A stretch of DNA of 37,152 nucleotides from Campylobacter sp. (GTDB taxonomy: Bacteria > Campylobacterota > Campylobacteria > Campylobacterales > Campylobacteraceae): positions 1-37,152 of the forward strand of contig NZ_JAGCNF010000150.1 in the NCBI RefSeq assembly GCF_017646085.1, read 5' to 3'. The notes beneath the pieces were generated by a model. The model was given only the letters and a program-made list of their open reading frames with translations. It searched no databases and was not told the origin of the DNA. Positions 1-37,152 of this stretch are shown piece after piece. How positions within the stretch are numbered: the first letter of the stretch is position 1; every line of letters starts with the position of its first letter. The translations under genes were made by a program, and so were the position numbers.

Positions 1-376
1 AGCACTAAATGAGTCTAAAATGCCATATTTTAACTACGATCAACGAATCGAACTTGCCCGTCTAGCGACTAAGGAATTACCTAGTGTTGAGGTTATGGGA
101 TTTAATAATCTCTTAATCGATTTTGCTAAATCACAAAATATTAATACCGTTGTGCGAGGTCTAAGAGCTGTGAGTGATTTTGAATATGAATTACAAATTG
201 GTTATGCAAATGCTTCGTTGTGGAGCGAATTTGAGACGATTTATTTTATGCCAAGTCTTAAAAATGCCTTTATTTCTAGTTCTATTGTCCGCTCAGTTTT
301 ACGCCACGATGGTGATATTAGTTCGCTTGTCCCATCTAAAGTATATAAAAAAATAAAGGAAGAATATGCTAATTAA
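1..376 (+). CDS. coaD: Phosphopantetheine adenylyltransferase, 3' part (cut by window start)
   Basis: This is the C-terminal ~124 residues of CoaD, which transfers AMP from ATP to 4'-phosphopantetheine in coenzyme A synthesis (cytosol). The reading frame is open from base 2 back through the window edge, so the start and the N-terminal nucleotide-binding TxGHxH region lie outside. What remains aligns from memory with E. coli CoaD (159 aa): the VVRGLRAVSDFEYELQ stretch and the late ISSSIVRSVLRHDGDIS stretch are the family's ATP and phosphopantetheine contacts. The gene overlaps tmk by 11 bases, so translation is probably coupled. In C. jejuni coaD heads the same tmk-hisS-speA order. Identity is confident; only the missing 5' end limits the call. 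Confidence 0.95.
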   Translation, partial: ALNESKMPYFNYDQRIELARLATKELPSVEVMGFNNLLIDFAKSQNINTVVRGLRAVSDFEYELQIGYANASLWSEFETIYFMPSLKNAFISSSIVRSVLRHDGDISSLVPSKVYKKIKEEYAN

Positions 377-944
377 TTTTGAAGGTGTCGATGGAGCCGG
401 TAAATCTACTCAAATAAATCTGCTAAAAGAGATTTACAAAGATGCTATAATAACTAAAGAGCCAGGTGGCACAGAGCTTGGATTGATGATTAGAAATTAT
501 TTAATGAGTAGTGCAAGTAAAATATCACAAAGAGCAGAAATTTTTCTATTTTTAGCTGATAGAGCCGAGCATTATGAAAAAGTTTTAAAACCCAATTATG
601 GAAATTTAATTTTAAGCGATAGAAGCTTTGTATCTGGTCTTGCATATGCTATGGCAAATGATGATAGTCTAGATATAAAAACCTTAATTGAACTAAATAA
701 ATTTGCGCTTTGTTCAGATTTTGGAGATAAATTTGTATTTTTAAAAGCAAATGAGAATTTAATCCGTCAAAGGCTTTTTAGTAGAGGTCAAAATGATGAT
801 ATTGAAAGTCGTGGAATTGAGTATTTAATGAGAGTTCAAGGATTTATGAGTATAATACTCGCCGATTTAAAATTTGAAGTCTTAGAGATCGATGCGTCAC
901 TAAGTCCAGAAATTATACACAATAAAATAAGGAAATTTATATGA
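366..944 (+). CDS. tmk: Thymidylate kinase
   Basis: Phosphorylates dTMP to dTDP for DNA synthesis. The 192-residue protein opens with the P-loop FEGVDGAGKST (residues ~5-15), carries the SDRSFVSGLAYA stretch (~80-91) that holds the DR(Y/F/H) dTMP-binding motif, and has a LID-like region rich in Arg around QRLFSRGQNDDIESRG. Length is slightly below the usual ~205-215. The ATG at 366 lies inside the end of coaD and gives the expected N-terminus immediately before the P-loop strand. The last four bases (ATGA) overlap the hisS start, so it sits in a translationally coupled housekeeping operon. Confidence 0.96.
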   Translation: MLINFEGVDGAGKSTQINLLKEIYKDAIITKEPGGTELGLMIRNYLMSSASKISQRAEIFLFLADRAEHYEKVLKPNYGNLILSDRSFVSGLAYAMANDDSLDIKTLIELNKFALCSDFGDKFVFLKANENLIRQRLFSRGQNDDIESRGIEYLMRVQGFMSIILADLKFEVLEIDASLSPEIIHNKIRKFI

Positions 945-2170
945 TTAATGCTCTTCGTGGTATGAAAGACCTACTTGAAAACGATGGAAAACTATATAAA
1001 TTTATAATTGATACCTGTGAAGCTGTGGTTAAAAACTATGGCTATGAGTTTTGCGAAACACCAAAACTAGAAGAGACCGCACTATTTAAGCGAAGTGTTG
1101 GTCAAAGTAGCGATATAGTCGGTAAAGAGATGTATCAATTTATAGATAAAGGCGGTAACGATGTCTGTCTTCGCCCTGAAGGAACTGCTGGGGTCGTAAG
1201 AGCATTTATAGAGAATAAATTTGATAGAGCTGGCGGGGTTAAAAGATATTTTTATCATGGTAGTATGTTTAGATATGAACGTCCTCAACGTGGGCGTTTA
1301 AGAGAATTTCATCAGTTTGGCGTAGAGTGTTTTGGGGAATCAAGTGTATATGAGGATGCATCTGTAATTTTAATGTTAAATGAGATTTTAAATAGGCTTA
1401 AAATTAAAACCACACTAAAAATCAACTCACTAGGCGATAGTCAATGTATGCCAGCATATAAAGAAAAATTAGTTAAATTTGTTGAAAACAATAAAGAAAA
1501 TTTATGTGATGATTGCTTAAGAAGACTTGATACTAACCCTATTAGGATACTTGATTGCAAAAGCCAGAGTTGTCAAAATATCTTAAAAGATGCTCCACTT
1601 ATTACTCAAAATTTAAATCAAATTTGTAACGATGATTTTAATAAACTTCAAGAGATTTTAAAAGCAAATGGAGTCGAATTTCAAATCGATCCAAAACTCG
1701 TACGCGGACTTGATTACTACTGTAAAACTGCCTTTGAGTTTATTAGCGATGATATTGGCTCACAAAGCGCAGTCGCAGGAGGCGGTAGATATGATAAGCT
1801 TTGTGAATTTTTAGGTGGCAAATCTACACCAGCAGTTGGCTGGGCAATGGGTGTGGAGAGAATTATGGAAATTTTACGCCAAAAAGAGAGTCAAAACAAG
1901 AGAGAAGGAATATATATATGTGCTTTAAGTCCAAATTTAATAAGCCAAATATATAAAACTGCTCAAATTTTAAGAAAAAACTATAAAACCGAAATTTCAT
2001 ACGAAGCAAAAAGCCCAAATAAACATCTAAATATAGCCGATAAAAAAGGTTTTGAAATATTTTTATGTCTTGGCGATGATGAGTTTAGCCAAGGTCAAAT
2101 TTGGTACAAAAATCTACAAACAAAAGATGAAAAACGAATATCTATAGCAAATTTGGAGGGTGAAATATGA
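941..2170 (+). CDS. hisS: Histidyl-tRNA synthetase
   Basis: Class II aminoacyl-tRNA synthetase that charges tRNA-His. All hallmarks are visible in the 409-residue product: the N-terminal ALRGMKDLL, motif 2 (FYHGSMFRYERPQRGR, ~residues 105-120), the histidine-specific loop LVRGLDYYCKTAFEF (~253-267), the glycine-rich AVAGGGRYDKL (~279) and motif 3 GWAMGVERI (~302). A C-terminal anticodon-binding domain follows (~320-409). Start and stop overlap the neighbouring genes by ATGA on both sides, giving strong evidence for one coupled operon with tmk and speA. Confidence 0.97.
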   Translation: MINALRGMKDLLENDGKLYKFIIDTCEAVVKNYGYEFCETPKLEETALFKRSVGQSSDIVGKEMYQFIDKGGNDVCLRPEGTAGVVRAFIENKFDRAGGVKRYFYHGSMFRYERPQRGRLREFHQFGVECFGESSVYEDASVILMLNEILNRLKIKTTLKINSLGDSQCMPAYKEKLVKFVENNKENLCDDCLRRLDTNPIRILDCKSQSCQNILKDAPLITQNLNQICNDDFNKLQEILKANGVEFQIDPKLVRGLDYYCKTAFEFISDDIGSQSAVAGGGRYDKLCEFLGGKSTPAVGWAMGVERIMEILRQKESQNKREGIYICALSPNLISQIYKTAQILRKNYKTEISYEAKSPNKHLNIADKKGFEIFLCLGDDEFSQGQIWYKNLQTKDEKRISIANLEGEI

Positions 2171-4008
2171 CACATGACTATGGACTAAGCCTGTGGGGAG
2201 ATTCAAATTTTATCATTGATAGTGGCAAAGTCTGCTTAAATAGCGACTTAAAACCAGCACTTATTGATATCGTAAAAGATATCAGAAACGATGGTTATCG
2301 TGGACCACTTTTACTAAGATTTCCACACCTTATTAAAAAACAAATTGTACAGGTATACTCTAGTTTTGAAAGAGCCAAAAAAGAATTTGGCTATAGTGGA
2401 AGCTTTAATGCTGTATATCCATTAAAAGTAAATCAATATCCAGGATTTGTAGAAAATCTAGTCAGAATTGGCGAAAGCTATGGATATGGGCTAGAGGCCG
2501 GCTCAAAGGCTGAATTGTTACTAGCTATGGCTTATAATAACTATGGCGCACCAATTACTGTTAATGGATTTAAAGATAATGAATTAATCGATATTGGCTT
2601 TATTGCTGCTGAAATGGGTCATAATATCACCCTTACAATAGAAGGATTAAATGAATTAAAATCAATTATCTCTACTGCAAAAGAGAGATTTAAACCAAAA
2701 CCAAATATTGGACTTAGGATTAGACTACATAGCAGCGGTACAGGAGTATGGGCAAAAAGCGGTGGTATAAACTCTAAGTTTGGACTTACATCTACAGAGC
2801 TAATTGAAGCAGTAAATTTACTAAAAGAAAATAATCTAATTGAACAATTTACCATGATTCACTTTCATATTGGAAGTCAAATAAATGAAATTCATCCGCT
2901 AAAAAAAGCCCTTATAGAAGCAGGTAATATCTATGCAGAACTTCGTAAAATGGGAGCAAAATCTCTAAAAGCTATAAATTTAGGCGGTGGTTTAGCTATT
3001 GAATATTCACAATTTAAAGATAATCCAAGTAGAAATTATACCCTAAAAGAATATGCAAATGATGTTGTATTTCTACTAAAAAGCATTGCTAATCAAAAAA
3101 ATGAGATTGAACCTGATATATTTATAGAAAGTGGCAGATATATAGCTGCATCTCACTCTGTGTTAGTAGCACCAGTGCTTGAGCTATTTAGCCAAGAATA
3201 CACAGAAGAAAAACTGATATTAAAAGATAATAACCCTCCACTAATTAGCGAATTACACGACCTATATAAAAGTATAAAACCAAGTAATGCTATAGAGTAT
3301 CTTCATGACGCAATTGATCATATGGAAAGTGTTCTTACTTTATTTGATTTAGGTTATGTAGATTTACAAGATAGATCAAATAGTGAAATTTTAGTCCATC
3401 TAATTATGAAAAAGGCGATTTCGCTTTTAGGAAATAAACAAAATTATGCTGAGCTTTTAAAAATTCAAGAAGAGGTACAAGAGAGATATTTAGTTAATTT
3501 CTCAATGTTTCAAAGCTTACCTGACTTTTGGGGGCTTGGACAAAATTTTCCTATAATGCCACTTGATAGATTAGATGAACGCCCTACTCTATCAGCATCT
3601 ATTTGGGATATTACTTGCGATAGTGATGGTGAAATTAGTTTTGATGCAACCAAAAATCCATTATTCTTACACGATGTAGATCTAGAAAAAGAGGATTATT
3701 TTTTAGGATTTTTCCTTGTTGGCGCTTATCAAGAAGTTCTTGGGATGAAGCATAATCTATTTACCCACCCTACTGAAGCTACTATAATTATCAATGAAGA
3801 GGGCAACTACGAGATCAAAAATATCCTAGAATCTCAATCTGTTATGGATATATTAGAAGACTTAGACTATGATATACATGCTATTAGAGATACTCTAAAT
3901 GAGAGAATAGAAAACTCAACCTTAGTAGACGAAAAGCAAAAAAAACATATTCTTGGTGAATTATATCTATTCTTAAATGATAACGGCTATCTAAAAACCA
4001 TAGGCTGA
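2167..4008 (+). CDS. speA: Biosynthetic arginine decarboxylase
   Basis: PLP enzyme that decarboxylates arginine to agmatine, the entry to polyamine synthesis. The 613-residue length suits the SpeA family (E. coli ~658). The PLP lysine is expected at Lys87 in the motif YPLKVNQ; a glycine-rich phosphate-binding stretch INLGGGLAIEYS appears near residue 275 and the FIESGRYIAASHSVLV segment near 318. The C-terminal part carries the helical and beta domains typical of the Gram-negative biosynthetic enzyme. It overlaps hisS by four bases and is followed two bases later by cysE. In C. jejuni and relatives this gene feeds the spermidine route through carboxyspermidine; that link is family knowledge and is not visible here. 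Confidence 0.96.
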   Translation: MTHDYGLSLWGDSNFIIDSGKVCLNSDLKPALIDIVKDIRNDGYRGPLLLRFPHLIKKQIVQVYSSFERAKKEFGYSGSFNAVYPLKVNQYPGFVENLVRIGESYGYGLEAGSKAELLLAMAYNNYGAPITVNGFKDNELIDIGFIAAEMGHNITLTIEGLNELKSIISTAKERFKPKPNIGLRIRLHSSGTGVWAKSGGINSKFGLTSTELIEAVNLLKENNLIEQFTMIHFHIGSQINEIHPLKKALIEAGNIYAELRKMGAKSLKAINLGGGLAIEYSQFKDNPSRNYTLKEYANDVVFLLKSIANQKNEIEPDIFIESGRYIAASHSVLVAPVLELFSQEYTEEKLILKDNNPPLISELHDLYKSIKPSNAIEYLHDAIDHMESVLTLFDLGYVDLQDRSNSEILVHLIMKKAISLLGNKQNYAELLKIQEEVQERYLVNFSMFQSLPDFWGLGQNFPIMPLDRLDERPTLSASIWDITCDSDGEISFDATKNPLFLHDVDLEKEDYFLGFFLVGAYQEVLGMKHNLFTHPTEATIIINEEGNYEIKNILESQSVMDILEDLDYDIHAIRDTLNERIENSTLVDEKQKKHILGELYLFLNDNGYLKTIG

Positions 4009-4010
4009 TA

Positions 4011-4682
4011 ATGGGTATTTTGCAAATTATTAAAGAGGATTTATCTCAACCAAAAGCACAAGATCCAGCATATCGTAGTTGCGTAGATCTTATCTTTAAT
4101 TATCCTGGAGTATGGGCGGTAGCCAATCATAGATTTATCCATACTCTATGGAACAAAAAGTGGTATAAATTAGCCAGAATGCTTGCTGGAATTAGCAACT
4201 TTCTAACTAGAGTTGATCTTCATCCAGCAGCAGTCCTTGGTAGAAGGGTATTTATCGATCATGCTACTGGAATAGTAATTGGAGAAACGACTATAATTGG
4301 CGATGATTGCCTAATCTATCAAGGAGTTACCTTAGGTGGAGTAAGCCTAGATAAAGGCAAACGCCATCCTACTTTAGAAAATGGCGTAGTTGTCGGTGCT
4401 GGAGCTAAAATTTTAGGCAATATCACCATAGGAGCAGGCTCAAAAATCGGAGCTAATTCAGTTGTAGTAAAAGATGTACCACCACACTCTACAGCTGTAG
4501 GAATTCCAGCTAAATGCATTAGCAGTGATAATCGCCCATTTGAACACAATAAGCTACCAGATATTACAAAAGAATTACTAATCTATCTAATAGATCGCAT
4601 AGAAAGCCTTGGGTGTCAAGGAAGCGATAAAATAATACTAGATAAAAAATATCAAGAATATATCAAATCAATAAAGGAGTAA
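4011..4682 (+). CDS. cysE: Serine O-acetyltransferase
   Basis: Catalyses L-serine plus acetyl-CoA to O-acetylserine, the first step of cysteine synthesis. The 223-residue protein has an N-terminal helical domain (~1-65) followed by left-handed beta-helix hexapeptide repeats (~70-170: VIGETTIIGD, GAGAKILGNITIGAGSKIG). The catalytic region RVFIDHATGIVIGE near residue 80 carries the conserved Asp-His pair, and the VTLGGVSLDKGKRHP loop (~104) is diagnostic for CysE among hexapeptide transferases. Gaps of two bases to speA and aspB show it lies inside the same operon. Confidence 0.96.
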   Translation: MGILQIIKEDLSQPKAQDPAYRSCVDLIFNYPGVWAVANHRFIHTLWNKKWYKLARMLAGISNFLTRVDLHPAAVLGRRVFIDHATGIVIGETTIIGDDCLIYQGVTLGGVSLDKGKRHPTLENGVVVGAGAKILGNITIGAGSKIGANSVVVKDVPPHSTAVGIPAKCISSDNRPFEHNKLPDITKELLIYLIDRIESLGCQGSDKIILDKKYQEYIKSIKE

Positions 4683-4684
4683 AA

Positions 4685-5857
4685 ATGTTATTATCTAAAA
4701 GAATTTCAGTCCTAAGCGAAAGCCTTACAATTGCAATTAGTTCAAAAGCCAAAGAGATGAAAGCTGCTGGGCTTGATGTTATTAGTTTTAGTGCCGGTGA
4801 GCCTGATTTTGATACACCTGAAATAATTAAAAATGCAGTCAAATCAGCCTTAGATAAAGGTTGTGGTAAATATACTGCAGTTCCTGGCACACCTGAGGTA
4901 CTTGAAGCTATTGCTGCTAAACTAAAAAAAGATAATAATCTAAACTACAAACCAAGTCAAATCATCACAAATGTAGGTGCTAAACACTCTTTATTTAATC
5001 TATTTTCATGCATTATCAATCATGGTGATGAAGTTATAATTCCATCTCCATACTGGGTAAGCTATCCTGAAATAGTCAAATATTGCGGTGGTACTCCAGT
5101 GATAGTTGAAACAAGCGAAGATAATAAATTTAAATTAACAGCTAATCAAATAAAATCAGCAATCACTCCAAAAACAAGAGCTATAGTGCTAAATAGCCCA
5201 AGCAACCCATGCGGTGGCGTATATAGCAAAACCGAGCTTGAAGAAATCGGAGAAGTATTAAAAAATAGTGATATCTTAGTAATTAGTGATGAAATTTATG
5301 AAAAGCTTACATATAGCGGTGAATTTATTGCAGCTGCAGCAATTAGCGATGATATGTTCAAAAGAACAATCACAATCAATGGCTTAAGTAAATGTGGAGC
5401 GATGCCAGGATGGAGATTTGGATATATGGCAAGTAGTATAGATGAGCTAAATAAAGCCCTTAGAAAACTACAAAGCCAAAGCACAAGCAATATCTCAAGC
5501 ATAGTTCAAGCTGGCGCTATACCAGCACTACTAGGAGAAGCTGATGCTGATATAGAGTATATGAAAAGTAAATTTATAGAGCGTAGAGATTATGCTGTAA
5601 AAGCTATAAATGATATAGAAAATTTAAGTGTAGTATGTCCAGATGGTGCATTTTATCTATTTATCAACTGTAAAAATGTAGAGCCTGACTCAATGAAATT
5701 CTGTCAAGAACTTTTAGAAAAAGGGCTAGTAGCTACAGTTCCTGGCGTAGGATTTGGTATGGATGGATATTTTAGGCTTAGCTTTGCATGCGATATAGAT
5801 AGTCTAAAACGTGGTATTGAGCGTATTGCTGAATTTGTAAAAAATTATAAAAAATAA
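4685..5857 (+). CDS. aspB: Aspartate aminotransferase (class I/II PLP aminotransferase)
   Basis: Interconverts aspartate/2-oxoglutarate and oxaloacetate/glutamate. The 390-residue fold-type I aminotransferase shows FSAGEPDFDTP near residue 35, the substrate/cofactor motif LNSPSNPCGG (~171), the SDEIYEKL Asp that pairs with the pyridine nitrogen (~201), the PLP lysine in INGLSKCGAMPGWRFGY (~230-246) and the carboxylate-binding arginine in YFRLSFA (~365). The subgroup resembles the Thermus/Bacillus-type AspAT (Ib). The same order speA-cysE-aspB is remembered from C. jejuni. A strong hairpin lies directly after the stop, so this is the last gene of the operon. Confidence 0.93.
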   Translation: MLLSKRISVLSESLTIAISSKAKEMKAAGLDVISFSAGEPDFDTPEIIKNAVKSALDKGCGKYTAVPGTPEVLEAIAAKLKKDNNLNYKPSQIITNVGAKHSLFNLFSCIINHGDEVIIPSPYWVSYPEIVKYCGGTPVIVETSEDNKFKLTANQIKSAITPKTRAIVLNSPSNPCGGVYSKTELEEIGEVLKNSDILVISDEIYEKLTYSGEFIAAAAISDDMFKRTITINGLSKCGAMPGWRFGYMASSIDELNKALRKLQSQSTSNISSIVQAGAIPALLGEADADIEYMKSKFIERRDYAVKAINDIENLSVVCPDGAFYLFINCKNVEPDSMKFCQELLEKGLVATVPGVGFGMDGYFRLSFACDIDSLKRGIERIAEFVKNYKK

Positions 5858-5858
5858 C

Positions 5859-5887
5859 AACAAGAGTGCTATAAAGGCACTCTTGTT
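5859..5887 (+). terminator. Hairpin terminator after aspB
   Basis: AACAAGAGTGC (5859-5869) pairs perfectly with GCACTCTTGTT (5877-5887) across a 7-base loop, beginning two bases after the aspB stop. There is no long T run on the plus side, but on the minus side the stem runs into TTATTTTTT. It could act in both directions. The next gene, smpB, has its own -10 box just downstream, which supports an operon boundary here. Confidence 0.75.
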
Positions 5888-5911
5888 CAAACTAAATTCA
5901 TAATCTTTAGC

Positions 5912-5917
5912 TATAAT
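5912..5917 (+). promoter_or_regulatory. Probable -10 box for smpB
   Basis: A perfect TATAAT lies 31 bases before the smpB ATG, between the aspB hairpin and smpB. Campylobacter housekeeping promoters usually have a strong -10 and no clear -35, which fits. The position is inferred from sequence only. Confidence 0.55.
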
Positions 5918-5948
5918 TTCAAGCTTACAAACTATAAAAAGTATCAAA

Positions 5949-6404
5949 ATGGGAAAAGATTTAGCAAAAAATAAAAAAGCATTTCATGATTATACAATTA
6001 TCGAGAACTTTGAAGCTGGTATAGTTTTACAAGGTAGCGAGGTGAAGGCTCTTCGTGCTGGTAGAGCAAATTTAAAAGATAGCTTTGTAAGAATTATTCG
6101 TGGTGAGCTATTTTTGTTAAATGCTCATATTAGTCACCTTCAAACTGCTCACTCGCACTTTCGTCCAGATGAAAGAGCTCCTAGAAAGCTTCTTATGCAT
6201 CGTAAGCAGATCGATAAATTATTAGGAAAAGTAAGTACAGATGGCCTGACTATAGTTGTTTTAAATCTATATCTTAATAACAAAAATATAGTCAAAGCAA
6301 ATATTGCCTTAGCTAAAGGCAAAAACCTTCATGACAAACGAGAAGCGCTTAAGGCTAAACAGGCAAATCTAGAGGCAAGAGCAGCCTTAAAAAGATATAT
6401 ATAA
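5949..6404 (+). CDS. smpB: SsrA-binding protein SmpB
   Basis: Binds tmRNA and delivers it to stalled ribosomes for trans-translation and tagging. The 151-residue protein has the family landmarks: [19 protein letters not shown] at the N-terminus, [19 protein letters not shown] (~28-46), LNAHIS near 60, [17 protein letters not shown] near 75 and the basic C-terminal tail [15 protein letters not shown] (~123-137). Length is typical. The tagging system feeds tagged proteins to ClpAP-type proteases, so its closeness to clpS-clpA downstream is functionally sensible, although the two are not shown to be co-transcribed. Confidence 0.97.
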
Positions 6405-6415
6405 AAAGGAAAAAT

Positions 6416-7027
6416 ATGAAAAGTATCAAATTTATTGCCCTATTTTTAGTGGCATTTTTAGCACTTAGTGGATGTAGTAACGAACAATCAAACACCACTC
6501 AACTAACTCAATCAAATTCATATAAGACCGGCGATGAAATAGAACTAACTAGCATAATTGGTAGCAAAGCTACTATTGTACGTACAGAAAATGGCTTTAA
6601 ACTCAAAGATAGTGATAAAATATTGATGATTGATATATTTGGGACATATTGTGCTCCTTGCCAAAAAGAGGCCCCTCACCTAATGGATTTTCAACTTAAA
6701 AATGCAGATAAATTTATAATAATTGGCCTTATTCACTTTGAAGATGTTAATGATGAGTATGTTTTAGAAAACTTTAGTAAAAAATATAATGCTTACTATT
6801 TTATAGCAAATTCAAAAGAAAATAGCAAAATTATAGATCAAATTCTAAATGATATAAACTACAATAGAGCTCTTTCTATTCCGTTTAAAGTAGTATTAAA
6901 AAATGGAAAATATCAAAGCCTTAGCGATAATCTAAATGGCACAGTAGTTGGTAATAAATTTTATCTAGGTGAAGTAAGCACCAATATAATTAGTCAAGAT
7001 ATAGATAAGATTTTAAATGAAAACTAA
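6416..7027 (+). CDS. TlpA/thioredoxin-like lipoprotein
   Basis: Predicted lipid-anchored periplasmic thiol-disulfide protein. Residues 1-19 form a signal peptide and LALSGC gives a lipobox with Cys20 as the acylated residue. After a polar Ser/Thr/Gln linker (21-40) a thioredoxin-like domain follows with the active site YCAPC (Cys79 and Cys82) directly after a beta strand (ILMIDIFG), as in TlpA/ResA proteins, and a likely cis-proline in SIPFKVV (~162). The likely role is as a reductant or oxidase of envelope cysteines or in cytochrome c maturation; the partner cannot be told from here. The gene overlaps clpS by 11 bases, so it shares an mRNA with the protease adaptor, which is probably incidental. 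Confidence 0.85.
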   Translation: MKSIKFIALFLVAFLALSGCSNEQSNTTQLTQSNSYKTGDEIELTSIIGSKATIVRTENGFKLKDSDKILMIDIFGTYCAPCQKEAPHLMDFQLKNADKFIIIGLIHFEDVNDEYVLENFSKKYNAYYFIANSKENSKIIDQILNDINYNRALSIPFKVVLKNGKYQSLSDNLNGTVVGNKFYLGEVSTNIISQDIDKILNEN

Positions 7028-7316
7028 AAGATCATTAACTTCAAAAACCAAATTAAAAGAGTTTAAGCCAACTCTTTTTAAAGTAATTTTATTAAATGAT
7101 GATGTTACTACAATGGATTTTGTAGTGATGGTGCTTTGTGAAATTTTTAATAAAGAGCTAAATCAAGCTGTAAATTTAATGATGCAAATTCATAAACATG
7201 GTAGTGCAATCTGTGGAATATATACCAAAGAAATTGCCCAAACCAAACAAAACCAAACGCTAAGTCTTGCTAAAGCAAACGGCTTTCCGCTAAAATGTGT
7301 AATAAAAGAGGATTAA
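7017..7316 (+). CDS. clpS: ATP-dependent Clp protease adaptor ClpS
   Basis: Adaptor that binds N-degron substrates (N-terminal Leu, Phe, Tyr, Trp) and hands them to ClpA. The 99-residue protein carries the signature FKVILLNDDVTTMDFVVMVL (residues ~21-40), corresponding to the NDD(Y/F)TPMEFV motif that lines the N-degron pocket, and the HKHGSAICGIYTKEIA stretch (~59-74) typical of the ClpA-binding side. The N-terminal ~18 residues are basic and flexible, as expected. It overlaps both its upstream neighbour and clpA (TAATG junction), and aat follows clpA, so adaptor, unfoldase and tagging enzyme are all in one operon. Confidence 0.95.
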   Translation: MKTKRSLTSKTKLKEFKPTLFKVILLNDDVTTMDFVVMVLCEIFNKELNQAVNLMMQIHKHGSAICGIYTKEIAQTKQNQTLSLAKANGFPLKCVIKED

Positions 7317-9403
7317 TGATAGAACAAAATCTAGCAAAATCAATAAAACAAGCTAGCGACCTAGCTTTAAGTGAATCTCATGAATATATTAGCACTGAGC
7401 ATATCTTATATACTTTAACATTCAATAAGGAATTTGTAAAAATACTAGAAAATCTTGGTATTAGCGATATTGCAGCATTAAGAAATGATCTAATAAATAT
7501 ACTTAAAGAGTCTCCAAAATCCAATGAAAAAAAGCCACCAATTCTTACCCATAAGCTTAGCGAAATATTTTCTAGCATTGGTGCAGAGGAGAATTTTGGA
7601 ATTGAAGATTTCTTAGATGAAATTCTAGTCGATAAAGACTCTCAATCATATCAGGTTTTGGAATTTCATGGCCTAAATATAGATAGTAATGAGCTACTAT
7701 CTGTAGCTATAAATTTAAATGAACTTGTAAAAAATGGGCAAATAGACCCAGTTATAAATAGAGATAAAGAGATTGATAAAGCTTTACAAATTTTATGTCG
7801 CCACAAAAAAAATAATCCAATATTTGTTGGTGAAGCAGGTGTTGGCAAAACAGCAATAGTCCAAGGAATAGCCCAAAGAATCGTCAATGGCAATGTCCCA
7901 GCCAAACTAAAAGATAGTGTAATTTTTAGCCTAGATATATTTGCTATTTTAGCTGGTGCAAAATATAGAGGTGAGTTTGAAGAGAGATTAAAAGAGATAA
8001 TAAACTATCTAAAAGAGAATAAAAATCATATAATATTCATAGATGAAATTCACACTATCTTAAATATTGGCAACAACGATAATGGTCAAGATGCGGCTAA
8101 TATCTTAAAGCCACACTTAGCAAATGGCGATATAAGATGCATAGGAGCTACCACATATAGTGAATTTAGAAATTTCAATAAAGATAAAGCTTTACTTCGC
8201 CGCTTTAATAAAATCGATGTAGATGAACCTAGCAAAGAAGAGAGTTTAGAAATTTTAAAAGGTCTAAAAGTTACTTATGAAAAATTTCATAATGTTAAAT
8301 ATAGCGATGAAGTTTTAAGCCAAAGCATAGAGATGGCCAAGCGATATTTAAATGATAAATTTCTCCCTGATAGCGCTATAGATATTATAGATGAAGCAGG
8401 AGCAGCTACCAATATAGAACACAAAAAAAGTGTAACAAAATCTAAAATAAATGAAATAGTTGCTAAAATGGCAAATATTTCAAACATACAAACAAGCTCT
8501 GATAATACTCAAATATTAAAAAATCTAAGCCATACACTAGGTTCTAAAATTTATGGTCAAGATCTTGCTATAAAAAGTTTAAATGATGCCCTTATTACAT
8601 CGTATGCTGGATTAAATGATGAAAATAGGCCAATTGGTGTATTTTTATTTACCGGAAGTAGCGGAGTTGGTAAAACTGAACTAGCTAAAGAGTTAGCAAA
8701 TGCTTTAAATATTCACTTTGAGAGATTTGATATGAGTGAATATATGGAAAAACATGCTGTAGCCAAGCTAATTGGTGCACCTCCTGGATATATTGGATTT
8801 GAAAACGGCGGAATGCTTACAAATATGGTCAAAAAGTACCCATATAGTGTTATACTTTTTGATGAGATAGAAAAGGCACATCCTGAATTATTAAATATAT
8901 TTTTACAGATTTTTGATAGTGCTACATTAAGCGATGCTAGTGGCAATAAAAGTGATTTTAAAAATACAATTATTATTATGAGCTCAAATTTAGGCACCAA
9001 AGAGGCTCCGATTATGGGTTTTAATAAAAATGATAGTGATAAAACAGACAGAGCTATTAAAGGATTTTTTGCAGCTGAGTTTAGAAATCGCATTGATAAG
9101 ATTATAAATTTCAATCCACTTAGCCAAGAGATTCTTGAAAAAATTGTTCAAAAAGAGATCAATGCATTAGAAATATCAGCTAAAAAAGTTAAGATAAATT
9201 TGACCAAAAAGGCTATTGCTAAGCTAATAAGTCTTGGATATAGCACCGAATTTGGCGCTAGAAATATAAAACGAACAATTAAAGATAATATAAATCTTAA
9301 ATTATCTAAAGAGATGCTTTTTGGCGATTTAAAAAATGGTGGCACTGCTAATGTTGATTTTAATGGTAGTGAGTTTGAGTTTAAGTTTATCCCAGCAAAG
9401 TAG
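7316..9403 (+). CDS. clpA: ATP-dependent Clp protease ATP-binding subunit ClpA
   Basis: Hexameric AAA+ unfoldase that feeds ClpP. I place the start at the ATG at 7316 (overlapping the clpS stop as TAATG), because it yields the typical N-domain start IEQNLAKSIKQASDLA; a start at 7295 would add seven non-homologous residues. The 695-residue protein has the Clp N-domain (~1-140), D1 with Walker A GEAGVGKTA (~172-180) and Walker B FIDEIHTI (~240), and D2 with Walker A GSSGVGKTE (~446-454), Walker B LFDEIEKAHP (~514) and sensor region. The ClpP-docking loop after SSNLGTKEAP reads MGF where many ClpA proteins have IGL/IGF. There is no ClpB-type middle coiled coil. Acts with ClpS and Aat. Confidence 0.95.
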   Translation: MIEQNLAKSIKQASDLALSESHEYISTEHILYTLTFNKEFVKILENLGISDIAALRNDLINILKESPKSNEKKPPILTHKLSEIFSSIGAEENFGIEDFLDEILVDKDSQSYQVLEFHGLNIDSNELLSVAINLNELVKNGQIDPVINRDKEIDKALQILCRHKKNNPIFVGEAGVGKTAIVQGIAQRIVNGNVPAKLKDSVIFSLDIFAILAGAKYRGEFEERLKEIINYLKENKNHIIFIDEIHTILNIGNNDNGQDAANILKPHLANGDIRCIGATTYSEFRNFNKDKALLRRFNKIDVDEPSKEESLEILKGLKVTYEKFHNVKYSDEVLSQSIEMAKRYLNDKFLPDSAIDIIDEAGAATNIEHKKSVTKSKINEIVAKMANISNIQTSSDNTQILKNLSHTLGSKIYGQDLAIKSLNDALITSYAGLNDENRPIGVFLFTGSSGVGKTELAKELANALNIHFERFDMSEYMEKHAVAKLIGAPPGYIGFENGGMLTNMVKKYPYSVILFDEIEKAHPELLNIFLQIFDSATLSDASGNKSDFKNTIIIMSSNLGTKEAPIMGFNKNDSDKTDRAIKGFFAAEFRNRIDKIINFNPLSQEILEKIVQKEINALEISAKKVKINLTKKAIAKLISLGYSTEFGARNIKRTIKDNINLKLSKEMLFGDLKNGGTANVDFNGSEFEFKFIPAK

Positions 9404-9406
9404 CTA

Positions 9407-10069
9407 ATGAACTCTATTTTTCCAGATCCATTAACTGCTCCAAAGGACGCTCCACTAGCATATGGTGGCGACCTAAGTAGCGAAATTTTACTTGATGCGT
9501 ATATGCATGGTATTTTTCCGTGGCCGTGTGATGGGGTGATATTTTGGCATAGCCCTGACCCAAGGGCAATATTTTATCCACAAAATATTAAAATTCAAAA
9601 GAGTTTAAGGCCATTTTTAAGGGATTATAGAGTTAAATTTGATTATAATTTTGCAAATTTTATCAATTTTTGCAAAACTCATAGAGAACAAAATGAGCCA
9701 ACTTGGATAGATCAAAATGTTGTAGATAGCTATATTAAGATGCACAAATTAGGCTATGCACACAGCGTAGAAGTCTATTTAGGAGATGAGCTTATTGGCG
9801 GGCTTTATGGGCTGATTTTTGGTAAGATTTTTTGTGGTGAAAGTATGATTAGTAAAGGCAAAAATGCCTCCAAAGTCGCTTTAATAACACTAGCTAAAGC
9901 ATTAGCAAAATATGATTTTATCATAGATGCACAAGTAATGAATCCTCATCTTAAATTTATGGGAGCTCAGGATTTAGCTAGGGATAAATTTTTGACTCTG
10001 CTTAAGATAAAATCAAATCAATCAAGCGGATTTGAAAATTTTAAAGATTTAGAGTTAAATTTGGAATAA
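9407..10069 (+). CDS. aat: Leucyl/phenylalanyl-tRNA--protein transferase
   Basis: Adds Leu or Phe from aminoacyl-tRNA to proteins with N-terminal Arg or Lys, creating N-degrons that ClpS recognises. The 220-residue product shows LAYGGDLSSEILLDAYMHG (~18-36), the GIFPWP motif, WHSPDPRAIF (~48-57), and the GNAT-like core GGLYGLIFGKIFCGESMIS (~131-149). Length is close to the usual ~230. It starts three bases after the clpA stop, so clpS-clpA-aat form one N-end-rule operon. Its 3' end contains the predicted sigma54 promoter for flgB. Confidence 0.96.
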   Translation: MNSIFPDPLTAPKDAPLAYGGDLSSEILLDAYMHGIFPWPCDGVIFWHSPDPRAIFYPQNIKIQKSLRPFLRDYRVKFDYNFANFINFCKTHREQNEPTWIDQNVVDSYIKMHKLGYAHSVEVYLGDELIGGLYGLIFGKIFCGESMISKGKNASKVALITLAKALAKYDFIIDAQVMNPHLKFMGAQDLARDKFLTLLKIKSNQSSGFENFKDLELNLE

Positions 10070-10078
10070 ATATTGCTT
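10061..10078 (+). promoter_or_regulatory. Predicted sigma54 (RpoN) promoter for flgB-flgC-fliE
   Basis: TTGGAATAAATATTGCTT matches the -24/-12 pattern (YTGGCAC-N5-TTGCW) with exact GG-to-GC spacing; the -12 half is perfect and the -24 half keeps TTGG. It overlaps the last nine bases of aat. Transcription would start near 10088, leaving a short leader before flgB. RpoN control of rod and hook genes is established in Campylobacter, so site and target agree. Confidence 0.7.
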
Positions 10079-10110
10079 ATGTATTGCAATAAATTTAAAA
10101 AGGATATATG

Positions 10111-10551
10111 ATGTACGCAGGTTTTAGTACTAGCAAATCAAAACAATTAGTAGATTCAGCTCTTGGCAGTAGGGTTGCTAGAAACCAATTAATAGCTAGC
10201 AATATTGCAAATATCGATACTCCTTTTTATAAAGCTAAAGATATCGATTTTGAAACCGCTTTAATAGAAAAAAAAAGAGAGGTATATAAACTAGGTGCTA
10301 GTGAGCCAAAATTAGAACTGGCTAGAACAAATGATAAACATTTTGCCGCAATCGATTTTCCATCAGTTAAGATTCCAACTATATATCTACGTGATGGTCA
10401 TATGGCTAGAAATGACGCTAATACTGTCGATCTAGATATCGAAACTAGCGAAATGAGTAAAAATGTTTTAATGATTCAAGCACTAGATTCAGCTAGCAAA
10501 AAACATGGCGATATCTTTAAAAGCGTAATAGACGCAAGTGGAAAAATATAA
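10111..10551 (+). CDS. flgB: Flagellar basal-body rod protein FlgB
   Basis: Proximal rod subunit of the flagellar basal body, exported by the flagellar type III system. The 146-residue protein has the conserved rod N-terminus with RNQLIASNIANIDTPFYKAKDIDFE (beginning ~residue 26, the ANxxTPxY signature) and a C-terminal amphipathic helix. Two ATGs are adjacent (10108 and 10111); the AGGA at 10101-10104 is only three bases from the first but six from the second, so I choose 10111. It leads flgC and fliE behind a likely sigma54 promoter. Confidence 0.94.
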   Translation: MYAGFSTSKSKQLVDSALGSRVARNQLIASNIANIDTPFYKAKDIDFETALIEKKREVYKLGASEPKLELARTNDKHFAAIDFPSVKIPTIYLRDGHMARNDANTVDLDIETSEMSKNVLMIQALDSASKKHGDIFKSVIDASGKI

Positions 10552-10561
10552 AGGATAAATA

Positions 10562-11056
10562 ATGGCATACTTAAGTGATTTTGATATTAGCGGATATGGA
10601 CTTAGTGCGCAACGCTTTAGAATGAATGTAATTAGCTCAAATATAGCTAATGCAAATACTACTAGAACTGCTGAAGGCGGCCCATACCGCCGTAAAGAGG
10701 TTGTATTTAAGGCAATTGAATTTGATAAAGAGCTAAATAAGCAACTAAATGCTAAAAATGATTTTTTAGAAAATGAAAACCCGCTAGATGATCCAGATGC
10801 GCCAAGATTTCCAAAACCTGCGATCTCAACTGTGATAGTCGATAAAATCGTACGTGATGATAAAAATTTTAAAATGAAATTTGATCCAACTCACCCAGAT
10901 GCAAATGAAAAAGGTTATGTAATGCTACCAAACATAAATCCAGTCATTGAGATGGCGGATTTAATCGAAGCTACAAGAGCCTATCAAGCTAATGTCTCAG
11001 CCTTCCAAAGCGCTAAGGCAATCGCAACAAGTGCCATTGATATGATGAAAGGATAA
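10562..11056 (+). CDS. flgC: Flagellar basal-body rod protein FlgC
   Basis: Second proximal rod subunit. The 164-residue protein begins with the rod-family helix ISGYGLSAQRFRMNVISSNI followed by ANANTTRTAEGGPYRRKEVVF (the ANxxT..GGPYRR signature), and ends with the canonical NINPVIEMADLIEATRAYQ helix (~residues 123-141) that packs in the rod core. An AAGGAT ribosome-binding site precedes the ATG. It is ten bases after flgB and four before fliE, in the usual flgB-flgC-fliE order. Confidence 0.97.
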   Translation: MAYLSDFDISGYGLSAQRFRMNVISSNIANANTTRTAEGGPYRRKEVVFKAIEFDKELNKQLNAKNDFLENENPLDDPDAPRFPKPAISTVIVDKIVRDDKNFKMKFDPTHPDANEKGYVMLPNINPVIEMADLIEATRAYQANVSAFQSAKAIATSAIDMMKG

Positions 11057-11060
11057 TTGA

Positions 11061-11351
11061 ATGAACATTAATAATATATCAAATTTAAATCCATTAGAGC
11101 AAAAAAGTAGTAAAAATGATAATTTACTAGATCAAAGTTTCTCTGATATTTTAACCAAAACTCTAGGCGAACTAAATGACGTCCAACAAAAAGCTGATAA
11201 AGCAGTAGCTGACCTAGCAACTGGAGAAGTAAAAGATCTACACCAAGCAGCAATTGCAATTGGCAAGGCTGAAACCAGTATGAAACTAATGCTAGAAGTT
11301 AGAAATAAAGCTATAAGCGCATATAAAGAGATAGCAAGAACACAGCTATAA
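11061..11351 (+). CDS. fliE: Flagellar hook-basal body protein FliE
   Basis: Small protein linking the MS ring and export gate to the rod. The 96-residue product has the FliE C-terminal signature: TGEVKDLHQAAIAIGKAETS (~residues 54-73) followed by MKLMLEVRNKAISAYKEIAR, and a disordered polar N-terminus. Length matches the family (~100). The stop overlaps the start of the downstream penicillin-binding protein as TAATG, so the PBP is translated from the flagellar transcript unless it has its own promoter. Confidence 0.95.
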   Translation: MNINNISNLNPLEQKSSKNDNLLDQSFSDILTKTLGELNDVQQKADKAVADLATGEVKDLHQAAIAIGKAETSMKLMLEVRNKAISAYKEIARTQL

Positions 11352-13186
11352 TGAGCCAAAATAGTAGCCAAAGCAAAGTATATGTAGTATTTTTGCTAAT
11401 TGTTCTTGGTATCTTTATATTCTTAACAGTTATATTTTACCGATCTAGTATCGAGCGTCGCCTTCCAAAACTCCAAAGTAGTGACTATACCAGTGCTATG
11501 CGTGGCTCTATATTAAGCCAAGATGGATTTAGCCTAGCAAGCAGTCAAAAACTCTTTAAAGCGATGGTAGATACTAGAAATATTGATCCAAATAAAAAAG
11601 AGTTATTTATCAAACTATATACTTTATATAGTGGTGATGACCCTAAAAAAATTAGAAAAATCCTAGCAAAAAAAGGCTTAGTAACTCTATCATATGAGAT
11701 TGATGCCAAAGGTGCTGCATATCTAAAAGAGTTAGCTAGAAAGCTATATAGAAATAAAGTATTTATCGCCTATCAAGATCCAAAAACCGGTATAGTCTCT
11801 ACTCAAGGAATGAGCATTATAGAAAGTGGTGAAAGACGAATATATATGGCAAGTGATGCTTTAACGCCAGCTATTGGCTACATTAAAAAGATTGAAATAG
11901 ATGGTATTACAAAAGTTGAAGGAGTAAAAGGAATTGAAAAAGTATATGATAACTTGTTATCTTCTACTCAAGATGAGCTAACAAAAGGACCAAGAGATCT
12001 AGCAAATACAATAATTTTAAGTAAAGACGCTGAGCTATCTCGCCGTATTGATGGCTATAATGTCGTGCTAAATATTCCATTAAAACTACAAAAAACTCTA
12101 GAAAAAATGGCTTTAGCTAAGATGAATGATTTAATGGCTAAAGAGGTGGTAATCGGCATTATGGAGGCCAAAAGTGGCGCAGTAGTATCACTTGTTTCAA
12201 CCTCTAGATATAATCCATCAAATATTACCAAAAAAGATTATCAAGCATTAAATTCAACAGCAAGCGAATACGCTTATGAGATGGGTTCAGTTATGAAACC
12301 ATTTATCTTTGCCCTACTTTTAAAAGCTGGCAAAATCGATCCACTTGAGATAATAAATGTCTATGGTGGTAAATATAAACTAGGTAAACGAACAATCACT
12401 GATAGCCATAAAAATGATACTCTAAGCGCCCAAGATGTAATTGTAGAATCTTCCAATGTTGGTATGATTCAAATTGTAGATAGATTAAGCGAATTTGAAC
12501 TTTATAATGGTCTTTTAGAATTTGGATTTTCTAAAAAGAGCGGAATCGATCTAAGCTATGAACAAGTTGGCAATATGCCATCAATCTCTAAACTATAAAA
12601 TAAGGTATATAAATCCACGCTAAGCTATGGGTATGGCGTCCAAGCTACATTTATACAGCTTCTAAGCGCCTATAATGCAATCACAAATGATGGTGTTATG
12701 GTTACACCACGCATAGCTAGTCATCTAGAAAAGGATTCTAAAACCTATAAATACAAAGAACAAGAGTTTACCCAAATTCTCTCAAAAGCTCAAGCTCAAA
12801 AGATGAAAGATATCCTAATCAAAGTTGTAGAAAGTCCTAACGGAACTGCTAGAAGAACACAAATCCCAGGCCTAATAATTGGCGGCAAAACTGGTACTGC
12901 GCATATCGCTACAAGTGGTGGTTATAGCGATAAGCGCTATAATGCAAATTTCTTTGGCTTTGTCCGTGATGCCAAAGGCAAGGAATATACAATTGGCGTT
13001 TTAGTACGTGAACCAATGAAGCCATATCCATACTACTATGCTTCATGGAGTGCATTGCCAATATTTCGCTCAACTATCGAGCTAATGGTAGAAAATGGCT
13101 ACCTAACTCCAGCTAAACTAGACCCAAAAGCGATTAAAGCCATTAATGCTAAAGAGGGTAAGAATATAAATGTAATATTAGACTAA
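11351..13186 (+). pseudogene. ftsI: Division-type class B penicillin-binding protein (FtsI/PbpB) interrupted by an in-frame TAA
   Basis: Peptidoglycan D,D-transpeptidase of the FtsI/PBP3 type. The same frame runs from the ATG at 11351 to the stop at 13186 (611 sense codons) but is broken by TAA at 12596-12598 (codon 416). There is a single TM helix (~residues 9-28), a dimerisation/pedestal domain (~45-190) and a transpeptidase domain with the SxxK serine at Ser313 (GSVMKP) and SxN at 367-369 (SSN). The third motif, KTGT at codon 513, lies after the stop, so the 415-residue product could not be active. Homology is continuous across the stop (SKL-stop-NKVYKSTLSYGYG), so no frameshift is involved; one base change from GAA, AAA or CAA would explain it. 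A restart ATG at 12698 has no good ribosome-binding site. In C. jejuni the intact gene (pbpB) follows fliE in the same way. Since such enzymes are normally essential, a sequence error or real readthrough must be considered. Confidence 0.85.
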
Positions 13187-13224
13187 ATTTAACGCAAATA
13201 AAATCTTTTTAAGTCTCTTTTGCA

Positions 13225-13230
13225 TATAAT
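13225..13230 (+). promoter_or_regulatory. Probable -10 box for mqnE
   Basis: TGCATATAAT places a perfect TATAAT 26 bases before the mqnE ATG in a 70-base gap after the penicillin-binding protein. T-rich stretches precede it, as in many Campylobacter sigma70 promoters. An AGG at 13247-13249 serves as ribosome-binding site, seven bases before the ATG. Confidence 0.6.
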
Positions 13231-13256
13231 TTAAGTTTTATTTTTTAGGTAGGATT

Positions 13257-14342
13257 ATGAATTTAATAGACAAGTTAGAAAACAATCAAAGATTGGAATT
13301 TGATGATGCTATAAAGCTTTATGATTTAGATCTATTTACTCTAGGTAAATATGCCAATAAAATCAGAGAAGCTAAAAATGGCAAAAAAGTATATTTTAAT
13401 ATAAATCGTCATATAAATCCAACGAATTTATGTGCTGATGTGTGTAAATTCTGTGCTTTTTCTTCTCACCGCCAAAGCGCTGAGAAGAGTTATACAATGA
13501 GCTATGAGCAGATTATGGAAGCAGTAGATAAAAGCGTACTAAATGGCGCTAAAGAGATTCATATAGTATCAGCTCACAATCCAAATGTATCATGGCAATG
13601 GTATCTAGAAATTTTTAAAATGATAAAAGATAAATATCCAAATTTACACATAAAAGCACTTACTGCTGCTGAGGTTGATTACTTGCATAGAAAACATGGC
13701 CTAAGCTATGAAGAAGTGATAGAAAAAATGATAGAGTATGGTGTCGATAGTATGCCAGGTGGCGGAGCTGAGATATTTGATGAAGGTATTAGAGCTGAGA
13801 TCTGCAAAGGCAAAGTAAGTAGCGATAACTGGCTAAAAATACATTCGCTTTGGCACCAAAAAGGCCGTCAAAGCAATGCTACAATGTTATTTGGTCATAT
13901 TGAAAATAAAGAGCATAGAATAGATCATATTTTACGAATTCGCTCACTACAAGATAGCTCGCTTGCTTTACAAAATGGTGGTGGATTTAACGCTTTTATT
14001 CCGCTAGTTTATCAAAGAGATAATAATTATTTAAAAAATATCCCATTTTTAGGATCGGTTGAAATCTTAAAAACGATGGCAATTAGCAGAATTTTATTAG
14101 ACAATATAAATCATATCAAAGCCTATTGGGCGACCTCTACGCTAAATTTAGCCCTTGTAGCGCAAGAATTTGGCGCTGATGATTTAGATGGCACAATAGA
14201 AAAAGAGAGTATTCAAAGTAGCGCAGGCGCAGCAAGCAAAAATGGTAAAAGCGAACGTGAATTTATAGAACTAATCCAAACTAGCGGCTTTATTCCAGTG
14301 CAACGTGATAGTTTATATAATGAATTAATAATCCACAATTAG
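13257..14342 (+). CDS. mqnE: Aminofutalosine synthase (radical SAM)
   Basis: Radical SAM enzyme of the futalosine menaquinone pathway; it joins the adenosyl group of SAM to 3-[(1-carboxyvinyl)oxy]benzoate to give aminofutalosine. The 4Fe-4S motif CADVCKFC is at Cys59, Cys63, Cys66. The 361-residue length, the VSAHNPNVSWQWYLE and SMPGGGAEIFDE segments and the QGGGFNAFIPL-like end distinguish MqnE from its sister MqnC, which is also in this window (28253-29299). It heads a plus-strand run with a purine permease and a phosphoribosyltransferase, fitting because aminofutalosine cleavage releases adenine. Confidence 0.93.
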   Translation: MNLIDKLENNQRLEFDDAIKLYDLDLFTLGKYANKIREAKNGKKVYFNINRHINPTNLCADVCKFCAFSSHRQSAEKSYTMSYEQIMEAVDKSVLNGAKEIHIVSAHNPNVSWQWYLEIFKMIKDKYPNLHIKALTAAEVDYLHRKHGLSYEEVIEKMIEYGVDSMPGGGAEIFDEGIRAEICKGKVSSDNWLKIHSLWHQKGRQSNATMLFGHIENKEHRIDHILRIRSLQDSSLALQNGGGFNAFIPLVYQRDNNYLKNIPFLGSVEILKTMAISRILLDNINHIKAYWATSTLNLALVAQEFGADDLDGTIEKESIQSSAGAASKNGKSEREFIELIQTSGFIPVQRDSLYNELIIHN

Positions 14343-14350
14343 GAAAAAAT

Positions 14351-15673
14351 ATGGATATATTTAAACTCAAACAAAATGGTACAACTATAAAGCAAGAGCT
14401 AAATGCAGCGCTTACAACATTCTTAGCCATGCTCTACATTGTTCCAGTCAATGCTTTGATCCTTAGCGATGCTGGTATGCCAAAAGAGGCTTTGCTAGTA
14501 GCTACTGCTCTTATTACAATTATTGCTACTATATTTAATGGTCTATGGGCAAACACTCCAGTAGCGCTAAGCACCGGAATGGGGTTAAATGCTTACTTTA
14601 CTTATAGTATGGTAATTGGTATGCAAATTCCATGGCAAACAGCACTTGGGGCAATATTTATTAGCTCTGCGATATTTACTGCTTTAAGCTTTACAAATTT
14701 TCGCCTTTGGATCATTAAAAACATTCCACTAGACCTACGATGCGCTATAAGTGCTGGTATTGGAGCATTTATCTGCTTTATTGGTTTATCACAAATGGGA
14801 TTAATCGTATCAAATTCAGCTACTAAAGTCGCCATTGGCGATGCTAGCGATCCAAAAGTATTAGTTGGTATTGCTGGGATTGTATTAATGATTTTATTTT
14901 GGGCGCTTAAAGTGCGTGGTGGTTTTGTCTTAGCTATTGCAGTTACGTCTATTGGTGCATGGATATTTGGAATTTATGAGATGCCAAAGGATATAGTTTC
15001 AATGCCTGTTAGTATTGAGCCTATTTTTGGTGAGCTAGATATTATCTCAGCATTAAAAATATCGCTACTTCCAGCAGTTTTAACACTTTTTGTAACACAT
15101 CTATTTGATAGCATTGGCACACTTACAGGAGTTGGAAATAGAGCAAATTTATTCGAACACGCCGATGGAGAGCGTAAATTAGCTAAAAATTTAGAAAGCG
15201 ATGCAATTGCAAGTATGGCTGGCGCAGTGATGGGTACTAGTACTATTACAGCATTTGCTGAGAGCGCTAGTGGTGTTGAAGCTGGTGGTAGAACTGGGCT
15301 TACAGCAGTTTTTGTAGGTATGTTTTTTATATTTACTCTATTTTTCTTACCACTTTTTGGTTCAATTCCAGCCAATGCAATATATCCAGTTCTTGTAATG
15401 GTAGGTGTTTTAATGTTTAGTGAACTTGGCAAAATCAACTACTCCGACCCAGCTATCTGTGTTTCGACATTTTTAACTGTGACATTAATGCCACTAACCT
15501 ACTCTATTACAATTGGATTAAGTGTTGGGTTTATATCATATTTTATCGTAAAATTAGCACTTAGAAAATGGGGAGATCTAAATTTAGGCATTATAACTCT
15601 AGCAATTATTAGTCTATTTGCCTTTATTGCTAGCTCAACTCCAAATCTATTTAAATATATCTTAGGAAATTAA
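14351..15673 (+). CDS. NCS2-family purine permease (AzgA/PbuG-like)
   Basis: Polytopic inner-membrane transporter of the nucleobase-cation symporter 2 (AzgA) subfamily, with 440 residues and roughly 12-14 hydrophobic segments. The family-typical start TIKQELNAALTTFLAMLYIV and NALILSDAGMP, the substrate-region stretch ALSTGMGLNAYFTYS (~residues 72-86) and the HLFDSIGTLTGVGNRANL and AFAESASGVEAGGRTGLTA segments point to the adenine/guanine/hypoxanthine branch rather than uracil/xanthine. It sits eight bases after mqnE and one before a phosphoribosyltransferase, a permease-plus-salvage pairing. The exact base transported cannot be told from sequence. Confidence 0.9.
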   Translation: MDIFKLKQNGTTIKQELNAALTTFLAMLYIVPVNALILSDAGMPKEALLVATALITIIATIFNGLWANTPVALSTGMGLNAYFTYSMVIGMQIPWQTALGAIFISSAIFTALSFTNFRLWIIKNIPLDLRCAISAGIGAFICFIGLSQMGLIVSNSATKVAIGDASDPKVLVGIAGIVLMILFWALKVRGGFVLAIAVTSIGAWIFGIYEMPKDIVSMPVSIEPIFGELDIISALKISLLPAVLTLFVTHLFDSIGTLTGVGNRANLFEHADGERKLAKNLESDAIASMAGAVMGTSTITAFAESASGVEAGGRTGLTAVFVGMFFIFTLFFLPLFGSIPANAIYPVLVMVGVLMFSELGKINYSDPAICVSTFLTVTLMPLTYSITIGLSVGFISYFIVKLALRKWGDLNLGIITLAIISLFAFIASSTPNLFKYILGN

Positions 15674-15674
15674 A

Positions 15675-16118
15675 ATGACATATTATGATTTTGATTCGTT
15701 TAGACATGATGCAAAGGTTTTAGCACAAAAAGTCAAGAGTGAATTTGACCCAGATGCAATTTTAGGTATTGCTAGAGGTGGGCTAACTTTAGCTCACTTT
15801 TTGGCAAATGCTCTTGATATTAGAGATTGCTTTAGTCTAAATTCAATCCACTATGAAAAAAGCAAGAAGCTTGATACTATTAATATTTATAATATTCCAG
15901 ATCTAAGCAAATTCAAAAAAGTATTAATAACTGATGATATTATAGATAGTGGTGAATCAATGGTAGCAATTAAGAAAAAAATTAGCAATATGTATCCAAA
16001 TTTAGAGATTGCCGTAGCTACTATATTTTATAAACCAAAAGCTTTGATGTTGCCTAATTTTACTATCAAAGAAGCTGATGATTGGATTGAGTTTTTTTGG
16101 GATTTAAGTTTGGAGTAA
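15675..16118 (+). CDS. Purine-type phosphoribosyltransferase
   Basis: Type I phosphoribosyltransferase that would attach a base to PRPP. In 147 residues it shows the PPi-loop GIARGG (31-36) and the PRPP motif VLITDDIIDSGESM (83-96) with the paired acidic residues; the C-terminus ends with WIEFFWDLSLE, as in bacterial xanthine/guanine/hypoxanthine transferases. It follows the NCS2 permease directly and mqnE one gene earlier, so it probably salvages imported purine or the base freed during menaquinone synthesis. Substrate (hypoxanthine, guanine, xanthine) is undetermined; it is not the apt (adenine) subtype by length and motif context. Confidence 0.85.
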   Translation: MTYYDFDSFRHDAKVLAQKVKSEFDPDAILGIARGGLTLAHFLANALDIRDCFSLNSIHYEKSKKLDTINIYNIPDLSKFKKVLITDDIIDSGESMVAIKKKISNMYPNLEIAVATIFYKPKALMLPNFTIKEADDWIEFFWDLSLE

Positions 16119-16121
16119 TAA

Positions 16122-17261
16122 ATGCGAGCTGAGATTTTGCTATATTATTTTTGCACAGGGCTTACTTTGTGCATACTTTATGCTACTCAGCCTATTGGAC
16201 CAATTTTTGAAAATGAGCTTGGTATTTCAAAAACCCAAGCCGCACTATTTACTACTGCAATTATGACTCCGCTGGCATTTGCTGGAATTTTTTATGGATA
16301 TCTACTTGAAAAAATTCCAATCAAAAATATATTAGTTATAGCTTTTTTACTCCTTGGGATTAGTGAAATTGTTTTTAGTTTTATAGATTCATATTTTTGG
16401 CTTTTAAATATCCGTGGATTTCAAGGTCTTTTAATTCCAGCAGTACTAACTGGAATTATGAGTTATATAAGTCAAATTTCATCAAAAGATAGCGTTGCAA
16501 GCGCTATAGGTGCGTATATTGGCGTTACTATAATTGGCGGATTTATGGGGCGAGCGTTAAGTGGATTTTTTACAGATATATTTGGCTGGAGACCATTTTT
16601 CTTTATTATTGGCTGCGTTGCTATTTTTGCTTCAATTTTACTACTTAAATTTAGCCAAAATATTAAAGCTAGTTATCTAAAACCACGATTAATAGATATA
16701 ATCCATACTCTAAAGCTTCGTCATAATCTTTATATATTTTTAATGATTTTTGGGATATTTTTTACATTTCAAGCGATGCTTAACTTTATCCCATTTGAAC
16801 TAGCCAGAATTGATGAAAACTATAACTCATCAAAGGCTGGAATGCTATATATTGGCTATTTAGTTGGTGTTTTAGTTGCATTTAATACTAAAAAAATTAC
16901 AGCCCTATTTCGCAGTCCAATAACTGCTATAATAGCTGGAATTATAACCCTTATCATTGCTATTCAAATTTTTAGGATCGAGAGTTTTGGGCTTATTTTT
17001 GTAGCAATGGTAATTTTTTGCCTTGGAAATTTCATAGCCCACTCTATTGCTAGTGGATTTGTAAATAAGATGGCTACAACGCATAAAGGAATCTCAAATG
17101 GTCTTTATGTGAGCTTTTACTATTTTGGCGGAGCGCTTGGTAGCTTTATCCCTGGACTTATTTATATGCCTTTTGGCTGGAATGCCTTTTTATGGCTTCT
17201 TAGCATTATTGCTTTTATTTCGCTAATTTTTATAACGGCTATACATGATCTCAAAGCTTAA
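16122..17261 (+). CDS. MFS transporter, 12-TM
   Basis: Major facilitator protein of 379 residues with about 12 hydrophobic helices. The region after TM2 (FYGYLLEKIPIKNILVIAF) occupies the usual MFS loop 2-3 motif position, and the internal repeat (TM7 starting ~residue 200) is clear. It resembles the DHA1/AraJ-type exporters in start and length. The gene begins three bases after the phosphoribosyltransferase and overlaps the next membrane gene by 17 bases, so it belongs to the mqnE transcription unit. The substrate is unknown; purine, drug or metabolite export are all possible. Confidence 0.85.
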   Translation: MRAEILLYYFCTGLTLCILYATQPIGPIFENELGISKTQAALFTTAIMTPLAFAGIFYGYLLEKIPIKNILVIAFLLLGISEIVFSFIDSYFWLLNIRGFQGLLIPAVLTGIMSYISQISSKDSVASAIGAYIGVTIIGGFMGRALSGFFTDIFGWRPFFFIIGCVAIFASILLLKFSQNIKASYLKPRLIDIIHTLKLRHNLYIFLMIFGIFFTFQAMLNFIPFELARIDENYNSSKAGMLYIGYLVGVLVAFNTKKITALFRSPITAIIAGIITLIIAIQIFRIESFGLIFVAMVIFCLGNFIAHSIASGFVNKMATTHKGISNGLYVSFYYFGGALGSFIPGLIYMPFGWNAFLWLLSIIAFISLIFITAIHDLKA

Positions 17262-18429
17262 TATTTTATGGCTTTTTGGTGCTATGGGGTTAAATTTAGC
17301 CCTTTTGCTATTTAGTATTAGCGGATTAAGCATTAGTTTTTATGAAGCACAAATTTATTATAGCAACTCAAATTTAGGTTTTATATTACGCTATATTAGC
17401 TCTATTTTTGGCGATAGTGAGATAGTAATCCGTGGTCTATTTTTAACACTTCATATTGCAAATTCACTACTAATATACATCATTTCTCTAAGAATCCTAA
17501 AACGCCAAAGCGACTGCGTGATAGCTGCAATTTTATATATGTTTTTACCTGGCGTACTAGTTAGCGCCCTAATAATCAATCAAGCTGGTATTGCAATATT
17601 TATTACGCTTATTGTAGTATTTTTACAGCAACGACAAATGTATATCTTAATGAGCTTAATACTGGCTTTGAGTCTATTTTTTAGCAAACCATTCATCGCA
17701 CTTTATCTGGCTATTATGCTATTTGGACTTTTTAGTAGAGATAAAAAATTTGCCATAATTGGCGCATTTTTTTGCATAGCGTGGTACTATTTAAATGGTT
17801 TAGAATCTAGCGGAAAACCACGTGGATATTTCCTAGACTCAATAGCTGTATTTGCTGCGGTATTTTCACCATTGCTTTTTATATACTTTATATATACGAT
17901 TTATAGGATTTGCATTAAAGAAATTAAGAGTTTTTTATGGTTTATTGGCTTAACTGCCCTTGGCGTATGCTTGCTTCTTTCTATGCGTCAACGTGTAGAA
18001 TTAGAATTATTTTTACCATTTTGTGTGATTTTAGTACCAGCAATGGTAAGAACATTTTTTAGTTCATATAGATCACGCTTACCACGTTTTAGAGTACTTT
18101 ATAAGTTGATTTGTATAATTGTTTTAATTACATTAGCACTAAATAGTTTAGCTATTATTTTTCATCAATATTTATATATTTTTTTAGATAATCCCAAAAA
18201 TCACTTTGCCTATAAATACGATATTGCAAAAGAGTTAGCAAAAGCTCTAAAAGATCGCCAAATTACTACTATTTCAACCAACCCAAATCTAGCTCTAAGG
18301 CTAAAATTTTACGGCATTTCAATGGGTGGTAACTACTATTTAGATACTACTTATAAAAAATCATGCGAACAAATACAAATATATAAATTTAATAAATCCA
18401 TAGCCAAATTTTATCTATGCAAAAAATAA
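17245..18429 (+). CDS. Polytopic membrane protein of unknown function (GT-C-like topology)
   Basis: I do not recognise a specific function. The 394-residue protein has about ten hydrophobic helices up to residue ~310, then a ~75-residue soluble C-terminal region with two cysteines (SCEQIQIYKF and FYLCKK). The early acidic loop after TM1 (SFYEAQIYY) and helix-rich layout recall GT39/PMT-like lipid-dependent glycosyltransferases, but the classic DE motif is not seen, so this is only a topological resemblance. The gene overlaps the MFS gene upstream and the pseudopilin downstream (13 bases). This strict coupling to the pseudopilin may be informative. Confidence 0.6.
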   Translation: MISKLNILWLFGAMGLNLALLLFSISGLSISFYEAQIYYSNSNLGFILRYISSIFGDSEIVIRGLFLTLHIANSLLIYIISLRILKRQSDCVIAAILYMFLPGVLVSALIINQAGIAIFITLIVVFLQQRQMYILMSLILALSLFFSKPFIALYLAIMLFGLFSRDKKFAIIGAFFCIAWYYLNGLESSGKPRGYFLDSIAVFAAVFSPLLFIYFIYTIYRICIKEIKSFLWFIGLTALGVCLLLSMRQRVELELFLPFCVILVPAMVRTFFSSYRSRLPRFRVLYKLICIIVLITLALNSLAIIFHQYLYIFLDNPKNHFAYKYDIAKELAKALKDRQITTISTNPNLALRLKFYGISMGGNYYLDTTYKKSCEQIQIYKFNKSIAKFYLCKK

Positions 18430-19079
18430 AAGCTTTTAGCCTATTTGAATTAGTAATTGTAATGGTTGTGATTGGTGTTTTACTCTCAATCACAGCTATA
18501 AATTTCAAAAATGATGACCTAGCACGAGCAGCAAATCAAGTTGCTAGTCATATAAGATATACGCAGTTTTTAGCACTCACAGATGATAAATTTAACCCAG
18601 AAGATCAAAATTGGGCTAAATCTAGATGGCAAATTTACTTTACAAAAACAGTTGCTGGTAAAAAAGTATTATATTATTCAATCTTTAGCGATAGTGGCGG
18701 ATATAGTGGAAGTCCAGATGGAAAAGAAATTGCTAAAAATCCGCTAAATCCAGCTAAGGTTTTATCAGTCTCACACGCTGGAATCTCTACCATTAATCCA
18801 ACTGATGAGCTAGATTTGATGGAAAAATTTAACCTAAATGATGTAGAGCTTTTAGGTGGATGTTCTCAAAGTGGCTCAACTAGAATTAGCTTTGATAATC
18901 TTGGACGACCATTTAAAGGTAATCCAAAAAGTGCTGATAACTCCACGCATAATCTAATTACCTCTACATGCCAAATTCGCCTAACTCACCAAAATGGAAA
19001 CTGTATATATATAAATCTTGAGCCAATCACTGGATTAATTAGCATTAATAAGCCACAAATCCAGTGTAAAAGCAATTAA
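18417..19079 (+). CDS. Type II/IV pseudopilin with prepilin leader
   Basis: A 220-residue protein with a short basic leader MQKIKA followed by FSLFELVIVMVVIGVLLS, the type IV prepilin-like cleavage and assembly motif. Cleavage is predicted between Ala6 and Phe7, with the invariant Glu at mature +5 (Glu11). A globular periplasmic domain follows, with Gly/Ser-rich loops and cysteines (GGCSQSG, STCQIR, GNCIYI) that may form disulfides. In Campylobacter such pseudopilins serve the transformation (Cts) secretion-like machinery, so DNA uptake is the most likely role; a separate type II secretion role is the alternative. Its nearest neighbour is the unknown membrane protein, not other cts genes. Confidence 0.85.
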   Translation: MQKIKAFSLFELVIVMVVIGVLLSITAINFKNDDLARAANQVASHIRYTQFLALTDDKFNPEDQNWAKSRWQIYFTKTVAGKKVLYYSIFSDSGGYSGSPDGKEIAKNPLNPAKVLSVSHAGISTINPTDELDLMEKFNLNDVELLGGCSQSGSTRISFDNLGRPFKGNPKSADNSTHNLITSTCQIRLTHQNGNCIYINLEPITGLISINKPQIQCKSN

Positions 19080-19086
19080 AATAAAT

Positions 19087-20508
19087 TTATATAAAACTTG
19101 GTGCATCATTACTAAATAAAATTAAATCCCCGCTTATAGTATTTTGCGCTAAAAATTCACTCATCTTAGATTTGTCAAATAGACGCACCACTTTGGGCCT
19201 AGTTAAATCCAAAACCAGCTCAGACTCATTTAATGCACTTGTTATTACTACAATATCAAAGACTTCGTTTATTACCTTTGAAAGCTTGCGATTTACTCCA
19301 CTTCCACCCTCAACAATCCCTGGTGTTAGCAAGATTTTACGCCCCTTAAATTCACTCACCAATCTATAGCTTGCTATCATTCCTTGTAAATTTCCATTAA
19401 AACTATCATCGATTATAATCTTGCCACCAGCATCAATTCTTTGAAGCCTATGTTCTACACTCTTTATATTATCTAAGCTCAAATTTTTAACCCCAACAGC
19501 ACTAGCTGCCAATAATGCAGCCCCAAGGTTATAACTATTAAATTCGCCAAGTACTTTAGCACTAAAATGGCTCTTTTGATCATTTAATTTCATATCAAAC
19601 TCAACCCCATCAAGACTACTTTTGACCTCGCTAATTAGCTCATCATAAATTACTGCTTTGCCTTGTAAATTTGTAGAACTATGAGCTATACAAGTAGCTA
19701 GACGGTTTGAATTTAATGCTTCAAGCTTAGCAGCTCTTACTTCATCAAGCGAGCCAAAATACTCTAAATGTGCCCCACCAATCTGCCCAATCACCACAAT
19801 CTGAGGATTTATAAATTTAACAATCTCATCAATATCACCACGCAACCTAGCCCCAGCCTCAACAATATAAATCTGGCAATCACTTGGTAAATTTTCATTA
19901 ATATCACGAATAATTCCAAGCAATGTATTTACACTCCGTGGAGTTTTATGAGTTTTTAACTCCTTGCTAGCTATATCATAGATAAAGTTTTTAATGCTTG
20001 TTTTACCAAAACTTGCCGTTACTAAAATAATTTTTAAATCACTCATTGAATTTAGCTTTGTCTTAGCGCTTTTTTTGTATCTAATAGCTATAATTTTTTC
20101 ACTCAAACCGCTTAAAATCAATGAAAAAATAATACTAAAAATTATATGATAAATAGCATTTTGGCTATATGGGCAAAGAGCAAATAATACAAATCCAGCA
20201 ATCAAAAAAGCAAAATACCGCTTCACTCTAGCAGTCACTACAACCCTCTTATCCAATCGATACGCCCACAAAGCCAAAGAGCTTATATAGATTACTGCTA
20301 AGCAAATTTGATAGATATAATGCCAGCAAAACGCCATTATAAATAGCGGTAAAACGATAAAATATATATGCCACATCGGTTTAGTATAGTGAAAAATTAC
20401 TCTCTTAATTTTATAACTAAACCACTGCAAAGCGCTAATTAAATAGTATCCAAGCGCCATAGTAAAACCAAATTTAGCAATAGTTGAGATTACCAATTCT
20501 ATAATCAT
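19087..20508 (-). CDS. murF: Membrane-anchored UDP-MurNAc-tripeptide--D-Ala-D-Ala ligase (MurF)
   Basis: Adds D-Ala-D-Ala to UDP-MurNAc-tripeptide, ending cytosolic peptidoglycan precursor synthesis. The 473-residue protein has a hydrophobic N-terminal region (~1-140, about four to five TM helices) replacing the usual MurF N-domain, then the Mur ligase core: P-loop TASFGKTS (164-171; canonical Mur ligases have GTNGKT(S/T)), TPRSVNTLLG (~198), IVEAGARLRGDIDEI and VIGQIGGAHLEYFGS (~225-255), and the C-terminal DDSFNGNLQGM (~375). Its neighbours are an alpha/beta hydrolase and ddl, the D-Ala-D-Ala supplier. The TM region and the altered P-loop are worth noting. C. jejuni has murF in the same place. 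Confidence 0.9.
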   Translation of the reverse strand: MIIELVISTIAKFGFTMALGYYLISALQWFSYKIKRVIFHYTKPMWHIYFIVLPLFIMAFCWHYIYQICLAVIYISSLALWAYRLDKRVVVTARVKRYFAFLIAGFVLFALCPYSQNAIYHIIFSIIFSLILSGLSEKIIAIRYKKSAKTKLNSMSDLKIILVTASFGKTSIKNFIYDIASKELKTHKTPRSVNTLLGIIRDINENLPSDCQIYIVEAGARLRGDIDEIVKFINPQIVVIGQIGGAHLEYFGSLDEVRAAKLEALNSNRLATCIAHSSTNLQGKAVIYDELISEVKSSLDGVEFDMKLNDQKSHFSAKVLGEFNSYNLGAALLAASAVGVKNLSLDNIKSVEHRLQRIDAGGKIIIDDSFNGNLQGMIASYRLVSEFKGRKILLTPGIVEGGSGVNRKLSKVINEVFDIVVITSALNESELVLDLTRPKVVRLFDKSKMSEFLAQNTISGDLILFSNDAPSFI

Positions 20509-21239
20509 TATTGATCCTTTATAGTAGTTTCAGTTATGATTTTAGCAATGTATTTACTATGCTGCAAGAAAAAGAAATGATCGCCATCAAGTGAATAAAA
20601 TTGACTATTTTTTATTAATTTAGCTATAGTCTCTCCACTACTAAGCGGCGTAGCATCATCGCTAATCCCCCAAAAAATAAGTGCGTTACTGTTTAGATTA
20701 GCAAAAATATCGCTAAAATCTTCATCTACGACATTTTTAAGCGTCTCGTACATTATTTTACTCATTCCGCTTATATCCTTGGTAGCAAAAATCCGCCAAA
20801 ATCTTCCCAATCCAATACTCTTTAAAATCTTAAAAATAGCAATTTTTGCTCTCACGCTAAAGCGTTTTTGTTTAATTATTCCAGCACTACTAAGCAAAAT
20901 CAAATATCTTGGATTTAACAGCGCTGCTACCTTTCCACCAAAGCTATGACCCATAACTATCTCAAACTCAATTCCTAAACTACGAATAAATTTACTCACG
21001 ATATTAGCATAATCATTAGTACAAAGCGGCACTTCTAAAGTACTACTAAGCCCAAATCCAGGTAGATCTAAATATACGCAGTTAAATTGATTTAAATATT
21101 TACTAAATGCGCTTTTCATCAGCTCTTTATTTGCTCCCCAGCCATGTAAAATCAGTATATTTTTAACTTCATTTTGCCCTATTATTTCATAGCTTAGAGA
21201 ATATTTTAATCCATTATATTCTATCTCTTTTATCGCCAT
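20508..21239 (-). CDS. Alpha/beta-fold hydrolase
   Basis: Cytosolic alpha/beta hydrolase of 243 residues. The oxyanion stretch LHGWGANKE (31-39), the nucleophile elbow GHSFGG with Ser99, a late acidic residue in ISDDATPLSSG and the catalytic His in LDGDHFFFLQH complete a plausible triad. There is no signal peptide. It is one base from murF (stop/start overlap) and one base from the Phd-like gene, so the three genes form one transcription unit. Substrate unknown; carboxylesterase or peptidoglycan-recycling-related roles are only guesses from context. Confidence 0.85.
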   Translation of the reverse strand: MAIKEIEYNGLKYSLSYEIIGQNEVKNILILHGWGANKELMKSAFSKYLNQFNCVYLDLPGFGLSSTLEVPLCTNDYANIVSKFIRSLGIEFEIVMGHSFGGKVAALLNPRYLILLSSAGIIKQKRFSVRAKIAIFKILKSIGLGRFWRIFATKDISGMSKIMYETLKNVVDEDFSDIFANLNSNALIFWGISDDATPLSSGETIAKLIKNSQFYSLDGDHFFFLQHSKYIAKIITETTIKDQ

Positions 21240-21240
21240 T

Positions 21241-21459
21241 TTAGCTCTCTTTTTTTCTATTATAAATTGCTTCTAGCAGCGTTACGGCCTCGCTTAGACG
21301 CTCATACTCTTCCATATTTATCATCACCGCTTCAAAGCGGTTATTTTTGACTATGAAGGCACGCTTTTTTTTAGCCTGTGAGATATCGTTTAAAATCGAG
21401 CTAAAATTTCGCACCATCTGTGTGGCAGTATAAATTTCATCTTTGCTAAACTTTGCCAT
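21241..21459 (-). CDS. Phd/YefM-family-like DNA-binding protein, no toxin nearby
   Basis: A 72-residue protein resembling Phd/YefM antitoxins: an N-terminal part that would form the DNA-binding dimer (TATQMVRNFSSILNDISQ) and the RAFIVKNNRFEAVMINMEEYERL stretch typical of the fold (residues ~34-55), ending in a basic helix. The start has a good AAGGGG ribosome-binding site (21464-21469 on the minus strand). No toxin gene adjoins it; downstream are a hydrolase and murF. A palindromic, repeat-rich promoter lies directly upstream, as expected for an autoregulated Phd-type repressor. C. jejuni has a similar small gene at this position, suggesting a domesticated regulator. Confidence 0.75.
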   Translation of the reverse strand: MAKFSKDEIYTATQMVRNFSSILNDISQAKKKRAFIVKNNRFEAVMINMEEYERLSEAVTLLEAIYNRKKES

Positions 21460-21469
21460 CGATGCCCCT

Positions 21470-21502
21470 TTATGTAGAATTATACATAAAATTATACATA
21501 AA
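21470..21502 (-). promoter_or_regulatory. Promoter/operator of the Phd-like operon: dyad plus repeated -10
   Basis: TTATGTA (21470-21476) and TACATAA (21483-21489) form a 7-bp inverted repeat around six bases. AATTATACATAAA occurs twice in tandem (21478-21490 and 21490-21502). Read on the minus strand each copy gives TGTATAAT, so two -10 boxes (21484-21479 and 21496-21491) sit 12 bases apart. The TGTA/TACA core resembles known YefM/Phd operators, suggesting autoregulation. Confidence 0.6.
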
Positions 21503-21531
21503 TTTAACTTTAGCAGTGATGAATTAAGCAG

Positions 21532-21556
21532 TTAGAGCCTTAGATCAAGGCTCTAA
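21532..21556 (-). terminator. Hairpin terminator after ddl
   Basis: TTAGAGCCTT (21532-21541) pairs perfectly with AAGGCTCTAA (21547-21556) around a 5-base loop, three bases beyond the ddl stop on the minus strand. There is no clear T run after the stem, so strength is uncertain. It divides the FapA-like/ruvA/ddl unit from the Phd-like/hydrolase/murF unit. Confidence 0.6.
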
Positions 21557-21558
21557 AA

Positions 21559-22596
21559 TTAGGCTAATTTACCCTTATTACTAGTAATCGAGTGAATATA
21601 TTTATAATCAATTGGGATTTTTTTCTCTACTTTTATATTGCTTGCAAGTCTAGCTAAAGATGCGCTAAAGTCGCTAAATAAATAGTTAGCCAAACTGCCT
21701 GGATTTGGGTTAATCTCATTTAAATAAACCTCATCGCCAATAACAAAAAAATCACATCTAATAAGCGCTCCATCAAATCCACCGCCAACATAAATCTTGC
21801 TAAAGGCTTCTTTGATCTTATCTTTTAGCTCTTTACTAATATCAGCCTCATTTGAGCTTGAGCTTGCAAAGCTCATATATTTTTGCTCAAAATCTAACAT
21901 TTTGCCTTTTTTAGGCTCTTCGATAATAGATAGCTCGAGATTTTGCCCTACTCTAAATCCGGCTAAATTAAACTCCCTAACTCCATCTATAAACGGCTCA
22001 ACTAAAATCTCACTATCAAATTCAAATCCAACATCTAATGCATAATCAAGCTCTTTTTCATTGCTTACAACACTGACACCAATACTACTGCCAAGATGGG
22101 AAGGTTTTAGAATGTATGGCAATGGCAAATTTGGCTTTTGATCCCTATTAATCACCTCATATTCTAATGTTTTAACTCCGCATTTTAGTGCTAATAATTT
22201 AGTCAAAACCTTTGAGTAGCTCATTACACTTGCCTCAAGTCGTGGGCCAATAAATTTAAGTGAGTAAAACTCAAACATTCCAGCTATTTTACCATCTTCG
22301 CCATCACAACCATGGATTAAATTTATATAACAATCTACGCCAATTTCTTTAACTCCAAATATTCCGTGAGTTACAAATCCACCATGTCTTAGATAGAGTT
22401 TTTTACACTTTTTATATTTTTGAGAGCTAAAAAAATTTGCTCTCATATCACTTGGATTGATTAGATAAAATTCTCTATTAGCATCAACAAATATAAATTG
22501 TAAATCTGCCTTTAGCGCTTTTTTGATTGCTACAGCAGAGACAATGCTAATCTCATGCTCCCAGCTTGACCCACCAAAAACTATACCATAATTCAT
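21559..22596 (-). CDS. ddl: D-alanine--D-alanine ligase
   Basis: ATP-grasp ligase that makes the D-Ala-D-Ala used by MurF two genes downstream. The start is chosen at the ATG at 22596 because AAGGA lies five bases upstream of it; the GTG at 22599 is one codon earlier and less well placed. In the 345-residue product the N-terminal GIVFGGSSWEHEISIVS is the family's Gly-rich and Glu/Ser catalytic stretch; KPSHLGSSIGVSVV (~168-181) is the ATP-grasp phosphate-binding segment and NEINPNPGS (~310) the metal-binding end. The subgroup with Ile/Phe insertions is typical of epsilonproteobacteria. Confidence 0.95.
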   Translation of the reverse strand: MNYGIVFGGSSWEHEISIVSAVAIKKALKADLQFIFVDANREFYLINPSDMRANFFSSQKYKKCKKLYLRHGGFVTHGIFGVKEIGVDCYINLIHGCDGEDGKIAGMFEFYSLKFIGPRLEASVMSYSKVLTKLLALKCGVKTLEYEVINRDQKPNLPLPYILKPSHLGSSIGVSVVSNEKELDYALDVGFEFDSEILVEPFIDGVREFNLAGFRVGQNLELSIIEEPKKGKMLDFEQKYMSFASSSSNEADISKELKDKIKEAFSKIYVGGGFDGALIRCDFFVIGDEVYLNEINPNPGSLANYLFSDFSASLARLASNIKVEKKIPIDYKYIHSITSNKGKLA

Positions 22597-22605
22597 CACT
22601 ATCCT

Positions 22606-23157
22606 TTAAGCTAATATTTTAAGCGCCTCTTTAATCAAAGAGGCCGTATCATTGCTAGTACATTTAGCTAATGCAGCACTTATTTTATCACGCTTAAAGC
22701 CTAAACTCTCTAGCGCCATAAAGGCCTCGCTACTACTACTGCTAGCACTACTTATCTCACCTAGTTTAGCATCGCTTAGCTGAGCTATTAATGTTCTAGC
22801 AGTTTTTGGACCAATCCCTGGAACTCGCTTTAGCACAGCATCATCCCCATTTATAACAGCAGCACTAAATTCATCAGGGTTAAGGGATGAACAAACCGCC
22901 ATCGCAGTAGAAGCACCAATACCATTAACTTTTAAAAGTAGTTCAAATATTCTTTGTTCACTCTCTTTTAAAAATCCATATAATAAATTTGCATCTTCTC
23001 TAATAATCTGCGTAATATATAACTCTATATTTTGCCCCTTTTGCAAAGCTGCACTAGTAAATAAAGATATATTTACTCCATATGTGATTCCAGCACACTT
23101 TATCCAAAGCTGAGTTGGTTCTTTTTTTGTGATTAAACCTTCGATTGCCTTTATCAT
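22606..23157 (-). CDS. ruvA: Holliday junction branch-migration subunit RuvA
   Basis: Binds four-way junctions as a tetramer and recruits the RuvB motor. The 183-residue product has an N-terminal OB-fold (~1-63), two helix-hairpin-helix motifs (ELLLKVNGIGASTAMAV ~70-86 and LKRVPGIGPKTARTLIAQL ~105-123), a Ser/Ala-rich flexible linker (EISSASSSSSEAF) and a C-terminal RuvB-contacting helical domain (LESLGFKRDKISAAL). It overlaps the FapA-like gene by four bases and precedes ddl by nine. Order as in C. jejuni. Confidence 0.96.
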   Translation of the reverse strand: MIKAIEGLITKKEPTQLWIKCAGITYGVNISLFTSAALQKGQNIELYITQIIREDANLLYGFLKESEQRIFELLLKVNGIGASTAMAVCSSLNPDEFSAAVINGDDAVLKRVPGIGPKTARTLIAQLSDAKLGEISSASSSSSEAFMALESLGFKRDKISAALAKCTSNDTASLIKEALKILA

Positions 23158-24992
23158 ATCTCGTTTGACCTTTTTATCTCATATCCATTCACGCCAGCTT
23201 TAAGAGTCATTACTCTAATAATCTCATTCTCTTTAGTGCTGTAGTTTATATCAATTGGCGGTTCAATAAGTTTAAATTTAATCTCATTTAGCTCAGTCCA
23301 GCGATCCCTATTTATAATTTTAGCATTAAAGATTATACTCTCCATACTTACTAATTCATCTTTTAATGTTGCTAATTCTGATTGCTTAGAATTTATGCTT
23401 TTTAAAATTTGATTATACTCAGCTACTAATCCTTGAAAATCTTTTAATTTTTTCAAAAATGCAGCTGGCGGAGTAGTACCTTCTTGTCTCATTTGCATAA
23501 GGCGCTCTTTTATCATATTGATAGAATTTTTATTACTATCGATTATATTTCTTTTAAATTCAAGCTCTTTTGGAAGTGCTTTTAATTCATCTTCTAAAAC
23601 TTTCATTCTTGCGCTATGAGCGGTTATATCCCCATTTGCATTTAGCACATTCTTAACATCAACAATAAATCTATTATTATCACCTTTTAACTCTTCAAGA
23701 CTAATCAATGCTGAAGCTTTTAGCGTTGAGTTTGAGTGCAAAGTCTGTATATATATCTCATCAGCTTCTATATCACCACCTAAAACACGATTTAGATGAA
23801 CTACCTTGGCTCGCACTTTGCCACCTTCTAATCTATCTATGCGAGCCTCGTCGCACTCTAAAAATCCCATATGTAGCGAGATATTTGCATTTTGCGCATA
23901 TATCTTTGATTGAGCGTGAGTATTACCCTCAATTACTACGGTTTTAGCCTTTATAACCGCATCAGGGCCTACATTTCCACTAGCTCTTACTTCAGTAGTT
24001 TCAACCTTCATTCCAGCGCCAATAGCATCTTTTAAGTAATTGCTCTCCTTGACATTTATCTTTACATCAGATGCCAAATCAGTAGTAATCGAACCGGTTG
24101 ATTTTAAATTTATCGAATTTACATCTAATTCTTCTTTAATATCAAATTTATTATTCTCTTCACTTACATAACCGCTTTTTAAAGCGATATATTTGATACA
24201 ATCTACAATCTCATCTACTTTAATATTTGGCCCAACGGTTATTTGAACCTCTTGGGTAGTTTTTGGATCATCAACTGGAATTACTTGGCCTCTTAGATTT
24301 TTACCATGTTTGCCACGTATTGGTTTTAGGTATTCCATTATCAAATCACCTTCTAAAACACCATGTAAAAATCCCCTATCTATATCTCTTCTGCCTTTGG
24401 TCTTCTCATCACCAGTATCTTCTTTGCCATCATTTTTATAGTATTGAATGAGCTTATCATCTGTAGATGGCTCTGGTTCTACCCCAGTAGCAATTACTAT
24501 AGTTTCAGATTTATCTATTATCTCTTTAATTCTTAGGATTGAGGTTAATTTGGATATTTTTTTTCTAAAACCATGATCTCTAATACCGATTAAAAATCCA
24601 GCCTTTAGCATCTTTTTATATATTGCATTTACTAGTTCTTTTTCAAATGTTGGCGTATACTTTGCTAATGTATCTTCTTTTATCGTGACAGCGACCTTGG
24701 TACCAGTTCGATTGGCTCCTAGACTAATTTTAGGTAGGTGAGCCCTGCTCTCTTTTCTAATATCGTAAAATTTAACCTTATAAGATTGAATGATAAATAA
24801 CTTCTCATCGACAAAAAATGCATCATCATCAAATATACTCATATCAGTAGCTAAAGCCATATCGCTTTGTGGGTTATTTTTATAGCTGGTATAAATCTCT
24901 AAAATATCAAAATCTAAATATTCTGGTGGTACTCCCATACTTCTAGAAACGGCATTAAAATCATCAAAAGGGTTCTTGCTATCTTCTACCAT
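23154..24992 (-). CDS. FapA/DUF342-family protein
   Basis: Large cytosolic protein (612 residues) of the DUF342/FapA group. The central region (~300-430) consists of short beta-helix-like repeats (GNVGPDAVIKAKTVVIEGN, ANISLHMGFLECDEARID, GGDIEADEIYIQTLHSN), which is the DUF342 hallmark, and ~455-570 is a long predicted coiled coil with heptad Leu/Ile. The N-terminal ~180 residues are acidic and unique. FapA was named in Vibrio for polar localisation of a glucose-PTS component and flagellation, but the family's general role is unclear. It is transcribed ahead of ruvA and ddl and diverges from cheB. Confidence 0.8.
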   Translation of the reverse strand: MVEDSKNPFDDFNAVSRSMGVPPEYLDFDILEIYTSYKNNPQSDMALATDMSIFDDDAFFVDEKLFIIQSYKVKFYDIRKESRAHLPKISLGANRTGTKVAVTIKEDTLAKYTPTFEKELVNAIYKKMLKAGFLIGIRDHGFRKKISKLTSILRIKEIIDKSETIVIATGVEPEPSTDDKLIQYYKNDGKEDTGDEKTKGRRDIDRGFLHGVLEGDLIMEYLKPIRGKHGKNLRGQVIPVDDPKTTQEVQITVGPNIKVDEIVDCIKYIALKSGYVSEENNKFDIKEELDVNSINLKSTGSITTDLASDVKINVKESNYLKDAIGAGMKVETTEVRASGNVGPDAVIKAKTVVIEGNTHAQSKIYAQNANISLHMGFLECDEARIDRLEGGKVRAKVVHLNRVLGGDIEADEIYIQTLHSNSTLKASALISLEELKGDNNRFIVDVKNVLNANGDITAHSARMKVLEDELKALPKELEFKRNIIDSNKNSINMIKERLMQMRQEGTTPPAAFLKKLKDFQGLVAEYNQILKSINSKQSELATLKDELVSMESIIFNAKIINRDRWTELNEIKFKLIEPPIDINYSTKENEIIRVMTLKAGVNGYEIKRSNEI

Positions 24993-25106
24993 CTATAAAA
25001 CCTTGTGAATTACTTTTTTAAATTTAGCAATTATAGCTAAAAAAGATAAAACGGCTTTTAAGCCTAAATATATTATACTTTTAAAATCTAATTTTTGGAG
25101 TGTAAT

Positions 25107-25670
25107 TTGAAACAAAAGCTAATTTTAATCGGTGCGTCCACTGGTGGTCCAGGTCATCTAAAAAAGCTTCTAACTGGTATTACTTTGCCATCATATGCCT
25201 CCATTATTATCGCTCAACATATGAGTAAAAATTTCGTTGGCTCTTTTGCTAATAGGCTTAGCCAAGAGCTAAACTCAGAAGTTGAGTTGCTAAATAATAA
25301 AGTAACACTAAAAAACAAAATCTATATCTGCGAGCAAAATAGCATTATTTTAAATTCTCAAATCCCAACTGCAAATATTGATCAAAGTGGAATTGCTACT
25401 ACATATAATCCAAATGTAAATATGTTATTTAAATCGGCTGTACCGATTTGCAAAGTAATCGATGTAATGGGAATACTGCTAACTGGCATTGGCGATGATG
25501 GTGCTAGTGGATTAAATGAACTATATAAAGCTGGTGCAAAATGTATAGCAGAAAATGAGCAATCAGCTATAGTCTATGGAATGCCTAGGCGTGCTAAAGA
25601 TATAAATCCAAATTTAGAAATTGCCAATTTAGATATGATTAGAACAAATTTGCAAAGGTTTATCATATGA
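25107..25670 (+). CDS. cheB: Receiver-less chemotaxis methylesterase CheB
   Basis: Removes methyl groups from chemoreceptors. I use the TTG at 25107 because GGAG lies six bases before it and it gives KQKLILIGASTGGPGHL directly at the N-terminus; a TTG at 25095 would lie on top of that ribosome-binding site. The 187-residue product is the catalytic domain only: Ser11 (GASTGGPGH), His38 (IIIAQHMS) and Asp130 (LTGIGDDGASG) form the triad. The N-terminal phosphoreceiver domain of classical CheB is absent, as known for C. jejuni, so regulation by CheA phosphorylation must differ. Overlaps cheR by four bases. Confidence 0.94.
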   Translation: MKQKLILIGASTGGPGHLKKLLTGITLPSYASIIIAQHMSKNFVGSFANRLSQELNSEVELLNNKVTLKNKIYICEQNSIILNSQIPTANIDQSGIATTYNPNVNMLFKSAVPICKVIDVMGILLTGIGDDGASGLNELYKAGAKCIAENEQSAIVYGMPRRAKDINPNLEIANLDMIRTNLQRFII

Positions 25671-26464
25671 GCGACTTTGAATGCAGTATTAATGATCTTT
25701 TAGAATTTATCGAGCTAACTAAAAAATATAGCGGCAATGATTTAATAAGCAAAAAAGAGATTGTAAAAAATAAAATAGCTCATTTTGCCAAACATAAAGA
25801 GATAGATAGTATGCATACCTTGTGCGGCAAATTTCAGTATGATAAGATCTTTAGGCAAGAACTTTTAAATTTAATAACCATAAATGAGACATATTTTATG
25901 CGTGAGCTAAACCAGCTAAACTCAGCTATGCAATACGCCAATACTCTAAGCATAAGTGGTAATACAGTTAAAATTTTATGCGCTCCATGTAGTAGCGGAG
26001 AAGAGGTGTATTCGCTTGGAATTTTAGCTAAAACCATTGGAATTGATAAATACCGCCTAAAAATCACTGGAATTGATATAAACTCTGATATGATTCAAAA
26101 ATGCAAAGAGGGAATTTATAACGAACGATCAGTTAAAAATATTAGGCAATCTCAAAAAGAGATATATTTTAAAAAAGTCAATTCTGATTATAAAATTAAA
26201 CAAGAACTAATGCCAATGATTGAATTTAAAACTATAAATATATTTAATGATTCACTCTTTGCACTTGGGCAGTTTGATATTATTTTATCTAGAAATATGA
26301 TGATATATTTTGATGAGAATTACCGACTTTTGACCATTGAGAGATTTGCTAAAATTTTAAAGCCATATGGGCGAATTTACTTTGGTAGTGCTGATTTGGT
26401 ACCATACTGCGATCTATATAGCAAAATAATAGACCTATCAGGTACCTATTATGAAAAAGTATAA
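25667..26464 (+). CDS. cheR: Chemotaxis receptor methyltransferase CheR
   Basis: SAM-dependent methylation of chemoreceptor glutamates, the counterpart of CheB. The 265-residue product has a short helical N-domain, the INETYFMRE motif (~residues 71-79, usual TxNxTxFFR), SAM motif I ILCAPCSSGEEVYSLGI (~105), a GIDINSDMI stretch (~142) and FDIILSRNMMIYFDE (~204), matching CheR's CRNVxIYF. It is translationally coupled to cheB. Its 3' end overlaps the 3' end of the convergent MFS gene by 16 bases, so antisense interference between the transcripts is possible. Confidence 0.93.
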   Translation: MSDFECSINDLLEFIELTKKYSGNDLISKKEIVKNKIAHFAKHKEIDSMHTLCGKFQYDKIFRQELLNLITINETYFMRELNQLNSAMQYANTLSISGNTVKILCAPCSSGEEVYSLGILAKTIGIDKYRLKITGIDINSDMIQKCKEGIYNERSVKNIRQSQKEIYFKKVNSDYKIKQELMPMIEFKTINIFNDSLFALGQFDIILSRNMMIYFDENYRLLTIERFAKILKPYGRIYFGSADLVPYCDLYSKIIDLSGTYYEKV

Positions 26465-27645
26465 CGCCTATATATGATAAAATAATATAAAGCACCAAAT
26501 AAAAATATAACTGCCATTAAAAAGGTAATCATCGCTAAACTCACCCCACTTTCATAAAGCACCCCAATCATAAAGGATATGGTAGCAGATACCAAATAAT
26601 ATATCATATCCTTATAGGCTATTACTCTACCATAAAATCTCTTATCGCAGCTATTTTGTAACATTGTAAAAGTATATGACCATAATGTAGAGGTGCAAAA
26701 TCCAGCCGCTACCAGTCCAATTAACCCCAAATAATAATCAAACTGCAACACAGCCCACAACCCAATACCTAAAAATTCCCCAATAAATAACCATATCAGT
26801 GTTTTATTATTTATAAATTTGCTCAAAATCATAGGCCCAACTACTAAAGAAATCGCCCGAGTCATATTCATAAAACCAATTATAAGAGAAATACTCATAA
26901 TCTCTTTATACTGATACTTTGCCATTAATGCAATTAAATTATCATACGCAGTTACCCCAACAAATGAGTGCAAAAATATTATATGCATTAAAACTGGATT
27001 TGCTCTTATATACCCTAGCCCCTCTTTCATCATATTAAAAATATTTTGACTAGTTGTTTTAATAACTACTGGTGCTTTAAGCCTACTAATAAGCCCTAAT
27101 CCCACAATATAAAGTCCAAAATCAAACAAAAATGACGCCTTTATCCCAAAATAGTGGATAAAAATCCCAGCCAATCCCATCCCAGCAGTATATGAGACCG
27201 CCCAAATGATAGAATGAATCTCATTGGCTAATTTTAAATTTTTTTTAGTCATCAAATTTGGCAGTAGACTCATCTCAGTTTGAAAATAGACAACCCCAAC
27301 ACCCATCCGTACAAAAATAATAATAAAAAGCAACCAAAGCAACGAAATATCATCTATAAAAATCAGCATAAAAACAGTAATAATCTCTATAAAAAGCATA
27401 AGCATCATTAATTTTTTAGGGCTAAATTTATCCACAATGACGCCATTTATTGGTGCTAGTAATACATTTGGGATAAATGCCATCGCAGCAGCTAAAGTAA
27501 TAGCCCACACAGGTGCATCAAGCTCAATAAGCAAAGCAAAAATCCCTGTATGAGAAAACCACATACCAAAATAACATATAAACTGCACTGAGCTTAGTAC
27601 TCTTAAATTTGGCTTATATCGAAGTAAAATATAATATTTTTTCAA
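26449..27645 (-). CDS. MFS transporter (EntS/DHA-like)
   Basis: Inner-membrane major facilitator with 398 residues and about 12 helices. The loop after TM2 (INGVIVDKFSPKKLMMLML) matches the family motif GxxxDrxgrr(k). The start FLSSVQFICYF-type N-terminus and overall layout resemble the MFS_3/EntS exporters for siderophores or drugs, but there are no siderophore genes nearby to specify substrate. It stands alone on the minus strand between cheR and a small lipoprotein gene. Substrate unknown. Confidence 0.85.
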   Translation of the reverse strand: MKKYYILLRYKPNLRVLSSVQFICYFGMWFSHTGIFALLIELDAPVWAITLAAAMAFIPNVLLAPINGVIVDKFSPKKLMMLMLFIEIITVFMLIFIDDISLLWLLFIIIFVRMGVGVVYFQTEMSLLPNLMTKKNLKLANEIHSIIWAVSYTAGMGLAGIFIHYFGIKASFLFDFGLYIVGLGLISRLKAPVVIKTTSQNIFNMMKEGLGYIRANPVLMHIIFLHSFVGVTAYDNLIALMAKYQYKEIMSISLIIGFMNMTRAISLVVGPMILSKFINNKTLIWLFIGEFLGIGLWAVLQFDYYLGLIGLVAAGFCTSTLWSYTFTMLQNSCDKRFYGRVIAYKDMIYYLVSATISFMIGVLYESGVSLAMITFLMAVIFLFGALYYFIIYRRYTFS

Positions 27646-27760
27646 TTATCAACCTTGTTTTTATTATTTAACTACTTTAATTTAAAGCGCAATAATACAT
27701 ATTTACAAATAAAAAAATAATAAAATAAAGTTTCATTTTTGAACTAAACTTTAAAAAAAT

Positions 27761-27801
27761 TTTCATTTTAAATGAAATATTTACTAAAAATTTTATAGAA
27801 T
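27761..27801 (+). promoter_or_regulatory. Promoter region of the small lipoprotein with dyad TTTCATTT-T-AAATGAAA
   Basis: An 8-bp inverted repeat separated by one base spans 27761-27777, and a second TTTCATTTT lies 30 bases upstream (27731-27739). A -10-like TATAGAAT follows at 27794-27801, with AAGGA at 27818-27822 ahead of the ATG. The dyad sits in the -35 region, a typical position for a regulator site. The regulator is unknown and the DNA is very AT-rich, so chance is possible. Confidence 0.4.
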
Positions 27802-27828
27802 ACAAAGAAAAACTTTAAAGGAATAAAA

Positions 27829-28062
27829 ATGAAAAAAATTTTAGTAACTAGTGCTTTAGTAGCTGGAATATTTTTTAGTGGATGTACTACAAGTTTAACT
27901 CAAGCATATAGTGATACAGTAAATAGCATTAATGAGACAGCAAGAGAAATCAATGCTAAGAATGAAGAAAAGAGAAATAAAAATAATAAAAGTACAAATA
28001 CAAATAATAAGTATGAAGCATTAAGCGAAGATGGAGATACTAGATTTGGAACAGTGTATTAA
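27829..28062 (+). CDS. Small lipoprotein, unknown function
   Basis: 77 residues: a signal peptide with lipobox IFFSGC (Cys19 acylated) and a mature part rich in Asn, Lys and Glu (NEEKRNKNNKSTN) that looks helical then disordered. No family recognised. It has a strong AAGGA ribosome-binding site, its own promoter-like region and a terminator, so it is a monocistronic, probably well expressed envelope lipoprotein. Confidence 0.75.
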   Translation: MKKILVTSALVAGIFFSGCTTSLTQAYSDTVNSINETAREINAKNEEKRNKNNKSTNTNNKYEALSEDGDTRFGTVY

Positions 28063-28123
28063 TATTTTATAGCTTACACTAAAATCATCTCCCCAAGTAA
28101 ATCTCTTTATTTTTAACTTCATT

Positions 28124-28158
28124 TTCTCTTACTTTAGATTTAGAGTAAGAGAAGTTTT
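28124..28158 (+). terminator. Rho-independent terminator after the small lipoprotein
   Basis: TTCTCTTACT (28124-28133) pairs perfectly with AGTAAGAGAA (28144-28153), followed by GTTTTGATTTT. It lies 61 bases after the lipoprotein stop and isolates that gene from mqnC. Confidence 0.7.
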
Positions 28159-28219
28159 GATTTTCTTTAATTACGCTCTCTTTACAATTTTAATAAGCTT
28201 GAATTTTGCCAGTTTTTGA

Positions 28220-28225
28220 TACAAT
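28220..28225 (+). promoter_or_regulatory. Probable -10 box for mqnC
   Basis: GATACAATA contains TACAAT, five of six to the consensus, 27 bases before the GTG start and after a T-rich stretch. No other candidate lies between the upstream terminator and mqnC. Confidence 0.45.
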
Positions 28226-28252
28226 ACACTATAAAAATTTTAAGGAAATTAT

Positions 28253-29299
28253 GTGAGTAGATTAAGTGTTGATGAGGCTCTAGACCTTATCAAAAATGGA
28301 GATTTAAGGGAGCTTGGAGAGTTAGCAAGTGCTAAAAAGTTGCAGTTGCACCCTGAAAAAATTACAACATTCATTGTCGATAGAAATATTAACTACACCA
28401 ATACCTGCTGGGTTGATTGTAAATTTTGTGCCTTTTATAAACATGTTAATGAAGAAGATGCTTATCTACTAAGCTTTGATGAAATCGATCGCAAAATAGA
28501 TGAGTTAATTGCAATTGGTGGGACTCAAATTTTATTTCAAGGTGGCGTCCATCCAAAATTAAAAATACAATGGTATGAAGAGCTAGTCTCTCACATTGCT
28601 ACAAAATATCCAAATATTGATATTCACGGTTTCTCAGCTGTAGAGATAGATTATATCGCAAGAGTCTCTAAAATTTCAATTCCAGAGGTTCTTTTAAGAT
28701 TAAAAAATGCTGGATTATACAGTATTCCAGGAGCTGGAGCTGAAATTTTAAGCGATAGAGTTCGTGATATCATTTCACCTAAAAAATGCTCTAGCAGCAC
28801 CTGGCTAGAGGTACATAAAGAGGCTCATAAAATTGGTCTAAAAAGCACAGCAACAATGATGTTTGGTACAGTTGAGAGCGATGAAGAGATTGTAGAACAT
28901 CTAGATAAAATCCGTACTCTTCAAGATGAGACTGGCGGCTTTAGAGCGTTTATTTTATGGAGTTTTCAATCGGCCAATACTAGGCTCATTGCCGAGCATC
29001 CACACATCAAAAAGCAATCACCAAATAGGTATCTACGCCTACTAGCTGTATCACGACTATTTTTAGATAACTTTAAAAATATTCAAAGTAGCTGGGTTAC
29101 ACAAGGCTCATATATAGGACAATTAGCCCTTAAATTTGGCGCAAATGATCTTGGTAGTACAATGATGGAAGAAAATGTTGTAAAAGCAGCAGGTGCTAGC
29201 TACAGAATGAGTCAAGCCCAAATGATCGAGCTTATCAAAGATATTGGCGAATTTCCAGCTAAACGAAATACAAATTATGATATTTTGGAGAGATTTTAA
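28253..29299 (+). CDS. mqnC: Cyclic dehypoxanthine futalosine synthase (radical SAM)
   Basis: Cyclises dehypoxanthine futalosine in the futalosine menaquinone pathway. The start is a GTG at 28253 with AAGGA six bases upstream; the ATG two bases earlier reads straight into TGA. The 348-residue product has the radical SAM cluster motif CWVDCKFC (Cys52, Cys56, Cys59), the QGGVHPKLKIQWYEE stretch (~95) and GLYSIPGAGAEIL (~158) characteristic of MqnC. With mqnE at 13257 the window holds both radical SAM steps; the two are about 14 kb apart and separately promoted. Confidence 0.94.
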   Translation: MSRLSVDEALDLIKNGDLRELGELASAKKLQLHPEKITTFIVDRNINYTNTCWVDCKFCAFYKHVNEEDAYLLSFDEIDRKIDELIAIGGTQILFQGGVHPKLKIQWYEELVSHIATKYPNIDIHGFSAVEIDYIARVSKISIPEVLLRLKNAGLYSIPGAGAEILSDRVRDIISPKKCSSSTWLEVHKEAHKIGLKSTATMMFGTVESDEEIVEHLDKIRTLQDETGGFRAFILWSFQSANTRLIAEHPHIKKQSPNRYLRLLAVSRLFLDNFKNIQSSWVTQGSYIGQLALKFGANDLGSTMMEENVVKAAGASYRMSQAQMIELIKDIGEFPAKRNTNYDILERF

Positions 29300-29313
29300 T
29301 CTCTTCTTTTTAT
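29289..29313 (+). terminator. Rho-independent terminator overlapping the mqnC stop
   Basis: AGAGAT (29289-29294) and ATCTCT (29299-29304) form a 6-bp stem with a TTTA loop, followed by TCTTTTTAT. The loop includes the first two bases of the TAA stop. It separates mqnC from the convergent phosphopantetheinyl transferase. Confidence 0.65.
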
Positions 29314-29334
29314 TACCCATAAATTTAAAAGATT

Positions 29335-29928
29335 TTAAAATATTGCAACACTATAAATAAAGCTTTTATCGCTACATTTTATAATCTCTCCAAAAGCTCC
29401 TAAACTCTCATCGCTAGCCATATCAAGTGCATAAAATCCTAAATTTAAAAGCTTTATCCTAGCCTCTTTTAATGTCCAAATTTTATAAAATTCAATCAGT
29501 TGATTTTTAGAGTTAGCAACCCTTAATCTTTGTTCCTTACTAAAACAAAAATCTATATGGGCGCTAAAATTTCTATCTTTTATAAACTCCAAATCCACCC
29601 CTACCCTAGCAGTACTAATAGCCAAAATAGCACAATTATCGCTATGGCTTAATGAGGTATAAAGTGGTATATTTTTAATATTTTGATAGTTTTTTTCAAA
29701 ATAAATTTTTAAAGACCTAGAGATTTTAAATTGACTATTTTGAGCCAAATTTGGACTATTTTTAAGCTTTATTTTATCATTTAGACTCAAATCATCATAA
29801 CTATAATTATCAAATTTATCACTAAAAAGTAGTAAAATTTCCCCATCTTTTAATTCAAAATTATCCAAATTTAGCAAATCAAATCGCTCAAATTTATCTA
29901 AAACAAATTTAAGATACCAGATTTTCAT
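29335..29928 (-). CDS. Sfp-type 4'-phosphopantetheinyl transferase
   Basis: Activates carrier proteins by attaching phosphopantetheine from CoA. In 197 residues the family motifs are present: SLSHSDNCAILAIS (~92-105), the magnesium-binding VGVDLEFIKDR (Asp112, Glu114) and FYKIWTLKEARIKL (Trp151, Lys154-Glu155). This is the broad-specificity Sfp class used for secondary-metabolite carrier proteins, not the small AcpS of primary metabolism. The start overlaps the MMPL exporter stop (TAATG), placing it in the LolA-like/MMPL transcript of the polyketide-like cluster, so its likely targets are the cluster's own carrier proteins. Confidence 0.88.
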   Translation of the reverse strand: MKIWYLKFVLDKFERFDLLNLDNFELKDGEILLLFSDKFDNYSYDDLSLNDKIKLKNSPNLAQNSQFKISRSLKIYFEKNYQNIKNIPLYTSLSHSDNCAILAISTARVGVDLEFIKDRNFSAHIDFCFSKEQRLRVANSKNQLIEFYKIWTLKEARIKLLNLGFYALDMASDESLGAFGEIIKCSDKSFIYSVAIF

Positions 29929-32150
29929 TACTTAATTTTGCTATTATAGGTAGCATACAAAAGAGCAAAATATGCTAACAAAAACATACATAAAGCCGTA
30001 CTAACTCCAAAACTAAACACTGCATAAGTAGCACTAAATCCAAGCATTCCAAAAGATATAATACTAGTTAAGCTAGCCAAAATAATGCCAAAATATCTCT
30101 CACGCAAAGCCAAATTTAAATTACTAGCAAATAGCACATAATCCACCCCAATAGTACTAGCTAAAATAAATCCAAAAATGGTAAAAATATTAAAACTAAC
30201 CCCGGCTAAAAGCATTATAGCAACACCTATAAATGTCCCAAACAATATAATCCCAACCATCACGCACGCCCTAGCAAAGCTAAAAAAGAATAAAAATATC
30301 CCAAAAGCGCATACATAAGCTAGAAGTTTTAAATATATTGCATACTCTTTTGCTATGGTAAAATTATTACTAATGCTTTGTGTAAGATTAAAATAACTAG
30401 CATTATATTTTTGCAAAATCAAATCAAATTCATCGCTAAATCCAACATCAGAACCGATAAAAATTAAATTCGTATCACTATCGTAAATAAATGGCTCAAG
30501 CGGGTTATTTTGATCAAATTGAGAATTAAACTCATCAAAATTTATGGGGCTAAATTGAGATATATTTTCTAATGAGTTTTTCACTAAATTTAAATCAATT
30601 CCAAGCTCCTTATAAGCTTTTAAAATCTGCTCATTTTTAGCATAATTTTTCAAAGCTAGTTTTAGCTTTATTTGCTCATTTTGACTTAATAAAATCTTGC
30701 TAGCACCTTGATAATTTGTAATATTTAACTCGCTTAAAAGCTTTATTTCTTTTGCTATTTTATCATCATTTGGGCTAAAATTTAATGCTATAAAGCTACT
30801 TTGAAATGGATTTTGGCTAATTTGTAAAAACTTCTTACTTTGAGCTAATAGCTCATCATTTAGCGATGAGTAGTTTCTAATATCATCTTTAAAATCTATA
30901 CTTGGTAAAATATAGATAAAAAATATAATCACACCAAAGACAAATATTGCCATAAAAAATATCAATATTCTTTTAAATTGCAAGATATAAAAGTTAAATT
31001 TTATAAACCCATCAAGCGCTAAATCAAAAATTTTATAGCTTTTAAATTTGCTATTTTCTAAGATATATGGTAGTAAAAAATATGTAGCTATAAACGCACC
31101 TACAAGACTAAAAATAGATATAACAGCTATCTGTTTTAAAAAACCAATTGGAGCTAAAATAAATAGAGCATAGCCTAAAATTGTGATGAATAATCCAATT
31201 AAAAATATCTTTAAAAATCGCCTTATATCATCTTTTTTAATAGCACGACCTTGCACATATCCTAAAAAATGCATCGCAAAATCTAGTATAAGCCCAATTA
31301 AACTAATACTAATAATAATACTAAAAAGTGTTATCTCATCAAATATTAAAAATGCTCCACTAAGCCCACATAAAAAGCTAAAAATAATGACAATAATAAG
31401 CTTAAATATACTATAACTACCAAATGCCAAAATCAACAAAATTCCAATCATTACCAAAGAGAGACTACCCATTATAATACTCTCTTTATTGCCCTCATCT
31501 TTAGCAAATCCAGCAAAAATCTCACTTCCAATAATGAGCAATTCATCCCCATTTTTTTTAGCATTTTCTTTAGCAGTTTTATAAAATTCCAATAGCTTAG
31601 AACTACTAAAATTATCACCTAAAACCCCATAAGCAAAGTAATAAATTTGGTTATTATAAGTAGCTTTTAGGCTTTGGGTTTTTAAATCTAGTGTTAAATT
31701 ACTAGGCATTAAAAGTGTAGAATATGAGTTAAAATTTAAAAAATCATTAGGAATAATTCGGTAGTTAAATGGATTAAATAAATTACTTGCATTAGAGGCA
31801 AAAAACTGCTCTGGTTCATATAAAATTTGATTAAAAATTTTCCTATTTATAGTAGCCAAACTAGTATTATTAAGTGCTGTTAAAAATTTCTGATCAATAT
31901 CATATGTAAGCTTAAATTCGCTAAAAATTTCACTACTACTAAGCTCTTGTAAAAGCTTAAAATTTGAGCTTAAAAACATAATATTTTTAGCATTTTTACT
32001 TTGCATACTCTCTAAAATTGCTGATTCATTAGAATCTAAACTAATAAGAGTGTAAATATCACTTTTAACCTTATTAAGCGAACTAAAGATAAATCCAAGC
32101 ATTAAAAGACTAAAAGTCAAAAATATAATATATATAAGATGTTTTTTCAT
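29928..32150 (-). CDS. MMPL/RND-family lipid-type exporter
   Basis: A 740-residue RND-superfamily protein of the MMPL type: one N-terminal helix (~5-24), a large periplasmic loop (~30-225), a five-to-six-helix bundle (~228-375), a second start helix (~395-415), another periplasmic loop (~420-600) and a final helix bundle (~608-735). Aspartates lie within or near the helix bundles (for example LILDFAMHFLG and GVDYVLFAS), as expected for proton-driven transport. Such MMPL proteins appear in aryl-polyene clusters as inner-membrane exporters, paired with a LolA-like carrier, which is what precedes it here by one base. Confidence 0.87.
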   Translation of the reverse strand: MKKHLIYIIFLTFSLLMLGFIFSSLNKVKSDIYTLISLDSNESAILESMQSKNAKNIMFLSSNFKLLQELSSSEIFSEFKLTYDIDQKFLTALNNTSLATINRKIFNQILYEPEQFFASNASNLFNPFNYRIIPNDFLNFNSYSTLLMPSNLTLDLKTQSLKATYNNQIYYFAYGVLGDNFSSSKLLEFYKTAKENAKKNGDELLIIGSEIFAGFAKDEGNKESIIMGSLSLVMIGILLILAFGSYSIFKLIIVIIFSFLCGLSGAFLIFDEITLFSIIISISLIGLILDFAMHFLGYVQGRAIKKDDIRRFLKIFLIGLFITILGYALFILAPIGFLKQIAVISIFSLVGAFIATYFLLPYILENSKFKSYKIFDLALDGFIKFNFYILQFKRILIFFMAIFVFGVIIFFIYILPSIDFKDDIRNYSSLNDELLAQSKKFLQISQNPFQSSFIALNFSPNDDKIAKEIKLLSELNITNYQGASKILLSQNEQIKLKLALKNYAKNEQILKAYKELGIDLNLVKNSLENISQFSPINFDEFNSQFDQNNPLEPFIYDSDTNLIFIGSDVGFSDEFDLILQKYNASYFNLTQSISNNFTIAKEYAIYLKLLAYVCAFGIFLFFFSFARACVMVGIILFGTFIGVAIMLLAGVSFNIFTIFGFILASTIGVDYVLFASNLNLALRERYFGIILASLTSIISFGMLGFSATYAVFSFGVSTALCMFLLAYFALLYATYNSKIK

Positions 32151-32672
32151 CTAGTTAAATTTAAATTCATTTATAGTCTTATCGCCATTTGCCTCATCAA
32201 AACTCATAATTTCAATATGCTCTTTGCCGCTAATGTTGATTTGATTAAATATCTTTTTTAGCCATATATTTTTTGGTTTTAAATTTAGTTGCCACTGTGC
32301 TTTATTGCCACTTAGGGTTATATCAAACTGCTCTTTTATAGAGTCAAAATCAAAACTTAATAGGCTTAAAATTAACTCTTTATCATAGTTTTGTTCTAAT
32401 TTTTGCCATACATTTTGAGCATTTGCGATCCAAATTCCATCTTTTGTGATTTTAGATTTTTGTTTAATTGGCGATGTTATACTCCATATCAATTCACCAT
32501 TTGCAATCTCAAACTCACCCCTGCTTTGTAAAACCTGATCAAAGTGCTTTAAATGCTTGTTTTGAATAAATTCACCTTTAGTTGAATTTGAGTGAATTTG
32601 TTGTAAATATTCTAAATTAAAAGCATATAAATTTGATAAAAAAATTATAAAAAAAACAGATAAAAATCGCAT
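32151..32672 (-). CDS. LolA-like periplasmic lipid/lipoprotein carrier
   Basis: Predicted secreted 173-residue protein: signal peptide 1-17 with cleavage near NLYA/FN, then a LolA/LolB-type half-barrel with the typical openers GEFIQNKHLKHFDQVLQSRGEFEI and WSITSPIKQKSKITKDGIWI (beta strands), and QLNLKPKNIWLKKIF later. It is not the housekeeping lolA by context: it heads an operon with an MMPL exporter and phosphopantetheinyl transferase, as in aryl-polyene clusters, where a LolA-like protein is thought to carry the lipidic product across the periplasm. Confidence 0.82.
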   Translation of the reverse strand: MRFLSVFFIIFLSNLYAFNLEYLQQIHSNSTKGEFIQNKHLKHFDQVLQSRGEFEIANGELIWSITSPIKQKSKITKDGIWIANAQNVWQKLEQNYDKELILSLLSFDFDSIKEQFDITLSGNKAQWQLNLKPKNIWLKKIFNQINISGKEHIEIMSFDEANGDKTINEFKFN

Positions 32673-32684
32673 AAAATACCCTAA

Positions 32685-32696
32685 ATCATTAATGAT
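32685..32696. promoter_or_regulatory. Perfect palindrome ATCATTAATGAT in the divergent control region
   Basis: A perfect 12-bp palindrome, with flanks that give AAATCATTAATGATAATTT. It lies just after the predicted minus-strand start (TAGAAT -10 at 32711-32706). The sequence is partly similar to a Fur box, but the match is not complete; an operator for the LolA-like operon is inferred. Confidence 0.45.
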
Positions 32697-32720
32697 AATT
32701 TGGGAATTCTAGCAAAAATA

Positions 32721-32742
32721 TGTTAATATTAACAATTATGAT
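32721..32742. promoter_or_regulatory. Palindrome TGTTAATATTAACA plus plus-strand -10
   Basis: A perfect 14-bp palindrome (32721-32734) followed by TATGAT (32737-32742), a fitting -10 for the halogenase-like gene whose AGGAG ribosome-binding site is at 32764-32768. On the other strand the same palindrome falls in the -35 region of the TAGAAT promoter. A dimeric regulator bound here could control both arms. Confidence 0.5.
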
Positions 32743-32773
32743 TTTTAAATTTAGTGATATTTTAGGAGTTTCT

Positions 32774-33982
32774 ATGCGCTGTGTGGATGTTTTAGTTATT
32801 GGCGGTGGCCCTAGCGGGAGCATTGTAAGTGCGTTATTAAACAAACAAGGAATTAAGGTTTTATGTGTTGAAAAGGAAAAATTTCCTCGCTTTGTAATAG
32901 GCGAGAGTCTATTGCCAAACTGTATGAATATCTTGCGTGAGGCTGGATTTTTAGAAGCAGTTGAAGCATATGGATTTCAGTACAAAAATGGGGCTGCATT
33001 TAGCTGGAAAGATGAATATAGATATTTTGATTTTTGTGACAAATCTAGCAATGGCGATGGTACAACATTTCAAGTTCAAAGGGCAGTTTTTGATAAAATT
33101 TTAATAGATGAAGCAATAAAGCAAGGCGTTGAAGTATGCTTTGAAACTGCTGTAGAAGATATAAATTTCTTAGATCAATACACAGAAGCAACACTATCAG
33201 ATGGCCAAAAAATTCAAGCAAAATATATAATAGACGCTAGTGGATACGGTAGAGTTTTACCTCGCAAGCTAAACCTAGAAGTGCCTTCAACTCTATCTCC
33301 TAAAAAAGCTTATTTTACACATATTAAAGATAATATTGATGAAATTCTATACGATAGAAAAAAGATTTTAATTACAACCCATCCTGAATTTAGAGATGTT
33401 TGGTTTTGGCTAATTCCTTTTTCTAATGGTCGTTGCAGCATTGGAGTAGTAGGCGAAGAATCTAGATTAAATATAAACTCAAGTGACGAAGATACCCTAA
33501 AACATCATGTTTATCTAGCCCCGATGTTAAAAAGGCTTTTAGAGAAAGCAGTTTGGGATACGCCTATTAGGACAATTAGCTCATATTCTAAAGATGTTAA
33601 GCAACTATATGGTCACAGATATGTGCTTTTAGGCAATGCAAGTGAATTTTTAGACCCAGTATTTAGTTCAGGAGTTACAATTGCTATGGTTTCAGCTAAG
33701 CTTGCAAGTCAAGTTGTAACAAAGATATTAAATGGTGATCAAGTTGATATGCAAAAAGAGTATGTAGAACCGCTAATGTTTGGTATCAATACATTTAGGA
33801 CATATGTTGAGGGTTGGTATAATACTAAATTCCAAGATGTAATCTACGCAAAAGATGAAAATCATAAAGTAAAAAGGCAAATTTGCTCTATTTTAGCAGG
33901 GTATGCGTGGGATCATACTAATCCATATGCAACCAGATCCAATGAAGCATTAGAAGTATTGGCTCAAATTTGCAAAAGATAA
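32774..33982 (+). CDS. FAD-dependent halogenase-like oxidoreductase
   Basis: Start taken at the ATG at 32774 because AGGAG lies five bases upstream and the product begins RCVDVLVIGGGPSGS, the dinucleotide-binding fold (GGGPSG); a start at 32720 would put 18 unlikely residues ahead and lies in the promoter palindrome. The 402-residue flavoprotein has GESLLPNCMNILREAGF (~43-59), the K-x-GA-x-F motif with Lys71, WFWLIP at 210-215 fitting the flavin-halogenase WxWxIP motif, and a late LGNASEFLDPVFSSGV (GNA in place of the usual GDA). Flavoproteins of this kind occur in aryl-polyene clusters. Whether it halogenates, hydroxylates or desaturates is unknown. Confidence 0.82.
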   Translation: MRCVDVLVIGGGPSGSIVSALLNKQGIKVLCVEKEKFPRFVIGESLLPNCMNILREAGFLEAVEAYGFQYKNGAAFSWKDEYRYFDFCDKSSNGDGTTFQVQRAVFDKILIDEAIKQGVEVCFETAVEDINFLDQYTEATLSDGQKIQAKYIIDASGYGRVLPRKLNLEVPSTLSPKKAYFTHIKDNIDEILYDRKKILITTHPEFRDVWFWLIPFSNGRCSIGVVGEESRLNINSSDEDTLKHHVYLAPMLKRLLEKAVWDTPIRTISSYSKDVKQLYGHRYVLLGNASEFLDPVFSSGVTIAMVSAKLASQVVTKILNGDQVDMQKEYVEPLMFGINTFRTYVEGWYNTKFQDVIYAKDENHKVKRQICSILAGYAWDHTNPYATRSNEALEVLAQICKR

Positions 33983-34320
33983 TTTTAATTATACTAGCCT
34001 CTATATTTTTAGGCTGCGCTAAGTATCAAGTTCCAAATCTAGATATAACTCAAAAGCGCTTTAGTGTAGATATTGATGGGGCTATTTATTTGCTATATAT
34101 TTCTAAAAATGATGGGTATTATTTTGCCCTTTTTGACTCTTTTGGTGCACCACAATCTAGTAAAGTGCTAAAAAATGGAACCTTTAAATCTACTAAATTT
34201 CTACCTAGAAATAGCTTTTATGATCAGCTATTTATTGAGAGTTTAGATATTTTACAAAAAAATTTAAAGGTCAAAGAATTTATTTTAGATAATAAAAAAA
34301 TTAGGATGGTAGAAATTTGA
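33970..34320 (+). CDS. Small lipoprotein, DUF3261-like
   Basis: 116 residues from a TTG start overlapping the flavoprotein by 13 bases: signal peptide IILIILASIF with lipobox FLGC (Cys16). The mature domain is beta-rich (SVDIDGAIYLLYISKNDGYYFALFD). Its place between the flavoprotein and a ketosynthase is where DUF3261 lipoproteins are found in aryl-polyene clusters; sequence resemblance is weak, and it is shorter than the usual ~180-200 residues. Probably an outer-membrane anchor for product handling. No ATG alternative preserves the lipobox. Confidence 0.7.
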   Translation: MQKIILIILASIFLGCAKYQVPNLDITQKRFSVDIDGAIYLLYISKNDGYYFALFDSFGAPQSSKVLKNGTFKSTKFLPRNSFYDQLFIESLDILQKNLKVKEFILDNKKIRMVEI

Positions 34321-35465
34321 GTATATATATTAACGCATATGATGGTATTTGTAGCCTTGGTAACAATAAAAATGAGATAATGCAAAATATTTTTAAATGC
34401 AAACCATCAGCTACTAAAAACCAAATTCAATCAAAAGATTTTATGGTTGGTAAAATAGAAAATTTGCAAGATTTTAGTAAAGATGTAAAAGAGATATACA
34501 AAACACGAACCAATTTAATTCTTCACCATCTACTACTTAATATGCAAGAGCCTTTAAATGAGCTTTTTGCCAAATTTAGCAAAGATAAAATTGCAGTAAT
34601 TATCGGTACCACAACAGCTGGTGTGGAAGAGAATTATAAATCTATAAAAAAAGTTGAGTCTGATCTATTTTTTATGCGCAACTCACTAGGTAATCCAAGC
34701 GAGTTTATTAAAGATTTTTTAGGATTAAACTCATTAGCCTTTGGCCTCTCATGCGCTTGTACATCTGGAGCAAAGGTCTTTATAGAGGCTGCTAGATTGC
34801 TTGAGTCAAATTTATGCGATGCAGTGATATGTGGTGGCGTAGATAGCTTAAATACTCTTACAATATATGGCTTTGATAGTCTAGAAATTCTAAGTCAAAA
34901 TAATGCATTGCCATTTTCAAATAATAGAGATGGAATCAATATCTCTGAAGGTGCAGCGCTTTTTATACTTAGTAAAGATATAGCAGATATAAAGCTTAAA
35001 GGTTTTGCTACTAATAATGATGCCTTTCATATTACCAAACCAAATGAAAACTTCACCGCACAAAAAGATGCTATTATAAGCGCATTAAATATGGCTAATT
35101 TAAATACTAGTGATATTGATTATATAAACCTTCATGGTACTGGCACTAACGCTAATGATAAAATGGAGGCAAATTTAATCAATAATATATTTCCTAATAC
35201 TTCATGTAGCAGCACAAAGGGACTAATGGGGCACACGCTTGGTGCTGCTGGTGCATTAGAAGCTCTAATCTGTGCTGATATTATAAATCAAAGCCTACAA
35301 AATAGTCAAAGCCAGCTACCACCGCACCATTATGATGGAATATATGATAAAGAACTACCAGTAATTAATCTAGCTAGGCTAAATACAAATTCAAAAATCA
35401 AAAACTGCCTATCAATCTCATTTGCCTTTGGCGGGGACAATAGTGCTATTATTTTAGGAGTATAA
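34317..35465 (+). CDS. Beta-ketoacyl-ACP synthase (KAS II/APE type)
   Basis: Condensing enzyme extending carrier-bound acyl chains with malonyl units. The 382-residue protein has the full Cys-His-His set: Cys148 in SCACTSGA, His273 in NLHGTGTNAND and His306 in GLMGHTLGAAGALE, so it is a catalytic subunit and not a chain-length factor. It begins with a TTG inside the stop of the lipoprotein (TTGA overlap) and ends one base before the ApeP-type gene. In aryl-polyene clusters a KAS precedes the ApeP dehydratase and ApeQ reductase, the same order as here. Confidence 0.87.
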   Translation: MSIYINAYDGICSLGNNKNEIMQNIFKCKPSATKNQIQSKDFMVGKIENLQDFSKDVKEIYKTRTNLILHHLLLNMQEPLNELFAKFSKDKIAVIIGTTTAGVEENYKSIKKVESDLFFMRNSLGNPSEFIKDFLGLNSLAFGLSCACTSGAKVFIEAARLLESNLCDAVICGGVDSLNTLTIYGFDSLEILSQNNALPFSNNRDGINISEGAALFILSKDIADIKLKGFATNNDAFHITKPNENFTAQKDAIISALNMANLNTSDIDYINLHGTGTNANDKMEANLINNIFPNTSCSSTKGLMGHTLGAAGALEALICADIINQSLQNSQSQLPPHHYDGIYDKELPVINLARLNTNSKIKNCLSISFAFGGDNSAIILGV

Positions 35466-35906
35466 ATGTATATTCAAGAGCTAATTCCTCATAGCGGAGC
35501 GATGGTCTTAGTAGATGATATCGTAGAGAAAAAAGATGATTTTATCAGCGTTAAAACGCTTATTAAGTATGATAATCCATTTTTACAAGATGGGAAATTT
35601 CCTACATTTAACACTCTAGAAATTATGGCACAAAGCTTAGTTGTATATCGTGGCTTAAATGATAAAGGCTCAAATACTAGACTTGGATTTTTGCTTGGGG
35701 CTAGGAGATTTGAGATTATAAAGCCAAATTTAAATATAGGTGATGAGCTAATTACTAAAACTTATATTTCAGAGGATTTTGATGGGATGGGAGTCTATGA
35801 AAGTAGCGTATATGTAGATGACAAATTAGTAGCTAGTGCTAGCATTAGCGTATTTAACCCATCTCAAGAACAACTAGATCAAATTTTAAAGGCAAGTAAT
35901 GAGTAA
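35466..35906 (+). CDS. ApeP-type 3-hydroxyacyl-ACP dehydratase
   Basis: Hot-dog-fold dehydratase of 146 residues resembling the ApeP family: IPHSGAMVLVDDIVE at the start supplies His9, and NTLEIMAQSLVVY supplies the catalytic Glu52 in the central helix, as in FabA/FabZ. The chain-length-defining LGFLLGARRFEI strand and the KASISVFNP-type C-terminus follow. It would remove water from 3-hydroxyacyl-ACP to leave the conjugated double bonds of a polyene. It overlaps the next gene by eight bases. Confidence 0.85.
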   Translation: MYIQELIPHSGAMVLVDDIVEKKDDFISVKTLIKYDNPFLQDGKFPTFNTLEIMAQSLVVYRGLNDKGSNTRLGFLLGARRFEIIKPNLNIGDELITKTYISEDFDGMGVYESSVYVDDKLVASASISVFNPSQEQLDQILKASNE

Positions 35907-36612
35907 AACAGTATTAATAACAGGCTCAAGTCGTGGTATAGGCCTTGGCGTAGCAAGAAGATTAAAACAAAATGGATATGAGATTATTTTACATGGCAAA
36001 AGCCAAAGCGATGCACTAAAAAAGGCTCAAGATGAGCTTAATGCAAAGGCTTTAATATTTGATGTAGCAAATACAGATGAGTGCAAAGCAGTACTTGAGG
36101 ATTATACTAATACTAATCCAGCCCTATGGGGTATAGTTTTAAATGCTGGTATCACTTGCGATAATACCTTTGTAGCTCTTGAAGAAAATGAGTGGAAAAA
36201 TGTAATTGATGTAAATTTAAATAGCTTTTATAATGTCTTAAAGCCACTTTTAATGCCAATTATAAGACAAAAAGCTGGTAGAATCATAGTAATGAGCTCA
36301 GTCTCAGGTATAATTGGCAATAGAGGCCAAAGCAATTATAGTGCTTCAAAAGCTGGATTAATAGGCGCTTCAAAAGCCCTAGCTGTTGAATTAGCAAGCC
36401 GTAATATTACAGTTAATGTAGTAGCCCCAGGGCTTATTGATACTGAACTTACAAATGATAAAAATCTCCCTATTGAAGAGATTTTAAAAGCTATACCAGC
36501 TAGACGCAGTGGGAGCATAGATGAAGTTAGCGGACTAGTAAATTTTTTATTAAGCAATGAGGCTAGCTATATTACAAGACAAGTTATTGGAGTTAATGGA
36601 GGTTTGTGTTGA
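35899..36612 (+). CDS. FabG-type 3-ketoacyl-ACP reductase
   Basis: NADPH-dependent short-chain dehydrogenase reducing 3-ketoacyl-ACP. The 237-residue protein has TGSSRGIG (8-15), NAGIT (82-86), and a full tetrad with Ser134, Tyr147 and Lys151 (YSASK); the APGLIDTE and final GVNGG are classical FabG ends. Its position after the ApeP-type dehydratase matches ApeQ. It is separate from any housekeeping fabG, which is not in the window. The stop overlaps the next ketosynthase start as TTGA. Confidence 0.88.
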   Translation: MSKTVLITGSSRGIGLGVARRLKQNGYEIILHGKSQSDALKKAQDELNAKALIFDVANTDECKAVLEDYTNTNPALWGIVLNAGITCDNTFVALEENEWKNVIDVNLNSFYNVLKPLLMPIIRQKAGRIIVMSSVSGIIGNRGQSNYSASKAGLIGASKALAVELASRNITVNVVAPGLIDTELTNDKNLPIEEILKAIPARRSGSIDEVSGLVNFLLSNEASYITRQVIGVNGGLC

Positions 36613-37152
36613 GAGTATTTATAACAGGATATGGAATCGTAAGCGCCTTTGGTAAGAGCTGGGCTGAGTTTAGGTCTGCTTTATTAAAAAAACAAAATGC
36701 AGTTAAATATATGAAAGATTGGGAACAATATAAGGAGCTAACCACATATCTTGGTGCGCCAATTTTAGACTATCATTATCCAAAGGATTGGAGCAGAAAG
36801 CAGCTAAGAAGCCTAGGTAGAGTCTCGCAATATAGTGTTGAAGCTGCTGGACTGGCTTTACAAATGGCTGGACTTTATAAAGATGAGAGAATTCAAGATG
36901 GTAGAATGGGTGTAGCTAGTGGTTCTAGTACTGGAAGTACAGATGCAGTTATGCAACTTGCAAAGCTTTTATTTATGGGAGAGAGTGATTGTAATGCAAA
37001 TTCATATATAAAATCAATGCCGCACACTACAGCGGCAAATATAGCTATATTTTATGGCTTAAAAGGTAGAATGATTCCTACATCATCAGCTTGTACTTCG
37101 GCTTCACACGCTATAGGTTACTCATATGAGGCTATTAAATATGGCCAAATTC
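36609..37152 (+). CDS. Second beta-ketoacyl-ACP synthase, 5' part (cut by window end)
   Basis: Open to the window edge (181 codons visible). From the TTG at 36609, overlapping the fabG-type stop, the product begins RVFITGYGIVSAFGKSW, the KAS II N-terminus, and reaches the active-site cysteine Cys162 in SSACTSASHAIG. The cysteine makes it a catalytic ketosynthase, not a chain-length factor. Histidines lie outside the window. In aryl-polyene clusters a ketosynthase (ApeR-type) follows ApeQ at this place; type assignment by position only. Confidence 0.85.
   Translation, partial: MRVFITGYGIVSAFGKSWAEFRSALLKKQNAVKYMKDWEQYKELTTYLGAPILDYHYPKDWSRKQLRSLGRVSQYSVEAAGLALQMAGLYKDERIQDGRMGVASGSSTGSTDAVMQLAKLLFMGESDCNANSYIKSMPHTTAANIAIFYGLKGRMIPTSSACTSASHAIGYSYEAIKYGQI

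Follow-up and report, generated by a model that had tools for sequence, protein, structure and literature searches.

An aryl polyene biosynthetic cluster divided over three contigs of a Campylobacter assembly

The closest described counterparts of the locus examined here are the apeA-R clusters of Escherichia coli CFT073 and Xenorhabdus doucetiae and the xanthomonadin clusters of Xanthomonas and Lysobacter, which are likewise type II polyketide synthase (PKS) clusters for aryl polyenes (APEs). In E. coli, the gene for the aryl starter sits outside the APE cluster (PMC8253772), and we treat a starter source as accessory rather than defining; xanthomonadin clusters obtain their starter from a XanB2-type chorismatase (PMC3949708). 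Xanthomonas clusters also contain a halogenase gene, and their pigments are brominated (PMC3691225).

The window, by which we mean the whole stretch of DNA that was analyzed (37,152 nucleotides), is the entire contig C130 of a Campylobacter assembly that comprises 150 contigs and 1.43 Mb. Nine open reading frames (ORFs) occupy its last 7.8 kb, and their coordinates and strands agree with those given in a first-pass annotation that had proposed half of an APE cluster at this contig end. Pfam and NCBIfam scans support family assignments for seven of the nine, including the N-terminal half of a second ketosynthase. We consider it about 95% probable that a complete APE cluster of the ordinary kind is split over three contigs (C130, C47, and C41) and that this end holds its first half. 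The protein families in the window, the genes found on the two other contigs, and the closest structures, which are APE proteins, all support the APE proposal.

Counterparts of C, D, E, F, G, H, I, J, K, L, M, O, P, Q, and R of the E. coli and X. doucetiae clusters are present here, with a lipoprotein in place of N, and the half-size chain-length factor (CLF) and two acyl carrier proteins (ACPs) are common to all of them. Relative to E. coli apeA-R (PMC8253772), the gene set is short of the ApeB methyltransferase and additionally includes a phosphopantetheinyl transferase (PPTase) and a flavoprotein. The order is circularly permuted, such that N-O-P-Q-R precede C-D-E-F-G-H and the following genes. 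Moreover, L and M are placed in a divergent arm with the cluster's own PPTase, and H and I are fused.

Comparison with solved structures (ApeO, ApeC, ApeP, ApeI, and ApeR) is decisive for the predicted APE identity. On the forward strand, the elongation ketosynthase (KS1, ApeO; 34317..35465; PF00109/PF02801) has the ApeO structure 6qsp_A as its top PDB match, at 224 bits versus 116 for the best non-APE structure. Its residues C148, H273, and H306 are invariant across 12 homologues. This gene is followed by an ApeP dehydratase (35466..35906), which exceeds the PF22817 cut-off and has 6qsr_B as its top PDB match, and by an ApeQ/FabG-type ketoreductase (35899..36612) with PF13561 and NF004200 above cut-off. 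The last forward gene encodes the N-terminal 182 amino acids of the ApeR ketosynthase (KS2; 36606..37151); the window stops inside it because contig C130 itself stops there. The catalytic cysteine of KS2 falls inside the window and both of its histidines on C47. The catalytic cysteines claimed at first pass for both ketosynthases, and the two histidines claimed for KS1, are in place. A full-length KS2 homologue in the related genome G005 matches 4ewg (475 bits) and 7f27 (434 bits), both ApeR, ahead of the next structure at 243 bits. The structure 4ewg has been identified as ApeR, and an ApeR structure from Acinetobacter baumannii has also been described (PMC8358021).

Upstream of KS1, the position of ApeN is taken by a small lipoprotein gene (33970..34320, forward strand) whose product has a lipobox-like LGC motif. 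The cysteine of this motif, Cys16, is invariant in 9 sequences. Neither this protein nor its homologues gave a DUF3261 match, and the protein stayed below the threshold of every Pfam family.

The continuation of the cluster was located by searching the same genome for carrier proteins, which revealed two adjacent PP-binding ACPs on C47. The end of the window and the start of C47 overlap by 17 identical bases, and the KS2 reading frame passes from the window into C47, where it is completed (L037:2-688). In G005, the same genes run unbroken on one contig across the C130/C47 junction, with 94 to 95% identity. C47 encodes the KS2 C terminus, a 142-amino-acid exported protein, the CLF, an acyltransferase, the two ACPs, a 189-amino-acid membrane protein, and the first part of an AMP-ligase. 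The CLF is a half-size, cysteine-less PF13723 protein of 226 amino acids. C41 carries the end of the ligase, fused to an ApeI domain, and then a GT2 glycosyltransferase, a Lip_A acyltransferase, and a 4HBT thioesterase; beyond the cluster lie an oxygenase on the opposite strand and a chemoreceptor-like gene. The ApeI domain scores slightly below the Pfam cut-off (26.7 versus 28.5) and has the PDB match 6qsr_A. Two ACPs, an AMP-ligase, and a cysteine-less CLF, all of which had been predicted to lie downstream, are thus present in APE order on C47 and C41, as are the glycosyltransferase, acyltransferases, and thioesterase that were expected past position 37152. Together, the three contigs lay out a complete APE pathway in one Campylobacter lineage.

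Between C47 and C41, an assembly gap removes about 160 nucleotides of the AMP-ligase gene, and the spacing of the two ligase pieces is ~163 bases in both G005 and a second relative, G007. The last ~100 bases of C47 (L037:4378-4477) diverge from the AMP-ligase of these two genomes and read as unrelated sequence; this contig tip is probably an assembly chimera.

The reverse-strand arm is made up of three genes. The PPTase (29335..29928), of the Sfp/HetI/AcpT type, scores 36.7 bits against PF01648, above cut-off, and direct reading of its sequence reveals a WTLKEARIK motif. Most Campylobacter APE clusters have a homologue of this PPTase, which should activate both ACPs of the cluster. The putative ApeM-like exporter (29928..32150; 740 amino acids) contains many hydrophobic segments and matched no Pfam family above threshold. 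Its assignment as an RND/MMPL exporter rests on position, on homology to proteins in the equivalent position of other APE clusters, and on a weak match (E of about 0.001) between a four-sequence exporter profile and AcrB-type RND pumps. The third gene (32151..32672) encodes an ApeL-like, LolA-type periplasmic carrier with a PF03548 score of 36 bits. A promoter scan of the gap between the two arms returned two matches, which is the chance level.

Two other identities for the cluster deserve consideration. A flexirubin or dialkylresorcinol-hybrid cluster, in which DarA/DarB would accompany APE genes and the product would differ from a plain APE lipid, is suggested by flexirubin models among the NCBIfam matches of the reductase and of the LolA-type carrier, whose top match there is flexirubin LolA2; these models score far under their cut-offs, however. 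The best structure for the flavoprotein, 3nix, can also be counted on that side, as it is a bacterial flavoprotein whose record assigns it to no pathway. Yet no DarA/DarB-type gene was found within the cluster or in the sequence directly adjoining it, and the ketosynthases and dehydratase match ApeO, ApeR, and ApeP, which makes a hybrid of this kind highly improbable.

We give even less credence to a second fatty acid synthase module that would make an ordinary or unusual lipid and no aryl polyene. Taken singly, the enzymes are indeed relatives of FabF, FabG, and FabZ, but the half-size CLF has ApeC (6qsp_B/7f28_A) as its only match in the PDB, the dehydratases match ApeP and ApeI, the ApeR match is well above FabF, and the cluster contains no enoyl reductase.

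Returning to the APE reading, we infer a product, a lipid anchor, and a route of transport from the gene content and family memberships found here. The PPTase would arm the two ACPs, and the AMP-ligase would place an aryl acid, normally 4-hydroxybenzoate, on one of them. Malonyl units would then be added by ApeR and ApeO together with the half-size ApeC chain-length factor, with every unit reduced by ApeQ and dehydrated by ApeP and the ApeI domain; as no enoyl reduction would take place, a conjugated polyene should result. The thioesterase, acyltransferases, and glycosyltransferase are predicted to join the polyene to a lipid anchor, and the RND/MMPL pump and LolA-type carrier to deliver the molecule to the outer membrane; there it probably serves as an antioxidant, yellow membrane pigment.

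The source of the aryl starter is less straightforward. A starter ammonia-lyase had been expected past position 37152; no aromatic ammonia-lyase was detected anywhere in the genome, nor was a XanB2-type chorismatase of the kind that supplies xanthomonadin clusters. UbiC was detected neither in this genome nor in 120 relatives searched with a model that is insensitive to divergent members, as evidenced by Neisseria matches of only about 1e-9. Because of this insensitivity, the absence of UbiC is suggestive, short of proof. Several APE-bearing genomes outside the group likewise had no detectable match. Literature searches found no paper linking Campylobacter to chorismate lyase and 4-hydroxybenzoate and gave no useful result on yellow pigment in Campylobacter. 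Tentatively, the Campylobacterota starter might come from an enzyme outside the UbiC, aromatic ammonia-lyase, and XanB2 routes, or be a host-derived acid, and, given the halogenase-like enzyme, the pigment might be a halogenated aryl polyene. The locus raises a concrete question: where does the aryl starter originate in bacteria without a detected ubiquinone-type chorismate lyase?

In seven relatives from another genus (g10; G024, G043, G047, G051, G055, G059, and G063), a distant KS1-like gene (32 to 34%) occurs along with a gene of the aromatic ammonia-lyase family (PF00221), possibly representing a different polyene or a related pathway.

The first forward gene of the window (32774..33982; PF04820) encodes an FAD-dependent, halogenase-like enzyme. 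Its ORF is listed from 32720, but the start is probably 32774, because the methionine immediately before VDVLVIGGGPSG yields 402 amino acids, which matches the length of the homologues. A WxWxIP motif, an FxxPxxSxG motif, and an active-site lysine are features of flavin-dependent halogenases. The protein has GxGxxG, WFWLIP (WxWxIP), FLDPVFSSG (FxxPxxSxG), and the lysine in GFQYKNGA, as aligned with ChlB4 and 5buk. After 3nix, at 364 bits, the next PDB matches are the halogenases ChlB4, 5buk, PltA, and CmlS. The enzyme may add a halogen (or a hydroxyl group) to the aryl head. We considered the flavoprotein as a special mark of this cluster and rejected the idea; Pseudomonas, Neisseria, Shewanella, and other bacteria have the gene as a standard part of their APE clusters, and because it is so common, we regard it as an accessory step with no novelty.

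The first-pass annotation had called such a cluster, and its divergent arms, unusual in Campylobacter. Rarity was rejected on genome sample counts and on an earlier passing mention of APE clusters in Campylobacter (PMC8549736): about 16 of 73 sampled family genomes, this one included, have a KS1 homologue above 200 bits, including 7 from the same genus. The same cluster was found in at least 12 other Campylobacteraceae genomes and in many proteobacteria. It is a known type of cluster that is carried by many Campylobacter species. Genes and core order are shared among the Campylobacteraceae clusters (G001, G002, G006, G019, G050, G054, and others), with gene order somewhat variable, e.g., in L039. 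Most form a single-strand operon with the PPTase first and LolA-MMPL last where the end is visible, whereas here the PPTase, LolA, and exporter genes form the divergent arm. In L046 (G010), the flavoprotein is absent ahead of KS1, and the gene for the 142-amino-acid protein in L053 (G030) is followed by Fe-S protein-like and unidentified genes in place of the remaining cluster.

Nor are the divergent arms unique, as they recur in an uncultured Helicobacteraceae metagenome-assembled genome (MAG), Lapin-002 bin38 (L058), whose KS1 is 52% identical. This MAG differs in having a DNA methylase-like gene (PF01555; L058:7533-8450) between its two arms and a longer glycosyltransferase (557 amino acids). 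Trees of KS1 and KS2 place all Campylobacterota sequences in a single clade (100/100) beside Neisseriaceae and Pasteurellaceae, and the window pair (G000 and G005) groups with L058 (100/99 for KS1 and 100/100 for KS2). Transfer between the family of the window pair and the Helicobacteraceae is the simplest reading and is probable.

A near relative provides a view of loss. The flank in G007 is about 97% identical to that of the genome studied here, and an APE remnant lies at the same locus (L057:7416-10315), in which the PPTase is still full length and the exporter, KS1, CLF, 189-amino-acid protein, and ligase survive as fragments; the other APE genes were lost through nested internal deletions. 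Gain and loss of the cluster can thus be compared at one locus. The left flank of the cluster (window:28253-29299), which G007 shares, encodes a radical-SAM protein resembling the MqnC/MqnE-type enzymes of the futalosine pathway to menaquinone.
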